Assembly (NCBI RefSeq): GCF_900108025.1
Contig: NZ_FNUS01000002.1
Span: 248,001 to 312,000 of the forward strand
Length of the DNA stretch: 64,000 nt
Source of the DNA: Halpernia humi
GTDB lineage: Bacteria; Bacteroidota; Bacteroidia; Flavobacteriales; Weeksellaceae
Reading direction: 5' to 3'
Part shown: piece by piece, positions 1-64,000 of the stretch
Layout of the letters: the number at the start of each line of letters is the position of its first letter
Position numbering within the stretch: position 1 is the first letter of the stretch
The notes under the pieces: generated by a model
What the model was told of the DNA's origin: nothing
Database searches by the model: none
What the model saw: only the letters and a program-made list of their open reading frames with translations
Made by a program: the position numbers and the translations under genes

Positions 1-189
1 GGTGAAGATCATGAATTGAACTATCACTTGAAGAAAAATAATCTTTCCCAATCCAAAGAAAATAGAGAAACTCTTATTGCTTTGGGCAAAGAAGTGAAAG
101 AAGAATTAGGAAAAAAAATTCTTACACATGAAGATGTAGATGCAGCGATTGAAAAGAATATCACAAAATTTAACGAACTTAAAAAATAA
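1..189 (+). CDS. C-terminal fragment of an unassigned protein (possibly patatin-like)
   Basis: An open frame enters from the left edge and ends at TAA 187-189. The 62 visible residues are charged and helical and end in NITKFNELKK. A stretch resembling SKENRETLIALGKEV recalls the segment after the catalytic core of patatin-like phospholipases, where a short beta strand is followed by a helix of the ENIxxLIxxGEE type. That link is weak and is inference only. The gene ends 9 bases before rpmA and is probably co-transcribed with it. It is not recognisable as ribosomal protein L21, which normally sits here. Confidence 0.5.
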   Translation, partial: GEDHELNYHLKKNNLSQSKENRETLIALGKEVKEELGKKILTHEDVDAAIEKNITKFNELKK

Positions 190-198
190 TCCCTTAAA

Positions 199-456
199 AT
201 GGCACACAAAAAAGGAGTAGGTAGTTCCAAAAACGGTAGAGAATCTCATTCTAAAAGATTAGGTGTAAAGATTTTCGGTGGACAAGCAGCAATTGCAGGT
301 AATATTATTGTAAGACAAAGAGGTACAACTCACCATCCTGGTTTAAACGTTGGTATGGGGAAAGACCATACTTTGCATGCATTAGTAGATGGAACTGTAG
401 TTTTCAGCAAAAAAGCAAACGACAGATCTTTCGTATCAATCGAGCCAAACGCATAA
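199..456 (+). CDS. rpmA: 50S ribosomal protein L27
   Basis: This 85-residue protein is a full-length bacterial L27, which sits at the peptidyl-transferase centre of the large ribosomal subunit. The N-terminus [24 protein letters not shown] and the core [17 protein letters not shown] are family signatures. There is no N-terminal extension of the kind cleaved in Firmicutes. A strong intrinsic terminator follows directly. The usual rplU partner is not the preceding gene. Confidence 0.98.
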
Positions 457-480
457 GTTATAGGCGTTTTATACATATTA

Positions 481-506
481 AAATCCCGATTTTTCGGGAT
501 TTTTTT
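481..506 (+). terminator. Intrinsic terminator after rpmA
   Basis: AAATCCCGA (481-489) pairs perfectly with TCGGGATTT (494-502) around a TTTT loop. A run of T follows on the plus strand, 25 bases after the rpmA stop. Confidence 0.9.
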
Positions 507-554
507 GTTTTATAAGCGTTCTCTTTTTTTTCAATAATCTTTTAAAAATCTATA

Positions 555-1778
555 ATGAAGTTCAAATTATTATTAATTGTTATATTTTCAATTGTTTTTT
601 CGGCAAAAGCGCAAGTAAAAATTTTGTTTGATGCTACCAAAGCAGAAATGGCAAGCAATGCCGATTGGGTAATAGATGCCGATGTACACAATCTGAAAGC
701 AACTTCTTCTGGAACAATGGTGACTAGTGGAAGTGATTCTAACCCACAAATGATTCCTACACCTGCGCAAAGTGGCATCACTTCATCAACGCCAGAAACT
801 TATTGGAATGGTGCTTTAAGTGCATGGGCGATAGATTTAGTAAAACTAGGCTATACCGTAGAAACTTTGCCTTATACGGGAAAAATTACTTACGGAGACG
901 CAAACAACGCGCAAGATTTATCCAACTACAAAGTATTTGTGATAGACGAACCTAACTTTCGATTTCCTTTAAGTGAAAGAGATGCATTGATAAATTTTGT
1001 GAAAAATGGTGGCGGACTTTTTATTATTAGCGACCATAACATTAGTGATAGAAATAATGATGGTTGGGATTCACCACACATTTGGAACGATATTTTTACC
1101 ACAAATTCAATACAATCAGATCCTTTCGGAATTAGTTTTGATTTGGCAAACATCTCAGGAAGTACCACAAATTTTGCCTCTTTGCCGAGTAATCCAATTT
1201 TGCATGGCGCTTCAGGAGCGCCTACCGAGATGCAATTTTTTAATGGTACCACGATGACTTTGAATACTACAGATAATCCTTCTGTGCAAGGCTTGGTTTT
1301 TAGATCGGGCGCTTCTACGACTGGTTTGGTAAATGTAATGTTCGCCACATCAACTTATGGTTCAGGAAAAGTTTGTGCTTTAGGCGACAGTTCAGTTCCA
1401 GATGATGGCACTGGCGACACCGGAGATTCACTTTACAACGGCTACACAGCAGATGCCAACGGAAATCACAAGCCGCTGCTTTTGAACGCCACAGTTTGGT
1501 TGGCTACTAATTCGGCTTTGAGTGTGAATGATTTGGCTAAATCTGAAGCAGATGTAGAAATTTTCCCAAACCCAAGTTCAGATTATATTTATATTAAAAA
1601 TAATAAAGGAAATAATACTAATTACACCGTTACTATTTCTGATGCTTCAGGGAAATTGGTTTTTTCGAAAGCAATAAATTCTAACCAAATTGATATTAAA
1701 AATTTACAAAAAGGCTTGTATTATTTAAGTGTTAAAACTGAAACAGGATTGAAGAATTTTAAAATTATAAAGAAATAA
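555..1778 (+). CDS. Secreted protein with a GATase/ThuA-like core and T9SS sorting domain
   Basis: This 407-residue protein has a signal peptide (about residues 1-19, cleavage after SAKA). The central domain (about 20-320) contains a pattern like YKVFVIDEP followed by FVKNGGGLFIISDH, as in glutamine-amidotransferase-like or ThuA-like flavodoxin folds; no catalytic Cys-His pair is evident. The last roughly 75 residues form a type A T9SS C-terminal domain (IFPNPSSDYIYI, ISDASGKLV, LQKGLYYLSV, ending KNFKIIKK). It should be exported by Sec and then by the PorU/PorV T9SS route to the surface or medium. The function is unknown. A palindromic element lies between its stop codon and the likely terminator. 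Confidence 0.85.
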   Translation: MKFKLLLIVIFSIVFSAKAQVKILFDATKAEMASNADWVIDADVHNLKATSSGTMVTSGSDSNPQMIPTPAQSGITSSTPETYWNGALSAWAIDLVKLGYTVETLPYTGKITYGDANNAQDLSNYKVFVIDEPNFRFPLSERDALINFVKNGGGLFIISDHNISDRNNDGWDSPHIWNDIFTTNSIQSDPFGISFDLANISGSTTNFASLPSNPILHGASGAPTEMQFFNGTTMTLNTTDNPSVQGLVFRSGASTTGLVNVMFATSTYGSGKVCALGDSSVPDDGTGDTGDSLYNGYTADANGNHKPLLLNATVWLATNSALSVNDLAKSEADVEIFPNPSSDYIYIKNNKGNNTNYTVTISDASGKLVFSKAINSNQIDIKNLQKGLYYLSVKTETGLKNFKIIKK

Positions 1779-1790
1779 TTTGATACTTTT

Positions 1791-2023
1791 AACCTGAGTT
1801 CGATTATTATTCAATTTTCAAAGTATTAACTATCAATAACTTAAAAATATCAATTGCGTCGGGCTTTAGCCCGATGAAAGATGTAATGTAACACGTCATT
1901 TGGCTTTAGCCAAAACGTATATTAGGTTTTGGCTAAAGCCAATTCTTATTTAAAACCTTATAAAACGGGCTAAAGCCCGTTCCTATTGATGTTTTTCAAA
2001 AAATTATTATTCGAACTCAGGTT
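1791..2023. repeat. 233-bp REPIN/MITE-like element with terminal inverted repeats
   Basis: AACCTGAGTTCGA at 1791-1803 is repeated as its exact reverse complement at 2011-2023, and AT-rich TTATTATT extends both arms inward. Inside lie four small palindromes built on GGCTTTAGCC or GGCTAAAGCC (near 1859-1874, 1900-1913, 1929-1942 and 1965-1981). The outer two carry GGGC/GCCC and the inner two TTGGC/GCCAA, so the whole unit is nested and symmetric. No ORF is present. The arrangement resembles REP doublets (REPINs) or non-autonomous MITEs mobilised in trans. No target duplication is obvious. Confidence 0.75.
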
Positions 2024-2073
2024 TATAGTAATAGTCTAAAGTATAGAATATTTAGTTCTATAATTTTTAAAAC

Positions 2074-2107
2074 AATCTCTTTCAATTTTTGGAAGAGATT
2101 ATTTTTA
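2074..2107 (+). terminator. Possible terminator downstream of the 555-1778 gene
   Basis: AATCTCTT (2074-2081) and AAGAGATT (2093-2100) form an 8-bp stem followed by ATTTTTATTT. It is nearly 300 bases past the stop codon, with the palindromic element between. The rest of 2108-2235 shows no gene. Confidence 0.45.
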
Positions 2108-2235
2108 TTTCTAATTTGTGAAAGTTCTGAAGTGTGTAATTTTAAATACTAAAAAACAATGTGATGCTTATAATCGCAGTGCGAAAAAGGTCTTTAAATA
2201 AAGAAAAGAATTATATTAAAAAAGGTAAACGTTTT

Positions 2236-4758
2236 CTAAAAATTCACCTGAATGCCTGCTTTTATTCCAAATTTTGAAATATTGGGATTGTTGAGATAGT
2301 TTCCGCGCCAGATAAAATCTACCCGCAGAATGCGCAGATTTCCGAAGCCAATATTTTCTAAACCAAAACCATATTCATAATAAACATGTTCTGACGGTGC
2401 TGAATATTGAACTTTGCTTAAATTTATCGCTTTCGATGCGTCACTCAAAGTTCCGTATGCTGCTCGAAAAATACCAACTTCACGAAGTTTTAATTTTTTA
2501 ATTAATGGAATATAAGACAATATTTTTCCATTAAAATGATGTTCAATATTAAAAGTTGAATAAGTATCTGCAACAAATTCGTAATAATTAAGTTGCGAAA
2601 AAGTATTGGGAACGAGACTGTAAGATTGATTTCCAGGGATGATATTTTGCAATGCTAAAGGCAAGGCGTCGAAAGTTTTTCCCAGTTCTAAATTGATAAT
2701 AGATTTACCCCAAACGCCGATTAAAATTGGCTGCGTATAAAGAAATTGTAATTTATTGTAGTTAAAATCTGCATTAAACAAACCTCTCAAACCGCGCGTG
2801 TATTTTAGCACAAATGTCGGTGAAAGCGTGGTGTGAGAATACCGATCGATACCTGTTTCAGAAAATAGCGCACCGGGATTTGCAATGAGACTTAAAGTTA
2901 GATGCGAATCATTTACTGTTTTCCGAATTTGATTGTTGTAATTGTATCTCAAATCAAAGAGCGAATTATCGGCAGATTTTATACTTTGCAAAGTACCATC
3001 TAATCTAATTTGAAAATTTTTCCAAGGTTCTATAGAAGAATAGATACTAGTTTGAGTGCTTGAACTTAAGGAGGCGTTATCGCCACGAGAAAAGAGGGTA
3101 GAAGATGCAAAAGATCGACTCATAATGCCGTCATCTCCCGTCAATCCTACGCCGAGTTGCAAAATATCGCGCCGTGTACCAATGCCAACTTGGAAACGGT
3201 TGAGTTTATTAAACATATATTTTGCTTCCACGCCATATTTGAATTGATGGTCTTTGAAGCCATACGCGCCATAACCTTGAATTCGCCAATCATCACTTGC
3301 CGAAAAATAAGTTCTCGCGCCTAGTCTCAAGCGGTTTCCTTCAATGATATTATTACCAAAAGTGGAATACAAATTCCCTATATCTATGGCGTTTCCTACA
3401 TTGTAATAGCCAGTAGCAAGCACGCCATATATTTTCACAAAACGTTTAAACTTTGGTACTTCTTGCAGTTGAGAAAGCATTTTATAAATGCCTTTTTCTT
3501 CAATATTTAAAGAATCTGAACGGTTGTTTTCCCAATAACTCTCAGATTTTGTAAGTTCTGCTGTTGTTTTTGGGATTGTGTTTTCAAAATTTTTCGCAGC
3601 AATTTCTTTATTAAATTGGTAATCAGAGTATTCCACCGTTCTTTTTGCGAGCATCCCTCGCGATTTTTTGTTTTTGCTAATTAAAGAAAGATCAAATTGC
3701 GTGGTATTTTTTAAAGGAAGAAAAGTGTTTTCGTCGGGATTATCGAATTCTAATTCTGTGAAAACGCCATTTACGAAATTCACATTCATTTTTCTAGTTG
3801 ATTTTAAGGACGCTTTTACGACAGCATAAGTGTCTTTTGAAATGAATAAATCTCCTGTGAAGGCCAAAACATCTTTTCGTTTGGGAAAATATTTTATATG
3901 ATAGCAATCTTCACCGCGAATGGAAAGGCTGTCTATTAAATTGTAATCATAAGTGCTGAAACCGTCTGTAGAAACTGGGCTTTGGAAACCGATATTAAAA
4001 TAATTCAGTGTATTATCATAAATATTGATTTCTTTGTAGAGGTTTTTCGCTGTAGTTGATATAATTTGGTTGTCTTGAAAACCAGAAGTTTTTTGGGCAA
4101 CTAAATCTTTTTTTAATTTTTTTTCGGGTTGGTTTTCACCGTAGATTTTATAAACAGATTCATTGAGAAACATTGGTAAAGATAATTTACCATTTGCGGC
4201 AGAATCTGCATAATTAAATACAAAGTCTAATTTATTGAAGATTTTTTTCTTCATAAATGTACTATCAATATTATTCAGATCAAACTGAATTTTTTCGTAT
4301 TCTTTGTATTGGTAGGTTTTATAATTGTCTAAACCATTTTTCTTTTTATGCGCCCAAACCTTCTGCATAATGGCATAAGCGGGATTTTCTTTTTTGTTTT
4401 TATATTTTTTTGCCGTCATTTGTATGACGACTTCGGCAATATTTTCTACATTGTCAGACTCTAAAAATACTTTAATGTTTTGATTATTATTAGTTGAAAT
4501 ATTGAGGGTTTTTGTTTTAAAACCTTTTTTCTCAAAACGCAACTGGCGAATAGCAGAATCTGAAGAAAGGCTGAATTTCCCCATTTTCGAAAAAGTGGGA
4601 ATATTGCTATTATTGCTAAAAATAGCAACATCGGCAAGTGGTTTTTGCTGACTCGAATCTATGACAATGCCACTGATCATAAATTGACAGTGGAGTAATG
4701 AGATTGAAAAAAGTAAAATTAGGCTTAAAAAATATTTAGCCACAAAGAATTTCTGCAT
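2236..4758 (-). CDS. DUF5686-type outer-membrane protein with carboxypeptidase-regulatory-like domain
   Basis: This 840-residue protein has a signal peptide (residues 1-25). A CarboxypepD_reg-like beta-sandwich follows (about 28-105; SGIVIDSSQQKPLADVAIF). The region KKENPAYAIMQKVWAHKKKN with following YKTYQYKEYEK is the recognisable start of the DUF5686 family. The C-terminal half is rich in alternating aromatic strands and ends in VNF, as expected of an outer-membrane beta-barrel. The molecular role is not established; members are common in Bacteroidota. A TAAATTTG box resembling a -7 element lies at 4775-4782 on the minus strand. The gene appears monocistronic. Confidence 0.8.
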   Translation of the reverse strand: MQKFFVAKYFLSLILLFSISLLHCQFMISGIVIDSSQQKPLADVAIFSNNSNIPTFSKMGKFSLSSDSAIRQLRFEKKGFKTKTLNISTNNNQNIKVFLESDNVENIAEVVIQMTAKKYKNKKENPAYAIMQKVWAHKKKNGLDNYKTYQYKEYEKIQFDLNNIDSTFMKKKIFNKLDFVFNYADSAANGKLSLPMFLNESVYKIYGENQPEKKLKKDLVAQKTSGFQDNQIISTTAKNLYKEINIYDNTLNYFNIGFQSPVSTDGFSTYDYNLIDSLSIRGEDCYHIKYFPKRKDVLAFTGDLFISKDTYAVVKASLKSTRKMNVNFVNGVFTELEFDNPDENTFLPLKNTTQFDLSLISKNKKSRGMLAKRTVEYSDYQFNKEIAAKNFENTIPKTTAELTKSESYWENNRSDSLNIEEKGIYKMLSQLQEVPKFKRFVKIYGVLATGYYNVGNAIDIGNLYSTFGNNIIEGNRLRLGARTYFSASDDWRIQGYGAYGFKDHQFKYGVEAKYMFNKLNRFQVGIGTRRDILQLGVGLTGDDGIMSRSFASSTLFSRGDNASLSSSTQTSIYSSIEPWKNFQIRLDGTLQSIKSADNSLFDLRYNYNNQIRKTVNDSHLTLSLIANPGALFSETGIDRYSHTTLSPTFVLKYTRGLRGLFNADFNYNKLQFLYTQPILIGVWGKSIINLELGKTFDALPLALQNIIPGNQSYSLVPNTFSQLNYYEFVADTYSTFNIEHHFNGKILSYIPLIKKLKLREVGIFRAAYGTLSDASKAINLSKVQYSAPSEHVYYEYGFGLENIGFGNLRILRVDFIWRGNYLNNPNISKFGIKAGIQVNF

Positions 4759-4869
4759 TTTTGCTAATGACTTGCAAATTTAAAAGAAAAAAAAATTTAT
4801 ACGCTTCTTTTAGCAAAGATTAACGTTTATTTTTATTGTGCTAAATCTGGAATAATTTTATAATCTTGT

Positions 4870-5622
4870 TTAAAAGTCGATGCTTTCTATCCCTTTAATA
4901 AAACTATAATAGTAAGGCATTTTGTCTGGAAAATCGGCGTCGGGATTTTTTTCTCTTTTTAATATATTTAAACTTAATATTTTACGTTGAAAATTATTTC
5001 TTCTAAACTCCACACCTAAAACAGTTTCGTAAAGCATTTGTAATTCTTTAATGGTAAATTTTTTTGGAAGTAGATTGTTTGCAACTATATTGGTATCGAT
5101 ATTTTTACCTAAGTGTACCAAAGCGTAATCAAATATTCTTTGATGGTCAAAGGCAAATTTTGGTAAATCATCAATATCAAACCATTTTGAAAAATCGTCT
5201 TCTTCATAAAACTTCAATTTAGAATAATCTAATAAACTGCAATATGCAACACTAATAAATCTTTGAAAAATCCAATGATCTTCTGGTATTTTTAAGTTTT
5301 TATTGTTTAGTATGGCTTCATGATCGCTTTTTTTCACCCTATTATTTCTACCAAAAGTATGAAACTGATCCAAAAAAATATTTTCTAAACGGGTTCTTTC
5401 AAACAAAACACGTGCGGCGGCATCTCTAAGGTCTTCGGTTGCCCCAACAAAACCTCCGGGCAGAGTCCAGAGATTAGAATCGTTGTACTTTATTAGTAAA
5501 ACTTTTAATTTTTTTTCAACGAAACTAAATATCACACAGTCTACAGAAACGTGGCTTAAATAGTTTTGTGCTTGTACTAATTGTTCCAAATAGAAGTCTT
5601 CTTTGGTTTTGTTGCTTTCCAT
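4870..5622 (-). CDS. NrtR-family transcriptional regulator (degenerate Nudix plus winged helix)
   Basis: This 250-residue protein has an N-terminal Nudix fold (about 20-165) and a C-terminal winged helix (about 185-235; FTIKELQMLYETVLG and FRRNNFQRKIL, the NrtR signature). The Nudix box starts correctly (G57, E63, R71). The catalytic REUxEExG core is replaced by R-V-L-F-E-R-T-R, losing Glu at 72 and 76 and Gly at 78, so hydrolase activity is unlikely and the domain probably senses a ligand. Bacteroidota relatives include AraR-type sugar regulators. It is transcribed divergently from the beta-glucan SusC gene, so it is inferred to control that locus. An enzymatic Nudix role is the less likely alternative. 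Confidence 0.85.
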   Translation of the reverse strand: MESNKTKEDFYLEQLVQAQNYLSHVSVDCVIFSFVEKKLKVLLIKYNDSNLWTLPGGFVGATEDLRDAAARVLFERTRLENIFLDQFHTFGRNNRVKKSDHEAILNNKNLKIPEDHWIFQRFISVAYCSLLDYSKLKFYEEDDFSKWFDIDDLPKFAFDHQRIFDYALVHLGKNIDTNIVANNLLPKKFTIKELQMLYETVLGVEFRRNNFQRKILSLNILKREKNPDADFPDKMPYYYSFIKGIESIDF

Positions 5623-5812
5623 TTTATAAATATGAGAATATGTTGCTATTTTCTTTTAAAAACACAAAAATATAATTTTTTAATAGAACAAAGTTAAATA
5701 GTGATTTACAATAATTTTTCAGTATAACAACCGTTTTTTTGATTTTTTAAAAAAATTATGAAAAAAAATAAAAAATTATGATAATTTATGAAAAATTGTA
5801 ATATCTTCGTTA

Positions 5813-5825
5813 TCTCAATTTGAGA
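5813..5825. promoter_or_regulatory. Palindromic candidate operator before the beta-glucan PUL
   Basis: TCTCAA-T-TTGAGA is a perfect 6-bp inverted repeat 26 bases before the susC start. It lies just downstream of a weak -7 box (TATCTTCG, 5802-5809). Upstream, AATTATGA-like motifs recur at about 5755, 5774 and 5783. It could be the site bound by the divergent NrtR-like regulator; this is inference from position and symmetry only. Confidence 0.4.
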
Positions 5826-5850
5826 CAAAAACAATTAACTATAATTAATT

Positions 5851-8760
5851 ATGAAAAGAAACTTGGTAAGTGTTTTTAGTTTGTCTTGTATGGTGGCGTT
5901 TGTAGGTGCGAATGCCCAAGTTAAACAAGATAGTACTAAAGAAAAAACAATTGAGGAAGTAGTTCTTGTAAATGTGGGTTACGGTAAACAGAAAAAAAGT
6001 GTAGTAACGGGCGCTATTTCACAAGTAACTGCGAAAGATTTGGAAAAAGTTCCGAATGGTGGCGTAGGTACAATGCTGCAAGGTAGAAGTTCTGGTGTAA
6101 CTGTAGCAGCGAATTCTGGTGCGCCAGGTTCTGGTGCTACCATTAGGGTTCGTGGTATTACAACCTTTGGAGGCGCGAATGATCCTCTTTGGGTGGTTGA
6201 TGGTGTACCATTAGAAAATGCAGATATCGCAAACATAAACCAAGCGGATATAGCATCTATGGAAATCCTAAAAGATGCTGCATCTGCTGCTATTTACGGA
6301 ACTAGAGCGGCAAAAGGTGTCATTCTTATTACCACCAAAAAAGGAAGGAAGGGGAGAATGAATATTTCTTATAATGGTTTTATTAGTACGTCATCGGCTG
6401 CAAAGACCTTAAAATTATTGAATTCTACGGAATATGCTGCTTTGATGAATGAAAGATCTCTAGCTGGCGGCGGCGGCGTTTTATACACAAATATCGGATC
6501 ATTAGGAGTAGGGACTGATTGGCAAAAGCAGGTATTCAGTAATAATGCAATGGGAACTAACCATGAACTAAGTATTAGTGGCTCTAGCGAAAATTCAGAT
6601 TTTTATCTTTCTTTTAATACCCAAAATACAGCAGGTATTGTTGCGCAACCAATTTCTAATTATGATAAAAAATCGTTTAGAATTAACTCTAATCATACAT
6701 TTCTTGATAGAATTACTGTCGGAGAAAGTGTTTTTTACACCCATCAAAGAAACGTAGGAATTGGAACGAGTAATAGTGAATTCGGTGGTGTGCTAAGTGA
6801 CGCTATTATGCTAGATCCACTTACACCAATCATTGAAACTGATCCGGTGGTATTGAATAGCAATCCAAATTATTTACAACCTAATATAGTAAGAGATGCA
6901 AATGGTAATGCGTACGGTATTTCTAATGTAGTTGGGCAAGAAATCGTAAATCCCTTGGCGTATATCGAAACACAAAAAGGAAATTTTGGCTATTCTGATA
7001 CATTTATTGGGAGTGCTTACGTTGGTGTAAAATTAATTAAAGGCTTAAATTTTAAGACAACAGTTAATGGTAAAAAAGCGTGGTGGGGAGGTCAGTCTTT
7101 CACACCATTGTATTATTTGAATGCAAATTCTAGTAATACTGCCAATAATGTACTTTCAAGAACTGCCTCTACAGGATTTGATTGGAGTGTTGAAAATACT
7201 TTAACGTATGAAACAAAATTAGGGAATCATGATTTTAACCTCTTAATTGGGCAAGGAACTTATGAAAATGGAATGGGAAACACAGTGGGTGCTACACATA
7301 CTGGATTACCATCAAACAGTTGGGTAGATGCTAGTTTTAATGTTTCAATCCCGGAAGCTAATAAAAGAGGCTATAGTTATAATTTTATACCAGTGCATAG
7401 AACGTCTTTATTTGCAAGATTAAATTACAACTATAAAGAAAAATATTTATTCACAGGAATTATAAGAAGAGACGGCTCTTCACTTTTCGGACCGGATAAT
7501 AAATATGGAATTTTTCCTTCCGGATCAGTTGGTTGGGTAGTTTCAAAAGAAAATTTTTGGAAGGACAATTCAATTGTTCAGATGCTTAAACTAAGATTCG
7601 GCTATGGGGTAAATGGAAACGATGGTGCCTTGGCGGCCAATCAATATGAGTCTCTTTTAGCCTACAATTATAATTATTTTATTAATGATTTAATTCAAAT
7701 TGGTGCTGCTCCAGCAACAATCGCAAACCCAAATTTAAAATGGGAACAAACTACTCAAACTAACATTGGTGTTGACATGAGATTAGTTAAAAACATTAAT
7801 GTTACCGCAGAGTATTTCGATAAAAAAACTGCGGGAATTTTAAGACAATTTGCCGTTCCTGGTTATGTAGGTGTTGCCAACAATCCTTATGGAAATATCG
7901 CAGACATGAGCAATAAAGGTTTTGAGTTTGAAGTAAACTACAGAAAAAGCCTTGGAAACGTTAATTTTTCTGCCAGCGGTAACTTCTCAACTCTGAAAAA
8001 TGAGGTGACTAACTTGGGTGACGCAGAATATTATGATGAAAATGGATTTCAATCTTTGCAAGGAAGTTTAACAAGATTAATTGTAGGCCAACCCTACGGC
8101 AGTTTTTATGGCTTCAAAACAGCAGGTATTTTCCAAAACTGGGCAGATGTAAAGGCTTACACAGGAGCAGGCGGCGCCTTAATACAACCAAACGCGCAAC
8201 CCGGAGATTTTCGCTGGCAAGATACCAACGGAGACGGTGTTATAACTGATGCCGATAAAGTGTTTTTAGGTCAAGGCTTACCAACATTTAATTATGGACT
8301 AACTTTAAATTTTGATTATAAAGGTTTCGATCTTTCAGCGCTATTCCAAGGTGCTGGTGGAAATAAGATTTTTCAAGGTTTAAGACGTTTAGATGTAAGT
8401 ACTGCAAATTATCAAACAAGAGCCTTAGGTCGATGGACAGGCGAGGGAACTTCTAACGATTACCCAAGATTAACAAGTAACGATACTAACGGAAACTTTA
8501 CTAGAATGTCTGATTTTTATCTAGAAAATGGTGATTATCTTCGTTTAAAATTAGTTTCTTTTGGTTATTCTTTACCAAAATCACTTACAGAAAATATCCA
8601 CGCACAAAAAATCAGAATTTATGTTTCTGGATCTAATCTACTTACCCTTACTAAATATACCGGCTACGATCCAGAAATTGGAGGTACAACTTTAGGTATT
8701 GATAAAGGTTTTTATCCACAGGCTAGAACATTTATTTTTGGTATTAATGCTCAATTTTAA
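5851..8760 (+). CDS. SusC-like TonB-dependent receptor of the beta-glucan PUL
   Basis: This 969-residue outer-membrane transporter has a signal peptide (1-22) and a TonB-box-like segment (KTIEEVVLVNVGYGKQKK, about 31-48). The plug domain (about 50-170) contains VRGITTFGGAN, PLWVVDGVP and the SusC signature MEILKDAASAAIYGTRAAKGVILITTKKG. The C-terminal 22-strand barrel ends in Phe. It lacks the N-terminal carboxypeptidase-regulatory extension seen in many SusC proteins. It should import oligosaccharides captured by the SusD lid, powered by TonB. It is the first gene of the operon; the SusD start follows 2 bases after its stop. Confidence 0.95.
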   Translation: MKRNLVSVFSLSCMVAFVGANAQVKQDSTKEKTIEEVVLVNVGYGKQKKSVVTGAISQVTAKDLEKVPNGGVGTMLQGRSSGVTVAANSGAPGSGATIRVRGITTFGGANDPLWVVDGVPLENADIANINQADIASMEILKDAASAAIYGTRAAKGVILITTKKGRKGRMNISYNGFISTSSAAKTLKLLNSTEYAALMNERSLAGGGGVLYTNIGSLGVGTDWQKQVFSNNAMGTNHELSISGSSENSDFYLSFNTQNTAGIVAQPISNYDKKSFRINSNHTFLDRITVGESVFYTHQRNVGIGTSNSEFGGVLSDAIMLDPLTPIIETDPVVLNSNPNYLQPNIVRDANGNAYGISNVVGQEIVNPLAYIETQKGNFGYSDTFIGSAYVGVKLIKGLNFKTTVNGKKAWWGGQSFTPLYYLNANSSNTANNVLSRTASTGFDWSVENTLTYETKLGNHDFNLLIGQGTYENGMGNTVGATHTGLPSNSWVDASFNVSIPEANKRGYSYNFIPVHRTSLFARLNYNYKEKYLFTGIIRRDGSSLFGPDNKYGIFPSGSVGWVVSKENFWKDNSIVQMLKLRFGYGVNGNDGALAANQYESLLAYNYNYFINDLIQIGAAPATIANPNLKWEQTTQTNIGVDMRLVKNINVTAEYFDKKTAGILRQFAVPGYVGVANNPYGNIADMSNKGFEFEVNYRKSLGNVNFSASGNFSTLKNEVTNLGDAEYYDENGFQSLQGSLTRLIVGQPYGSFYGFKTAGIFQNWADVKAYTGAGGALIQPNAQPGDFRWQDTNGDGVITDADKVFLGQGLPTFNYGLTLNFDYKGFDLSALFQGAGGNKIFQGLRRLDVSTANYQTRALGRWTGEGTSNDYPRLTSNDTNGNFTRMSDFYLENGDYLRLKLVSFGYSLPKSLTENIHAQKIRIYVSGSNLLTLTKYTGYDPEIGGTTLGIDKGFYPQARTFIFGINAQF

Positions 8761-8762
8761 AA

Positions 8763-10274
8763 ATGAAAAAAATGAAAAAATATAATTTAATAAAACCCAT
8801 ACTTTTTTCTAGTTTAGCGGTCATCAGTTTCTCATCGTGCTCAAGCGATTTTTTAAATGTTCCTGCAGACGGACAGGCAGTTACCTCAAATTACTATAAA
8901 AGTGAAGCAGAAGCCTATACGGGGTTAGTGGCGGTTTATGATGTAATAGGGAAAAACTCTGTAGGCTTCGAAAATATGATAACAATGATGAATGCAGGAT
9001 CTGACGACCAATATGCAGGTGGTGGTGGAGAGACAGATGGTTTAGGAATTCAAAGTTTCTCTAATTATACAGAAAACGCAAATACCGTACCTGCAAGTTT
9101 TTGGAGTTATCATTATCAAGGAATATTTAGAGCAAATATTTTGCTTCAAAAACTACCAAGTGTACCCATGGATGCTAGCAAAATAGCACGCTACACGGCT
9201 GAAGCAAAAACACTTAGAGCCTTATATTATTTTAATTTGGTTCGGATGTTTAAAAATATTCCACTTATTTTGGAACCTTTAGATGCTGGTGATATTTACA
9301 CGCCAACACAAGCAGATCCTAAAGATGTTTATAAACAAATCGAAAAAGATTTAACAGAAGCAATCAATGATTTGCCAATAATTTCTCCCGATAAAGGACG
9401 TTTAAGCCAAGGCGCAGCCAAAGCATTACTAGGTAAAGTTTACCTTTATGATGGGCAGCCCGCTTTAGCCGCAGCACAATTAGCAGAAGTGAATGGAACG
9501 CCCGGAGGGACAAGTAAATATGGTTATAAATTACTAGATAATTTTAGTGATTTATGGGTAGTTGCAAATAAATGGAATTCAGAATCAATTATTGAAGTTG
9601 CCCATACAAATACAGGAAATTCTTCATTTGAATTTTGGGGACAAGGTCAAGATGAAGGTGATTCTGTTAATCAAATGGTTGGGCCACGTGGATATGTTAA
9701 AATAACAGGTGCAGCTCCAGATTTACCATCGGGCTGGAGTTTTAATGTTTTTACCCAAAATTTTTACGATTTTATGAAAAATGATAAAAGATTTGGAGCA
9801 ACTGTTTTAGATTTAAAAGCGTTATCAGCTTCAGGCGATGCGAAATATATCCCAGGATATAAAGACACCGGTTATTTTTTAAACAAATTCGTACCTAGAA
9901 CTTCGGACAAAACAACTGGTTTAGGTGCAACAGAATTGAATTATCAGCAAGACACCTATATCATACGCCTAGCAGATACTTATCTTCTAGAAGCAGAAGC
10001 ACTAGGCGCAAGTGGTACAAGAGCACAAGCACTTCTAGATGCAGTACGAAAGAGAGCCGGTATGCCTTTAGTTCCAGTTTCTATGACAGCGATAAAAAAT
10101 GAAAGAAGAGCAGAATTAGCAGGTGAAGGCCATCGTTTTTTTGATTTAGTAAGATGGGGTGATGCTGCAACTGTATTAGCAAGCAGAGGCTTCAAAGCTG
10201 GTAAAAATGAAATTTTCCCAATTCCGTATTCTGAATTACAAAATACGAAAATGGTTCAAAACCCTAACTATTAA
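8763..10274 (+). CDS. SusD/RagB-type nutrient-binding lipoprotein
   Basis: This 503-residue protein has a lipoprotein signal with lipobox ISFSSC (Cys26) and the SusD fold built on TPR-like helices (LNVPADGQAVTSNYYKSEAEAYTGLVAVY; AKTLRALYYFNLVRMF; ERRAELAGEGHRFFDLVRWG near the C-terminus). SusD proteins close over the SusC barrel and bind the glycan at the cell surface. ATG occurs at 8763 and again in frame at 8772; either could be used. It is tightly coupled to susC. Confidence 0.95.
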   Translation: MKKMKKYNLIKPILFSSLAVISFSSCSSDFLNVPADGQAVTSNYYKSEAEAYTGLVAVYDVIGKNSVGFENMITMMNAGSDDQYAGGGGETDGLGIQSFSNYTENANTVPASFWSYHYQGIFRANILLQKLPSVPMDASKIARYTAEAKTLRALYYFNLVRMFKNIPLILEPLDAGDIYTPTQADPKDVYKQIEKDLTEAINDLPIISPDKGRLSQGAAKALLGKVYLYDGQPALAAAQLAEVNGTPGGTSKYGYKLLDNFSDLWVVANKWNSESIIEVAHTNTGNSSFEFWGQGQDEGDSVNQMVGPRGYVKITGAAPDLPSGWSFNVFTQNFYDFMKNDKRFGATVLDLKALSASGDAKYIPGYKDTGYFLNKFVPRTSDKTTGLGATELNYQQDTYIIRLADTYLLEAEALGASGTRAQALLDAVRKRAGMPLVPVSMTAIKNERRAELAGEGHRFFDLVRWGDAATVLASRGFKAGKNEIFPIPYSELQNTKMVQNPNY

Positions 10275-10289
10275 TAAATTATTATAACA

Positions 10290-11399
10290 ATGAAAAAATT
10301 AAAATTAATAATAAGTTTAGTTGCAATAAGTTTAGTTTCGTTTACTAGTTGTGATGTAAATGGTTTGGGTGACGCGCCAGACTTAAGTTCGGCTACAAGT
10401 GCTAATTTGAATAAGATTTTTGACATTAGTACTAATAATTCAGGAAATGTCAAAATAACACCAATCGGAGAAGGAATTACAAAATCTACCGTTCTTTTTG
10501 GTGATGGCACTGGTGGCTCTTCATCTGCGGATGTATTACCTGGGCAAAGTACCTCTCATACTTATCCAGAAGGTAATTATACTGTAACAATCAAAACCTA
10601 CAGTCTTTCTGGTGAAGAAACTACCACTACATATCCTTTAGTTGTTACATTTTCTGCACCAACTAATATAAAACTGGAGCAAAGTTTTTCAGGAACAACC
10701 TTAAGTCTTTCTGCAACAGCAGACAACGCGAATGGGATTCAAGTTTTATGGGGCGATGGTGGTGCAAACGAAGTACCTACTACTTTAACAGGATCACTTG
10801 GAAATCCATTTACAGGAATGCATAATTACGCTCCTGGTGTTTATACACTTACAGTTAAGGCATTAAGTGGTGGTGCTGCTACTAGTTCAAAAACATTTCC
10901 AATTGTTGTTTTCGGACCATTCTCACTACCAGTAACTTATGAAAACCCAATCCAAAACTATAATGGAGGAGGAAGTTTTGGGGGCGCAGATGTCGCTGTT
11001 GTTGATAATCCTTCAAAAACAGGTATTAATACAAGTGAGAAAGTATGGAGAATCACTAAAAATGTAGGAGCTGAAGTTTGGGCAGGGACTTATACACCGC
11101 TTGCAAGTCCGAATGGTGTACCTATTAATATTGACAACGGAAGTAAATTTAAAATCATGGTTTACAGTTCAGAAATTGGTAAAAGTTTGCATTTTCAGTT
11201 AGAAGATGGTAACGGTTATACGCCAGGTATCGACGTGCCAATTACAGTAGCCAATCAATGGCAAGAGTTAACTTTTGACTTCTCTGCCGCTGGAATTCCT
11301 GCTGGCAAAATATTTAACCAATATGTCTTCCAATATAATTTAGCTGCAAATGGTAGCGGCGAAATTGTATATGTCGATAATATCACTCAAACTAAATAA
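10290..11399 (+). CDS. PKD-domain surface glycan-binding lipoprotein (SusE-position)
   Basis: This 369-residue protein has lipobox SFTSC (Cys21). Two PKD-like beta-sandwich repeats occupy about 35-210 (VLFGDGTGG...HTYPEGNYTVTIKT; VLWGDGGAN...HNYAPGVYTLTVKA). The C-terminal 150 residues form a jelly-roll-like segment resembling a carbohydrate-binding module (VWRITKNVGAEVWAG; LHFQLEDGNGY; WQELTFDFS). Its place after SusD suggests a surface glycan-binding protein that presents polymer to the GH16 enzyme. No catalytic motif is seen. Confidence 0.8.
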   Translation: MKKLKLIISLVAISLVSFTSCDVNGLGDAPDLSSATSANLNKIFDISTNNSGNVKITPIGEGITKSTVLFGDGTGGSSSADVLPGQSTSHTYPEGNYTVTIKTYSLSGEETTTTYPLVVTFSAPTNIKLEQSFSGTTLSLSATADNANGIQVLWGDGGANEVPTTLTGSLGNPFTGMHNYAPGVYTLTVKALSGGAATSSKTFPIVVFGPFSLPVTYENPIQNYNGGGSFGGADVAVVDNPSKTGINTSEKVWRITKNVGAEVWAGTYTPLASPNGVPINIDNGSKFKIMVYSSEIGKSLHFQLEDGNGYTPGIDVPITVANQWQELTFDFSAAGIPAGKIFNQYVFQYNLAANGSGEIVYVDNITQTK

Positions 11400-11409
11400 T
11401 ATTTATATC

Positions 11410-12378
11410 ATGAATAAAAAAATTATAAAAACTTTTGGTATTTTACTTGCTTTATTTTTGGCGATTTTTGCCTGTAAAGACGAGAATTATTCTCTGGGAG
11501 ATCTCACTGCTCCAAGTAATCTACAAATCACAACTTCAATTGTTGGGCAAAGCACTGCAACCCCTAATGGAGATGGAAGCGGGGTGGTAAATATCACAGC
11601 GGTCGCAAACAATGCACTCAACTATAAAATTGGTTACAGTGTAGTTTCTGATGTGAATGCAACACCCACTTTAGATGTGATGCCTAACAGTGCTGATGGC
11701 GCAAGCGTTACAAAAACATTTGCTACACCAGGAGATATTACGTATAGAGTAACCGTGGTAGCCTATGGAAGAGGCGGTTCATCTACAGTTGAAACAAAAG
11801 ATATTACCGTAAAAAGTGTCTATAATGTTGATCCGACCATTGTTACTGATCTTACGAACGATTCTTCTAAAACATGGGTAGTAGATGCGGGTACTGCAGG
11901 GCACTTCGGTGTAGGCCCATACACTACAACATCTTATACGCCAGAATGGTATTCAGCGGCACCTTATGAAAAAGCATCTTGTTGTAATTGTTTTTACAGC
12001 GCGAGTTTTAAATTTACCGTCGTTGCAAAAAATACCTATTCTATGAGTTCAATAACACCAGACGGCGCATTTACTAAAACAGGTTCGCTTGCTGGTATTA
12101 CTGGTATTCCTGCTTCTGGAGATGAAGGTTGTTATCCTTATGCAGGAGGGACTACTGCATTTTTCTTTTCTGCGTCCTCTTCTGGCCTAGTAAATACGCC
12201 AGGTGCTACAACCACTAATGCAAGTATTTTATTGGATGGCAACACCACTTTTATTGGATATGGCGCGACTAAGAAAGAATACGAAATCTTAGAGATTACG
12301 CCAAATACTTTATATTTAAGAGTTCAAGGAACTGAACCTGGTAATGCTTGGTACATTAGATTAAAACCAAAACCATAA
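11410..12378 (+). CDS. Second PUL lipoprotein, putative glycan-binding
   Basis: The 322-residue product begins at ATG 11410, chosen because MNKKIIKTFGILLALFLAIFAC is a clean lipoprotein signal (Cys22); the longer in-frame extension overlaps the previous gene. Residues about 30-140 form an Ig/PKD-like domain. The C-terminal half has a Cys-rich loop (SCCNCFYS) and resembles the metal- or sugar-binding modules found beside GH16 enzymes in laminarin loci. The segment TSIVGQSTATPNGDGSGVVN is closely mirrored in the GH16 protein, so the N-terminal modules are related. No catalytic residues are recognised. Confidence 0.75.
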   Translation: MNKKIIKTFGILLALFLAIFACKDENYSLGDLTAPSNLQITTSIVGQSTATPNGDGSGVVNITAVANNALNYKIGYSVVSDVNATPTLDVMPNSADGASVTKTFATPGDITYRVTVVAYGRGGSSTVETKDITVKSVYNVDPTIVTDLTNDSSKTWVVDAGTAGHFGVGPYTTTSYTPEWYSAAPYEKASCCNCFYSASFKFTVVAKNTYSMSSITPDGAFTKTGSLAGITGIPASGDEGCYPYAGGTTAFFFSASSSGLVNTPGATTTNASILLDGNTTFIGYGATKKEYEILEITPNTLYLRVQGTEPGNAWYIRLKPKP

Positions 12379-12393
12379 CCAAAAAATTAAACT

Positions 12394-12432
12394 ATACAGA
12401 GTTAATTAAAATAATTAACTCTGTATTTCTTT
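12394..12432 (+). terminator. Strong hairpin inside the PUL operon
   Basis: ATACAGAGTTAATTA (12394-12408) pairs perfectly with TAATTAACTCTGTAT (12412-12426) around an AAA loop, followed by TTCTTTT. The 15-bp stem lies between the second binding lipoprotein and the GH16 gene. It could act as a partial terminator or as an mRNA-stabilising element that makes upstream genes more abundant. Confidence 0.7.
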
Positions 12433-12448
12433 TAAAACAAAATAAAAT

Positions 12449-13516
12449 ATGGTTTCAAAAAAAATAGGGATTTATTACGCGTTTATTCTTTTTATTTTTT
12501 TCATTTCAAGTTGCTCAGGAAGCGGCAGCGGAAATTCTGCCGCTCCTGAAAGCAATACCCCTACTAATATTACAATTAGTAATGTTATAGTTGGTAGTTC
12601 AAGCACACTTCCAAACGGCGATGGAACTGGGGTTGTTAATTTTTCTGTGAATGCAAATAATGCAAACTCATACAAACTTCTTATTGGCACAGAAACTTTA
12701 ACTTCTACTACGGGTTCTTTTACCTATACTTTTAAAGAATTAGGAACAAATGTTTATACCATTTACGCATCGGCTTATAACGGAACTAATTTTGTCTCCA
12801 CTAATAAACAAATTACTGTTTACGTTGCTCCGAAACTAGTTTGGTCTGATGAGTTTTCTATAGATGGCGCACCAGATTCCTCAAAATGGGGTTATGATTT
12901 AGGTGCAGGAGGCTGGGGAAATAATGAAGTAGAATATTATACCAATCGATTAGAAAATGCAAGCGTGAGTAACGGAACGCTAAAAATTAATTTAATTAAA
13001 GAAAATTACCAAGGAAGCCCTTATACATCTGCAAGGATATTAACTAAAGGTAAATATTCCTTTAAATACGGAAGAGTTGATATTAGAGCAAAGCTTCCAT
13101 CTGGTGGTGGAACTTGGCCTGCATTGTGGAGTTTAGGAGATAATATTAACACCACACCATGGCCCGCTTGTGGAGAAATAGATTATATGGAACATATTGG
13201 AAATCAACTTAATAAAATTTTCAGCACTTTGCATTATCCAGGTCACTTTGGCGCAAATGGTAGCGGCGGAACTACAACTAACCCAACAGCAACTACAGAA
13301 TTTCATATTTATTCTACCGAATGGACTTCAACAACAATTAAATTTTACTTAGATAATCAGTTGTATTATACTTTTAACAATGACCCAAGTTTACCATTCA
13401 ACCAAAATTTCTTCTTGATTTTAAATGTCGCAATGGGAGGTAATTTTGGTGGAGCAGTAGATCCTTCAGTTACCAAGGCAACCATGGAGGTAGATTATAT
13501 AAGAGTTTATCAATAA
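12449..13516 (+). CDS. Glycoside hydrolase family 16 beta-glucanase lipoprotein
   Basis: This 355-residue protein has lipobox FISSC (Cys22), an N-terminal Ig-like module (about 38-126) and a GH16 jelly-roll domain (about 128-355). The catalytic motif CGEIDYMEH supplies nucleophile Glu243, Asp245 and acid/base Glu248 in the E-x-D-x-x-E spacing of laminarinases. WSDEF, GRVDIRAKLP and WPALWSLG are further GH16 landmarks. It should cleave internal beta-1,3 (or mixed) glucan linkages at the cell surface. Confidence 0.93.
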   Translation: MVSKKIGIYYAFILFIFFISSCSGSGSGNSAAPESNTPTNITISNVIVGSSSTLPNGDGTGVVNFSVNANNANSYKLLIGTETLTSTTGSFTYTFKELGTNVYTIYASAYNGTNFVSTNKQITVYVAPKLVWSDEFSIDGAPDSSKWGYDLGAGGWGNNEVEYYTNRLENASVSNGTLKINLIKENYQGSPYTSARILTKGKYSFKYGRVDIRAKLPSGGGTWPALWSLGDNINTTPWPACGEIDYMEHIGNQLNKIFSTLHYPGHFGANGSGGTTTNPTATTEFHIYSTEWTSTTIKFYLDNQLYYTFNNDPSLPFNQNFFLILNVAMGGNFGGAVDPSVTKATMEVDYIRVYQ

Positions 13517-13532
13517 TTTAAAAAAATAAAAA

Positions 13533-14987
13533 ATGATAAAAGGCAAAATAGTATCGAAGCCATTACTGTACTTTATTGTTTTAATAAGTGTAATTTGTTG
13601 TTCAGGTGGAACCACAGATCCATCGCCTAAAGATCCAATTAAACCGCCAACAACAGTGACGAACGAAGTAGATGTTTGGCTTACAAAATCTGATCAATCT
13701 GTAAAATTACAAAAGCAGACTTCTGTTTTGGCTTTTAGTTCGGATTCTAATAATTATCAAAATATTGATATCAATACCAGCCAAACCTTTCAATCCGTGG
13801 ATGGTTTTGGATATACTTTAACAGGTGGAAGCGCGGAAGTAATTAATAAACTCACACCTTCAAAAAAGCAAGAATTACTACAAGATTTATTTGGAAATTC
13901 TGCCACTTCTATTGGAGTGAGTTATCTTAGAATTAGCATTGGCGCGTCTGATTTAAACAGTTCTGTTTTTTCATACGATGATATTCCTGCGGGTGAAACA
14001 GATCTTAACCTCACGAAATTTAGTTTGGATAAGGATTTGCCACTTATTAATTTATTAAAAGAAATTTTAGCAATTAATCCAAAAATTAAAATCCTGGCTA
14101 CGCCTTGGTCTTCACCGGTTTGGATGAAGGATAATGGAAATACCGTGGGAGGAAGTCTTTTGCCAAAATATTATAGCGTGTACGCAGATTATTTTGTAAA
14201 ATACATAAAAGCGATGCAGCAAAATGGGATTATGATTGATGCCGTAACGCCGCAAAATGAACCTTTAAATCCAAATAATAATCCAAGTTTGGTGATGACG
14301 GCGCCACAACAGGCAGATTTTATTAAAAATAATTTAGGACCTGCCTTTAAAAGCGCTGGTATTTCAACAAAAATTATTAATTATGATCACAATTGTGATG
14401 TGACTAATTATTCTCTTTCTATTTTAGGAGATCCAATTGCAAATCCTTTTATAGACGGTTCTGCATTTCATTTATATGCTGGTGATATTTCTGCATTGTC
14501 CACCGTTCATGATGCATTTCCATCTAAAAATGTATATTTTACCGAACAATATACTGCTTCTACAGGAGATTTTGCTGGTGATTTAAAATGGCATCTTAAA
14601 AATGTAATTATTGGCTCTATGAGAAATTGGAGTAAAACTGCTTTAGAATGGAATCTTGCGAACGACCCTAACTTTTCGCCACACACCAACGGTGGATGCA
14701 CAGTTTGCAAAGGCGCCATTACGATCAATTCATCAGAATCTTATACTAAAAATGTAGCATATTATATCATCGCACATGCTTCTAAATTTGTACCGCAAGG
14801 ATCAATTCGTGTCGCAACTTCGCAAAGTGGAACGCTCAGCAACGTTGGTTTTAAAACACCCGATGGAAAGACAGTGCTTATTGTGGAGAATGATGCAGCA
14901 ACTGTGCAGGCCTTCAACATTAAAATAAATGGCAAATGGGCTACAACCATTTTAGATGGTGGATCTGTTGCGACCTATATTTTTTAA
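13533..14987 (+). CDS. Glycoside hydrolase family 30 lipoprotein
   Basis: This 484-residue protein has a lipoprotein signal ending ISVICC (Cys22/23). The (beta/alpha)8 barrel carries GFGYTLTGGSA, VSYLRISIGASD and LATPWSSPVWMKDN. Acid/base Glu243 lies in TPQNEP and nucleophile Glu338 in YFTEQY, matching GH30. A C-terminal beta-sandwich follows. Within GH30 the likely activity is endo-beta-1,6-glucanase or exo-beta-glucosidase; in a locus with GH16 this suggests removal of beta-1,6 branches from laminarin-like glucans. It starts 16 bases after the GH16 stop. Confidence 0.9.
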   Translation: MIKGKIVSKPLLYFIVLISVICCSGGTTDPSPKDPIKPPTTVTNEVDVWLTKSDQSVKLQKQTSVLAFSSDSNNYQNIDINTSQTFQSVDGFGYTLTGGSAEVINKLTPSKKQELLQDLFGNSATSIGVSYLRISIGASDLNSSVFSYDDIPAGETDLNLTKFSLDKDLPLINLLKEILAINPKIKILATPWSSPVWMKDNGNTVGGSLLPKYYSVYADYFVKYIKAMQQNGIMIDAVTPQNEPLNPNNNPSLVMTAPQQADFIKNNLGPAFKSAGISTKIINYDHNCDVTNYSLSILGDPIANPFIDGSAFHLYAGDISALSTVHDAFPSKNVYFTEQYTASTGDFAGDLKWHLKNVIIGSMRNWSKTALEWNLANDPNFSPHTNGGCTVCKGAITINSSESYTKNVAYYIIAHASKFVPQGSIRVATSQSGTLSNVGFKTPDGKTVLIVENDAATVQAFNIKINGKWATTILDGGSVATYIF

Positions 14988-15085
14988 AAAAGAGCAAAAA
15001 AACGTCAAATTTTACAGAAGTTTTAAATATATTTAAACTTCCAGAATGCAATGAATTTGCTAGTCAATAACAAAAAAACGTCCCA

Positions 15086-16528
15086 ATGAAAATTCAGAAA
15101 ATAACACCAATTTTTTTACTTTTAATATTTAATCATTCCATTGCTCAAAATTTTTGGAAAAATAAGGTAAAAAAATCTGCTGAAGTTGTAATGACGGATT
15201 CTAAAACCAATGATAAATTAACAAACAAAGGAGAGGTTAATTTTATAGATTTCCCTCAACCTTCAGAAACGGATATTTGTGTTTTTGTAGATCCAAATTT
15301 TAAATATCAAAAGCTAATAGGTATTGGTGGTGCAATTACAGATGCTTCGGCAGAAACATTTGCAAAACTACCAAAAGCGCAACAGAAGGAATTTTTAGAA
15401 GCCTATTTTGGAAAGGACGGTCTTGGCTATTCCCTCGTTAGAACTAACATGAATTCTTGCGATTTTTCTACAGATTCTTACACTTATGTTAAAGAAAATG
15501 ATAAAGCCCTTAATTCTTTTGATATCTCTCACGATAGAAAATATAAAATCCCTTTGATAAAATTGGCTCAGGAATATATTGGCAAAGATTTTAAACTATA
15601 TTTTTCACCTTGGAGTCCACCCGCTTGGATGAAAACCAATAACGATATGTTGCACGGTGGCGCATTAAAAAAAGAATATTACCAAAGTTGGGCAAATTAC
15701 TATGTAAAATTCATAAAAGCCTATCAAAAAGAAGGTTTAGATATTTGGGGATTAACCATCCAAAATGAGCCGATGGCAAAACAAATCTGGGAAAGTTGCA
15801 TTTATACAGCCGACCAAGAAAGAGATTTTCTTACCAATAATCTTGGACCAACGCTTTGGGAAAATGGGCTGAAAGATAAAAAAGTAATAATTTGGGATCA
15901 CAACAGAGATTTAATCTATCAAAGAGCAACCACGACTTTAAATACGAAAGAAGCCCTGAAATATGCCTCTGGAATTGGTTTTCATTGGTATGAAACCTGG
16001 ACTAAAAGCCAGCCGATGTTTAATAATGTTGCAGAAACGCATAAAGCCTTTCCAGATAAGTTTTTGCTTTTCACAGAAGGTTGCAAGGAACTTTTTGACT
16101 ATTCTAAAATATACGACGTTAGTTTAGGTGAATTGTACGGAAAAAATATGATAAATGATTTCAATAATGGCTCATCTGGTTTTACGGATTGGAATATTCT
16201 TTTAGACCAAACAGGCGGCCCTAACCACGTTGGCAACTTCTGTTTTGCACCCATTATTGCCGACACAAACACTGGAAAACTTCATTATACTTATGAATAT
16301 TATTACATCGGGCAATTTTCAAAATACATTAAATCTGGCGCTCAAAGAGTAGGGAATACCAGCAATCGAGATTTTATCCAGTCCACCTCATTCTTAAATA
16401 CAAACGGGCAATTAGTTACCGTTCTAATGAATGAAAGCGACAACGAAACACCTGTAAACCTGTGGATAAATGGGAAAGCAGCAAAAGTAGTTGCGCCTGC
16501 ACACTCTATACAAACCGTTATTTTGTAA
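15086..16528 (+). CDS. Second GH30 glycosidase, glucosylceramidase-like
   Basis: This 480-residue protein has a signal peptide (1-20, SIAQ) but no lipobox, so it is probably periplasmic or soluble. GIGGAITDASAETF, LVRTNMNSCDF and FSPWSPPAWMKTNNDM are GH30 landmarks. Acid/base is Glu228 (IQNEPM) and nucleophile Glu331 (LFTEGC). It is closer to the glucosylceramidase/beta-glucosidase type than the preceding GH30 and may finish degrading imported oligosaccharides. A 98-base gap separates it from the previous gene, with an imperfect hairpin near 15018-15041. The intergenic stretch 16529-16685 to the convergent peroxidase gene holds no clear element. Confidence 0.9.
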   Translation: MKIQKITPIFLLLIFNHSIAQNFWKNKVKKSAEVVMTDSKTNDKLTNKGEVNFIDFPQPSETDICVFVDPNFKYQKLIGIGGAITDASAETFAKLPKAQQKEFLEAYFGKDGLGYSLVRTNMNSCDFSTDSYTYVKENDKALNSFDISHDRKYKIPLIKLAQEYIGKDFKLYFSPWSPPAWMKTNNDMLHGGALKKEYYQSWANYYVKFIKAYQKEGLDIWGLTIQNEPMAKQIWESCIYTADQERDFLTNNLGPTLWENGLKDKKVIIWDHNRDLIYQRATTTLNTKEALKYASGIGFHWYETWTKSQPMFNNVAETHKAFPDKFLLFTEGCKELFDYSKIYDVSLGELYGKNMINDFNNGSSGFTDWNILLDQTGGPNHVGNFCFAPIIADTNTGKLHYTYEYYYIGQFSKYIKSGAQRVGNTSNRDFIQSTSFLNTNGQLVTVLMNESDNETPVNLWINGKAAKVVAPAHSIQTVIL

Positions 16529-16685
16529 AAAGTTCTTTTTGAAAGTCTTAATATTTGTAAAGGTAGGATCTAATTTTCAAGAATTTAAAGATTGTTCTTA
16601 GAAACTATTTGCCAAGTATTATTAATGGTAAAGTGCGATAAAATGTGCTTTTAAAATATATTTAACAAAAGATTAACTTTTAAAT

Positions 16686-17858
16686 TTATTGTGGAAGTTC
16701 AGGCACTATAATTCTTTGCGGTCTAGAACTTAAAGTTTCCAAAAAGGCCTCTAAATCTTCAATTTCATCTTTTGTTAAATTTAGTGGCTGTAATTTTTTA
16801 GACTTCGGAGATTTGTATTTTACGCCGTTAATAGTTGCCATATCTTTGTTTTTTATTTCAGGGTTTCCGGCATTATAAAACGTAAGCACATCGCGAAGTG
16901 GAGTGAATGAGCCATTGTGCATCCAAGGGCCAGTTCTGGCTACTTCTCTTAAGGTTGGCACGCGGAATTTACCTAAATCGGCTAAATTTTTAGTTACATT
17001 ATATCGACCTAAATCCTCAAGTTTTGATCCTAAAAGTGCAGTACCATCATTTTCAAATTTATTGTCTGAAAAATAACCTGTGTTATGACAATTAATGCAG
17101 CGCGCTTTTGTTCGGAATAAATTTAGCCCATTCACTTCACTATCAGAATAGACTTCAGATTTGCCATCAATAAACCGATCAAATTTTGTAGAGCCACTTT
17201 TAATGGTTCTTTCGAAAGTCGCAATCGCTTTGGTGATTTTATCTTCGTTGATTTCTGAAGAGCCGAATGCTTTTTTAAATAAATCTTGATACCCTTTTAT
17301 TTTTGCAATTTTTTCTACTGCCAAATCCAGATGCTCATTCATTTCTACGGGATTTGTAACTGGTTGTTGTGCCTGATCTTCTAGAGACTTTGCGCGCCCA
17401 TCCCAAAATAGTGAAGTTGCGTAAGCGGAATTTAGAATAGACATGGCGTTTCTGGAGCCTAATTGCCTATTATGGCCAAAAGAAAGTGTTTTATTATCCG
17501 TCCAAGCGAGTTCTGGATCGTGGCAAGACGCACAAGCGATTTGGTTAGATTGCGACAATCTTGGGTCGTAAAACAGAGTTTTTCCTAATTCTTCTTTTTC
17601 TTTACTGTATTGATTATCTGCTGGAAATTGCACTTCTGGCAAGTGCCCAATATCTACAAAGCCAATCTTGCTGCTTTCATCTAAATTTGGTTTTGGCCAA
17701 TTTTTAGAATCGCCAGAACTGTATAGCTTTCTTAATAAATCAATAGGATTATTGTTTTCAGCTGTAGCAGGTTTTGTGACCGAATTCGTTGTTATACAGT
17801 TGACCATTAAATAACTCGCGCAACTCAATAGGAATGCACCACTAATAAACTTTTTCAT
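16686..17858 (-). CDS. Di-haem cytochrome c peroxidase family protein
   Basis: This 390-residue exported protein has two c-type haem sites: CASCH (109-113) and CINCH (254-258). GKTLFYDPRLSQSN, SILNSAYATSLFWDGRAKSLEDQA and LREVARTGPWMHNGS are bacterial CcpA/MauG-family signatures. The N-terminus has a hydrophobic signal with a cysteine at 21 (YLMVNC), so it may be lipid-anchored. It should reduce peroxide in the periplasm with electrons from small cytochromes, although MauG-like maturation roles occur in the family. It is monocistronic and convergent with the PUL. Confidence 0.92.
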   Translation of the reverse strand: MKKFISGAFLLSCASYLMVNCITTNSVTKPATAENNNPIDLLRKLYSSGDSKNWPKPNLDESSKIGFVDIGHLPEVQFPADNQYSKEKEELGKTLFYDPRLSQSNQIACASCHDPELAWTDNKTLSFGHNRQLGSRNAMSILNSAYATSLFWDGRAKSLEDQAQQPVTNPVEMNEHLDLAVEKIAKIKGYQDLFKKAFGSSEINEDKITKAIATFERTIKSGSTKFDRFIDGKSEVYSDSEVNGLNLFRTKARCINCHNTGYFSDNKFENDGTALLGSKLEDLGRYNVTKNLADLGKFRVPTLREVARTGPWMHNGSFTPLRDVLTFYNAGNPEIKNKDMATINGVKYKSPKSKKLQPLNLTKDEIEDLEAFLETLSSRPQRIIVPELPQ

Positions 17859-17954
17859 ATATTCTCTAATAATTGCTAAAATTACGGAAATAAATTTGTC
17901 AATTAAATATTTTTAATGCGTATTATTGCAATTATTAATTATAAATTTTTTTTT

Positions 17955-18971
17955 ATGAAAAAACATTACTTTTTAGGCTTAATTTTATTAGGTAGTTTTT
18001 GTTCTGCACAGTACAGTGCTTTTGCTGGTACAGGAAATGTAAACGGCTCAGAGGGTTGGGCTTCACACAGTGGAACTGCAAATCAAATACAAAAATTGGC
18101 GACGGCTTCTGATGTAGGAAACAGTTTGTCCTATGCGGATTTGGAGGCATCCACAGGGAATAGAACTTTTATTTCTGATGCAAATTCTGAAGATATCAAT
18201 CTTGCGTTTTCAGCAGCTGCAACTACAACTGCTTATGCTTCTTTTTTATTAAAAGTAACCGATGTTTCAAATATGCAGCCAAATACTTATGGTTTTGCAC
18301 CTTCTTATTTTGCACATTTTGCGCCAACTTCTGGGACATCAGTTAGTACATTTGTTTCAAGATTATCCATTCGACAAGGAAGTGTGGCGAATACTTTTAA
18401 TTTAGGAATTGTAAACACAACTGGCGGCACAATTCCGCTTTCAGAAATATTCCCTGCATCTCCGCAAGATTATGCAGTTGGCACAACATATTTGGTTGTA
18501 CTAAAATATGACATGACAGGAACTAGCGGTAAAACATCATTATTCGTAAATCCGGTTATAAACGGTACAGAGCCCGCCGCTATCATAAGCAGTTCTGCTG
18601 GTACTTCTACGAAATTAGCATCGGTTTTAAGTTTTTGTTTAAGAGAGGCTTCAAAAATTGGTTCTATGGAAATAGATGAAGTAAGAGTTGGTTCCACTTG
18701 GGCATCTGTAACACCTGCATATCTTGCTGTTTCCGATCTTTCTGCTACTAAAAAGTCTTTGATTTCTAATACTTTAGTTAAAGATAATTTTAAAATGCTT
18801 ACATCTGGAAGTGCAGATTTGCAAATTTATTCTGCAACTGGTGCTTTGGTAAGAACACTTCAAACAAAATCTAATGAAGTGATCAACATCAACAACTTAC
18901 CAAAAGGAATGTATATTTTAAAAATTGTAACTGACGGTAAATTGTCAACAGAGAAAATTATTAAAGAGTAA
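17955..18971 (+). CDS. Secreted T9SS cargo protein, tandem paralogue 1
   Basis: The start at ATG 17955 gives a 338-residue protein with a clean signal peptide (MKKHYFLGLILLGSFCSAQ); the upstream in-frame ATG gives an unlikely 13-residue extension. The body (about 20-255) is a beta-rich domain with repeated features AGTGNVNGSEGW, NSLSYADL and ATTTAYASFLLKVTDVS, reminiscent of LamG-like sandwiches. The C-terminal 75 residues form a T9SS sorting domain (LQIYSATGALVRTL, NLPKGMYILKI, ending EKIIKE). The function is unknown. It is roughly 75 percent identical by eye to the next gene. Confidence 0.8.
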   Translation: MKKHYFLGLILLGSFCSAQYSAFAGTGNVNGSEGWASHSGTANQIQKLATASDVGNSLSYADLEASTGNRTFISDANSEDINLAFSAAATTTAYASFLLKVTDVSNMQPNTYGFAPSYFAHFAPTSGTSVSTFVSRLSIRQGSVANTFNLGIVNTTGGTIPLSEIFPASPQDYAVGTTYLVVLKYDMTGTSGKTSLFVNPVINGTEPAAIISSSAGTSTKLASVLSFCLREASKIGSMEIDEVRVGSTWASVTPAYLAVSDLSATKKSLISNTLVKDNFKMLTSGSADLQIYSATGALVRTLQTKSNEVININNLPKGMYILKIVTDGKLSTEKIIKE

Positions 18972-18993
18972 TTTTTTAGATTTATTATAAATC

Positions 18994-19023
18994 AAGCGGC
19001 TCATTTTTGAGTCGCTTTTTTGT
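18994..19023 (+). terminator. Terminator between the tandem T9SS paralogues
   Basis: AAGCGGCTCA (18994-19003) pairs with TGAGTCGCTT (19008-19017) with one G-U pair and a TTTT loop, followed by TTTTG. The two paralogues are therefore probably transcribed separately. Confidence 0.85.
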
Positions 19024-19073
19024 TTTAAAATAGTTGCAAAAATCAGTTTAATAAATAAATATTTAAAATTTTG

Positions 19074-19081
19074 TAAATTTG
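19074..19081 (+). promoter_or_regulatory. Bacteroidota -7 box upstream of paralogue 2
   Basis: TAAATTTG matches the TAnnTTTG consensus exactly and lies 30 bases before the ATG at 19112. No TTTG is visible at the ideal -33 distance, so this is a partial promoter call. Confidence 0.4.
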
Positions 19082-19111
19082 ATGATATTTTTAACTTTAA
19101 TTACAATTATT

Positions 19112-20134
19112 ATGAAAAGAAATAATTTTTTAGGCCTTATTTTAGTAGGAAGTTTATATGCCGCGCAATATAGTGGTTTTGCTGGAACAGGAAATGTGAA
19201 CGGATCTGAAGGTTGGGTTTCACACAGTGGAACAGCAGATCAAATTCAAAAGCTTGTTACAGCATCCGATTCTGGAAACAGTTTGTCTTATACAGGTTTT
19301 TCGCCTTCCACAGGCAATAGAATTATGATTACTGATGCAAATTCCGAGGATATTAATTTAGCATTTTCAGCAACTGCAACCACAACCGCTTATGTTTCTT
19401 TTTTATTGAAAGTAACAGATGTATCGAGTATGCAACCCAATTCCTACGCTTATCCTCCTGGTTATTTTGGGCATTTTTCGCCAAATTCAGGGTCGAGTTT
19501 GGGGTCATCAGGTTTTGTATCTAGACTTTCTATACGGCAGGGAAGTGTGGCAAATACTTTTAATTTAGGTATTGTAAACACAACGGGAGGAACGATTGCC
19601 CCGAGCGATATTTTCCCAGCGGTTCCGCCAGATTATGCTGTAGGAACAACTTATCTTGTAGTATTAAAATACGATATGACGGGTACAAATGGCACAACTT
19701 CAATTTTTGTAAATCCTACAATTTCTGCGACAGAACCTGCGCCAACATTTTCAAGTTCTGCGGGAACTTCTTCTAAATTATCAGGTATAAATAGTTTTGC
19801 TTTAAGAGAAGCTTCAAAAATAGGAACAATGGAACTGGATGAGTTTCGATTAGGCACAAAATGGACAGATGTAGTAGGATCTAATTTGGCAGTTTCAGAC
19901 CTTAATGTTTCAAAAAAATCATTAATTTCTAACACTTTGGTTAAGGATAATTTTAAAATGCTGACTTCTGGAAATGCAGATGTACAAATTTATTCTACAA
20001 CGGGTGCTTTAGTTAGAACGTTTCAAACTAAACCAAACACTGTGGTGAATATAAATAGCCTTCCAAAAGGTATGTATATTTTAAATATCAAAACCGATGG
20101 TAAAGTTTATACTGAAAAAATCATCAAAGAGTAA
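19112..20134 (+). CDS. Secreted T9SS cargo protein, tandem paralogue 2
   Basis: The start at ATG 19112 gives 340 residues with signal MKRNNFLGLILVGSLYAAQ. The domain plan is the same as in the preceding gene: a beta-rich LamG-like body, then a T9SS sorting domain (VQIYSTTGALVRTF, SLPKGMYILNI, EKIIKE). Differences cluster in one loop of the body (PPGYFGHFSPNSGSSLGSSG here) while the C-terminal domains are almost identical. The pair is a recent duplication. No catalytic motif is recognised. Confidence 0.8.
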   Translation: MKRNNFLGLILVGSLYAAQYSGFAGTGNVNGSEGWVSHSGTADQIQKLVTASDSGNSLSYTGFSPSTGNRIMITDANSEDINLAFSATATTTAYVSFLLKVTDVSSMQPNSYAYPPGYFGHFSPNSGSSLGSSGFVSRLSIRQGSVANTFNLGIVNTTGGTIAPSDIFPAVPPDYAVGTTYLVVLKYDMTGTNGTTSIFVNPTISATEPAPTFSSSAGTSSKLSGINSFALREASKIGTMELDEFRLGTKWTDVVGSNLAVSDLNVSKKSLISNTLVKDNFKMLTSGNADVQIYSTTGALVRTFQTKPNTVVNINSLPKGMYILNIKTDGKVYTEKIIKE

Positions 20135-20152
20135 TTTTCAGTCTAATTTAAT

Positions 20153-20188
20153 AAAAAAGCGATTCAAAAATTTTTGAATCGCTTTTTT
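20153..20188. terminator. Bidirectional terminator between convergent genes
   Basis: A perfect 36-base palindrome with arms AAAAAAGCGATTCAAAAA (20153-20170) and its complement carries an A run on one side and a T run on the other. It should terminate both the plus-strand T9SS gene and the minus-strand SusCD operon. Confidence 0.9.
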
Positions 20189-20218
20189 GGTAATTATCCA
20201 AAATTTTTTCTTCAATTC

Positions 20219-21640
20219 TTAATATCCAGGGTTTTGTATTATATTACTATTAATTTCTACGGCGCTCTGCGGGATAGGCGCCACAAATTTATCGTTTGGA
20301 TAAGTTGGGCTACAATTGGTAGAAATACACCCAGAATTTCGTACGACATTCTTATGATTTCGCATTAAATCGAAAAAGTATTTGTTTTCCATCGGGAATT
20401 CTTTTCTTTTTTCATTTAGCAAAACATCAATAGTTAAAGGTATATTTAAATCTGCTAAGCCGGCTCTGTTGCGAATTTTGTTGACGTCTTGCGTGGCTTC
20501 TGTAATTTTATTGAGATGTAGTGCTGCTTCTGCACGAATAAAATAAACTTCGGATAACCTATAAATTAATCCTTTTGTACCCGTTTTGTATTTGGTAGGG
20601 AAGAGATAATCTAATTTTACCGTTGCACTTCCCACTTTGGTATTTAAACTTTGCTTTTCGTACAACATTTTGCGTGTATCGTCTGTTTCGAATAAATTAA
20701 AAACATCTGGCGAAAGTGTAAATTCTGAATAAGTACCGTTGCCAAAATTGTATAGCGCATCTAAATAGGATGAATCATCGGCTGTTGTGGGCAGTTCTAA
20801 AATGCTTTCTTTTACTGCAAATGTTGAAAGATAATCTGCGGATAGGGCTAAAGAAATTCCAGAATTTTTTATAATATCATCACTATAGTTGAAAGCGGTT
20901 TGCCAATCATTTTTCCATAGTGCAATCTTTGCGGCTAAAACTTCTGTGGCATATTTTGACATAAAATTTTTGGCTTCTCCCGCAGGAATTGCTGGCGAAT
21001 TTTGAAAAAGTGGTATGGCTTCGTTGACGTCTGCTTCCAAAAAATTAAATGTTTCTTTGGCCGTGTTTCTTGCGGGATAGTCTATACCGACTTTTAAAGT
21101 TTTATTTACATACGCAATTCCCATATGAGAAGCATCTGGTGTATAAGTATAGTTTTGAGCATAAATTTTATAAAGTTGAAAATGCACATAGGCCCGAAGC
21201 GCCAAAGTTTCTGCTTTTATTTCATTTTTCTCTTCTGTGGTAGCGTCTGGAACTGCATCTAGATTTTCTAATATTAAATTCAGATTATTAATTAGAGCAT
21301 AAGAATCACCATAAAAATATGCCAGTTCACTGCTGTTTTTGTCATCATCAAAATCATAAAGCAAATCCACATTGATTGGTGGAGAAACCACGCCCGGATT
21401 GATGCCAGAATTTGGAGAAAAATTTAAGTTGCCTGAAAGCAAATCGCCATAAGTGAACGCTGCCATTGTAAATTCTGTACTTCTTAAATTATAATACGCA
21501 CCATTGAGTGCTTCTAGAACTCCTTTTTTAGTAGAAAGTTCTGTTTTAATAGAAATCTGCTGTACTGGTTCAATTCTCAAAAAATCTTTACAACTGCTTA
21601 ATGAACCAAGCGCAAATGCTAAAATTATTATTTTTTTCAT
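20219..21640 (-). CDS. SusD/RagB-type lipoprotein of the second SusCD locus
   Basis: This 473-residue lipoprotein (lipobox LSSC, Cys17) has the SusD helical core: KGVLEALNGAYYNLRS, ETLALRAYVHFQLYKIYAQNYT, and C-terminal NEKRKEFPMENKYFFDLMR. It is the last gene of a three-gene minus-strand operon, starting 4 bases after the SusC stop. The substrate is unknown; no glycosidase is nearby in the operon, so a protein or peptide ligand is as likely as a glycan. Confidence 0.93.
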   Translation of the reverse strand: MKKIIILAFALGSLSSCKDFLRIEPVQQISIKTELSTKKGVLEALNGAYYNLRSTEFTMAAFTYGDLLSGNLNFSPNSGINPGVVSPPINVDLLYDFDDDKNSSELAYFYGDSYALINNLNLILENLDAVPDATTEEKNEIKAETLALRAYVHFQLYKIYAQNYTYTPDASHMGIAYVNKTLKVGIDYPARNTAKETFNFLEADVNEAIPLFQNSPAIPAGEAKNFMSKYATEVLAAKIALWKNDWQTAFNYSDDIIKNSGISLALSADYLSTFAVKESILELPTTADDSSYLDALYNFGNGTYSEFTLSPDVFNLFETDDTRKMLYEKQSLNTKVGSATVKLDYLFPTKYKTGTKGLIYRLSEVYFIRAEAALHLNKITEATQDVNKIRNRAGLADLNIPLTIDVLLNEKRKEFPMENKYFFDLMRNHKNVVRNSGCISTNCSPTYPNDKFVAPIPQSAVEINSNIIQNPGY

Positions 21641-21644
21641 TTTT

Positions 21645-24485
21645 TTAAAAATTCATATTAAATCCAAAACTAAAGGTTCGCATCTCCGGATATAAGTATT
21701 GAAGTTCGCGAATTCCATTTCTATCTTGTGGTGATTTTTCTTTGTACCAATAGGCAACATTGGAGATATTTAAAAATAAATCGGCAGTTCTAATGACGCC
21801 TTTTTTTATCGGAATAGAGTAGCCTAGACTTACATTTTGAAGCTTTACATTGGTGTTGTCGTACAGATATTTTGTGCTGTTAGAAATAAAAGTGGCTTTG
21901 TTACTTGGTGCGTGGTTAATTGCATTTGGATTTTGGGGTGTCCAATAATCTAAAGCATTAATGCTCATATTTCTGTTTAATAAAATGGTATAATGGTCTA
22001 TTAATTCCGGCATAACCAAATCATCACCACCAATCTCAAAATTAATCTGGAAGCCTAAAGTAAATCGTTTTGCAATTCTAAAATTATTTCTAAATCCACC
22101 ATAAGCATCTGGCTGCGAATTTCCAATGATTTGCCATTTATCGGAACTTTTATTTACACTTTTACCATCTGTTTTCACACCATCTATTAAATAAGTATCA
22201 TCGCCATTTGCTGGGTTTATACCATCCCAAACATAACCCCAGATAGCAGAAGTTGAAGTGCCAATTTTCTGCGCACGCGCGTTTTCTGAAGTCGAATAGT
22301 CACTTCCTAATCCAACTAAGGATGTAACCTTGTTCACCACTTTGGAAATGTTAAACATACTGCTCCAAGTGAAATTTTTAGTTTTAAACCAATCGACTTT
22401 TGCGTTAAATTCTATACCTTGGTTGTACATAGAAGCACCATTTATTTGTGCGGAATTATAGCCAGTTTCTAAAGGTACGTTACGAGAAACAATCATATCA
22501 GAAATATTATTGCGGTAAACTTCTATGGTAAATTCTAATTTTTTAAAGATATTAAAATCAATTCCGATATTGTATTTAGCATTTTTTTCCCAACTCAATT
22601 CTTTATTTGGTGGTGCACTTGTATCTGGCGTTGCATAATTATAATCATAAGAAAAACCTGTGAAATTTATATTGTAAAGCCCAGAAGAGCGGTAAGAGCC
22701 AATTCTCGAATTCCCTGTTATACCGGCGGAAGTTCGCAACCGTAAAAAATCTACCCAATTGCTGTTTTTTAAAAAGTTTTCATTGCTCAAATTCCAAGAA
22801 AGTCCTAAACCTCCGTTTACGGCAGCATTTTTATCGGAGCCGAAAGCAGAACTTTCATCTCTTCTTATGGTGAAAGAGGCGAAATATTTCTTGGCAAAAT
22901 CATAATTAATTTGCGTAAATAGACTTCTACCCGCGTCTTTATCGGTTAGTTCTACCGTTCTAAATCCGTTGGTTATTGTTCCAGAGCTTGATGCATATTG
23001 CGCGGCTTGCCATGGCAATTGATATACATCGGCATTAATAAAATTATCACCCAGAAAACCTATTTTATCCTGATGTGTTTTTCGCAATTCAATCCCAGCC
23101 AATAGATCTATATGGTTTTTTTCAGCAAAATCTTTTTCATAATAGGCTTGTGCGCTCCAGTTCCATTTAAAAGCATCCGATTTATAAAGCCTACTTGAGC
23201 CATTTTTAGGATATCTAACGCCATCTATTATAAAAGTGCCATTTCCCCGGCCAGATCCGTTCAAACCAGATTTCCAGTCTACATCTTTTTGGTGGGAATA
23301 ATCTACAGCAAAAATTGAACTTAATTTTAGATTTTTTAATAAATCATAACTTACATTTATACTAGAAAGTACAGAATTGTTTTCCGTAAGGTTTATGTTT
23401 TGGTTGGCCGCAGCCAAAGGATTTGGGATTCCGTTATAACCGGTAGAGTGAAAGGTTCCATCATCATTATAGACAGAAAATGTGGGCGCTAAAATAAAAT
23501 TAAAATAAGTATTGGGCTGGTTTTTAACTAAATTGGTGTAAGAGCCAAATAAATTAATTTTTAATTTATCAAAGTTAAATCCAAGTGAAGTATCAATACC
23601 TTTCTTTTGAAAGGTATTCAAAACTTTAGATTCATTATTATTAGAGTAGTTTATCCCCATGCGATAGGTGAAATATTTAGCACCTCCACTTACGCCGAAA
23701 TTAGTTTTATAATAGTCGCCATTTTGGTTCATGATGTCAAACCAATTTACATCTACACCATTATACGGGAAACCCGCCGCTACGCCGTTGTTACTTTGGT
23801 AAGCATTATAAACTTGCGCATATTGCGGCCCACTCAGGTATTTCATTTTATTAATACTTTGGGAAATACCATATTGGGTGCTAAACGAATATTGTGGTTT
23901 TCCTTTTCTGCCTTTTTTTGTAGTAATTAGGATGACGCCATTTGCAGCATCTGCCCCATAAAGTGCAACTGCTGCGGCATCTTTCAGAATGTTAATACTT
24001 TCAATATTGTCTGTAGAAATTCTCGCCAAACTATTGATATTGTATTCGGATCCAGCGCTTCCATTAAAAAAAGTTGCATCAAACGGGCGGTCTTCTTTTA
24101 AAATTATACCATCTACAATTATTAATGGTTGCGTGGAAGTACCTACATTACTGTTGTTTAATGCTACAATACTTCCCAAACCGCGGATATTGATTTTTAC
24201 GTTTGCACCTACTTCCGTGCCTGAAGAGATTTGCACGCCAGGCGCCAATCCGGTGATCATTTTATCAATGCTTTCGAATGGTTGCGCGGTATTAATTTCT
24301 TTTGATGTAATGGTAGAAATGGAGCCTACTACTTCTTCTTTTAATTTTTTTGTACCGTAAGAAGAGGTTATGATAACTTCATCTATTTTATTTTCACGCG
24401 ATTCTGCACTGTCTTTTTTAGATTTTTGAGCAAAAATTAAACTTGATGTAAAAAGTAAACCAAGCAAACAAATGTTTTTCTTCAT
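21645..24485 (-). CDS. SusC-like TonB-dependent receptor, second locus
   Basis: This 946-residue protein has a signal peptide (1-20), a TonB-box-like region (KIDEVIITSSYGTKK), a plug domain with NIRGLGSIVALNNS and LIIVDGI, and the SusC hallmark INILKDAAAVALYGADAANGVILITTKKG. The barrel ends in FSFGFNMNF. It lacks a carboxypeptidase-regulatory N-terminal domain, like the first SusC. It sits between an ELWxxDGT-repeat protein and SusD with gaps of only 6 and 4 bases. Confidence 0.95.
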   Translation of the reverse strand: MKKNICLLGLLFTSSLIFAQKSKKDSAESRENKIDEVIITSSYGTKKLKEEVVGSISTITSKEINTAQPFESIDKMITGLAPGVQISSGTEVGANVKINIRGLGSIVALNNSNVGTSTQPLIIVDGIILKEDRPFDATFFNGSAGSEYNINSLARISTDNIESINILKDAAAVALYGADAANGVILITTKKGRKGKPQYSFSTQYGISQSINKMKYLSGPQYAQVYNAYQSNNGVAAGFPYNGVDVNWFDIMNQNGDYYKTNFGVSGGAKYFTYRMGINYSNNNESKVLNTFQKKGIDTSLGFNFDKLKINLFGSYTNLVKNQPNTYFNFILAPTFSVYNDDGTFHSTGYNGIPNPLAAANQNINLTENNSVLSSINVSYDLLKNLKLSSIFAVDYSHQKDVDWKSGLNGSGRGNGTFIIDGVRYPKNGSSRLYKSDAFKWNWSAQAYYEKDFAEKNHIDLLAGIELRKTHQDKIGFLGDNFINADVYQLPWQAAQYASSSGTITNGFRTVELTDKDAGRSLFTQINYDFAKKYFASFTIRRDESSAFGSDKNAAVNGGLGLSWNLSNENFLKNSNWVDFLRLRTSAGITGNSRIGSYRSSGLYNINFTGFSYDYNYATPDTSAPPNKELSWEKNAKYNIGIDFNIFKKLEFTIEVYRNNISDMIVSRNVPLETGYNSAQINGASMYNQGIEFNAKVDWFKTKNFTWSSMFNISKVVNKVTSLVGLGSDYSTSENARAQKIGTSTSAIWGYVWDGINPANGDDTYLIDGVKTDGKSVNKSSDKWQIIGNSQPDAYGGFRNNFRIAKRFTLGFQINFEIGGDDLVMPELIDHYTILLNRNMSINALDYWTPQNPNAINHAPSNKATFISNSTKYLYDNTNVKLQNVSLGYSIPIKKGVIRTADLFLNISNVAYWYKEKSPQDRNGIRELQYLYPEMRTFSFGFNMNF

Positions 24486-24491
24486 TCAATA

Positions 24492-25910
24492 TTATTTGTT
24501 TTTAATTACAATTTTTGTTGCAGCAGATTTTTCACCAATAGTATATTTTAAAATGTAAATGCCATCTGGTAAGTTTAGGTTTAAATTTCCTGCGGTAGAT
24601 TTTCCTGATTTTAAAAGAGCACCTTTTACATCATAAACTTGATATATAAAACCTTTCTTCGCATTAGAAAATAGTTTTCCATTTGATGGATTTGGGTAAA
24701 AACTGGTTTGTTTTGCAATTCCATCGGCGGTACCTAGGACTGAAGAATCAATTTTGTAAAATTCTTTACCAACAGTGCCATCATTCGTATTTAGAAATAC
24801 CTCACCATTAAATAAAATTAGGTCTGTAGGTGAAGAACTAGCACTTCCAGGATTGATGTCTAGAAAAAGTTTAGTGCCAGCATTGGTTCCATCTGTTTCC
24901 CACAATTCATTTCCATTTGTTGTATCATTTGCGGTAAAATATAATTTACCATTATAAGCAAAAAAATCTGAAGGGTTTGAATTTCCGGAGCCTACATTAA
25001 TGTCTTTTAACATTGAAGTGCCTGCATCTGTGCCATCTGTTACCCATAGTTCTGTGCCATTTGTGCCATCATTTGCTGAAAAATAGATTTTGCCGTTGAA
25101 AGAGAAAAAATGATTTGGTGAGCTGTCTGCACCTGGGCTCGACGAAATATCCTTTATCATTGCAGTCCCTGCTGAAGTTCCGTCGGTTGCCCAAAGTTCT
25201 TTTCCATTTGTACCATCATCAGCAGAAAAATACACTTTATTACCATCAGAATAAAAATTTGTTGGTGAAGCAGATCCTGAGGGGTTTATAGTTTTAATTA
25301 ATGTATAAGTTGTTCCGTCGCATTTATAAAGTTGATATGAGTTTGAAGGCGACGCAGATAATATAAGATCTGTCCCCAATTTTTCTATTCCAAATGCAAT
25401 GTTGTAAGTAGGATCTATTACTGTAGGTGCGGCTGTTCCATCGGTTTTGTAAATTTTGTTGTTTGTAGAAGTCGCTTCTTGTGCTTTGAAATAAAGATTA
25501 CTACCTATAACCTCAAAATTTTGCGGAACTGAAGAACCTGAACCTGTTTTTAAGTCTGCAAACAAACTGATAGTAGTGCCATCATAAGTATAAACTTCTG
25601 CGCCATTTGTGCCATCGTTTCCTTGGAAAAATAATTTATTATCAAAAACCACAAATTGTTGCGGATTAAAACTTGCTGAACCAGATCTATAATCTGATAC
25701 CATTACAGTTCCAGAAGTTGTACCGTCGCTTTTCCAAAGTTCTGTGCCGTTCGTTCCATCACTTGCTTTAAAGTATAAACTGCCGTTATACTCAATTGTT
25801 AATCCTGGGTTAGAGTTGGAAGTTCCTGGATTAATGTCCTTTACCAAAGTCACTTGCGAGAATATGAATAATGAAGAAACTGTGCTTATGAGGATAGATA
25901 TTTTTTTCAT
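24492..25910 (-). CDS. ELWxxDGT-repeat T9SS surface protein heading the second SusCD operon
   Basis: This 472-residue protein has a signal peptide (1-19), then about seven repeats of roughly 50 residues each carrying DGTNGTELWxxDGT-like cores (GTELWKSDGT, GAEVYTYDGT, GKELWATDGT, GTELWVTDGT, GNELWETDGT), predicted to form a beta-propeller-like array. A T9SS sorting domain follows (FYPNPSNGKLF, VYDVKGALLKSG, LPDGIYILKY). It should be secreted to the surface. It is the first gene of an operon with SusC and SusD, so it may capture or present the ligand taken up by that pair; this is inference. Confidence 0.88.
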   Translation of the reverse strand: MKKISILISTVSSLFIFSQVTLVKDINPGTSNSNPGLTIEYNGSLYFKASDGTNGTELWKSDGTTSGTVMVSDYRSGSASFNPQQFVVFDNKLFFQGNDGTNGAEVYTYDGTTISLFADLKTGSGSSVPQNFEVIGSNLYFKAQEATSTNNKIYKTDGTAAPTVIDPTYNIAFGIEKLGTDLILSASPSNSYQLYKCDGTTYTLIKTINPSGSASPTNFYSDGNKVYFSADDGTNGKELWATDGTSAGTAMIKDISSSPGADSSPNHFFSFNGKIYFSANDGTNGTELWVTDGTDAGTSMLKDINVGSGNSNPSDFFAYNGKLYFTANDTTNGNELWETDGTNAGTKLFLDINPGSASSSPTDLILFNGEVFLNTNDGTVGKEFYKIDSSVLGTADGIAKQTSFYPNPSNGKLFSNAKKGFIYQVYDVKGALLKSGKSTAGNLNLNLPDGIYILKYTIGEKSAATKIVIKNK

Positions 25911-25937
25911 AATGATATTTTAAAGATTAATAAACTT

Positions 25938-25968
25938 CAAAAATAGGAAAAAATCAGCGTATTGCAAA
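25938..25968 (-). promoter_or_regulatory. Promoter of the ELWxxDGT-SusC-SusD operon
   Basis: On the minus strand, TTTG (25968-25965) is followed by exactly 19 bases and TATTTTTG (25945-25938). This matches the Bacteroidota sigma-ABfr consensus TTTG-N19-TAnnTTTG at all fixed positions. The predicted transcript start leaves a leader of about 20-25 bases before ATG at 25910. Confidence 0.75.
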
Positions 25969-26095
25969 TTTGGATAAATAATTAACATTAAAAGTTCTTA
26001 AAATAGGCCACTCAATTTATCAAAAATTTGAAGTCAAGCAAAAATTAATAATTAAATAAAATTTTTCAGTATTTTTAAATTCTAATTGTAATTTT

Positions 26096-26332
26096 ATGAA
26101 ATTTGGTTTCCGTGTACCTACACTCAAAAAAAGAATTGCGGCAAGAACATCTCCCGCAAGATTTATTCGTCACAATCTAGGTTTCAAAGCACCACGCGGC
26201 AATGGTTGGCTCACGAATCCCAAGAAGGCGATGTACAATAAAGTTTATAATAAAACGTCTTTTGGCTGTCTTTTAATTTTGGGGCTTTTGACTTCATTTT
26301 TTGTGCTTTCAATCGTTTTATTTGTGACGTAA
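26096..26332 (+). CDS. Small basic protein with a C-terminal membrane segment
   Basis: This 78-residue protein begins MKFGFRVPTLKKRIAART, a basic N-terminal half containing an RHNLGFKAPRG-type core and a WLTNPKKAMYNKVYNKTSFG motif. It ends in a hydrophobic segment (about 57-77). The basic half resembles small uncharacterised proteins of phages and Gram-positive bacteria, as far as I recall; the membrane tail looks like an addition. The gene stands alone, and codon use looks ordinary. The function is unknown. Confidence 0.6.
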   Translation: MKFGFRVPTLKKRIAARTSPARFIRHNLGFKAPRGNGWLTNPKKAMYNKVYNKTSFGCLLILGLLTSFFVLSIVLFVT

Positions 26333-26551
26333 ATTTCTATATTCTTATCGTCTGGAATTTATTTAAAATTTTAAAAGCGAGCGCAAAAATTAAATTACAG
26401 TTAAGATTTTTTTATCAAAAACTACCAATTTCCAAGACGAATAAGATTATTTCAATAATACTATCCTTTTCATGTGTAAAAAACTTATATCTATCATTGT
26501 TAGAAATTACTTTCAATAACTATTAAACCCGATTTATTTTAAAAACAAAAC

Positions 26552-26582
26552 AAAAAAACCACCTACAAAAATGTAAGTGGTT
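26552..26582 (-). terminator. Terminator of tRNA-Asn
   Basis: AACCAC-c-TAC (26557-26566) pairs with GTA-a-GTGGTT (26573-26582). Read on the minus strand it is followed by a run of seven T, just past the tRNA 3' end. The rest of 26333-26551 shows no gene. Confidence 0.75.
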
Positions 26583-26593
26583 GATTACCTTTG

Positions 26594-26667
26594 CTCCTCT
26601 TCTTGGGCTCGAACCAAGGACCCTCTGATTAACAGTCAGATGCTCTAACCAACTGAGCTAAAGAGGA
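26594..26667 (-). tRNA. tRNA-Asn (GTT)
   Basis: The minus strand folds as a complete cloverleaf: acceptor TCCTCTT paired with AAGAGGA, D-arm AGCTCAGTTGGTTAGAGC, anticodon stem-loop CTGACTGTTAATCAG with anticodon GTT, and T-arm with GGTTCGAGCC. The discriminator base is G. CCA does not appear to be encoded. Confidence 0.96.
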
Positions 26668-26742
26668 AGGTTGCGTTGTTTTTAACGTGGTGCAAATATA
26701 AAAAGTTTTACAATAAGCACCAAACATTTTTTTAAATAAATT

Positions 26743-28080
26743 TTAAAATTTTCCAGTTATCCATTTTATAATGTCATTACCGAATATAAGTGCCATTAAA
26801 GCGATTAAAAATATCACGCCAATCATTTGTGCATTTTCTAAAACTTTCTGCGGAACTGGCTTTCCAGTAATTATTTCCCAAAGCGTGAAAACCACATGTC
26901 CTCCATCTAAACCTGGTATTGGAATTAAATTTAGAAATGCAAGCCATACAGAAAACATCGCCGTAAAACTCCAAAGAGCCGTCCAATCAATCGAAGTTGG
27001 CATCATTTTAATTATACCAATTGGGCCAGAAACTTTTTTGTAGCCTTTTGTTGTAGTGTTAAAAACGATTTTAAATTGTTTTATTTGCATCGTTAACACA
27101 TCAATCGTGCGATGAAAACCGCGAGGAATAGCCTCAAAAAATGTATAATGTTTAGTGGTGGCTGTTTTTTCAAAAATTTCTTGCGCCGTTTTGCCACCTA
27201 AAACCACATTCAGTTTCCCTTTATTATCAACTTTCACATCCGCTTTTTGTGGGACATTATTCCGAAGAAATTCAATCGAAACTGTTTTGTTTTTATTTTG
27301 CTCTAATTCTTTGCTTAGTTCATCAGTATAATTTATTTTTTTATTATCGATTCCAATAATTTTATCACCCACCATTAAACCTGCAATTTTTGCATTGCTA
27401 TTTGCAGCGAAACTATCTATCACCGCAGGAGAACGCGTTGCGAAATAGCCGCGAACTTCGTTTTGGTTGAGAACATCTGCAACGCCGTTTTCATTAATAG
27501 GAAAACTTACTTCTTTACCATTTCTTAAAACAGTTGCTTGGTTAGCAAAAAGCAAATTAATTGTGGAAGTCTCCAAGCGTTCTGCCGGTTTGCCATCAAT
27601 TTTTAATATGACGTCGCCATTTTTTAAACCCATTTTTTCACCTGCAGCAGAAACTGAAATACCACCTTGAAATTTACTTAAATCGTGATAAGATTCCCCT
27701 TGCGAGTAAGATAATGCAGAATAAATGAACCATGCCAAAAAGAAATTTACCGTTACACCGCCAAGCATTATAATAAGTCTTTGCCACGCTGGTTTGCTTC
27801 GGAATTCCCAAGGTTGCGCGGGTTGTGCAAGTTGCTCTTTATCCATACTTTCATCTACCATTCCCGCGATTTTCACATAACCGCCGAATGGCAACCAACC
27901 GATGCCATATTCGGTTTCGCCGATTTTCTTTTTAAAAATTGAAAAGCCCGGGTCAAAAAAAAGATAGAATTTCTCTACTTTGCATTTAAATAATTTTGCT
28001 GGAATAAAATGGCCGAGTTCGTGCAGAATTACAAGTATCGAAATACTCAGTATAAATTGAAATAATTGTATTAAATTCAT
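26743..28080 (-). CDS. rseP: RIP metalloprotease (site-2 protease)
   Basis: The start at 28080 (MNLIQLFQFILSISILVILHELGH) is preferred over an upstream in-frame ATG because family members begin just before the first membrane helix. The 445-residue protein has the zinc motif HELGH (20-24), a periplasmic region with PDZ domain(s) (about 130-300), and the second metal-ligand motif NLIPIPGLDGGH near residue 390 between membrane helices. It performs regulated intramembrane proteolysis in the inner membrane, typically of anti-sigma factors or signal-peptide remnants. Confidence 0.95.
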   Translation of the reverse strand: MNLIQLFQFILSISILVILHELGHFIPAKLFKCKVEKFYLFFDPGFSIFKKKIGETEYGIGWLPFGGYVKIAGMVDESMDKEQLAQPAQPWEFRSKPAWQRLIIMLGGVTVNFFLAWFIYSALSYSQGESYHDLSKFQGGISVSAAGEKMGLKNGDVILKIDGKPAERLETSTINLLFANQATVLRNGKEVSFPINENGVADVLNQNEVRGYFATRSPAVIDSFAANSNAKIAGLMVGDKIIGIDNKKINYTDELSKELEQNKNKTVSIEFLRNNVPQKADVKVDNKGKLNVVLGGKTAQEIFEKTATTKHYTFFEAIPRGFHRTIDVLTMQIKQFKIVFNTTTKGYKKVSGPIGIIKMMPTSIDWTALWSFTAMFSVWLAFLNLIPIPGLDGGHVVFTLWEIITGKPVPQKVLENAQMIGVIFLIALMALIFGNDIIKWITGKF

Positions 28081-28132
28081 GTATTTTTTTAATAAGATTG
28101 CAAATATAAGCATTCTAAAAAGTTTGCCCAAT

Positions 28133-28163
28133 AAAAAAGACCTTCAAACGGAAGGTCTTTTTT
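28133..28163 (-). terminator. Terminator of the 28182-28622 gene
   Basis: AAAAAAGACCTTC (28133-28145) pairs with GAAGGTCTTTTTT (28151-28163) around AAACG. It lies just past the stop of the beta-barrel gene and before the rseP start; A and T runs on both sides would allow either direction. Confidence 0.85.
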
Positions 28164-28181
28164 ATTTATAAATTTCTGCTT

Positions 28182-28622
28182 TTATAGGTTAAAAGAAACA
28201 CCGATGCTTCCATTATTTCCTGCTTCTAAGTAAATTCCTACATTTTGATTAAAGTAATATCGAACACCAACGTGCGCTCCGATACCAAAATCTTTTCCTA
28301 ATACTCCTACATCAATGCCAGGATAAATATCCCATTTTGAAGGTAAATTTAAAGGTTTTTGTAAATGCGCATTTAATCTACCAAAGACAAAAAAATTATT
28401 GTCTTTATTATTGTCTTTGTAGCCACTAAAATAAATATTTGCACCTGCACCTACAGATAAAATATTACTTAAGCCATAATCATAAGTCCCCGTTATTCCA
28501 GTTCCATAGCCATAACTATTAAAACCCACTTGGATTTTTTGGTCTCCTTTTCCGCTCCATGCTTGCGCATAAGCCAAAGTACTCGCCATAAATAATGCAC
28601 AGACTAAAACTAATTTTTTCAT
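28182..28622 (-). CDS. Small outer-membrane beta-barrel-type protein
   Basis: This 146-residue protein has a signal peptide (1-19, LAYAQ) and alternating glycine/aromatic strands (IQVGFNSYGYGTGITGTYDYGL, VGVRYYFNQNVGIYLEAGNNGSIGVSFNL) consistent with an eight-strand barrel. It resembles the DUF6646-type proteins common in Flavobacteriia. No enzymatic motif is seen. Confidence 0.7.
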   Translation of the reverse strand: MKKLVLVCALFMASTLAYAQAWSGKGDQKIQVGFNSYGYGTGITGTYDYGLSNILSVGAGANIYFSGYKDNNKDNNFFVFGRLNAHLQKPLNLPSKWDIYPGIDVGVLGKDFGIGAHVGVRYYFNQNVGIYLEAGNNGSIGVSFNL

Positions 28623-28729
28623 AATATTCTTATTTTTTTATTGTTATTTTGTACATATCAATAATCGCTCCATTAAAAACATAAACGAAAATTTAACTAA
28701 AATATTTTTAGTTTAAACTCTTTTTTAAG

Positions 28730-29494
28730 ATGAAAAACACATTGAACATAAAAGCCATTAATTTTAATATAAAATGGAAAGATAAAACCGCAAATTTTCT
28801 TAAAATAGAAAGTATTTTAAAACATGAGACGGCAGATTTATTTTTGCTTCCAGAAATGTTCAGCACGGGTTTTTGTATGGATGCGGAAGAAATTGCAGAT
28901 AAAAATAACGAAACTTTAAATTGGTTAAAAAAATTAGCCAACGAAAAAAAAGCAGCAATTTGTGGAAGCGTGTCCATTCAAGAAAATGAGCAATATTTTA
29001 ATAGAATGTATTTTGTAAAACCCGATGGTGAATTTGAATTTTATGATAAACGCCATTTATTTTCTTATTCTGGCGAAGATAAAGTTTACACAAAAGGTGA
29101 AATCCGAAAAATTGTAAATTTTAAAGGTTTTAGAATTTTACTGCAAGTTTGCTACGATTTGAGATTCCCCGTTTTTGCCAGAAATAGAAATGATTTTGAT
29201 TTAATTTTATACGTTGCCAATTGGCCAGAATCTAGAATTTCTGCTTGGGAAACTCTGCTAAAAGCGCGCGCCATAGAAAACCAATCCTTTGTTTTTGGCC
29301 TAAACAGAATTGGAACAGACGGAAAAAATTTAGTTTATCCCGAAAGTTCTTACTGTTTTGATGCGGAAGGAAAAGTAATTTCTACACTTTCAAGTGAAAT
29401 TGTTTCCGCGGAATTAGATTTAAATCAACTTCAAAATTTCCGTGAAAAATTTCCATTTTTAAAAGATGGTGATGATTTTGAGATAAATTTTTAA
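28730..29494 (+). CDS. Nitrilase-superfamily omega-amidase (YafV/Nit2-like)
   Basis: This 254-residue protein carries the catalytic triad Glu (LLPEMFSTGF, about 43), Lys (YDKRHLFSYSGED, about 108) and Cys (QVCYDLRFPVFARN, about 142). The GEDKVYTKGE spacing and the short length match the YafV/Nit2 branch. These enzymes hydrolyse alpha-ketoglutaramate or alpha-ketosuccinamate, linking methionine salvage and glutamine transamination. It is cytoplasmic and monocistronic. Its stop overlaps the stop of a tiny ORF on the opposite strand. Confidence 0.9.
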   Translation: MKNTLNIKAINFNIKWKDKTANFLKIESILKHETADLFLLPEMFSTGFCMDAEEIADKNNETLNWLKKLANEKKAAICGSVSIQENEQYFNRMYFVKPDGEFEFYDKRHLFSYSGEDKVYTKGEIRKIVNFKGFRILLQVCYDLRFPVFARNRNDFDLILYVANWPESRISAWETLLKARAIENQSFVFGLNRIGTDGKNLVYPESSYCFDAEGKVISTLSSEIVSAELDLNQLQNFREKFPFLKDGDDFEINF

Positions 29495-29631
29495 AATTTT
29501 TTATTTTTCCAATGTTTAAACATTCTTACCAAAATCTTTTTACTCAAGTAAAAACTCCATCCAAGAAATAATAATAATGCGAAAATTTGCATTAAAAATA
29601 AACCTTGGTTATTTGACTCAAATAAACTCAT
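29491..29631 (-). CDS. Possible 46-residue membrane protein
   Basis: ATG at 29631 opens a 46-residue frame: a short polar start (MSLFESNNQG), one hydrophobic helix (LFLMQIFALLLFLGWSFYL) and a basic tail (KKILVRMFKHWKNKKF), the layout of a single-pass protein. It fills the gap between the amidase gene and guaB. No homologue is recognised, and it may be a chance ORF. Confidence 0.4.
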   Translation of the reverse strand: MSLFESNNQGLFLMQIFALLLFLGWSFYLSKKILVRMFKHWKNKKF

Positions 29632-29655
29632 TTTTTAAACCTCAAATAAAAATAT

Positions 29656-31116
29656 TTATAATGAATAATTCGGCGCTTCTTGCGTAATAATCACATCATG
29701 CGGATGAGATTCCTTCAAACCATTTCCGGTAATTTGTACCATTTTAGAGTCTTTTTGCAGACTTTCAATATTTTTTGTGCCACAATAGCCCATTCCTGCG
29801 CGCAAACCACCTGTTAGTTGGAAAATAACTTCTTGCAATTTTCCTTTATGCGGCACGCGCCCTTCTATGCCTTCTGGTACAAATTTTTTGGCTTCACTTT
29901 GAAAATAGCGTTCTTTTCCGCCACGTTTCATTGCTGCCAAACTGCCCATTCCTTGGTAAGATTTGAATTTTCGACCTTGTAATAATATTTCTTCGCCCGG
30001 CGCTTCATCTGTTCCTGCTAAAAGTGAACCAAGCATTACTGCATTTGCACCACTTGCAATGGCTTTTACGATGTCACCAGATAATTTTATGCCGCCATCT
30101 GCTATAACAGCCACATTGTATTCTTTTGCTTTTTCAAAAACGTTATAAATGGCAGAAAGCTGTGGAACGCCAACTCCTGCAACAACTCTAGTTGTACAAA
30201 TAGAACCAGGACCAACGCCAACTTTCAATACATTTGCGCCCGCTTTTATTAAATCTTCAGCAGCAGCAGCGGTAACAATATTTCCGCCAACGATATCTAA
30301 ATCTGGGAATTTTGCGCGTATTTCTTTTATTTTTGATAAAACACCAATTGAGTGTCCGTGTGCAGAATCTACCGCGATAATATCAACACCAACGTCCACC
30401 AAAGCCTGAATGCGTTCCATCGTATCGTCGCCAATTCCAACACCGGCGCCCACTATTAGTCGGCCTTTTTCATCTTTGTTGGCGTCTGGATATTCTAACT
30501 GATTGTCAATATCTTTTATGGTAATTAAGCCAACTAACTTATTTTCAGCATCTACAATTGGAAGTTTTTCGATGCGGTTTTCTAATAAAATTTGCTTGGC
30601 TGTTTCTAGAGTGGCGTGCTTGTCGGATGTAATGATATTTTCTTTTGTCATTAATTCTTCCACCTTCATTTCTAGATTTTCCTGATATTTTACATCTCTA
30701 TTGGTGATAATGCCAATCAATTTATTTTCAGAATCTATAACTGGTAAACCAGATATTTTAAAATTTTCCATTAAAAGTTTGGCTTCTTTTAAAGTATGGT
30801 TTTTGGTTAAAGTAACTGGGTCGGAAATCATTCCGTTTTCTGATCGTTTTACGCGGTTGACTTGTGCGGCTTGTTCTTCAATACTCATATTTTTATGAAT
30901 AAATCCTAAGCCACCCACTCTTGCCAAGGCAATGGCCATTTCGGCTTCGGTAACCGTATCCATCGCGGCAGAAACAATGGGAACATTGAGCGTAATTTTA
31001 TCAGAAAGTCGGGATTTTAGAGAAACTTGCGAAGGTAAAACTTCAGAAAAAGAAGGTATGAGAAGCACGTCATCAAAAGTGATGGCTGTTTCTACGATTT
31101 TGGAGTGTATAGACAT
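29656..31116 (-). CDS. guaB: Inosine-5'-monophosphate dehydrogenase
   Basis: The start at 31116 ([21 protein letters not shown]) gives the typical 486 residues; the frame extends upstream past the promoter but not credibly. The TIM barrel carries the catalytic loop GPGSICTTR and the flap region. Two CBS domains are inserted (about 95-215; [17 protein letters not shown] and [22 protein letters not shown]). The enzyme oxidises IMP to XMP with NAD, the committed step of guanine nucleotide synthesis. Confidence 0.97.
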
Positions 31117-31130
31117 CGTTACTTTCTCGG

Positions 31131-31161
31131 CAAAATTAAAGTTTTTTGAAAGAATATGAAA
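31131..31161 (-). promoter_or_regulatory. guaB promoter
   Basis: On the minus strand TTTC (31161-31158), 19 bases, then TAATTTTG (31138-31131). The -7 box is exact, the -33 box has one mismatch, and the spacing is ideal. It lies 14 bases before the chosen ATG, which supports the start at 31116. Confidence 0.55.
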
Positions 31162-31430
31162 ATAAAGCAAGAATAAAAATAGTGAAATACCTAAATTATC
31201 TGTTGTGCATTTAGAAATGTAGTAAACAAATAGACACAAATAACGCATTTACAAATTCTTAAGGACTTATGGAGCAGTGTTTTAACTTCGCAAAAGTTGA
31301 AATATTTTTGATTTTTCTTAAGCATTGAAATTAAGTTTTTGCGTTTTCTTTGATTTTCAGGAATTTAAACAAATTCGCAATAGGTCTAAATATTATTTTT
31401 ATAAATAAAAATTTCAAAAAATACGAAATT

Positions 31431-31550
31431 GTAACTAGCCCTGATAGAAGTGGATATCCTTTTTTTTATCGAAAAACTGGCTAATTATAAACTAAACGTT
31501 CTAAAAAAAAGATAGGAACGGATAGCAGGATTAGCTTCTAAAAAAAATCA
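31431..31550 (+). ncRNA. Flavobacterial intergenic structured RNA-like element, copy 1
   Basis: The element begins TAGCCCTGATAGAAGTGG, continues ATATCC plus a T run, and after a 40-base loop returns with an A run, GATAGGAACGGATAGCAGG and TTAGCTTCTAAAAAA. The arms align as an imperfect hairpin (TA..CCTG.TA...GT...TATC.TTTTTTT against its complement). The same skeleton with covarying stems appears at 33901-33999 and 56983-57063 on the other strand. It may belong to the Flavo-1 motif of Bacteroidota, but I could not verify this. It occupies much of the 31249-31603 gap. Confidence 0.6.
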
Positions 31551-31603
31551 AAGGTTTTTAATGGAATAAAAATTGCAATTTTAACGCTATAAATTCTAAA
31601 AAT

Positions 31604-31951
31604 ATGGAAAAACCAAAACCAATGCTAACGATGAGCCAAGTGATGAACAAACTCGCGCAAAAAGGCGTGGTAAAAGCGTTTTCGATGAATGAAAAAGGGG
31701 AGATGAAGTTGACGGATTTCGATAAGAATTACGAGCCAGCAGATTTAAAAATTTTAAAGAGTTTTCGTTTTGAAGGCGATAGTAATCCTGATGATGAAGC
31801 GGTTCTTTATGTGGTTTCGGATAAGGAAGGGCAGAAGGGAATGCTTATCGATTCTTATGGTGCAGAAAGCAATTATCCGGGAGATAGATTTGATCAATTT
31901 TTGCGCGATATTCCGGTCAATGAAAGTGATGAATTTAATTTTCAAGCGTGA
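31604..31951 (+). CDS. Conserved small cytoplasmic protein of Bacteroidota, unknown function
   Basis: This 115-residue acidic protein has no signal or membrane segment. The central pattern YEPADLKILKSFRFEGDSNPDDEAVLYVVSDKEGQKGMLIDSYGAES recalls a small Bacteroidota family sometimes mis-labelled phosphoribosylpyrophosphate synthetase; it lacks any PRPP-binding motif and is far too short. No function can be assigned. A bidirectional terminator separates it from msrA. Confidence 0.8.
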   Translation: MEKPKPMLTMSQVMNKLAQKGVVKAFSMNEKGEMKLTDFDKNYEPADLKILKSFRFEGDSNPDDEAVLYVVSDKEGQKGMLIDSYGAESNYPGDRFDQFLRDIPVNESDEFNFQA

Positions 31952-32011
31952 AATTTTTTAATTTAAAACTTTTAGAAAGTGAGGCGATTATCAAATGATT
32001 TAAACAAAAGA

Positions 32012-32039
32012 AAAGAGGCTTTTATTGAAGCCTCTTTTT
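32012..32039. terminator. Bidirectional terminator between the 31604 gene and msrA
   Basis: AAAGAGGCTT (32012-32021) pairs with AAGCCTCTTT (32028-32037), loop TTATTG. A-rich and T-rich flanks serve both convergent genes. Confidence 0.85.
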
Positions 32040-32043
32040 GTAT

Positions 32044-32697
32044 TTAAGAATTTGGTTTTAACCAACCTAATTTGCCATAATGTTCTTTAAACTTGGCTAT
32101 TTTAGGGCCAATAACAATGCTGCAGTAAGGTTGTTGTGGGTTTTTGTCGTAATAATTTTGATGGTATTTTTCGGCTGGATAAAATTTTTCAAAAGGAACG
32201 ATTTGGGTGACGTATTTACCGCTCCATCTTCCTGATGCTTCAGAAATTTTCATCGCTTCTTCGGTTTCTTTTTTCTGTTTTTGATTGCTGTAGAAAACCA
32301 CAGATCTGTATTGTGGACCTACATCTGCGCCTTGTCGGTTAAGCGTTGTAGGATCGTGCAGGAAGAAGAAAATATCCATTATTTGTTTATAAGAAATAAC
32401 TTTTGGATCAAAACCTATTCTTACCACTTCGGCGTGACCGGTTTCTCCGGTAGAAACCTGCTCGTAAGTTGGGTTGGCTACAAAACCGCCAGAATATCCA
32501 GAAACTACAGATTCTATTCCTTTCACCGATTCTAATGGCGCCTCAACGCACCAAAAACATCCGCCACCAACGGTTACATATTCTAAATTTGGTTTATCGG
32601 CTGTTGGGTTTGCCATTTGTGTATTACTATTTTCTTTGCTTTGGCCATTGCATGAAACCAGCAAAACGGCCATAAAGAGTGTGAGAATTTTTTTCAT
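32044..32697 (-). CDS. msrA: Peptide-methionine (S)-S-oxide reductase, lipoprotein form
   Basis: This 217-residue protein has a lipoprotein signal (MKKILTLFMAVLLVSC, Cys16) and the MsrA motif GGGCFWCVEAPLE with catalytic Cys47. VVSGYSGG, TGHAEVVRIGFDP and DVGPQYRSVVFY are all present. It reduces methionine sulfoxide in oxidised envelope proteins. The lipobox places it in the periplasm rather than the cytoplasm. It is monocistronic. Confidence 0.95.
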   Translation of the reverse strand: MKKILTLFMAVLLVSCNGQSKENSNTQMANPTADKPNLEYVTVGGGCFWCVEAPLESVKGIESVVSGYSGGFVANPTYEQVSTGETGHAEVVRIGFDPKVISYKQIMDIFFFLHDPTTLNRQGADVGPQYRSVVFYSNQKQKKETEEAMKISEASGRWSGKYVTQIVPFEKFYPAEKYHQNYYDKNPQQPYCSIVIGPKIAKFKEHYGKLGWLKPNS

Positions 32698-32801
32698 TTT
32701 AAAAATTGATGTTTACACTTTAAAGTACGAATTTTACAGTAAAATAGTTTCAGAAAAAAATGCAAAACCTGTGCTAAACATTAAGATTTTTAAAACAAAT
32801 T

Positions 32802-33800
32802 TTAAGAGTTTATCTGTGGCGGTTGCGAATAATTATTTTCCCATACCAAAGCACTTGCGCCTAAAATTGCCGCATCTGCCTCATCTAACTCACTAAAGAC
32901 AAGTTTCACTTTGTTTCTGAAAATAGGCAAAAGATTTCGCTCCATGTGAAGTTTGGTAGGTTTCAAAATAAAATCGCCCGCTTTTATAACACCACCAAAA
33001 AGTAAAATGGCTTCTGGTGAAGAAAACATTACGAAATTTGCTAAGGCTTCACCTAGTTTTTGCCCGGTATATCTAAAAACTTCAATTGATGTAGCATCTC
33101 CTTTTGCAGCGCATTCGTACACCACTCTAGAATTTATTTCTTCTTCAGGAAAATTATTAAGCATTGAGTTTGGAAATTCTACGCGCATTTTTTTTGCAGT
33201 GATTGCAATTCCTGTTGCCGATGCATATGCTTCTAAAGAGCCTTCAGAACCCGTGCTCCAATGTTTTCTGCCGCCTGGTTTTACGATGGTGTGACCGAGT
33301 TCGCCAGCAAATCCATCGTGCCCATATATTAAATTACCGCCACAAACTATCCCGCTTCCCACGCCAGTTCCCAAAGTCATCATAATAAAATCCTTCATGC
33401 CACGCGCCGCGCCATAAAGCATTTCGCCTAATGCCGCTGCATTGGCATCATTGGTAATTTTGCAATTGGTACCAAATTTTTTAGACATCATATCTGCAAA
33501 GGGAATTATGCCTTTCCATCGTAAGTTGGGGGCATCTTCAATGGTTCCTTTATAATAATTTGCGTTTGGCGCGCCTACGCCAATTCCTTCAAACTCTCTG
33601 TCTTTGCAGCATTTGTCTAATAGAGGCTTTATTTCGTTATACAATTCATCAATAAAATCTTCCACCTTTTCATATTGTTCGGTTTTTAGATGGCCGCGTT
33701 CCAAAATTTCTCCGCGATGGTTTACCAAACCGAATTTAGTATTTGTACCGCCGATATCAATTCCTAGCGCTACTTGCTTAGATAGATTCACTAATGACAT
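32802..33800 (-). CDS. ROK-family glucokinase-like sugar kinase
   Basis: This 332-residue protein has the phosphate-binding motif ALGIDIGGTNTKFG (11-24), GVGAPN, NDANAAALGE and LGTGVGSGIV of the ROK family. The conserved zinc-binding segment CxCGxxGCxE is here HWSTGSEGSLEAY: the position is conserved but all cysteines are gone, while the helix SLEAYASATGI remains. It probably phosphorylates glucose released from glycans, using ATP. It is cytoplasmic and monocistronic, preceded by an intergenic RNA-like element. Confidence 0.9.
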   Translation of the reverse strand: MSLVNLSKQVALGIDIGGTNTKFGLVNHRGEILERGHLKTEQYEKVEDFIDELYNEIKPLLDKCCKDREFEGIGVGAPNANYYKGTIEDAPNLRWKGIIPFADMMSKKFGTNCKITNDANAAALGEMLYGAARGMKDFIMMTLGTGVGSGIVCGGNLIYGHDGFAGELGHTIVKPGGRKHWSTGSEGSLEAYASATGIAITAKKMRVEFPNSMLNNFPEEEINSRVVYECAAKGDATSIEVFRYTGQKLGEALANFVMFSSPEAILLFGGVIKAGDFILKPTKLHMERNLLPIFRNKVKLVFSELDEADAAILGASALVWENNYSQPPQINS

Positions 33801-33900
33801 GTTTTTTTAGTTTTGAAGATGAAAGTTACTAAAAATTTTTATTTTGGTGGAGAAAATTTGGAAAGTTATTAAATAAATTGGGAAAATCTCATGCTTTCTA

Positions 33901-33999
33901 TTTTTTAGGAGCAGCACAAGTGCGTATTTTCAGAAGATGATACCTGCTCTACATTACAATCCCGCCGCGGCGGGGATTTTCATTTCGATCAGGGCTAAA
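33901..33999 (-). ncRNA. Flavobacterial intergenic structured RNA-like element, copy 2
   Basis: Read on the minus strand: TAGCCCTGATCGAAATG, AAAATCC, a GC-rich apical hairpin CCGCCGCGGCGG, then GATTGTAATGTAGAGCAGG and, after an insertion, GCTCCTAAAAAA. The fixed positions match copy 1 while the apical stem is entirely different in sequence but still pairs, as expected of a conserved RNA fold. It lies about 100 bases upstream of the glucokinase start, on the same strand. Confidence 0.6.
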
Positions 34000-34071
34000 A
34001 GTCTGGGAATCGGTTTTTTGAAGTGAAGAAAAGTTTGTAGAAATTAGATTGAGAATTTTCTTTTTTTTTCT

Positions 34072-34094
34072 GGTGCGAGCGGCACGCTCGTGTG
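34072..34094. repeat. REP-like GC-rich palindrome
   Basis: CGAGCG (34076-34081) and CGCTCG (34085-34090) enclose GCA in an otherwise very AT-rich gap, giving a compact hairpin GTGCGAGCG-GCA-CGCTCGTG. Similar short GC hairpins are often interspersed in Bacteroidota intergenic DNA. Apart from this, the RNA-like copy 2 and the terminator at 34141-34183, the 33801-34227 gap shows nothing. Confidence 0.4.
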
Positions 34095-34140
34095 CTATTA
34101 TTCCAAGAAAACGGTTGAAAGAATTAAAAAATGAATATTT

Positions 34141-34183
34141 GCGCCAAAAAACAAAACTCTCTTAAATCGCTTTAAAAGAGTTT
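34141..34183 (-). terminator. Terminator downstream of the accessory island
   Basis: AAACTCTCTTAAA (34154-34166) pairs with TTTAAAAGAGTTT (34171-34183) with one mismatch. On the minus strand it is followed by TTTTGTTTTTTGG. It should end the transcript of the 34263-35111 gene. Confidence 0.65.
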
Positions 34184-34227
34184 GGTTTTTGTTTTATATT
34201 TTTTTAAAATCTTGAATATTTTTGGGT

Positions 34228-34258
34228 TGTGCAATGGGTAGCGATGTTATCTGCAGGT
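34228..34258. repeat. Cassette-boundary motif A
   Basis: CGATGTTATCTGCAGGT (34242-34258) directly abuts the stop codon of the 34263 gene. It repeats, with two changes, the CGATGTTACCTGCGGGT that abuts the stop codon of the 35298 gene. The upstream half GCAATGGGTAG is only loosely related to the other copy, so this looks like a partial or diverged boundary. Confidence 0.5.
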
Positions 34259-34262
34259 CTTT

Positions 34263-35111
34263 TTACTTTATTGAGTTAATATATTCAGCAATATTTTTTT
34301 CGTATGCTTTATTTTTTTCAAAATTATTTTTAATGTTTGTTAGTCTATTTATTCTAAAATTGGCTTTTAGCAGAATTTGTTTTTTAACATCTTTTTTTAT
34401 CCTACTATCACTAAACATAAAATTAATTCTTACAAAAAACTCTTCGTAAATCATTCCGAGAGCCAAAAAATAATAAAAAGGAAAAGATATTGTAGTCAGA
34501 ATAATTGGTAAATATATAGTTTTAATATTGTCGCTTGTAAATAGTTTGTCATATCCGTTAAAAGTCCTAAAAAAAATATTAATTAAGAAAATGATGCCTA
34601 CAATTGAAAGTGTAAAATGTAAAAATTTATTCACTTTTATATGTTCAGGATTGTTTTTCATTGAATGTTTTGAGTATTCATACAGTATGACAATAAATGA
34701 AATAATAGGCACCAAAATAAGTTCTGTTAAAATTCCAAAAGTGTAAAAGTTCAATAAGAATTCAAGGAATATTATGACTTTCAGATTGTCTTTAAGTATT
34801 TTAGTAAAGTAGTTTGTGCTAGATATTTTATTTGCATTAAAGAATACGATTATTCCCGAAGAAAATAACCAAATTAGAGTATCTTTTAGAAGATTGTAAT
34901 CCCAAAAACTAATTTTTTTGAGAACGTATACAATTACGAAATTGTATAAAAAAAAGAAAATTAAAGGAAATAGAATTTTGTAGTTTAATAGAAGTTTTAG
35001 AACATTTAAGAATTCCTTTCTTGCAATATAAATTAAAATCGAGAAAATGATAATTGACCAAACTAAAATCGAAATTTCTCGAGTGGACAATATATTCATT
35101 AATTCTTTCAT
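34263..35111 (-). CDS. Unknown multi-pass membrane protein of the accessory island
   Basis: This 282-residue protein has about seven hydrophobic helices (for example ISILVWSIIIFSILIYIA, ILFPLIFFFLYNFVIVYVL, VIIFLEFLLNFYTFGILTELILVPIISFIVILYEY) and a basic cytoplasmic C-terminal tail of about 55 residues (FSDSRIKKDVKKQILLKANFRINRL). It has no recognisable domain. It is extremely A+T-rich, and it is bounded on both sides by cassette-like repeats, suggesting horizontal acquisition. Confidence 0.75.
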   Translation of the reverse strand: MKELMNILSTREISILVWSIIIFSILIYIARKEFLNVLKLLLNYKILFPLIFFFLYNFVIVYVLKKISFWDYNLLKDTLIWLFSSGIIVFFNANKISSTNYFTKILKDNLKVIIFLEFLLNFYTFGILTELILVPIISFIVILYEYSKHSMKNNPEHIKVNKFLHFTLSIVGIIFLINIFFRTFNGYDKLFTSDNIKTIYLPIILTTISFPFYYFLALGMIYEEFFVRINFMFSDSRIKKDVKKQILLKANFRINRLTNIKNNFEKNKAYEKNIAEYINSIK

Positions 35112-35132
35112 ACATAGCGTTTTGATAGACTT

Positions 35133-35297
35133 GTAGCCAACGTTAGACGGCTTTGCGATGTGCGGGCTTTGATAATCAAATAGTTATACAAAAACTGAAC
35201 GAAGAAAAAAAACATTTTTTTTGCGGATTATTTTACAAAAATTTCAACGCAAGAGAACTTCAGCCCGCATATTGCAAAACCGATGTTACCTGCGGGT
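35133..35297. repeat. Large imperfect palindrome, attC-like cassette boundary B
   Basis: GGCTTTGCGATGTGCGGGCT (35149-35168) and AGCCCGCATATTGCAAAACC (35262-35281) are inverted 20-base arms matching at 17 positions. Outside them lie AACGTTAGACGG (35139-35150) on one end and CGATGTTACCTGCGGG on the other, which touches the stop codon of the neighbouring gene. GTTAGAC fits the GTTRRRY R-box of integron attC sites, but the opposite box does not fit the strict consensus. The central 93 bases have no ORF. Confidence 0.6.
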
Positions 35298-35747
35298 TTA
35301 TCTTATTTGATTTTTAAATTCTTTTTTAAGTAAGTCAATTAGTGATTGATATGCTTTTTCAAATTTTGGAAATTCGGTCATAAAACCCTTACTTTCAAAT
35401 AGTTTTAACATTTTTAATGTGTTGTCAAAACTATGTTTAGTTTTATTTGAAAGATACAAACTGCTTTCCCAATAGTATTTGTCTAGTTCTTTTCTTTTTG
35501 CAAAAATATTTTGTTCAAAACTTTGGAATTCCCCCTTGCTTTTTCTATCAATAATAATTTGAATTTTAATTAAATTGTCATAGAGTTCAAGGATTTTCTT
35601 TGCTTTTATTTCATAAAAATATTTTGAACGATGTTCTCTAATTTTAATTTTATAATCAAGTAAAGTTTTAACTATAAAGCCAATAACTCCAATAACTACA
35701 GTAATCTGCGACCAATATTCAGCAATAAATCTAAAAACTTGATTCAT
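35298..35747 (-). CDS. Unknown single-pass protein of the accessory island
   Basis: This 149-residue protein has one N-terminal membrane helix (ITVVIGVIGFIVKTLLDY) followed by a long basic helical region (KIREHRSKYFYEIKAKKILELYDNLIKIQIIIDRKSKG), probably coiled coil, in the cytoplasm. No family is recognised. Its ATG overlaps the stop codon of the preceding gene (TAATG), so the two are translationally coupled and probably act together. Confidence 0.7.
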   Translation of the reverse strand: MNQVFRFIAEYWSQITVVIGVIGFIVKTLLDYKIKIREHRSKYFYEIKAKKILELYDNLIKIQIIIDRKSKGEFQSFEQNIFAKRKELDKYYWESSLYLSNKTKHSFDNTLKMLKLFESKGFMTEFPKFEKAYQSLIDLLKKEFKNQIR

Positions 35748-36046
35748 TAGTCAACATAATTTGTAGCAATTCCAAAAACATTAGTTTCATTTGAGCAAAG
35801 ATGATTGTCCTCAATTTTATAAACATTATAAGTTTTAATTTTTCCACCCCAATCTATTGAAAACTTAAACTTATTTTCATTTTCTGTCATGAATTTCCAC
35901 TCTCTTTCGGAAAACAAATCTTTAGATATTTTAATGTCATAGGTTGTTGGTGGTGTTCCTCCTTTCTTTTCTAGTTCTTTGCTTTTTTCTATTATTAATT
36001 TGTAAATTTTTTCTGTGATTCGGTAAAATTCAGGATGTCTATTCAT
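35747..36046 (-). CDS. Unknown small cytoplasmic protein of the accessory island
   Basis: This 99-residue protein has no signal or membrane segment. It begins with a helix (FYRITEKIYKLIIEKSKELEKKGG), followed by a mixed segment (FKFSIDWGGKIKTYNVYKIED). It is coupled by a 1-base overlap to the membrane-anchored partner downstream. The pair has the size and arrangement of a two-gene module such as an immunity, toxin-antitoxin or defence accessory pair, but nothing in the sequence proves that. Confidence 0.65.
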   Translation of the reverse strand: MNRHPEFYRITEKIYKLIIEKSKELEKKGGTPPTTYDIKISKDLFSEREWKFMTENENKFKFSIDWGGKIKTYNVYKIEDNHLCSNETNVFGIATNYVD

Positions 36047-36070
36047 TTTAGCAGTAATATTTGTTTAAAC

Positions 36071-36102
36071 TTGCAGGTAACTCATAAATACCCGCAACTA
36101 CC
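36071..36102. repeat. Cassette-boundary motif C
   Basis: TTGCAGGTA (36071-36079) and TACCCGCAA (36089-36097) are inverted arms with one mismatch. The strand-reversed core GTTACCTGC equals the core of boundary B. It lies 25 bases upstream of the first island gene, closing the island on its secA side. Confidence 0.45.
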
Positions 36103-36154
36103 ATTTTCAACTATTTACAAATATTTATAATTATTTTTAATCGTAAATATAAAT

Positions 36155-36184
36155 AAAAAAACTCCTCCAAAAAGGAAGAGTTTT
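36155..36184 (-). terminator. secA terminator
   Basis: On the minus strand AAAACTCTTCC pairs with GGAGGAGTTTT (one mismatch) around TTTTT and is followed by TTTTATTTATATTT. It is the last signal before the accessory island. Confidence 0.7.
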
Positions 36185-36191
36185 ATAATAA

Positions 36192-36236
36192 ACTTTGCCA
36201 AAGTAAAGATTATATGCTTTAAAACTTTGGCAAAGT
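36192..36236. repeat. 13-bp inverted repeat just past secA
   Basis: ACTTTGCCAAAGT (36192-36204) is repeated as its exact reverse complement at 36224-36236, with a 19-base spacer. Each arm is itself nearly palindromic (ACTTTG..CAAAGT). It lies 16 bases past the secA stop and could stabilise the mRNA end or be a protein-binding site. Confidence 0.5.
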
Positions 36237-36251
36237 GGAAGTTAAAAATTT

Positions 36252-39200
36252 TTACGCCGGAATCTCGCCTTTGTACAAGAAAGAAATAATTTCTTTATTC
36301 ACATTTTCTACCATTTCGCTGAAAAGGTAAAAAGATTCTTGTTTGTAAATTACGAGCGGATCTTTTTGTTCGTAAACCGCGCCTTGTGAAGAACGACGAA
36401 GATCATCCATTTCGCGAAGGTGAAGTTTCCAGTTTTCATCAATGATGGAAAGGGAAATGTTTTTTTCAAAATCATTAATTAAACTTTCACATTTGGTCTC
36501 AAACGCTTCTTTTAAATCGGTTACAATGGTCATTGTTTTTGTGCCATCTGTAAAAGGAACCTGTATCATTTTAAACATTGAACCTTGCGTATTGTACACG
36601 TTTTCAATGATTGGGAACGATTTTTCTTTTAAAAGTTGCAGTCTTTGGTTGTAATCTTCTTGTGCTTTTTCAAATAAAAGATTCGTCAAAGCCGGAATTT
36701 GCATATTTTTAAATCCTTCTTCATTTACTGGCGCTTCCATAGTAAAGAATTTAATGATATCAAATTCAAAATCTTTATAATTATTGGCTAATTTGTTTTT
36801 TGAAACGATAGATTGTGCTACATCGAAAATCATATTAGCAATATCATATTTCAAATGATCGCCAAACAATGCATTTTTTCTTCGTTTGTAGATTACATCG
36901 CGCTGTTTGTTCATCACGTCATCATACTCCAACAATCTTTTTCGGATTCCAAAATTGTTTTCTTCTACTTTTTTCTGTGCGCGCTCAATGGATTTTGAAA
37001 TCATAGAATGCTGAATGACTTCACCTTCTTTATGGCCCATTCTGTCCATCATTTTGGCAATTCTTTCAGAACCAAAAAGTCGCATAAGGTTATCTTCCAA
37101 AGACACATAAAATTGTGAACTTCCCGGATCTCCTTGTCGGCCAGCTCTACCACGAAGTTGTCTATCTACACGGCGAGAATCGTGGCGTTCTGTTCCCACA
37201 ATTGCTAAACCACCATTTTCTTTTACGTGGCCAAGAAGTTTGATATCCGTTCCACGTCCTGCCATATTTGTAGCAATCGTTACAACGCCTTCTCCACCTG
37301 CTTCGGCAACAATTTCTGCTTCTCTGGCGTGTAGTTTTGCATTTAAAACATTGTGTTTTATTTGTCTTAAACTTAATGCTTTAGATAGTAATTGTGAAAT
37401 TTCAACCGAAGTTGTACCCACCAAAACTGGTCTTCCTGCGGCGGTTAATTTTTCAATTTCTTCTATAACTGCGGCATATTTTTCACGATTGGTTTTGTAA
37501 ACCAAATCTTGTCTGTCGTCTCTTATAATAGGCTTGTTAGTTGGTATTACCACCACATCCAACTTATAAATTTCCCAAAGTTCTCCGGCTTCAGTTTCCG
37601 CAGTTCCCGTCATTCCGGCGAGTTTATTATACATACGGAAATAATTTTGAAGCGTAATTGTAGCAAAAGTTTGGGTTGCTGCTTCAATTTTCACATTTTC
37701 TTTGGCTTCAATTGCTTGGTGAAGTCCGTCAGAATAGCGTCTTCCTTCCATTATACGGCCGGTAGATTCATCCACAATTTTTACTTCGCCGTCAATGACT
37801 ACATATTCATCATCTTTTTCAAATAATGTGTAGGCTTTTAATAATTGATTTAAAGTATGGATTCTTTCAGATTTTATTCCAAATTCTCGGAATAATTCTT
37901 CTTTGGCTTCAAATTCTTCTTCTTTAGAAAGATTTTTGTTTTCTAAATCTGCCAAATCTGTTGCGATATCATTTAAAACAAAGAAATTTTGATCTTCGTT
38001 TCCTGCTGACATATATTCTACACCTTTGTCGGTGAGGTCGATTTGGTTATTTTTTTCGTCGATTACAAAATATAAATCTTGATCTACAATCGGCATATCG
38101 CGATTGTTATCTTGCATATATTGCGCCTCGGTTTTTTGCAAAAGTGTTCTGTGCCCGCTTTCTGACAAAAATTTAATTAAAGGTCTAGATTTTGGCAAAC
38201 CTCTGTACGCTTGTAGTAATTTAAAACCACCTTCTTTTGTATTTCCTGCAGCAATTAATTTTTTTGCTTCTGCAAATATGGCTGAAACGGTTTTCTTTTG
38301 AATTGAAACAACACGATCAACACTTGGTTTTAGCAAATCAAATTCTTGTCTATCGCCTTGTGGAACAGGGCCAGAAATAATTAAAGGTGTTCTTGCATCA
38401 TCTACTAATACAGAATCTACCTCATCTACAATAGCGAAATTTAATTCTCCTTGAACGAGTTCTTCAGGAGAAGTCACCATGTTATCTCTTAAATAATCGA
38501 AGCCAAACTCGTTATTAGTACCATAAGTGATGCTAGATTGATAGGCTTTTCTACGAGAATCAGAGTTGGGTTGATGATTATCAATACAATCTATAGACAA
38601 TCCGTGGAATTCATAAATTGGGCCCATCCACGCGCTATCACGTCTTGCTAAATAATCATTCACGGTTACAACGTGAACGCCGCGACCCGTCAAAGCGTTT
38701 AAATAAATTGGTAAAGTTCCTACTAAAGTTTTTCCTTCACCGGTTGCCATTTCCGCAATTTTCCCTGAATGTAAAACCACACCTCCAATATATTGTACAT
38801 CATAATGCACCATATCCCATTTTATAGCAGTTCCGGCAGCGTTCCATTCATTAAGCCAAACCGCTTGCTCTCCATCAATTTTTACAAAATCTTTTGTTGC
38901 TGCAAGTTCTCTATCGCGATCATTTGCTGTCACTCGGATTTCTCCATTTTGAGACAATCTTCGCGCCGTTTCTTTAATAACTGCAAAAGCTTCAGGTAGA
39001 ATTTCACCTAAAACTTTTTCTTCAACTTCGTAAGATTCTTTTTTTAAATTTTCTATTTTAGTAAAAAAGCCTTCCTTCTCGTCTACGTTCGTAGAATTTT
39101 TTATCGACTCTTTGGCCGCTTCGATTTGGGAAGTAAAATTTGCGGTCGCCGTTTTTAATTTTTCTTTAAATTCAGCGGTTTTTTCTCTTATGCCATCATC

Positions 39201-39323
39201 AGAAAGTGCACTGATTGCTGGTTCAACTGCTTTTATTTTTTTTAAAACTTTTTGTACTTCTTTTAAGTCTTTGGTATTTTTATCGCCCAAAAAACCTTTA
39301 AGAACCTTACTTAAAACATCCAT
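36252..39323 (-). CDS. secA: Preprotein translocase ATPase SecA
   Basis: This 1023-residue protein carries all SecA domains: nucleotide-binding folds with [22 protein letters not shown] and [18 protein letters not shown], the [19 protein letters not shown] Walker B region, and [37 protein letters not shown]. It is longer than the E. coli enzyme because of Bacteroidota insertions (about 40-105 and 330-480), and it lacks the C-terminal Cys-rich zinc tail, ending at YKGEIPA. It drives Sec export of the many secreted proteins in this window. Confidence 0.98.
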
Positions 39324-39428
39324 ATTTATTAAATCTTAAGACTGCGAAAATATTTTTGTAACAGTCATTTTTGCTTTTTTAGTGAATCGCACGGGCAGAA
39401 AGCAAACTGCAGCATGCGGCTTGAGTTT

Positions 39429-39650
39429 TTAGTACTCGTCTTCGTTCCAAAGGAAATCGTCATCCGTAGGATAATCTGCCCAAACTTCTTCTATACTTTC
39501 ATACACTTCGCCTTCGTCTTCAATGGCTTGAAGGTTTTCTACTACTTCCATTGGTGCTCCTGTGCGGATTGCGTAATCAATAAGTTCTGCTTTGGTCATC
39601 GGCCAAGGTGCGTCGCTAAGATATGAAGCCAATTCTAATGTCCAGTACAT
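39429..39650 (-). CDS. DUF2795 domain protein
   Basis: This 73-residue acidic protein has the pattern MYWTLELASYLSDAPWPMTKAELIDYAIRTGAPMEVVENLQAI, typical of DUF2795, followed by an acidic tail (DEGEVYESIEEVWADYPTDDDF). It is cytoplasmic and its function is unknown; it is conserved near secA in related genomes as far as I recall. Confidence 0.85.
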   Translation of the reverse strand: MYWTLELASYLSDAPWPMTKAELIDYAIRTGAPMEVVENLQAIEDEGEVYESIEEVWADYPTDDDFLWNEDEY

Positions 39651-39756
39651 AATATTATATTTTTTGCAAAAATAGAAAATTAGATGACATAAAAAAGTTT
39701 TTTGTCCCTGATTTTCAACAATCTTTGATTTTTATTTTAATTAATTTTTCTAAAAA

Positions 39757-40785
39757 TCAAAATCGATTTCTCAAAAACCATTCCACGAAGATTTTTATGC
39801 CATTTTGGAAGTTGGTTTTTGGTTCGTAATTTAAGAGTGTTTTGGCTTTAGAAATATCGGCGTTTGTTCTTTCCACATCGCCTTTTTGCATTGGAAGTTG
39901 TTTGATTTTTGCCTTTATATTTAATGTGTTTTCCAAGGTAGAAATCATTTCGCGTAATGTAATCACTTCACTTTCACCGAGATTGACGATTTCGTAAACT
40001 TTATCATTTTTTTCTAAAAAAAGTATGGCTTTTAAAACACCATCAATAATATCATTTACAAAAGTGTAATCTCTCGCCGTAGAACCATCGCCAAAAAAAG
40101 GAATTTCTTCGTTGTTTGTGATTAGTTTAGAAAATTTATGAATCGCTAAATCTGGTCTTTGTCGCGGGCCATAAACTGTGAAAAAGCGCAACAAAATCAT
40201 ATCAATATTATACAAACTGTGATAAACATGTCCTAAAACTTCACTGCATTTTTTAGTCGCAGCATAAGGCGAAATCGGGCGATCTACATTATCGGTTTCA
40301 GAAAAAGGAACTTTCTCATTATTACCATAAACACTTGAAGAAGAGGCGCAAACGAACTTTTTGATATTAAATTTCTGGCACAATTCATATAAATTTTGCG
40401 TGCCTTTTACGTTTACTTCTTGATAATCCAAAGGTCGCTCAATAGACGGACGAACGCCTGCTAAAGCCGCCAAATGAATGATTAAGTCTATTTTATTTGA
40501 ATTGAAAATTTTTTCTAAACCATCATAATCTCTAATGTCTTGATTATGAATTTGGTAATTTTCATCGTTAATTAAAAGTTGTAGTTTTTCAATGTCAGAA
40601 TTTTTATCTTGAAAACTAAATTCCACATAATTTCCGACAGATTCTAAAGTGTTTTTTATTTTAATTTTATAGTCATAGAAATCATCAAAATTGTCAACAT
40701 TAATGACAGAATGTCCTTTTTTTAAAAGTTGTTCTACTAAATGCGAACCGATAAAACCGCTTCCGCCTGTTACAAGATAATTCAT
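39757..40785 (-). CDS. NAD-dependent sugar-nucleotide epimerase (UDP-glucuronate 4-epimerase-like)
   Basis: This 342-residue extended short-chain dehydrogenase has TGGSGFIGSHL (7-17) for NAD binding and the SPYAATKK active-site motif (Tyr-x3-Lys). LAALAGVRPSIERPLDYQEVNVKGT and FFTVYGPRQRPDLAIHKF match the CapI/GalE-like UDP-glucuronate epimerase branch. It would make activated sugars for capsule or LPS. It stands alone here, so substrate specificity is inferred. Confidence 0.88.
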   Translation of the reverse strand: MNYLVTGGSGFIGSHLVEQLLKKGHSVINVDNFDDFYDYKIKIKNTLESVGNYVEFSFQDKNSDIEKLQLLINDENYQIHNQDIRDYDGLEKIFNSNKIDLIIHLAALAGVRPSIERPLDYQEVNVKGTQNLYELCQKFNIKKFVCASSSSVYGNNEKVPFSETDNVDRPISPYAATKKCSEVLGHVYHSLYNIDMILLRFFTVYGPRQRPDLAIHKFSKLITNNEEIPFFGDGSTARDYTFVNDIIDGVLKAILFLEKNDKVYEIVNLGESEVITLREMISTLENTLNIKAKIKQLPMQKGDVERTNADISKAKTLLNYEPKTNFQNGIKIFVEWFLRNRF

Positions 40786-40869
40786 ATTTTATATTAATAT
40801 AGCAAAAATAAGAAAAACAAAACGTAAAGTGATGCACAATAAAATTCTTATTTTTACAAAAAAAATCAA

Positions 40870-41664
40870 ATGAAATTCTCTGGGCAAATCCTAAAAATGA
40901 TCACTGAAAATGGAAAACCAATTCAATATTACTTGAATCTTTCGGGAGATTTAATTCACATGAACCAATTATTTGATAAAAAAATTAGCCTAAAACATAT
41001 TGGTTATGAATGCGTGAACTGCGGAAAAAATGAAAAAATCTACCGCATGGGATTTTGCAAAAATTGTTTTTTTGAGTCGCCTTATGCAAGTGAAACCATC
41101 ATTAGACCAGAACTTTCCACCGCACATTTGGGAATTGGCGAAAGGGATTTGGCCGTAGAAGAAAGTATTCAATTGCAACCGCACATCGTTTATTTGGCTT
41201 ACACAGGCGATGTAAAAGTGGGTGTAACGCGGGAATCGCAAATCCCAACAAGATGGATTGACCAAGGCGCAACTTTCGCGTTGGAAATTGCGCGCACGGA
41301 AAACCGCTACGAAGCAGGAATGATAGAAGTCGCCATGAAAGAGTATTTCGCAGATAAAACCAATTGGCGAAAAATGTTGCAAGATGATTTTGAAGACGAT
41401 TTGGATTTAAAAGATTTTCAAGAAAAAGTGAAAGATTATTTCCCGGAAGAATTTAAAAAATTTCATTTAATTGATGGCGAAATCCAGCGTTTAGATTTTC
41501 CTTATGAAGCACCAGAAAGCATTAATTCTTTCACTTTAGATAAAAAACCAGAATTTGAAGGCGTTTTAAAAGGTATTAAAGGACAATATCTGTCTTTCGA
41601 AGGTGGAAATTTTATTAATATGAGAGGGCACGAAGGTTATGTGGTGGAATTGGAAGTGGAGTAA
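40870..41664 (+). CDS. DUF2797 protein with a four-Cys site
   Basis: This 264-residue cytoplasmic protein carries CVNC (48-51) and CKNC (63-66), a likely zinc site, then a segment resembling the GIY-YIG fold (HIVYLAYTGDVKVGVTRESQIPTRWIDQGATFA). FLEIARTENRYEAGMIEVAMK-like helices follow. This is the DUF2797 family, whose role is unknown; the nuclease-like fold is an inference from pattern, with key catalytic residues not certain. Confidence 0.8.
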   Translation: MKFSGQILKMITENGKPIQYYLNLSGDLIHMNQLFDKKISLKHIGYECVNCGKNEKIYRMGFCKNCFFESPYASETIIRPELSTAHLGIGERDLAVEESIQLQPHIVYLAYTGDVKVGVTRESQIPTRWIDQGATFALEIARTENRYEAGMIEVAMKEYFADKTNWRKMLQDDFEDDLDLKDFQEKVKDYFPEEFKKFHLIDGEIQRLDFPYEAPESINSFTLDKKPEFEGVLKGIKGQYLSFEGGNFINMRGHEGYVVELEVE

Positions 41665-41683
41665 AATCTTTCATTCATTTTGC

Positions 41684-42025
41684 TTAGATTTTTGATTTTA
41701 ATATTCTGATTAAAAAATAATTTAAAAACCCCACAAACCACCAAACTGGAATTTTTAAAAAACAATACCAAAGATTAAATCCATCAACCATTGTAAATTT
41801 ATTATAAACATTATGAACTTCGATTTTATTAGAAATAGTGGGAATTGCAATTCAAAAAAGTAAAAACCAACAGATTTTTTGTAAAAAATCAAGTTTTACT
41901 TTATTTCTTAAATAAACGAAATAAAATAGAATGTTTAGAATTATTAAAATTAAAATATCAGAATAACTAAATAAAGTTAATGGTTCTGCCGGTTCTGAAA
42001 ATAAATTTTGTAAAAAACTAAACAT
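41684..42025 (-). pseudogene. Small membrane protein gene interrupted by an in-frame TGA
   Basis: From ATG 42025 a frame reads 57 residues (MFSFLQNLFSEPAEPLTLFS...DFLQKICWFLLF), meets TGA at 41852-41854, and continues for 55 residues in the same frame (IAIPTISNKIEVHNVYNKF...VWWFVGFLNYFLIRILKSKI) to TAA at 41684. Together it forms a 113-codon protein with three or four membrane helices. One base change (TGG Trp or GGA Gly to TGA) explains the stop. The ATG overlaps the thioredoxin stop by 8 bases, so it is the last gene of the sulfur operon. Recent inactivation is most likely. Confidence 0.7.
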
Positions 42026-42317
42026 AGGAATTTAATAAAGTCGTCAAACGGTTCACATCATGCACGCCGCTTTCTTTATACAATAATTCGCCTTTTTTGA
42101 AAACGGCTATAGTCGGAACGCCACGAACGCCGTATTGCGAGGCAATCGCAGGATATTGATCGATATCGATTTTTATAATTCTGGCTTTATCACCAATATT
42201 TGCTTTTACCGTTGTTAAAACGGAAGATTGCACTTTGCAAGGTTGACACCAAGTGGCGAAAAAATCGATTAAAACTGGGCGTTCAGATTGTATGAGTTCT
42301 TGAAATTTTGCTGACAT
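42018..42317 (-). CDS. Thioredoxin with CQPC active site
   Basis: This 99-residue thioredoxin fold has no signal peptide. The active site is TWCQPCK (Cys24, Cys27) instead of the usual WCGPC; the cis-proline loop VRGVPTIAVFKKG is intact. Gln in place of Gly between the cysteines is seen in specialised thioredoxins and may shift redox potential. Its position at the end of a persulfide operon suggests it reduces protein or rhodanese persulfides. Confidence 0.92.
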   Translation of the reverse strand: MSAKFQELIQSERPVLIDFFATWCQPCKVQSSVLTTVKANIGDKARIIKIDIDQYPAIASQYGVRGVPTIAVFKKGELLYKESGVHDVNRLTTLLNSYV

Positions 42318-42369
42318 TTTTAAAGATTTTTAGATGATAGACGAATAGATGATAGACTTTTTAAAAAAA

Positions 42370-42564
42370 TTATTTCTTTTCAGTATAAGGAACTGCGCAA
42401 TTTCCACCAGCGCAACCGAGTTTAAAAACCGCCATTCCGGCGTAATAAAGTCCGATTAAACCCATCCACCAAACTTGGTCTTTCACTGCCAAAGCAATAA
42501 AAAATAAACCACCAATTAAGTAAATTATTCGGCGTAAATCCCAACCGCTAATATATTTTTTCAT
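42370..42564 (-). CDS. Small two-helix membrane protein of the sulfur operon
   Basis: This 64-residue protein has two hydrophobic helices (IIYLIGGLFFIALAVK; WWMGLIGLYYAGMAVFKLG) and then CAGGNCAVPYTEKK, which places two cysteines at the membrane face. It resembles YgaP-type membrane domains found with rhodaneses. It may anchor or relay persulfide sulfur to its cytoplasmic partners; inference from context. Confidence 0.75.
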   Translation of the reverse strand: MKKYISGWDLRRIIYLIGGLFFIALAVKDQVWWMGLIGLYYAGMAVFKLGCAGGNCAVPYTEKK

Positions 42565-42574
42565 TTGTTTAAAT

Positions 42575-42886
42575 TTATTTCAATATTTTTTGTTCTAAAC
42601 TTCTCCAGCCGCCGCCATTATAAACTTCTGTGAAACCGTTTTTTTCTAAAATAGATTTTGCGGAAGCGCTGCGCATTCCACTCGCACAGCAGGTGATCAC
42701 AGGTTTGTTTTTATTAATTTTCTTTAAATTTTGTGAAAGATTTTGTAGCGGTATATTTTTAGAGTTTCGGATGTGTCCGCCGCTATATTCTGCCGTAGTT
42801 CTAACGTCTATTATTTGCGCGCCATTTTGCATTAATGATGGAAAATCTACTGTGCTACCACCGAAAAGTTTTTTAAGCCAATTCAT
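42575..42886 (-). CDS. Single-domain rhodanese-like sulfurtransferase
   Basis: This 103-residue rhodanese fold carries IIDVRTTAEYSGGHIRNSKNIPL and active loop CCASGMRS (catalytic Cys67 preceded by Cys66). There is no signal peptide. It should carry sulfane sulfur from persulfides to acceptors such as thioredoxin or cyanide. Its start overlaps the preceding gene by 4 bases. Confidence 0.92.
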   Translation of the reverse strand: MNWLKKLFGGSTVDFPSLMQNGAQIIDVRTTAEYSGGHIRNSKNIPLQNLSQNLKKINKNKPVITCCASGMRSASAKSILEKNGFTEVYNGGGWRSLEQKILK

Positions 42887-43113
42887 AAATTTGTTGAATT
42901 TTTTTGTTGTTTAGTTTTGTCAAAAATCGAAAATATTAGATACCCCAAAAACATTCCATAAACGGAAGAGTTTATAGGTTTTGAAGTAATAAGACAAGTT
43001 CCCGTTGCACAGCCAATGAAGTGGTAGTAAGCAAATCCTAAAATACCGCCCACCAAAACTCCAATTAAACCGAGCCGATTTTCACGAACAAATTTTATTA
43101 ATTTTTCTTGCAT
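42883..43113 (-). CDS. DUF6132-type membrane protein
   Basis: This 76-residue protein has a polar N-terminus, a membrane helix (LGLIGVLVGGILGFAYYHFIGC), a CATGTCLITSKP segment with two cysteines and a second helix (VYGMFLGYLIF). This layout is the DUF6132 family of Bacteroidota, repeatedly found in sulfide or rhodanese operons. The Cys-x4-Cys loop may bind sulfur or metal. It overlaps both neighbours. Confidence 0.8.
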   Translation of the reverse strand: MQEKLIKFVRENRLGLIGVLVGGILGFAYYHFIGCATGTCLITSKPINSSVYGMFLGYLIFSIFDKTKQQKNSTNL

Positions 43114-43301
43114 GTATTAATTCCGAAAAGTGTGTAAAGTGGGCAAAATGACACAAAACTGGTAAGAACAAAAACACCAGCAAAAACTAAGAGAACAATT
43201 CCCAAAGTTCCACTTATTGTTCCGTTGTAATACAAAAAGCCTATAACAATGGCGATGATGATTCTAAGAATTCGATCTAAACCGCCCATATTTGATTTCA
43301 T
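43098..43301 (-). CDS. DUF2892 membrane protein (YgaP-like)
   Basis: This 67-residue protein MKSNMGGLDRILRIIIAIVIGFLYYNG with FVLTSFVSFCPLYTLFGINTC is typical of DUF2892, the two-helix membrane module of YgaP rhodaneses. The C-x2-LYTLFGINTC end is conserved in the family. In fused homologues this part anchors a rhodanese at the membrane; here it is a separate gene. Confidence 0.88.
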   Translation of the reverse strand: MKSNMGGLDRILRIIIAIVIGFLYYNGTISGTLGIVLLVFAGVFVLTSFVSFCPLYTLFGINTCKKN

Positions 43302-43317
43302 ATCTAATTATTTAAGA

Positions 43318-43938
43318 TTATTTTTTATTAAAATTAATGAAAAGTTCTGTTCCTTGTCTTGCAGGAATACTATTGTAGCATTCTTCCATTGTTTCTATTT
43401 TAAAATATTTTTTAAATAAAAAATGATATTCACCTGCACTTCCACCAAATGGCGGTCCTTTTTTTTCAAAAGTTTTGTTAAACAAAAGCCCTATAATTTT
43501 TCCTTTTTCAGAAAGAAGTTCGGCGGATTTTTTTACGTATTCCGTTCTTTCTATGGGCGGAATGGCGCAAAAAAATGTTTGTTCTATCATAAGATCATAA
43601 GTTCCCACATGTTGAAAAAAATCTTCGCAAATCACCTTTATTTGGGGTTTTTCACTAAATCTCTTTTGCAAAATATCTACTGCGAAAGGAGAAATATCTA
43701 AAATCGTGATATTCTGAAATCCATTTTCTGTCAAAAAATCGGCTTCATGTGCATTTCCACAACCTGGGATTAAAATTCTTGCCTCTTTGTTTGGAAACTG
43801 CAACATGTATTTTTCAATTGCAGGAGAAGTGTAACCAATATCCCAACCGGTTTCTTCATTTTCCCAACGCTCATTCCAAAAATTTTTGTCTAAAATTTGC
43901 TCTTTTTTTTGAGTACCGCAATTCAGTTCTTCAGACAT
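43318..43938 (-). CDS. TPMT-family SAM-dependent methyltransferase
   Basis: This 206-residue class I methyltransferase has FWNERWENEETGWDIGYTSPAI and the SAM motif ILIPGCGNAHEADFLTENGF, both hallmarks of the thiopurine methyltransferase family. EQTFFCAIPPIERTEYVKK is also conserved. Bacterial members methylate thiols, sulfide or metalloids. In a persulfide operon, methylation of hydrogen sulfide or small thiols to volatile products is a reasonable inference. Confidence 0.88.
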   Translation of the reverse strand: MSEELNCGTQKKEQILDKNFWNERWENEETGWDIGYTSPAIEKYMLQFPNKEARILIPGCGNAHEADFLTENGFQNITILDISPFAVDILQKRFSEKPQIKVICEDFFQHVGTYDLMIEQTFFCAIPPIERTEYVKKSAELLSEKGKIIGLLFNKTFEKKGPPFGGSAGEYHFLFKKYFKIETMEECYNSIPARQGTELFINFNKK

Positions 43939-43941
43939 TTT

Positions 43942-45348
43942 TTAAATTTTACTTTGGCATACAAAATCCGAAGTTGGCACTTTTTCAGTTTGTTGTATTC
44001 CTTTGAAACCGCCTTCCACTTCAGTAAAGTTTCGTTTCCCTCTAGAATTTAAGATACTTGCCGCAATCATACTTCTGTAACCGCCTGCACAATGCAAAAA
44101 GAAATGCTCATCATTATCTATGCTTCCGGCCCAATCTGCAATATTATCCAATGGTTTGCTGTAGGCTTCATTTACGTGTTCTGCTTCGTATTCACTGGCT
44201 TTTCTCACGTCAATTACTTTGCTGTTTTCGTTGAATTGTTTTGCAAATTCTTCGGGAGAAATTCTATTAATTTGATCTGTTTCTTTTCCGCTGTTTTTCC
44301 AAGTTTGAAATCCACCTTTTAAATAACCAATCACATTATCAAACCCAACTCTGGATAATCTGGTAATGGCCTCTTCTTCTAATCCTTCATCTGTAACCAA
44401 AAGCAACGGCTGTTTTACATCTACAATCATGGCGCCTACCCACGGCGCAAAATCGCCCGACAAACCAATGTTGATGGAATTTGGGATAAAATCTTTATAA
44501 AATTCTGCTGCATTTCTAGTATCTAAAATTAAGGCTTCTGTTTCTTCTGCAACAGTTTCAAAGTCTTCTGCAGAAAGCGGTTGTTTTCCTTTTTTTAGGA
44601 CGCTTTCGAAACTTTCGTAGCCGCCTTTATTCATTGCTACATTCATTCCAAAATATTTTGGAGGAGCCGTCAAACCATCCAAAACTTCTACAATAAAACG
44701 CTCTTTATTTGGTTGTTTTAAAGCATAATTTGTTTTCTTTTGATTTCCTAAAGTATCAACGGTTTCTTTCTGCATATTTTTGCCACAAGCCGAACCGGCG
44801 CCGTGAGCCGGATAAACTGTCACATCGTCTGCTAAAGGCATTATTTTAGTTTGTAAACTATCATAAAGCATTCCTGCCAAATCTTCTTGTGTGATATGTC
44901 CTGCTTTTTGTGCTAAATCTGGCCGGCCAACATCACCTAAAAATAAAGTGTCTCCCGAAAAAATGGCTGTGTCTTTTCCATTTTCATCTATAAGCAGGTA
45001 AGTGCAACTTTCTAAAGTGTGGCCAGGCGTGTGTAATACTTTAATTTTAATATTTCCAACATCAAAAATTTGCCCATCTTTTGCTGAAATAAATTCAAAA
45101 TCTGCGGCAGCGGTTGGTCCGTACACAATTTTTGCGCCTGTTGCTTTTGCTAAATCTACGTGGCCAGACACAAAATCTGCATGAAAATGGGTTTCAAAGA
45201 TATATTTTAAAGTTACGCCATCTTTTTTTAAGCGATCCAAATAGGGCTGGATTTCTCTTAGCGGATCTACAATTGCCGCTTCTTTTTCTGAAACAATGTA
45301 ATAAGCGCCTTGCGCCAAACATCCTGTGTATATTTGTTCTATCTTCAT
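43942..45348 (-). CDS. CstB-like persulfide dioxygenase fused to two rhodanese domains
   Basis: This 468-residue protein joins an ETHE1-type metallo-beta-lactamase domain (1-240; THFHADFVSGH 53-63, His110, SGDT 131-134, YPAHGAGS 179-186) to two rhodanese folds. The first (about 255-355) lacks the active Cys, reading LLVTDEGLEEEA there. The second (about 362-465) has active-site Cys420 in HCAGGYRS. This order, dioxygenase, pseudo-rhodanese, rhodanese, is that of CstB. It should oxidise low-molecular-weight persulfides to sulfite and form thiosulfate. It is cytoplasmic. Confidence 0.93.
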   Translation of the reverse strand: MKIEQIYTGCLAQGAYYIVSEKEAAIVDPLREIQPYLDRLKKDGVTLKYIFETHFHADFVSGHVDLAKATGAKIVYGPTAAADFEFISAKDGQIFDVGNIKIKVLHTPGHTLESCTYLLIDENGKDTAIFSGDTLFLGDVGRPDLAQKAGHITQEDLAGMLYDSLQTKIMPLADDVTVYPAHGAGSACGKNMQKETVDTLGNQKKTNYALKQPNKERFIVEVLDGLTAPPKYFGMNVAMNKGGYESFESVLKKGKQPLSAEDFETVAEETEALILDTRNAAEFYKDFIPNSINIGLSGDFAPWVGAMIVDVKQPLLLVTDEGLEEEAITRLSRVGFDNVIGYLKGGFQTWKNSGKETDQINRISPEEFAKQFNENSKVIDVRKASEYEAEHVNEAYSKPLDNIADWAGSIDNDEHFFLHCAGGYRSMIAASILNSRGKRNFTEVEGGFKGIQQTEKVPTSDFVCQSKI

Positions 45349-45366
45349 TTTATTTAATTTTTTAAA

Positions 45367-45747
45367 TTATTTAAGTGCTTTATCTAAAAATAACATTTTT
45401 AATGCAATGACTAACAATAAAATCGCAAATAATTTTTTTAAAATGGTTTGCGGAATTTCATTGGCAAATTTCCCGCCAAAATAACCACCAACCAAAAAAC
45501 CAAGTGCTAAAAGCCCAGCGACTCTAAAATCTACAGTTCCTTCTTTGTAATATTGCCAAGCCGCCAAAGCGCCAATAGGCGGAACCATCATTAACAAAGT
45601 TGTTCCTTGCGCCATTTGTTGGGAAAAACCTAGCAATAAAACCAAAACAGGAATGATTAAAACTGCACCGCCAATTCCTAAAAGTCCGCTTAAAATACCT
45701 GCAATAATTCCAATTGCTATGACGTAAATTATTTGCTGAGTTTCCAT
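45367..45747 (-). CDS. Half-length TauE/SafE-type sulfite exporter
   Basis: This 126-residue membrane protein starts IIAGILSGLLGIGGAVLIIPVLVLLLGFSQQMAQGTTLLMMVPP, the first half signature of TauE/SafE transporters, with about four helices. Full-length members have about 250 residues with two such halves, so this one should work as a dimer. As the first gene of the operon it probably exports sulfite or thiosulfate made by the persulfide dioxygenase. Confidence 0.88.
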   Translation of the reverse strand: METQQIIYVIAIGIIAGILSGLLGIGGAVLIIPVLVLLLGFSQQMAQGTTLLMMVPPIGALAAWQYYKEGTVDFRVAGLLALGFLVGGYFGGKFANEIPQTILKKLFAILLLVIALKMLFLDKALK

Positions 45748-45794
45748 ATTTTTTATTTAAAAAAAACTTTAATATTGCAAGAAATTTGTTGTTA

Positions 45795-45808
45795 TTGCAA
45801 ATTTGCAA
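45795..45808. promoter_or_regulatory. Palindrome upstream of the sulfur operon
   Basis: TTGCAAATTTGCAA is a perfect 14-base palindrome 48 bases before the TauE start. A related half-site, TTGCAAGAAATTTG, lies at 45775-45788. It is a plausible operator, but no sulfur-responsive regulator gene lies in this window. The rest of the 45748-45930 gap holds no gene. Confidence 0.45.
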
Positions 45809-45930
45809 CTTAAATCTTTAGATTACTGTAACAAGAATCACATATCTATTTATTTCTAATTAAAAAATGTTGAAATTAAATAGTTTCCCAATTTTAAATG
45901 GTTAAATCTTACTTTTCTTTTAGATTTTAT

Positions 45931-46374
45931 TTATTGAATATTTAAAATTTTCAACTCATTTTCTCCGATTTTAAAAGTGTCTCCTATTTTTTTATTCTTT
46001 AATTTTTTAAATATTGGTGCTTCTTCTGAGAAACAAATTACTTCTTTGTTTTCGAATTTAAAGTTTGCCGTAGAAACGCCCACGAAAAAATATTTTTTTT
46101 CGGTTTCAATCATGCTGCCTTTTTCAATTCTGTTTAATTTCTCTGGCGAAAGATTTTTTAGAAAGTTCAAATCTTTTCGCGAAGAATTTAGCATTTTTTC
46201 AAATCGCAATTGCATGTCTTTGGCTTCCGTTTGGTGCGAAAAATCTTGCGGGTTGAGCGTAGAATCTTCATCTAAATCTGAAGCTTTGCGGAACCGTTCC
46301 ACATTCACTTCAAGATTTTCGATGATTTTTTGTTGCTCGTCAATAATTTTATTTAAAAGTTTTTGTTTGCTCAT
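45931..46374 (-). CDS. GreA/GreB C-terminal-domain family protein
   Basis: The start at 46374 (MSKQKLLNKIIDEQQKIIENL) is preferred to a 7-codon longer frame. The 147-residue protein has an N-terminal helical hairpin (about 1-80) and a C-terminal FKBP-like domain (IETEKKYFFVGVSTANFKFENKEVICFSEEAPIFKKLKNKKIGDTFKIGENELKILNIQ) like Gre factors. The acidic hairpin tip of true GreA (Asp-Glu pair) is not evident, so it may bind RNA polymerase without stimulating cleavage. Confidence 0.75.
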   Translation of the reverse strand: MSKQKLLNKIIDEQQKIIENLEVNVERFRKASDLDEDSTLNPQDFSHQTEAKDMQLRFEKMLNSSRKDLNFLKNLSPEKLNRIEKGSMIETEKKYFFVGVSTANFKFENKEVICFSEEAPIFKKLKNKKIGDTFKIGENELKILNIQ

Positions 46375-46424
46375 TTTGATTTTGTCAATTACCAAATTTA
46401 AGCATTTTTAAATAGTTCGATTTT

Positions 46425-48443
46425 TTAAAATTGATAAGAAAAATTTACATTAAAACTTCTGCCAGGATTTAGAATTCTCTGCATTTTATCGGTTGATAAT
46501 GTGCGGTTTAAATATTCTGCATAGGCGCGATTGAAGATGTTAGTTACATCAAAATTAACCTGTGCGTTTTTAAATACATTCATTTTTGCTGAGAAATCTA
46601 CCAAAGAAAAGTCTGGTGTTTTCAATTCACCAAAGTCTGGATTGATGCGGTTTTGTGTGGCTACAAATCTATATTTCAGGGCTAAAACGATGGGCGAAAT
46701 GTCATATTGCAATTTCCATCGGAAATCCAACGGTGCAATTTCTGGCAATGGATTTTTAGTAGAAATTTCTTCAGCATAAGTATAAGCCACCGCCATTTCA
46801 GAATTTAACTTTGGTAGAAAATTCCAGTTTACACGGCTTTCGAACCCAGTTTTATAAGCGTTGCCAAGATTTTGGTATTGTCTTGTGCCAGGCGCTTTCA
46901 TATTTAAAGGTTTTAAAGGAATAATTTTTCCTGAAATAGAATTTTGCAAATACGAATAAAAAACATCGGTCTGGAAAAATATTTTATTTATTTTAAATGT
47001 GTAGATTAAATCGGTTTGATTGTTGGTTTCCGCTTTCAGATTTGGGTTTCCTACTAATTCGTAAGCATCTAGGCCGCCTGCAAAACGATTGATAAATCTT
47101 TCCGTTAGGCTACCGCTTCTTTGCGCTCGACCGATTAATAATGATAATTTACTCTTTGCATTTAATTCTTGTGAATACGCCAAACTTAAACTGTTATTTA
47201 ATTGATCGGTATTTGCTGTGCCATATAAAGTTTGAAATAATTTAGACAAATCTTTTGCATCTGCTTGGTTATAATCTAATCGGTAAGAAGCCGTGAATTT
47301 GCTATTAAGGAAATTGTGGTGAAATTCATTAAACCAGCCGATTTGGTTGATATAAGAATTTTGCCAACTCGTTCCATCTTGCATCATCATTCCGCCCATT
47401 GTTGGCATTTGTGAACTGATATTTTCTGCTTGTTCATGTTTATAATCTAATCCGGTGTAGAAAATATTATTTTGCCAAGCTAATTTTGCTTCCGCTCTTC
47501 CGCCAAAAGTTTTGGTTTCTACGTTAGAAATCATACTTCTGTCGGGGGTTCCCATAGAATGTTTTACGAATGAGGCAAAAGAATTAAAATCTAGATTTTT
47601 AACGATTGAATTTTTAAATGTCATATTGTGGCGCGCTTGCAACATCCACGTTTTATCGTAAAGCAAATCCATTGCTAGAGCCGCAAATTTCACATCTCTC
47701 GCTTGGTTTGTATTTAAATGAAAAGTAGTGAGATTATTTTCATTCCATTTAAAACTGGCTTTTGTGCCAAGATTATAGCGCAAAAATGAAGAGGGAACTT
47801 TATTACCATTTCCATCTTTATAATCGTCTCCTTTTTGGTAAGAGCCAAATAAATCCCAAACTATTTTTTTAGAAGAAAGCGTTGCAGAAAGTTCATCTCT
47901 CAAAACATTTCCGTTGCTTTCGTAGCCAGAAGTTATTCTTGCTTTCGTTGAAAGTGAATCTGTAAAAACTGGCGGAATGGTCACAAAATTTATAGTACCA
48001 CCAAAAGCCGAACCTTGCCGAAAATGATACGGACCTTTGTAGATTTCCGCTTCCTTCACAATATTCATGGGCACTTGGCTCGTTGCAGGATCCATTCTAC
48101 TTGGGCAGGCGTTTATTGCGCTTGCAACGCCATCTATAACGATATTGAGTTGTTCATATTTAAAACCGCGCAAAACAGGATCTGTGGCATAACTTCCCGC
48201 TTTTTTAATACCAGAAATCTCAGGCAAAGCTTCTAAAAATTTTCCCGCATCGTGGTTTATTAAATCTGAATTGTTGGTTTCTAAATTTTTTTTATTGTTG
48301 AAAGTAGAGATTTGTCGGGTGATTTTCACCATTTCAATATCTTTTGTAATGCTGTCTTTTGCGATTTGCGCAGAGATTATTTGTGGCAAAGAAAAGCCCA
48401 AGCACACGGAAATATAGGTTAAACCTTTTGAGTTTAATTTCAT
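46425..48443 (-). CDS. OprC/NosA-type TonB-dependent copper receptor
   Basis: This 672-residue outer-membrane receptor has a signal peptide (1-25), a plug domain (DPVLRGFKYEQLNIVIDGV) and a barrel ending VNFSYQF. The plug carries NACPSRMDPATS with Cys113 and Met117 in the CxxxM spacing, and a barrel loop has His295-Ser-Met297 (HxM). Together these reproduce the CxxxM-HxM copper site described for OprC. A Met-rich loop (MPTMGGMMMQDG, 346-357) adds potential ligands. Copper uptake is therefore the best assignment. It follows a Cys/His/Met-rich small protein gene. Confidence 0.9.
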   Translation of the reverse strand: MKLNSKGLTYISVCLGFSLPQIISAQIAKDSITKDIEMVKITRQISTFNNKKNLETNNSDLINHDAGKFLEALPEISGIKKAGSYATDPVLRGFKYEQLNIVIDGVASAINACPSRMDPATSQVPMNIVKEAEIYKGPYHFRQGSAFGGTINFVTIPPVFTDSLSTKARITSGYESNGNVLRDELSATLSSKKIVWDLFGSYQKGDDYKDGNGNKVPSSFLRYNLGTKASFKWNENNLTTFHLNTNQARDVKFAALAMDLLYDKTWMLQARHNMTFKNSIVKNLDFNSFASFVKHSMGTPDRSMISNVETKTFGGRAEAKLAWQNNIFYTGLDYKHEQAENISSQMPTMGGMMMQDGTSWQNSYINQIGWFNEFHHNFLNSKFTASYRLDYNQADAKDLSKLFQTLYGTANTDQLNNSLSLAYSQELNAKSKLSLLIGRAQRSGSLTERFINRFAGGLDAYELVGNPNLKAETNNQTDLIYTFKINKIFFQTDVFYSYLQNSISGKIIPLKPLNMKAPGTRQYQNLGNAYKTGFESRVNWNFLPKLNSEMAVAYTYAEEISTKNPLPEIAPLDFRWKLQYDISPIVLALKYRFVATQNRINPDFGELKTPDFSLVDFSAKMNVFKNAQVNFDVTNIFNRAYAEYLNRTLSTDKMQRILNPGRSFNVNFSYQF

Positions 48444-48514
48444 TTTTGTTTATTTAAAATTAGACGTTAAATTTTATCTGCACTTTTTAATAAAGCTGCA
48501 GAATACTTCTTTTT

Positions 48515-48883
48515 TTAAATAAAACTTTGCGGTGGATGAGGTTTTAAAGATAAAAAGCCAGCGTGTAGAGTGGCGTTCCACCGAGAAAATACAGAGGCTT
48601 TTTCTTTAAGAAACAATGGCTTTTCGAAAATGTAAGTTTCAATTTCTTGAATGGTAATTGTGAAATCAAAACCTGTTTTAAGTGTTTTTTGTTCAGAATT
48701 TGATTGGCTTGCTTCTTTTCGCAATTCACATTTACCATTACAATGCATTTCAGGTTTGTCTTTATTTACGCAAAGTGCTTCATAATAATCTCTATTAAAA
48801 TGATAATCTACCAAAAAGAAAAGATTTTGAAAACTTGCTAAAGTAATCATGAAAGTCATTAGATATGAAACGAAAATTTTCAT
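48515..48883 (-). CDS. Small exported protein with Cys/His/Met cluster, copper-locus partner
   Basis: This 122-residue protein has an N-terminal hydrophobic segment (about 1-25, signal or anchor) and then CVNKDKPEMHCNGKCELRKE (residues 38-57) with three cysteines, a histidine and a methionine within 14 residues, well suited to bind Cu(I). The C-terminus is HPPQSFI. Similar small proteins accompany copper receptors in Bacteroidota as far as I recall. It precedes the OprC-like receptor by 71 bases on the same strand. Confidence 0.75.
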   Translation of the reverse strand: MKIFVSYLMTFMITLASFQNLFFLVDYHFNRDYYEALCVNKDKPEMHCNGKCELRKEASQSNSEQKTLKTGFDFTITIQEIETYIFEKPLFLKEKASVFSRWNATLHAGFLSLKPHPPQSFI

Positions 48884-48959
48884 CGGCCAAATTTAAGCAG
48901 AAATATAATTACGATTAAATGACTTAACTCATAATATAACTTTTTTAGGAGCATTATTC

Positions 48960-48967
48960 TAAATTTG
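48960..48967 (+). promoter_or_regulatory. -7 box of the HerA-like gene
   Basis: TAAATTTG matches TAnnTTTG exactly and ends 30 bases before ATG 48998. A clear -33 TTTG is absent. It overlaps the TTG codon at 48965 that would start a longer reading, which argues for the ATG start. Confidence 0.4.
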
Positions 48968-48997
48968 TCTAAATTTAAACTTTTAAAAATCACAAAT

Positions 48998-50518
48998 ATG
49001 GCAGATAAAGCAAAATTTATTGAAGAACTTCAAGCGAAATATACGGCAAAAGGTGAGTTTATTACCTTGGGAAAGGCAATGCTAGACGGAGAAGTAGTGA
49101 AAGAAGTGGATATAAATATTCCATTAAAAACAATTAATAGACACGGCTTAATTGCTGGTGCAACAGGAACTGGGAAAACTAAAACTTTGCAAGTTTTTGC
49201 CGAACAATTATCTCATAAAGGCATCCCGAGTTTGGTTTTGGATGTAAAAGGTGATTTTTCTGGTATTGCAGAGCCTGGCGCAGATATACCAATCATTAAA
49301 GAAAGATACGCAAAAACAGGTTTGCCCTATGAAGCACAAAGTTTTCCTGTAGAATTGATGACTATTTCTGGCGAAAAAGGGGTGAAACTTCGCGCAACTG
49401 TAACAGAATTTGGCCCCTTGCTTTTAAGTAAAATTTTGGATCTTAATGATACGCAAAGCAGCATTATGTCTATTGTTTTTAAATATTCTGACGATAAAGG
49501 ATTGCCCTTAATTGACCTTGAAGATTTAAAAAAATTATTACAATATTTAACCGATAACGACCAAGGAAAAGCAGATTTAAAACAAAACTATGGTTCCATT
49601 TCTCCGGCTTCTTTGGGCGCAATTTTACGCTCAATTGTGGCTTTAGAGCAACAAGGCGCCACAGAATTTTTTGGTGAACCGAGTTTTGATGTGCACGATT
49701 TATTGCAAACCCGCGATGGAAAAGGCGTTGTTAATATTTTAAGAGTTCAGGATATCCAAAATCAGCCGCAGTTATTTTCCACTTTTATGTTGTCTTTATT
49801 TGCAGAAATTTATATGACTTTTCCCGAAGAAGGCGACACTGGGAAACCAAAATTTGTAATGTTCATCGATGAAGCGCATTTAATTTTTAATGAGGCCTCA
49901 AAAACTTTATTGGCGCAGATAGAAACAATGGTAAAACTTATTCGTTCTAAAGGCGTGGGGATTTATTTTATAACACAAGTTCCCGGCGACGTTCCAGAAA
50001 ACGTATTGAGCCAATTGGGTATGAAAATTCAGCATGCATTGCGTGGCTTTACGGCAAAAGATAGAAAAGAAATAGATAAAGCTGTAGAAAATTATCCGAT
50101 TACAGAGTATTATGATGCAGGGCAACTTATTCAAAATCTGGGAATTGGGGAAGCATTTATCACCGCTTTAAATGAAAAAGGAATCCCGACACCTTTGGTT
50201 CATACTTTTCTCATTTCGCCAGAAAGTAGAATGGATGTTTTAACAGACGCAGAAGTTGCAACTTTAACAAATCAATCTGCATTAGTTCAAAAATATGAGC
50301 AATCTGTCAACAAAGATTCTGCTTACGAAATGCTCACAACTAGAATGGAGCAAGCCGTGCAAGCTGCTGCGCCAGAAGTAAAAGCAACAGTTACAAAAGC
50401 GCAACCAAGTATTTTTCAGGAAGTAATTGGGAGCCGCGCAGGGCAAAATTTTATGTCCACTTTAGCAAGAGAAGGCGCAAAATTTGTGTTGGGAATGATT
50501 ACGGGAAAAAGAAGATAG
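48998..50518 (+). CDS. HerA-like ATPase (DUF853 family)
   Basis: The ATG start at 48998 gives 506 residues. GATGTGKT (54-61) is the Walker A motif and KFVMFIDEAHLIFNEA the Walker B; LIRSKGVGIYFITQVPGDVPENVLSQLGMKIQHALRGFTAKD is the sensor/arginine region. This is the DUF853/YjgR branch of HerA-FtsK ATPases, predicted hexameric DNA-pumping or helicase-like enzymes. No NurA nuclease partner is adjacent, but the next gene encodes an exonuclease-domain protein. Confidence 0.92.
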   Translation: MADKAKFIEELQAKYTAKGEFITLGKAMLDGEVVKEVDINIPLKTINRHGLIAGATGTGKTKTLQVFAEQLSHKGIPSLVLDVKGDFSGIAEPGADIPIIKERYAKTGLPYEAQSFPVELMTISGEKGVKLRATVTEFGPLLLSKILDLNDTQSSIMSIVFKYSDDKGLPLIDLEDLKKLLQYLTDNDQGKADLKQNYGSISPASLGAILRSIVALEQQGATEFFGEPSFDVHDLLQTRDGKGVVNILRVQDIQNQPQLFSTFMLSLFAEIYMTFPEEGDTGKPKFVMFIDEAHLIFNEASKTLLAQIETMVKLIRSKGVGIYFITQVPGDVPENVLSQLGMKIQHALRGFTAKDRKEIDKAVENYPITEYYDAGQLIQNLGIGEAFITALNEKGIPTPLVHTFLISPESRMDVLTDAEVATLTNQSALVQKYEQSVNKDSAYEMLTTRMEQAVQAAAPEVKATVTKAQPSIFQEVIGSRAGQNFMSTLAREGAKFVLGMITGKRR

Positions 50519-50586
50519 AATTTAATTTAAAAAAATCGTATTTGCTTGAAAGTTATATTTAATATTTCAGGTTTTCAAAAAAAATA

Positions 50587-51831
50587 ATGTACTCAATTAT
50601 AGATATAGAAAGCAATGGCGCGGCTTTTCGGGAAGAACAAATCACGGAAATTGCCATTTATAAATTCGATGGTCATCAGATTTTGGATCAGTTTATTTCA
50701 ATGGTAAATCCACAAAGTGAGATTACACCTTACGTGCAGAAATTAACTGGAATTACCCAAAACATGGTGAAAACCGCACCGAAATTTCACGAAATTGCGA
50801 AAAGAATCGTAGAAATTACAGAAAATTCTACCATCGTTGGTCACAATGTAGATTTTGATTATAGAATGTTGCGCCAATCTTTTTCCGCTTTGGGTTTTGA
50901 TTTTGAACGCGAAACGATTGATACGATTCCTTTGGCGCGAAAATTAATTCCAGATGAAAAAAGTTATTCTTTGAGTAAACTTTGCAAATCTATTGGTATT
51001 CCTTTAACCGACAAACACCGCGCTGCAGGCGATGCGAGAGCAACTTTAGATTTATTTAAATTGTTGATGCTAAAAGATCAATCTGCAGAAATAATTCAAA
51101 AACAGCAAGAAGAAGCGCGCGCAAAAACGGATTCAAATAGAATTAAAATTCTATTAGAAAATTTACCGTCCAAAAAAGGTATTGTCTATTTTCAAGATGA
51201 TAAAGGCAAAATATTGTATTTGGATTTTTTCACAGATTTATACAGAATTTCAAAAAATATTTTAAACTCAAAAGCCAAAAAATGGAATGTCGTTCAGCAA
51301 CTCACATCCCAAATTCATTACGAATTGGTTGGTAATGAGGTTCTTGCAAGAATAATGATGCTCAATAAAAAAATCACAAAAGATGAACGTGCGCTTTTTG
51401 GATTATTTTACATCGAAGAAAAATATGCGATAAAAAGATTGTCGACCCAGAAAAAAATTAAACCTTTTTTAAAATTAAAAACTTTTTCACAAGCATCGAA
51501 AGTTTTGAAATATGTGCAAGATAATCCAGACTTTCAAGATGTTGAAAAATTTAAAAAAGTAATACATCTAAAAGGTCGAAATGAACTTTGGCTTTCGGAA
51601 GGCCGAACTATTGGCGAAAAATCCTTTTTAATTATTGAAAACGGCGCTTTAAAAAGTTATGGTTTTTATGAATTGCACCATCAAATAAAATCGCGAGAAA
51701 AGATAAATAAGTTAAAAATTGATGTTTCTTTTGAGCCAAAATTGGTAGAAAATTATTTAAAATTAGCACTTTTAAAAAATTATTTTGAAATCTTTCCGCT
51801 TCCAAGAGCAATTGAAATCTCTGAAGATTAA
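50587..51831 (+). CDS. DEDDh exonuclease fused to a GIY-YIG/UvrC-like region
   Basis: This 414-residue protein has an N-terminal proofreading-type exonuclease (1-165) with all DEDDh residues: Asp6, Glu8, Asp89, His144 and Asp149. The middle (about 185-270; KKGIVYFQDDKGKILYLDF...VVQQLTSQIHYELVGNEVLARIMM) resembles the GIY-YIG nuclease domain of UvrC/Cho, and the rest is an unassigned tail. Such fusions are thought to act in DNA repair. It is the second gene after the HerA-like ATPase, possibly one transcript. Confidence 0.88.
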   Translation: MYSIIDIESNGAAFREEQITEIAIYKFDGHQILDQFISMVNPQSEITPYVQKLTGITQNMVKTAPKFHEIAKRIVEITENSTIVGHNVDFDYRMLRQSFSALGFDFERETIDTIPLARKLIPDEKSYSLSKLCKSIGIPLTDKHRAAGDARATLDLFKLLMLKDQSAEIIQKQQEEARAKTDSNRIKILLENLPSKKGIVYFQDDKGKILYLDFFTDLYRISKNILNSKAKKWNVVQQLTSQIHYELVGNEVLARIMMLNKKITKDERALFGLFYIEEKYAIKRLSTQKKIKPFLKLKTFSQASKVLKYVQDNPDFQDVEKFKKVIHLKGRNELWLSEGRTIGEKSFLIIENGALKSYGFYELHHQIKSREKINKLKIDVSFEPKLVENYLKLALLKNYFEIFPLPRAIEISED

Positions 51832-51873
51832 TAAAATTTTGGGCTAAATAGTTTATTATTGAAGAAAAAAAAT

Positions 51874-51881
51874 TATTTTTG
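51874..51881 (+). promoter_or_regulatory. Promoter box of the lysA leader
   Basis: TATTTTTG fits TAnnTTTG exactly; TTTA at 51852-51855 lies 18 bases upstream as a weak -33 box. Transcription would begin near 51888, about 18 bases before the leader peptide ATG. Confidence 0.5.
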
Positions 51882-51905
51882 ACAAAAATTTTAAAAAACA
51901 ACAAA

Positions 51906-51983
51906 ATGAAAGTTCTTAAATCTATAAAACAATTTGCTGCAAAGGGGAAAAAGTTTTCTTCTAAAGCAATCTATGTAGATTAA
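51906..51983 (+). CDS. 25-residue lysine-rich leader peptide upstream of lysA
   Basis: ATG AAA GTT CTT AAA begins a 25-codon frame (MKVLKSIKQFAAKGKKFSS then KAIYVD) with seven lysine codons. It has its own promoter box, is followed 25 bases later by an intrinsic terminator, and lysA begins just after that. GAGCC immediately past its stop (51984-51988) can pair with GGCTC (52015-52019) in the terminator's 5' arm. This fits a ribosome-controlled attenuator; a free-standing basic mini-protein is the alternative. Confidence 0.55.
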   Translation: MKVLKSIKQFAAKGKKFSSKAIYVD

Positions 51984-52008
51984 GAGCCGATATTTTAACA
52001 ATATTTTT

Positions 52009-52041
52009 AAAGCAGGCTCATTTGTAGCCTGCTTTTTAATT
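52009..52041 (+). terminator. Terminator/attenuator before lysA
   Basis: AAAGCAGGCT (52009-52018) pairs perfectly with AGCCTGCTTT (52026-52035) around CATTTGT, then TTAATTTT. It ends 17 bases before the lysA ATG, so it must be bypassed unless lysA has a separate promoter; none is visible in the remaining gap. Confidence 0.85.
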
Positions 52042-52057
52042 TTAAAAAACAATTAAA

Positions 52058-53257
52058 ATGACTAATAAAAACCTACTTTCAATCGCGCAAGAATTTGGCA
52101 CGCCCACTTATGTTTACAATGCAGAATCTATCAAAAATCAGTATAAAAAACTGACGGATTCTTTCACTAAAAACACGCGATTTTTCTACGCTGCAAAGGC
52201 TTTAACCAATATTAATATTTTAAAATATATTAAGAGTTTGGGCGCATCTTTAGATTGCGTTTCCATTAGCGAAGTAAAGTTGGGTTTAAAGGCGGGCTTC
52301 ACTTCAGATAAAATTTTATACACGCCAAACTGTGTAGATTTTGCCGAAATTGAAGAAGCCGTTGCGCTGAAAGTGCACGTTAATATTGATAATATTTCAA
52401 TCTTAGAACAATTCGGAAATAAATACGGAAACTCTTATCCGATTTTTGTGCGTATCAATCCGCACATTTTTGCGGGCGGAAATTATCAAATTTCTACGGG
52501 ACATATTGATTCGAAGTTTGGGATTTCTATCCATCAATTAAGACACATAGAACGGCTTGTGAAATCTACAAATCTTCTTGTAGAAGGACTTCACATGCAT
52601 ACAGGAAGCGAGATAAAAGATGTGGATGTTTTTGTGCAAGGTTTAGAGATTTTATTTAATATTTCAGAAAATTTCCCAGATTTAAAATATTTGGATATGG
52701 GAAGCGGTTTTAAAGTGCCTTACAAAGACGGCGATTTGGAAACCGACGTTCAATCTTTAGGCAAAAAAGTAGAAAAAGCCTTGGCTGATTTTAATAAAGA
52801 ACAAGGAAAAAAACTTCAACTTTGGTTTGAACCGGGAAAATTTTTGGTAAGTGAAAGTGGTCATTTCATCGTGAATTCTAATGTGATAAAACCAACAACG
52901 GCCACCACTTTTGTGGGAATTAATTCTGGATTTAACCATTTAATTCGCCCAATGTTTTACGATTCTTACCACAAAATAGAAAATCTTTCTAACCCAAAAG
53001 GTGCGGAAAGAATTTACACCGTAGTCGGAAACGTCTGTGAAACCGATACTTTTGCGTGGGATAGAAAAATAAATGAAGTTCGTGAGCATGATATTTTGGT
53101 TTTCAGAAACGCCGGCGCTTATGGTTTTGAAATGAGTTCTAATTTTAATTCCCGTTTAAAACCAGCAGAAGTTTTATGGCTCGATGGAAAAGCGCATTTA
53201 ATTAGAAAGAGAGATGAGTTTGAAGATTTATTGAAAAATCAGATTGAGGTAATTTAA
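52058..53257 (+). CDS. lysA: Diaminopimelate decarboxylase
   Basis: This 399-residue PLP enzyme has the fold-III alanine-racemase-like barrel with the cofactor lysine in FYAAKAL (Lys47), HMHTGSEI for phosphate contact, DMGSGF, EPGKFLVSESG and GNVCETDTFAWDR (catalytic Cys). It decarboxylates meso-diaminopimelate to L-lysine, the last step of lysine synthesis. It is preceded by a lysine-rich leader peptide and terminator, suggesting control by lysine supply. Confidence 0.97.
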   Translation: MTNKNLLSIAQEFGTPTYVYNAESIKNQYKKLTDSFTKNTRFFYAAKALTNINILKYIKSLGASLDCVSISEVKLGLKAGFTSDKILYTPNCVDFAEIEEAVALKVHVNIDNISILEQFGNKYGNSYPIFVRINPHIFAGGNYQISTGHIDSKFGISIHQLRHIERLVKSTNLLVEGLHMHTGSEIKDVDVFVQGLEILFNISENFPDLKYLDMGSGFKVPYKDGDLETDVQSLGKKVEKALADFNKEQGKKLQLWFEPGKFLVSESGHFIVNSNVIKPTTATTFVGINSGFNHLIRPMFYDSYHKIENLSNPKGAERIYTVVGNVCETDTFAWDRKINEVREHDILVFRNAGAYGFEMSSNFNSRLKPAEVLWLDGKAHLIRKRDEFEDLLKNQIEVI

Positions 53258-53267
53258 AACCTATTTT

Positions 53268-53966
53268 ATGAAAAGAATTACTCTAATTTTCTTTCTAATT
53301 ACAGCATTTTGTAATGCGCAATTTGATGGTTTGCCGGATCGATTTATTCCTTATCAAGATGGAACACTTCAATTTTATAAAGATTTAAACACTGTTTTGG
53401 TAAAAAATAATTTTAAGTCGTGCAATAATAAGGAATCTGAAATGTTTTTGGCACATATTGAAATAGATAAGAAAAACCATGCTAAAATTATTAATTATGA
53501 TGTAAACGAATCTAATGATTGTGCTAAAGAATTGTTTGTAAAAGCTTTTAATGAAATAAATAAACTTAATAAATGGAAATATATTCCCGAATCTCACGGT
53601 AAAACTACTGTGCTATTTTATCCGATTGATTATTTCGAAAACTTCAAAGATGGTTACACCGTTAAAAGCCTTACAGAATATGCTGATTTTCCGAATGGAA
53701 TTGGAGATTTTAAGAAAGAATTTATTGATAATTTTTTAAAAATTCAAAAAAAATTCAAAAAAAATATTAAATATGAAATTTCTTTCAAAATTGATAAGGA
53801 AGGAAATATGTTCAACATTACAGCAAATTCAGAAAATATAGATTCAGAAATTCAAAAAAACATTATTATTGCATTAAAACAAATTAAAACTAAATGGAGT
53901 CCAGAAAAATTTAGAGGACATCCTATTATTTCTAATTTTAGAATGCCATTTGTGATTTCTGAATAA
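53268..53966 (+). CDS. Secreted tandem paralogue 1, TonB-C-like
   Basis: This 232-residue protein has a signal peptide (1-17, FCNAQ). The N-terminal half holds a conserved DGTLQFYKDLNTVL...CNNKESE pattern and the C-terminal half (about 145-230) resembles the TonB C-terminal domain (FKIDKEGNMFNITANSENIDSEIQKNIIIALKQIKTKWSPEKFRGHPIISNFRMPFVI). No transmembrane anchor or proline-rich region is present, so it is not a classical TonB. It begins a three-gene tandem array after lysA. Confidence 0.75.
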   Translation: MKRITLIFFLITAFCNAQFDGLPDRFIPYQDGTLQFYKDLNTVLVKNNFKSCNNKESEMFLAHIEIDKKNHAKIINYDVNESNDCAKELFVKAFNEINKLNKWKYIPESHGKTTVLFYPIDYFENFKDGYTVKSLTEYADFPNGIGDFKKEFIDNFLKIQKKFKKNIKYEISFKIDKEGNMFNITANSENIDSEIQKNIIIALKQIKTKWSPEKFRGHPIISNFRMPFVISE

Positions 53967-53981
53967 TACAATAAAAAACAA

Positions 53982-54701
53982 ATGAAAAAAATCTCTGCAC
54001 TATTTTTTATTTTTATTTCAATTCTAAGTTTTTCACAAGATGTTTTAGAAAAATACCCTGAAGGACAAGACGCTTATAACGGCGGCGTTTTGCAATTATA
54101 TAAAGAGATTAATCAAATTTTAATAGCCAAAAACCTAAAGCCGTGCGAAAACAAAAGTGAATATTATGCCTTGCATGTTTTGGTTTTTCCAGATAATTCT
54201 ATCAAATATGTGAAGGATGAAAACCCCGATAATGCCACAAAAAATAAGTGCTCTTTTGATTTGGCTAGAGAAGTTGCAAAATACCTTCATGGTTGGCAAG
54301 CCGCGACTGTAGATCATAAAAAAGTAATTGCTCAAACAAGTTATTATATCATTCCATCGCAACTTTTTGGCAATTATACAGAAGGTTATTATCCATTTCG
54401 CGATTTTACGGAAGCGTCTTACGAAGGCGGAATGAATAAATTTAGAAAAAAAGTTTTTCAAAATATCGATTTGTCTCGGTTTACATTTGATGGCACTTTT
54501 AGATTAGTTGTCACTTTCACGGTAGAAGCAGATGGAAAAATGAGTAATGTTTTACTGGCAGAGTCTTCCGGCTTACAAGAATTTGATGATATGGTCATTA
54601 AATCTATAAAATCCATCCGAAATAAATGGACGCCAGCAAAATCTCAAGACGTACCAATTGCTTCAAAATTTCGCTTGCCATTAGTTTTTCAAACGAATTA
54701 A
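53982..54701 (+). CDS. Secreted tandem paralogue 2, TonB-C-like
   Basis: This 239-residue protein has a signal peptide (1-18, LSFSQ) and the same two-part plan: YNGGVLQLYKEINQILIAKNLKPCEN, then a TonB-C-like domain (FTVEADGKMSNVLLAESSGLQEFDDMVIKSIKSIRNKWTPAKSQDVPIASKFRLPLVF), the clearest of the three. Single conserved Cys pairs in the first half could form a disulfide. It is a periplasmic protein of unknown role, 15 bases after paralogue 1. Confidence 0.78.
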   Translation: MKKISALFFIFISILSFSQDVLEKYPEGQDAYNGGVLQLYKEINQILIAKNLKPCENKSEYYALHVLVFPDNSIKYVKDENPDNATKNKCSFDLAREVAKYLHGWQAATVDHKKVIAQTSYYIIPSQLFGNYTEGYYPFRDFTEASYEGGMNKFRKKVFQNIDLSRFTFDGTFRLVVTFTVEADGKMSNVLLAESSGLQEFDDMVIKSIKSIRNKWTPAKSQDVPIASKFRLPLVFQTN

Positions 54702-54710
54702 ATTTACCCG

Positions 54711-55442
54711 ATGAAAAAAAAATATTTTTTATTCCTTTTTTTGCCATTTTTGTTTAATGCCCAGATTTTAGACAAATATCCTTACAAAAAAGATTTCTAC
54801 CAAGGCGGAATTTCTAAATTATACAGCGACATACACCAAATAATTTTAGATAAAAAAATTGAAAAATGTGCTAATCCAAAAGAAATTTATCAGTTAAAAT
54901 TGCTTCTAACAAAAGAAGGCACTATAAAATTGGTGAAAGATTTTGATACGGCAAATATTGCAGCAAACCAATGTGCTTATAATTTATCGAGAACTTTGGC
55001 TATAAATTTAAAAGATAAAAAATGGAATCCCGCAGTTGTAAAAAACCAGAAATTCGCTTCCATAGTAGAATTAATTATCTTTCCCGATGATTTGTTTGAT
55101 AACTTTCGGCGCGGTTACAAACCGTATCAATTTTACACGCCTGCAAAATTTAAAGGCGGCGAAGAAAAAGGATCACAAGAATTTCATGATACCTTCCAAA
55201 GTTTATTTGTAGATTATGATTTAACAGGCCGCTTTTATCTGGATTTTTATATTGATAAAGATGGCGAAATTGTTTCGCCAAGTTTACAACCCGAAGTTGC
55301 TAACCAAAATTTTAAAAATGAAGTGTTTAGAACTTTGAAAAGACTCAACCATAAATGGATTCCGGCAACATTTCAGGGTGTTCCTATAAAATCTAAAATT
55401 TCTATTCCACTCGGTTTTTCTACAACTTACTATGAAAAATAA
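54711..55442 (+). CDS. Secreted tandem paralogue 3, TonB-C-like
   Basis: This 243-residue protein has a signal peptide (1-18, FNAQ), FYQGGISKLYSDIHQIILDKKIEKCAN and a degenerate TonB-C-like end (FYIDKDGEIVSPSLQPEVANQNFKNEVFRTLKRLNHKWIPATFQGVPIKSKISIPLGF). The three products are alike in length and layout but well diverged, so the duplication is old. It is separated from paralogue 2 by 9 bases; the three are probably co-transcribed. Confidence 0.75.
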   Translation: MKKKYFLFLFLPFLFNAQILDKYPYKKDFYQGGISKLYSDIHQIILDKKIEKCANPKEIYQLKLLLTKEGTIKLVKDFDTANIAANQCAYNLSRTLAINLKDKKWNPAVVKNQKFASIVELIIFPDDLFDNFRRGYKPYQFYTPAKFKGGEEKGSQEFHDTFQSLFVDYDLTGRFYLDFYIDKDGEIVSPSLQPEVANQNFKNEVFRTLKRLNHKWIPATFQGVPIKSKISIPLGFSTTYYEK

Positions 55443-55443
55443 T

Positions 55444-55475
55444 TCTGCCATTCTGTCCTAATTTTTCTATCTTTG
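55444..55475 (+). promoter_or_regulatory. miaB promoter
   Basis: TCTG (55444-55447), 20 bases, then TATCTTTG (55468-55475), an exact TAnnTTTG box. The -33 box has one mismatch. It lies about 60 bases upstream of the miaB start. Confidence 0.5.
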
Positions 55476-55537
55476 CATTCTAAATTATTTAGAACTTAGC
55501 CTAAAATCTAACGTCTAAAATCTAATATCAAAGAAAA

Positions 55538-56974
55538 GTGCAAGAAAAATATATAGACGAAACCAAACAAGGAGAAGCCTTTGCAATCGCTGAAAAACCT
55601 GAAAACGGCAAAAAATTATTTTTGGAAAGTTACGGTTGCCAAATGAATTTCTCTGATTCAGAAATCGTGGCTTCCATTTTAAATGAGCAAGGTTACAACA
55701 CCACTTTGCATGTAGAAGAAGCAGATTTAATTTTATTAAATACTTGCTCAATCCGCGAAAAAGCCGAGCAAACAGTGAGAATGCGTTTGTCACAATTCAA
55801 AAATTTAAAAAAAGAAAAACCAAATATTACAGTTGGTGTTTTAGGTTGTATGGCAGAACGCTTGAAAACCAAGTTTTTAGAAGAAGAACAATTGGTAGAT
55901 TTGGTGGTTGGCCCCGATGCTTACAGAGATTTACCCAATCTTTTGAAAGAAACAGAAGACGGAAGAGACGCCATCAATGTCATTCTTTCCAAAGAAGAAA
56001 CCTATGCCGATATCAATCCCGTTCGTCTCGGTGGAAGTGGCGTTACTGCCTATGTAACCATCACAAGAGGTTGCGATAATATGTGTACTTTTTGCGTAGT
56101 TCCTTTTACCAGAGGAAGAGAAAGAAGCAGAGATCCACATTCCATAATAGAAGAATGTAAAGAATTGGCTAAAAATAATTATAAAGAAATCACACTTCTT
56201 GGGCAAAATGTAGATTCCTATCTTTGGTATGGTGGAGGTCCGAAAAAAGATTTTGAAAAAGCAACTGAAATGCAAAAGTTAACAGCGGTAAATTTTGCGC
56301 AATTGCTTGATATGGTTGCCGTTGCAGTCCCAGAATTGCGCATTAGATTTTCCACTTCCAATCCGCATGATATGACGGAAGATGTCTTTCACATGATTGC
56401 AAAACACGATAATATTTGCAATTACGTTCACCTTCCTGTGCAAAGCGGAAGTAACCGGATTTTAGAAAAAATGAATCGCCAACACACGCGCGAAGAATAT
56501 TTGGCTTTGATAAAAAAAGCCAAAGAAATAGTTCCCGATATAGCATTTTCACAAGATATGATTATCGGTTTTTGTGGAGAAACTGAAGAAGATCACGCAC
56601 AAACTTTATCTTTAATGAAGGAAGTAGAATACGATTACGGCTATATGTTTGCATATTCCGAAAGACCAGGAACTCCCGCTCACAAGAAAATGGAAGACGA
56701 TATTCCAGCCGATGTAAAACAAAGAAGATTGGCAGAAGTAATCGCTCTACAAGGCGAATTATCCCGAAAAAGAATGGCAAGTTACGTAGGAAAAGTACAC
56801 GAAATTTTAATTGAAGGCATTTCTAAGAAAAATAAAAACCAATGGAAAGGCAGAAATTCCCAGAACGCAGTTTGTGTTTTCGATAAAATGGAAGGACAAA
56901 AATTGGGCGACATTGTGTCTGTTTTTGTTCATGGAAACACACAAGGAACACTTTTGGGAGAAACGGTTTTGTAA
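55538..56974 (+). CDS. miaB: tRNA-2-methylthio-N6-dimethylallyladenosine synthase
   Basis: This 478-residue radical-SAM methylthiotransferase has the N-terminal UPF0004 domain ([30 protein letters not shown]) with three cluster cysteines, a radical SAM motif [22 protein letters not shown], and a C-terminal TRAM domain (about 410-478). It methylthiolates i6A37 in tRNA. The start codon is GTG ([12 protein letters not shown]), as no suitable ATG precedes it. An RNA-like intergenic element on the opposite strand follows its stop by 8 bases. Confidence 0.97.
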
Positions 56975-56982
56975 ATCTTTTT

Positions 56983-57063
56983 GGGCAGCATTTCCGCCTT
57001 CCGCTCCCAATCTTTTTGTTCCGCTCCGCTCCACAAAAAGGATTTCCGCTCAAGTCGGGCTGC
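56983..57063 (-). ncRNA. Flavobacterial intergenic structured RNA-like element, copy 3
   Basis: On the minus strand it reads CAGCCCGACTTGAGCGG, AAATCCTTTTTGTGGAG, then its complement, AAAAAGATTGGGAGCGG and AAGGCGGAAATGCTGCCC. Positions fixed in copies 1 and 2 (AGCCC.GA, GGAnATCC, GAT.G, GCnGG) recur, while the apical stem differs. The whole 81 bases can form a long imperfect hairpin that, read on the plus strand, might also terminate miaB. Confidence 0.55.
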
Positions 57064-57129
57064 AGAGTGGTTCAAATTAAGATTTTTTTAAATTATTAAA
57101 AGAAAAATGTATCTGAAATCTATTAGAAA

Positions 57130-58419
57130 ATGACAGACCTACAATCCATAAAAAACCGCTTCGGCATCATCGGGAATTATCCAGTTCTTAATCGCGCTTT
57201 AGAAAAAGCCGTTCAAGTGGCGCCGACAGATATTTCAGTTTTAGTAATGGGAGAATCCGGCGTTGGTAAAGAATTTATTCCAAAAATTATCCACGGAGAA
57301 TCTCGCAGAAAACATCAACCCTACATCGTTGTCAATTGTGGCGCAATACCAGAAGGCACGATAGATTCCGAGCTTTTCGGCCACGAAAAAGGTGCTTTTA
57401 CGGGCGCAACTTCTACCAGAAAAGGCTATTTTGAAGTCGCAGATGGCGGCACAATTTTTCTTGATGAGGTGGGAGAATTGCCTTTGCAAACGCAAGTAAG
57501 ATTGCTCAGGGTTTTAGAAAGCGGCGAATTTATGAAAGTCGGTTCTTCACAAGTTCAAAAAACAAATGTGAGAATTGTGGCGGCAACCAATGTGAATATG
57601 ATGAGCGCCATTCAAAATAATAGATTTCGCGAAGATTTGTATTACCGTTTAAATACAGTGCAAATTGATATGCCTGCTTTGCGCGAAAGAAAAGGTGATA
57701 TTCATCTTTTATTTCGGAAATTTGCCATAGATTTTGCCGAAAAATATAGAATGCCAGAACTGAAATTAACGGATGACGCCATTCAATATTTAGAACATTT
57801 TCAATTTCCGGGAAACATTCGCCAGTTGAAAAATTTGGTAGAGCAAATGACGGTGGTTGAAAAAAACAGGGAAATAAACGGCGTGAAATTAGCAGAATAT
57901 ATTCCCATCCAAAACCAACTTCCTGCGGTAATTCAAAAAAATTCTCCAAGTGGAAATTCTTCATCAGAATTTAATTCTGAACGCGAAATTATGTATAAAA
58001 TTTTGTTTGATATGCGAACAGATTTAAATGATTTAAAATCTTTAACTTCGGAACTTATTAAAAATAAAAATAAAGAAGAATTTAGCAACCAAGAAAAAAA
58101 CCTAATTAATAGAATTTATACTTCAGAAACGCCACCGCAAAACGCAAATTCGTTGTTGTATTTTGAAAACGCCAATAATTCTAATAATTTTAATTCGCAA
58201 AATACGCATCAAAAAGAGGCTGATAATTACGAAGAAATTGAAGATATTGAAATTGAAGAACCTAAAACAGACTCTCTTTCTTTGCAAAACAACGAGCGAG
58301 AACTTATTGTAAAAGCTTTAGAAAAACACAAAGGAAGACGAAATAAAGCAGCAAACGAACTCGGTATTTCGCAGCGGACTTTGTACAGAAAAATAAAGCA
58401 ATACAATTTAGAAGAATAA
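57130..58419 (+). CDS. Sigma-54-dependent AAA+ activator without a receiver domain
   Basis: This 429-residue protein starts directly with the AAA+ domain (about 10-245): Walker A GESGVGKE (41-48), ELFGHEKGAFTGA (81-93, the sigma-54 contact loop) and Walker B FLDEVGELPL. An acidic, Asn-rich linker (about 270-375) leads to a Fis-type HTH (385-429; HKGRRNKAANELGISQRTLYRKIKQY). Having no N-terminal sensory domain, it is PspF-like, so regulation must come from partner binding or expression level. It precedes lptE by 24 bases, probably in one operon. Confidence 0.93.
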   Translation: MTDLQSIKNRFGIIGNYPVLNRALEKAVQVAPTDISVLVMGESGVGKEFIPKIIHGESRRKHQPYIVVNCGAIPEGTIDSELFGHEKGAFTGATSTRKGYFEVADGGTIFLDEVGELPLQTQVRLLRVLESGEFMKVGSSQVQKTNVRIVAATNVNMMSAIQNNRFREDLYYRLNTVQIDMPALRERKGDIHLLFRKFAIDFAEKYRMPELKLTDDAIQYLEHFQFPGNIRQLKNLVEQMTVVEKNREINGVKLAEYIPIQNQLPAVIQKNSPSGNSSSEFNSEREIMYKILFDMRTDLNDLKSLTSELIKNKNKEEFSNQEKNLINRIYTSETPPQNANSLLYFENANNSNNFNSQNTHQKEADNYEEIEDIEIEEPKTDSLSLQNNERELIVKALEKHKGRRNKAANELGISQRTLYRKIKQYNLEE

Positions 58420-58443
58420 TATTTTTAGAATAATAGAGAATAG

Positions 58444-59010
58444 ATGTTAAATAATAGACTTAAAAATGTACGATATTACGCGATTAAAAGGGCTTTAAAG
58501 TGCTTTTTACTTTTTTCTTTTGCCTTTTTACTTCAAAATTGTTACAGTTTTACAGGTTCATCATTAAGCCCAGAAACCAAAACCATTCAGATTAATGATT
58601 TTCCTAACAATGCGGCTTTAGTAAATCCAAGTTTGGCGCAACAGTTTTCTACCGATTTGCAAAATAGATTTTTGCAGCGCACCACTTTGAAGGGCACTAA
58701 AACAAACCCAGATATTTTACTAGATGGGCAAATAACAAATTACACTATTTCGCCAACCACAATTTCAACGCCAGACGCTGCAACCGGCGGGAATTTGCAA
58801 GCCGCACAAAATAAATTAACAATCACGGTGCAAGTGCACTACGAAAATCACGTGAAAGGGGAGGAATCTAAAAGTTTTGATCGTGCTTATACTGATGAAG
58901 CCGTTTTTAGTAGTGATTTGGATATTAATCAGATCGAAACAACGCAAGTGAAAGTGGTGAATGAAAGAATCATCAATAAAATTTTTAACGATATTGTAGC
59001 CAATTGGTAA
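58444..59010 (+). CDS. lptE: LPS-assembly lipoprotein LptE
   Basis: This 188-residue lipoprotein has lipobox FLLQNC (Cys33) after a long basic start, and the Bacteroidota LptE pattern CYSFTGSSLSPETKTIQINDFPNNAALVNPSLAQQFSTDLQNRFLQRTTL. LptE plugs the LptD barrel in the outer membrane and guides LPS to the surface. Its stop overlaps the next ATG (TAATG). Confidence 0.92.
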   Translation: MLNNRLKNVRYYAIKRALKCFLLFSFAFLLQNCYSFTGSSLSPETKTIQINDFPNNAALVNPSLAQQFSTDLQNRFLQRTTLKGTKTNPDILLDGQITNYTISPTTISTPDAATGGNLQAAQNKLTITVQVHYENHVKGEESKSFDRAYTDEAVFSSDLDINQIETTQVKVVNERIINKIFNDIVANW

Positions 59011-60779
59011 TGAATAATAGACTTTTAGAAATTATAAAAAACCCAGAAGCACTGGTTTCTAACGATATTGAAATTCTAGAAAAAGAAATTTTACATCATC
59101 CTTATATCCAAAGTTATCGCACATTGCAACTTTTAGCAACGCACCGTTTTAATGAAGATTTATATCCCGAAAAACTATCCGAAACTGCTGCTTATACAAC
59201 AGATAAAAAGATTTTGTACCATCTCATTCACCAAAAAGAAACCGAAAAAAGCACACTTTTAACACAAAAAAATACTTTAAAACTTACTGAAGCAAAAGAG
59301 CTTAAAAGTGAAGAGGAGCAAGCAAATAATTCTAAAGTTGAAAAATTTAGTTCAACACAAGCAGAAAAGTTTCAGGAAGTAGAAATAATTTCGATTGAAT
59401 CACCAAAACCAGTTTATATTGATGGAGAAATCAACAGAATTTTATTCGAAGGTGAAGAAAACTTAATGAAAGAGGAACCGGAAAGCGTAGATTTAGAAGC
59501 CAGCCAAGAATCCGGAACTTTGGTTATTGCCTCAAAAGATGGTCTTTCTGGCGAGTTTTCAGATAGTGAAAATTATGATGAAGTTTTTGAAACTAAAAAT
59601 GATTTGGTTGATGACTTACAGAAGAAAGAAACAGAAAATCCTTCGGAAGAAACAACAAGAAAATTCACACCAGAAACCATCATTAATGAAGAAAAAATAG
59701 ATTCTGAAACAGCCGTTTTAGAGCAATTTTCTCAATTAAGTTTTCACGGAATTGATGCCAATTTAAAGCCTGAAAATATTTTGGCTAATGATTTACATCA
59801 AGAAGAACACGATAATTCTAAAAATTTTTCCACAGAAGAAACCCGCAAATTTACCACAGAAACTATCATTAATGAAGAAAAAATAGAAACGGAAGAAGAC
59901 GTGGTTGATGATCCTTCACAACTTAGTTTTCATGGCTCAAATGAATTTTTACCCAACTTTAAGATTGAAGTAAAAAAGGAAGGAATTACAAATTATAAAG
60001 CTGAAAATAAAGCGAGCAAACACGAAATAGAAATGCAAAAATTAATTGCAGAAGTGAATGCTAAAATGAAAAAATCTACTTCCAAAAATATTGAAGATGA
60101 TGAAGAGTTTTTGGGAAATAATGGAATAGATTTTACCTCAATTCTGCACGACGAAACACCAAAAACTGTTGAAAAAATTGAGAAAAGTGAAATTAATAAA
60201 AACCAAGAAACTGAAATTTCCACCACTTGGAAACCAATGAATTTTGGAAATGAAGCAATAATTGCAGAAAATATTCCAATTGAAAAGTCGTCCCATTATG
60301 AGGACGAAAATATTGCTAAAACTGAAGATTTAGAAGAAAAAAAACCAGAAGATTTATCTTTAAAGCAAGATGAAAATATAAGCGTTCTTCCTACGGAAGC
60401 GGCTTCCGAACAAATTGATAATCAGGAAATAAGCAATATTCCAACTTTTATAAATACTTGGCAAAATTGGCTTAAATTAGGTTCAGAACAGCAGCCGAGA
60501 AAAGTAGATGTTAAGCAAAAAGCCATCGAAACTTTTATTGAAAAAGAGCCAAAAATTTCTAAATTAAAAGAAGAATCTAGTTTTACAGTGAAAGATAAAG
60601 GCGATAATATTTCGCATCTTATGACGGAAACTTTGGCGAATTTATATTTGGACCAAAAACTCTACGCAAAAGCGCAAAAAGCCTTTGAACTTTTGATAGA
60701 AAAAGAACCAGAAAAAGCTGAAAAATTTTCGAAAAAGTTAATCGAAATCACTGAACTACGTAAAAAAATAGTTAGATGA
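59010..60779 (+). CDS. Acidic linker-rich protein with C-terminal TPR
   Basis: Starting at ATG 59010, which overlaps the lptE stop, it encodes 589 residues. The N-terminal 80 residues are a compact helical domain (NNRLLEIIKNPEALVSNDIEILEKEILHHPYIQSYRTLQLL). A long acidic, low-complexity region holds an internal duplication (TRKFTPETIINEEKIDSE and TRKFTTETIINEEKIETE, each followed by QLSFHG). A TPR-like hairpin closes it (LANLYLDQKLYAKAQKAFELLIEKEPEKAEKFSKKL). There is no signal peptide. It probably acts as a cytoplasmic scaffold. Confidence 0.75.
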   Translation: MNNRLLEIIKNPEALVSNDIEILEKEILHHPYIQSYRTLQLLATHRFNEDLYPEKLSETAAYTTDKKILYHLIHQKETEKSTLLTQKNTLKLTEAKELKSEEEQANNSKVEKFSSTQAEKFQEVEIISIESPKPVYIDGEINRILFEGEENLMKEEPESVDLEASQESGTLVIASKDGLSGEFSDSENYDEVFETKNDLVDDLQKKETENPSEETTRKFTPETIINEEKIDSETAVLEQFSQLSFHGIDANLKPENILANDLHQEEHDNSKNFSTEETRKFTTETIINEEKIETEEDVVDDPSQLSFHGSNEFLPNFKIEVKKEGITNYKAENKASKHEIEMQKLIAEVNAKMKKSTSKNIEDDEEFLGNNGIDFTSILHDETPKTVEKIEKSEINKNQETEISTTWKPMNFGNEAIIAENIPIEKSSHYEDENIAKTEDLEEKKPEDLSLKQDENISVLPTEAASEQIDNQEISNIPTFINTWQNWLKLGSEQQPRKVDVKQKAIETFIEKEPKISKLKEESSFTVKDKGDNISHLMTETLANLYLDQKLYAKAQKAFELLIEKEPEKAEKFSKKLIEITELRKKIVR

Positions 60780-60848
60780 AACGTTAATGGTTCTTTTATG
60801 TTTTGAAATATTTTCAATGAAAATCTAAATTCTAATTTGACTTCTACA

Positions 60849-61214
60849 TCAAGATTTTTTTTTCGCAATACAAAGTTTCAAAAAATTGTCTTCTATTTCA
60901 GAAAAATGTTTCGGTTTTGTTGGCGAAATATAGAACAACATTGCAGAAGAATTCTCGCCAAAGGCTTTTTTAAATTCAGTTTTATTTAAACGAAATGCTT
61001 CTCGTAAAAGCCGTTTTATTCGGTTTCTATCTGCTGCTTTTTTATAAAATCTTTTCGAAACAGAAACACCAAATTGCAGATTTTCGGACAGATTTTCTTT
61101 TAAAAAAATGATGCGCAAATTGCCACAAGTTTGCCATTTTCCTTTTTCAAACAGAAGGGAAATTTCTTTTTTTTGCTTTAATTTTTCCGCTTTCGGATAG
61201 CCGAATTTTTTCAA
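60849..61214 (-). CDS. rnpA: Ribonuclease P protein component
   Basis: This 121-residue basic protein carries FGVSVSKRFYKKAADRNRIKRLLREAFR with the RNR box. It helps RNase P RNA bind pre-tRNA leaders. The start codon appears to be TTG at 61214 (KKFGYPKAEKLKQKKE follows); no in-frame ATG lies before an upstream stop, and the codon overlaps the tcdA stop as TTGA, indicating translational coupling. Confidence 0.93.
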   Translation of the reverse strand: MKKFGYPKAEKLKQKKEISLLFEKGKWQTCGNLRIIFLKENLSENLQFGVSVSKRFYKKAADRNRIKRLLREAFRLNKTEFKKAFGENSSAMLFYISPTKPKHFSEIEDNFLKLCIAKKKS

Positions 61215-61945
61215 TTTATTTCTTGTTTTCCTATTAAATAATTGATGACTTCTGCCGCTGCAAACAAGCCAAAAAGTGCCGGAATATAACTTATCGTGCC
61301 ATAAAAAGATCGTTTATAATTTTTTCCATCGGTGAGATGCAAACTTTCTTCCTCCTGAATTTCGGTGGAAAAAACACAACGAATTCCTTTATTAATTTTC
61401 TCTTTTTTCAATCTTTTTCGCACCTGTTTTGCGAGAAAACAATGGTTGGTTTTACTAATGTCGCGCACAATTATTTTGCTTGGATCTAGTTTTCCGCCTG
61501 CGCCCATGGAACTTACAATTTTTATTTTTTTTCGTTTTGCAATTTTTAATAATTCTACTTTTGGGCTCAAACTATCAATGCAATCTACAACGTAATTAAA
61601 GTTATGATTATCAAGCAATTCAGCCATTTCTTGCGGTTCTAAAAAACGATTTATTTTTTCGATATTTAATCTTGGATTTATGTCTTTTAAACGAGCTTCC
61701 ATCACATCCGCTTTATCTTTCCCGATTGTGGAATGAAGTGCCGGAAGTTGCCTGTTGATATTGGTTAAATCCACCGTATCGCCATCTACAATTGTGAGAT
61801 TTCCAACTCCAGCTCTGGCTAAAAATTCTGCCGCAAAAGAACCTACACCGCCCAAACCAACTACTAAAATTTTCGCTTTTGAAAGGGCGTTGATGCCGTC
61901 TTTTGCGATTAAAAGTTCTGTGCGTTCTAGCCAATCTTTTTCCAT
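61211..61945 (-). CDS. tcdA: tRNA threonylcarbamoyladenosine dehydratase
   Basis: This 244-residue ThiF/E1-like enzyme has the nucleotide motif ILVVGLGGVGSFAAEFLARAGVG, DGDTVDLTNINRQ, VVDCIDS and SSMGAGGKLDPSKI. It adenylates and dehydrates t6A37 in tRNA to the cyclic form. It sits between tatD and rnpA with gaps of 6 bases and a 4-base overlap, so these three form one operon. Confidence 0.92.
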   Translation of the reverse strand: MEKDWLERTELLIAKDGINALSKAKILVVGLGGVGSFAAEFLARAGVGNLTIVDGDTVDLTNINRQLPALHSTIGKDKADVMEARLKDINPRLNIEKINRFLEPQEMAELLDNHNFNYVVDCIDSLSPKVELLKIAKRKKIKIVSSMGAGGKLDPSKIIVRDISKTNHCFLAKQVRKRLKKEKINKGIRCVFSTEIQEEESLHLTDGKNYKRSFYGTISYIPALFGLFAAAEVINYLIGKQEIN

Positions 61946-61951
61946 AAAATA

Positions 61952-62578
61952 TTAAATTAAAATTCCGATTTCTTCTAAATTTTCTTCAATTTGCAAATTT
62001 AGTTTTTCAGATGAAATATTCTTTAGTTCTGATGCTTTTTGATAAATTTCATTAATCTCAATTTCTGAAGCGTCCGTTTCTAAAAATAATTTATTTATCG
62101 GAACTTTTTTAAAAAATTCTTGCAAATCTACGTTTTGAAGGAGAGATTTACCAAAACTTAAATAAAAACCTTCGGCTAATAATTTATTACCAATTGTTTC
62201 CCGTTTGTTAAAGCCGTGAATCACCATCGGAACTGAAGCATTTTTTTTAAAGTTTGGAAGTTCTTGAAATTTTCGAACACAATGAATAATGATGGGTTTT
62301 TGTAAATCATTAGCCAAACTTATTTGCTGCTGAAAAACTTTTTTTTGCAATTCATCTGAAAACGAAATCAAAGCATCTAAACCGCATTCGCCGATTGCAA
62401 CACAGTTTTTGTGCGTTGCAACAGTCATTAACCAAGAAAATTGAGCCTTAAAATCTTCTAAAATATCTTTTGGGTGAATGCCTGCGGAAAACATAAAATC
62501 GGGAATTTCTTCGCCCAAACTTAAGTTGTAAATCCCAAAATCCGAAGATTGGTGTTTGTGAAAATTAAAAAATCTCAT
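61952..62578 (-). CDS. TatD-family metal-dependent hydrolase
   Basis: This 208-residue protein is a short TatD-like TIM barrel: FHKHQ metal motif near the N-terminus, AGIHPKDI, AIGECGLDAL, QQISLANDLQKPIIIHCVRK, VIHGFNK and LFLETDAS. TatD proteins are metal-dependent DNases or hydrolases. The N-terminal HxH reads H-K-H rather than H-C/A-H, and the protein is about 50 residues shorter than E. coli TatD. Confidence 0.88.
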   Translation of the reverse strand: MRFFNFHKHQSSDFGIYNLSLGEEIPDFMFSAGIHPKDILEDFKAQFSWLMTVATHKNCVAIGECGLDALISFSDELQKKVFQQQISLANDLQKPIIIHCVRKFQELPNFKKNASVPMVIHGFNKRETIGNKLLAEGFYLSFGKSLLQNVDLQEFFKKVPINKLFLETDASEIEINEIYQKASELKNISSEKLNLQIEENLEEIGILI

Positions 62579-62614
62579 TTATCAAAGATAAAAAAAATGA
62601 AATTTAAACAGTTG

Positions 62615-62644
62615 TTTGTTTATTGGCAATTTTTTATAACTTTA
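62615..62644 (+). promoter_or_regulatory. Promoter and possible operator of the TetR-type gene
   Basis: TTTG (62615-62618), 18 bases, then TAACTTTA (62637-62644), one change from TAnnTTTG. Flanking TTATTG and CAATAA half-sites (near 62620 and 62653) could form an operator for autoregulation. The start codon is at 62659. Confidence 0.45.
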
Positions 62645-62658
62645 CAAAAAGGCAATAA

Positions 62659-63285
62659 ATGACAAAAAAATTTACTGAAAAACAGATACATATTTTAGAC
62701 GTAGCAGAAGAACTGATTGCTAAAAAGGGTTTTGAGGGTACTTCTGTTCGAGATATTTGTTCAAAAGCGCAGATTAATGTAGCGATGATTTCTTATTATT
62801 TCGGATCCAAAGAAAAAATGATGTCTTATTTGTACCAATATCGGGTGCAAAGAACAAGAGAAGGTTTTTCTGAATTTTCGGAAACTATTAAAGAAGGCCG
62901 ACCAGAAATGCAGATGAAGGAACTTATTAAGTTTTTAATTCGTCAACTTTTTAAATATAATTATTTCCATGGTTTTGTAACTCAGGAATTGCGCCATACA
63001 GAACATTTGAAAGATGATTTGCTGGCATTTTACCAACTTTGTGTTTCAAAATTAGAAGATGTGGTAAAAAAAGGAGTAACAAGTGGTGTTTTTACAAATA
63101 TGCCAAAAGCGGAAGATATTTTAACAATTATTTTGGGTTCTTCACTTTTTGTTATTCGAAATAAAAATTTCTATGAATTGTACGTCAGAGATAGTGAAGA
63201 GGCTTATTTTAGCAATGCGGAACGCAAAGTTCAGGAAAATCTACTGACAACAATTTTTGCAGTTTTAGGTTATAATCCACAATAA
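62659..63285 (+). CDS. TetR/AcrR-family transcriptional regulator
   Basis: This 208-residue protein has a typical N-terminal HTH (about 5-50; IHILDVAEELIAKKGFEGTSVRDICSKAQINVAMISYYFGSKEKMMSYLY) and an all-helical ligand domain. The ligand is unknown. It is divergent from tatD and upstream of bamD. Two palindromic half-sites in its leader suggest autorepression. Confidence 0.9.
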   Translation: MTKKFTEKQIHILDVAEELIAKKGFEGTSVRDICSKAQINVAMISYYFGSKEKMMSYLYQYRVQRTREGFSEFSETIKEGRPEMQMKELIKFLIRQLFKYNYFHGFVTQELRHTEHLKDDLLAFYQLCVSKLEDVVKKGVTSGVFTNMPKAEDILTIILGSSLFVIRNKNFYELYVRDSEEAYFSNAERKVQENLLTTIFAVLGYNPQ

Positions 63286-63329
63286 AAAGTTAAAGTATCT
63301 TAAATAGAAAAGGATTGGTAAAAAAATTC

Positions 63330-63337
63330 TATTTTTG
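63330..63337 (+). promoter_or_regulatory. -7 box of bamD
   Basis: TATTTTTG fits TAnnTTTG exactly, 48 bases before the bamD ATG. No clear -33 TTTG is seen at the ideal distance. Confidence 0.4.
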
Positions 63338-63385
63338 CAGATTGAAAGTTGGGCGAACTTTTTTCGCGCTTTTATATTAAAATTT

Positions 63386-64000
63386 ATGAAAAAATATATC
63401 CTCGTAATTGTTGCTTTTTTTGCACTCACTGCTTGTAATAAACTTCAAGATCAAGCAATGAAAAGTGCAGATAAAGCGTTTATTTTGAAAGTTGCAAATG
63501 ATAATTTTGCAAAAAAGAAATGGAAAGACGCGCTTGCTTTATATGATCGTCTTCCAAATTTGGTTGCGGGCACAGATGACGCGCCAAACGTTGTTTTTAA
63601 TTCTGCTTACGCCAATTATTATGATAAAAATTATAAACTAGCGGGTCATCAATTCAAGAATTTTGCTATAAATTTTCCTGATGATCCTCGGAAAGAAGAA
63701 GCGTCTTATTTATCTGCGCTTTGTTATTATGAGGGTTCTATGGATTATAATTTAGACCAAACCAGCACAGAATTGGCAATTAATGAGTTACAAGATTTTT
63801 TAAATACTTATCCCAATTCTGAACGCTCTAAAAACATCAACCAATTAATTGATGAATTGTCTTACAAACTAGAATTTAAAGCCTACGAAAATGCACGTCA
63901 ATATTTTAAAATGGCTGATTACAAAGCAGCAAACGTGACTTTTGAAAATGTTTTAAATGATTTCCCAGCGACTAAACTTAGACCAAAAATCATGGATTAC
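63386..64000 (+). CDS. bamD: Outer-membrane assembly lipoprotein BamD (partial, runs off the window)
   Basis: 205 residues are visible from ATG 63386 to the right edge. There is a lipoprotein signal (MKKYILVIVAFFALTAC, Cys17) followed by TPR repeats typical of BamD (DNFAKKKWKDALALYDRLPNL; YYDKNYKLAGHQFKNFAINFPDDPRKEEASYLSALCYY; AINELQDFLNTYPNSERSKNINQLIDEL). BamD works with BamA to fold beta-barrels such as the SusC and OprC-like receptors here. Confidence 0.92.
   Translation, partial: MKKYILVIVAFFALTACNKLQDQAMKSADKAFILKVANDNFAKKKWKDALALYDRLPNLVAGTDDAPNVVFNSAYANYYDKNYKLAGHQFKNFAINFPDDPRKEEASYLSALCYYEGSMDYNLDQTSTELAINELQDFLNTYPNSERSKNINQLIDELSYKLEFKAYENARQYFKMADYKAANVTFENVLNDFPATKLRPKIMDY

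Follow-up and report, generated by a model that had tools for sequence, protein, structure and literature searches.

Sensing of amino acid supply through a ribosome that stalls in a leader ORF is well known for amino acids other than lysine. The classical trp, his, phe, leu, ilv and thr attenuators share a general layout, in which a promoter of their own is followed by an ORF in which codons for the operon's product abound, the stop codon of the ORF lies beside region 2, a 2:3 pairing competes with the 3:4 pairing, and a biosynthetic gene follows. The lysine (L-box) riboswitch also provides RNA-level control of lysine genes, and has a mode that acts by termination. Leader-peptide attenuators are treated in passages of PMC1183508 and PMC1262725, and passages of the latter name attenuators for His, Thr and Phe and with the L-box riboswitch for lysine.

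Attenuation by a stalling ribosome has been little studied in the phylum Bacteroidota. Flavobacterium psychrophilum belongs to the same bacterial order as the carriers of the leader described here. 'Strong clues' for leader-peptide attenuation before amino-acid operons were reported in this species, and structured 5' elements of pheA and hisG were named, lysA not being among the genes named in the section on these elements (PMC9723704). Leader-like sORFs are mentioned for Bacteroides in a passage of PMC7366714, and a passage of PMC10117765 describes a Sinorhizobium sORF that precedes an aspartate dehydrogenase gene and contains six codons for Thr and three for Lys. The word lysine is absent from the main text of PMC2965389, and the passages of PMC6386406, PMC4046918 and PMC4132733 in which 'lysine codons' occur concern other matters. 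The mechanism is known, and a form of it specific for lysine was not found in the limited literature searched, that is, among the matches listed, where subscription papers are little covered.

We analyzed a 64,000-nucleotide stretch of the genome of Halpernia humi (the window), in which a putative attenuator precedes lysA (Table 1). LysA converts meso-diaminopimelate to lysine. The gene scored 367.9 bits against TIGR01048 (cut-off 297.9), and Halpernia frigidisoli is the nearest named relative by LysA, with 91% identity. The original prediction, made from the window alone, proposed a lysine-rich leader peptide with its own promoter box, a perfect 10-bp terminator just before lysA, and an antiterminator formed by GAGCC and GGCTC. 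All of these parts were present at the locus and recurred in relatives, as described below. The leader peptide, MKVLKSIKQFAAKGKKFSSKAIYVD, is 25 residues long, starts at the ATG at 51906, ends at the TAA at 51981-51983, and carries Lys at positions 2, 5, 8, 13, 15, 16 and 20. The terminator reads AAAGCAGGCT-CATTTGT-AGCCTGCTTT, with a perfect 10-bp stem followed by a T-rich stretch, and is separated from the lysA start by 22 nt. Directly 3' of lysA, three similar-looking consecutive ORFs of 232, 239 and 243 aa occupy positions 53268-55442, and an NCBIfam scan of the first of them gave no match.

Table 1. Coordinates of the features of the lysA leader and its neighbours in the window.
Feature	Position	Strand	Basis
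Exonuclease-like gene upstream of the leader	50587-51831		
-10 promoter box TATTTTTG, flavobacterial TAnnTTTG type	51874-51881	+	read from the sequence
Leader ORF of 25 codons, seven of them Lys, followed by TAA	51906-51983	+	sequence; intact in 63/63 full-length relatives
Region 1 GTTCTTAAATCTAT, predicted protector partner of 51973-51987 in untranslated RNA	51912-51925	+	MFE fold
Inner hairpin within the ORF, codons K13 to S19, Lys codons flanking	51943-51962	+	alignment conservation, recoding test
Region 2, GAGCC, immediately 3' of the stop codon	51984-51988	+	sequence; pairs with region 3
Intrinsic terminator (regions 3 and 4), stem 52009-52035 plus T-rich tail	52009-52041	+	terminator scan
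Region 3, GGCTC, in the terminator 5' arm	52015-52019	+	sequence
lysA, diaminopimelate decarboxylase, 399 aa	52058-53257	+	TIGR01048 above cut-off

We searched 199 genomes, of which 149 contained a LysA match, and compared the regions upstream of lysA from 90 of these, including that of the window. The element was picked by eye in 30 of the 90 regions and then confirmed by a covariance model (R1) built from the same 30; the remaining 60 were without it. All 30 contained a Lys-rich ORF, a segment adjoining the stop codon that was able to pair with the terminator 5' arm, and a terminator. Across the family, R1 matched 208 of 320 genomes at E up to 0.1 and 193 at E below 1e-9, with strong matches spanning 8 of the 33 genera. 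Across the order, 45 of 395 genomes matched at E up to 0.01, and 44 of these belonged to the same family, the single match outside it (G434) being weak (E 0.006). One strong match was found in the window's own genome. A second (L123, E 0.015) was rejected as a similar terminator behind another gene, and five more were weaker (E 0.87-10). Upstream of seven lysA genes from other families and ten of the family's own more distant LysA genes, no similar leader was seen by eye or by the model.

Among 80 named LysA neighbours, the R1 element was located directly upstream of lysA in 64, which belonged to Chryseobacterium, Epilithonimonas, Kaistella and Halpernia or were MAGs. The 16 without it included Riemerella, Amniculibacterium, Kaistella pullorum and some Chryseobacterium. 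One of the 64 was cut by a contig end, leaving 63 full-length leaders that represent 29 distinct peptides, many of them closely related, such that counts over the 63 are not independent; 16 of the 63 carry a leader identical to one used in building R1. At the 30 loci with the best R1 matches, 21 of which came from genomes outside model building, a LysA-like ORF of 399-400 aa began 78-83 nt past the leader stop in every case. Upstream of lysA in another genome (G044, locus L071), a terminator like that of the attenuator, GGCAGGCTC..GATCCTGC, was present behind a TATTTTTG box, with no leader ORF seen; it is possibly a remnant of an attenuator.

The sequence TAnnTTTG, which we take to be the -10 consensus of flavobacteria, marks TATTTTTG as the promoter box of the window leader. 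Of the 30 leaders, 29 had an equivalent box 27-37 nt 5' of the ORF start, and in the thirtieth (L038), whose start was taken at a TTG lying too early, a TACTTTTG box is also present upstream. The window shows no evident -33 TTG at the customary distance; the arrangement TTG-N20-TAnnTTTG is present in copies such as L020 and L045. A promoter suggested by a sigma-70 scan, TTGACA-17-CAAAAT (51879-51907), was dropped because its -10 element overlaps the leader start codon. Since the gap between the terminator and lysA contains no TAnnTTTG box, a lysA transcript starting 3' of the terminator is unlikely.

Comparison across related genomes showed that the leader ORF, its Lys codons, the antiterminator and the terminator are all kept. 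An ORF starting with ATG, of 23 or 25 codons and with 5-8 Lys, was intact in 63 of 63 full-length copies, and both other reading frames were closed by stops in all 63. In the 30 leaders used for model building, the ORF comprised 23-31 codons with 5-9 Lys and began with ATG in 29 and with TTG in L038; gaps between the ATG and the inner hairpin in the 30-row alignment were of 3 or 6 nt only. Lys accounted for 24.6% of codons (379/1539) across 65 different leaders, an incomplete set from which 24 of 110 loci were left out, at least 7 of them with full model matches, as compared to 9.8% in seven window genes, an enrichment of 2.5 times. In some Chryseobacterium, Lys is displaced from codon 8 to codon 7 (FKQNKTG, FKQKQTG) with its number unchanged. 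Conservation of the peptide as such is a weak line of support and is not strict; codon 16 encodes K in 28 of 49 leaders and R in 21, the third-position share of differences was modest (5409/11298 in 23-codon and 955/2549 in 25-codon leaders), and the ratio of nonsynonymous to synonymous codon differences was about 2:1 and 3.8:1, respectively.

The choice of Lys codon also distinguished the leaders, with AAG making up 184 of their 379 Lys codons as against 22 of 247 in the window genes. In a set of 36 leaders it made up 104 of 208, and in the lysA genes that follow them 262 of 1259. The codons on either side of the inner hairpin were almost always AAG in 23-codon leaders, and the enrichment arises in part because this hairpin forces AAG. 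ARAGORN called 33 of 35 tRNA matches in the window's own genome, and the two tRNA-Lys genes among these 33 both have the anticodon UUU.

The inner hairpin starts inside a Lys codon (AAG GG) and reaches the codon that precedes the last Lys (TCT AAG), and AAGGG and TTCTCTAAG were nearly invariant in the 30-row alignment. Its stability in the window was equalled by none of 300 synonymous recodings. Overall, 0-22 of 300 recodings were equal in all 22 representatives scored, out of 25 (L018, L045 and L050 were left out). The hairpin seems, from these comparisons, to be kept at the RNA level. That it acts as a pause or timing element is a guess; a pause motif (Y-1 G+1) was present 12 nt past the hairpin in 31 of 63 leaders, and another offset fitted 49 of 63.

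We then considered the structures predicted to compete downstream of the ORF. A terminator scan of the window gave 4 terminator-like sites against 2.2 expected in shuffles, which is weak evidence on its own. The whole window leader folded with a z score of -4.2, 1 of 200 shuffles being as good. The RNAalifold consensus comprised the terminator and the hairpin inside the ORF, and changes on both sides with the pair kept were found at 6 of 14 consensus pairs, including pairs of the terminator stem. Region 2 is complementary to region 3, and when the spacer was dinucleotide-shuffled 300 times, 8 of the shuffles equalled the 2:3 duplex of the window. The sequences forming this duplex varied by lineage; the window has GAGCC/GGCTC, other lineages have GAGCT/AGCTC or GAGT/ACTC, and L050 has GGTCT/AGACT. 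All 25 representatives had an antiterminator better than the average of their 300 shuffles, and it ranked in the best 10% in 12 of them. Region 2 preferred its own region 3 over the partners of other species, with an equal fit in 132 of 20000 permutations.

In the MFE fold of the free window leader, codons 3-7 paired with the segment comprising the stop codon and GAGC. This protector pairing (1:2) was equalled by 17 of 300 shuffles in the window and ranked among the best 10% for just 8 of the 25 representatives, suggesting that it is clear in the window and not general across relatives. The untranslated leader was predicted to prefer the antiterminator in 24 of the 30 leaders.

Next, we modelled a ribosome at every codon of each of the 30 leaders by masking its footprint, and determined whether 2:3 forms before region 4 is made; the model is thermodynamic and the footprint is assumed. 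With the ribosome at the stop codon, 2:3 was retained at 0-0.37 of its maximum in all 30 leaders (0.29-0.37 in six of them), in line with the original prediction that a ribosome finishing the peptide would cover GAGCC. The companion claim, that a ribosome stalled at Lys codons leaves GAGCC free, was supported as well. When only RNA downstream of the ribosome could fold, 169 of 176 Lys codons left 2:3 at half of its maximum or more, but when RNA behind the ribosome was allowed to pair forward, the antiterminator was lost at 33 of the 176, with K13, K15, K16 and K20 of the window among those that failed under this stricter assumption. In every leader but L054, whose K28 is beyond the switch point, the last Lys codon precedes this point (29 of 30). 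In L047 and L054 a 31-codon ORF runs through region 2, which is still covered by the ribosome at the stop. Within the model, the geometry of the leader is that of amino-acid attenuation, and the excess of Lys codons, the intrinsic terminator, the mutually exclusive antiterminator and, as judged by the footprint model, the placement of the codons are those of a ribosome-mediated attenuator. Conservation, pairings and the footprint model taken together support the predicted logic of amino-acid attenuation before a lysine-synthesis gene.

Could the same features have arisen in other ways? The terminator may mark the end of the upstream exonuclease-like gene, with a small ORF present by chance and lysA having its own promoter. 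Of the 63 named loci with a leader, 62 have an exonuclease homologue upstream in the same orientation, pointing to an old linkage. However, the end of the exonuclease BLAST match falls anywhere from ~70 to ~1030 nt before the leader (12 loci) whereas the distance from leader to lysA is fixed, relatives keep a promoter box, the ORF and region 2 in the interval that separates the exonuclease gene from lysA, and the gap of just 22 nt before lysA is without TAnnTTTG. The exonuclease gene is also kept in 12 of 16 named loci without the element, and the element is therefore no fixture of the gene end. We consider this explanation very improbable. The RNA could otherwise be a riboswitch for lysine or another metabolite, the inner hairpin being part of the aptamer and the ORF incidental. 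The nearly invariant AAGGG and TTCTCTAAG count for a riboswitch, as does an inner hairpin that beats most synonymous recodings in 22 of 22 cases scored and in which some pairs show changes on both sides. Against this stand an ORF intact in 63 of 63 leaders with the other frames closed, gaps of 3 or 6 nt, and the 2.5-fold enrichment of Lys, and no Rfam family, the lysine riboswitch included, reached its gathering score. The lysine riboswitch and the T-box, which we take to be RF00168 and RF00230, gave no match at gathering score in the window, and neither appeared at E up to 10 between 51600 and 52300, where weak matches of other families were all below gathering score. There is, in our estimate, very little chance that the RNA is a riboswitch.

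The peptide itself may matter, as an arrest peptide or as a sensor of a general slowing of translation and not of lysine. Chryseobacterium and Epilithonimonas show good conservation of its C-terminal half, KKG..(K/R)FSKVWN, as would suit such a role, but the residues that are conserved are for the most part those encoded by the inner hairpin. Kaistella and others have another tail (AIYVD, ENIGV, GISVA) and retain the pairings and a high number of Lys, and the gene served is specific for lysine. We view this as the least probable of the explanations considered.

We therefore favour the reading, with a probability of roughly 0.86, that the element ties lysA to the availability of charged tRNA-Lys by ribosome-mediated attenuation of transcription. 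The transcript would start just past the TATTTTTG box, and a ribosome would trail RNA polymerase through the leader ORF. With ample lysine, the ribosome would quickly reach the stop codon and cover GAGCC, and the terminator (3:4) would halt transcription before lysA. With Lys-tRNA scarce, the ribosome would stall at a Lys codon and leave region 2 free for region 3, and the 2:3 pairing would prevent the terminator from forming, so that lysA would be made. We infer that these pairings form in the cell and that the ribosome stalls in this manner, and the sequence suggests lysine as the signal to which lysA responds. Judging from the pathway, switching lysA alone would spare the diaminopimelate needed by the cell wall, and such an attenuator would provide a simple switch at the step that separates protein synthesis from cell-wall synthesis.

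Leaders of this kind may not be confined to lysA in this genome. A His leader, MKTLKVLFHHHHLI, containing HHHH, is present upstream of hisG (L239, contig C10). The segment AGACG after its stop codon matches, by complementarity, a CGTCT in the terminator 5' arm (terminator ACCGTCTGAACAAGACGGT), and by its sequence this leader reads as a textbook his attenuator. It shares with the lysA leader the order of an ORF, a segment after the stop that pairs with the terminator arm, a terminator and the gene, and differs in having four consecutive His codons and no sequence similar by eye. A Thr/Ile-rich ORF, MAVKQNIREIQITIYLGITISTECTATFITP, lies before an aspartokinase in an 830-aa open frame (L244:1306-1405, contig C2), with its stop codon in the loop of a short GC hairpin, CCCCTTAAGGGG, and is a candidate thr/ile leader. 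Since the same genome has the His leader and the Thr/Ile-rich ORF, the organism appears to use such control repeatedly. Upstream of pheA, ilvD and a second aspartokinase of this genome, no leader was seen. Among other RNAs, two matches to Flavo-1 RNA (RF01705) were found in the window at 31433-31536 (+) and 33936-34000 (-); the function of this RNA is left open in the relevant section of PMC9723704.

An attenuator of this type would add lysine to the amino acids sensed through a ribosome stalling in a leader ORF, and would mean that charged tRNA can serve as the readout of lysine supply, a task done by a riboswitch in other bacteria. The covariance model R1 provides a marker for the element (193 of 320 family genomes). 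It is conceivable, though we hold this only tentatively and think it rather unlikely, that the leaders represent the first class of lysine-specific ribosome-mediated attenuators, which would take over the role of the lysine riboswitch in the Chryseobacterium group at the step past diaminopimelate, and in which the hairpin between two AAG-rich clusters of Lys codons would time the polymerase or the ribosome and sharpen the response. The L-box binds lysine directly, and the lysA leader has no match to it. As compared to the classical attenuators, the lysA leader has lysine as its amino acid and lysA as its target, and it has an additional conserved hairpin within the ORF and a Bacteroidota promoter. 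Its protector pairing seems not to be a general feature, and in the window this pairing resembles that of trp.
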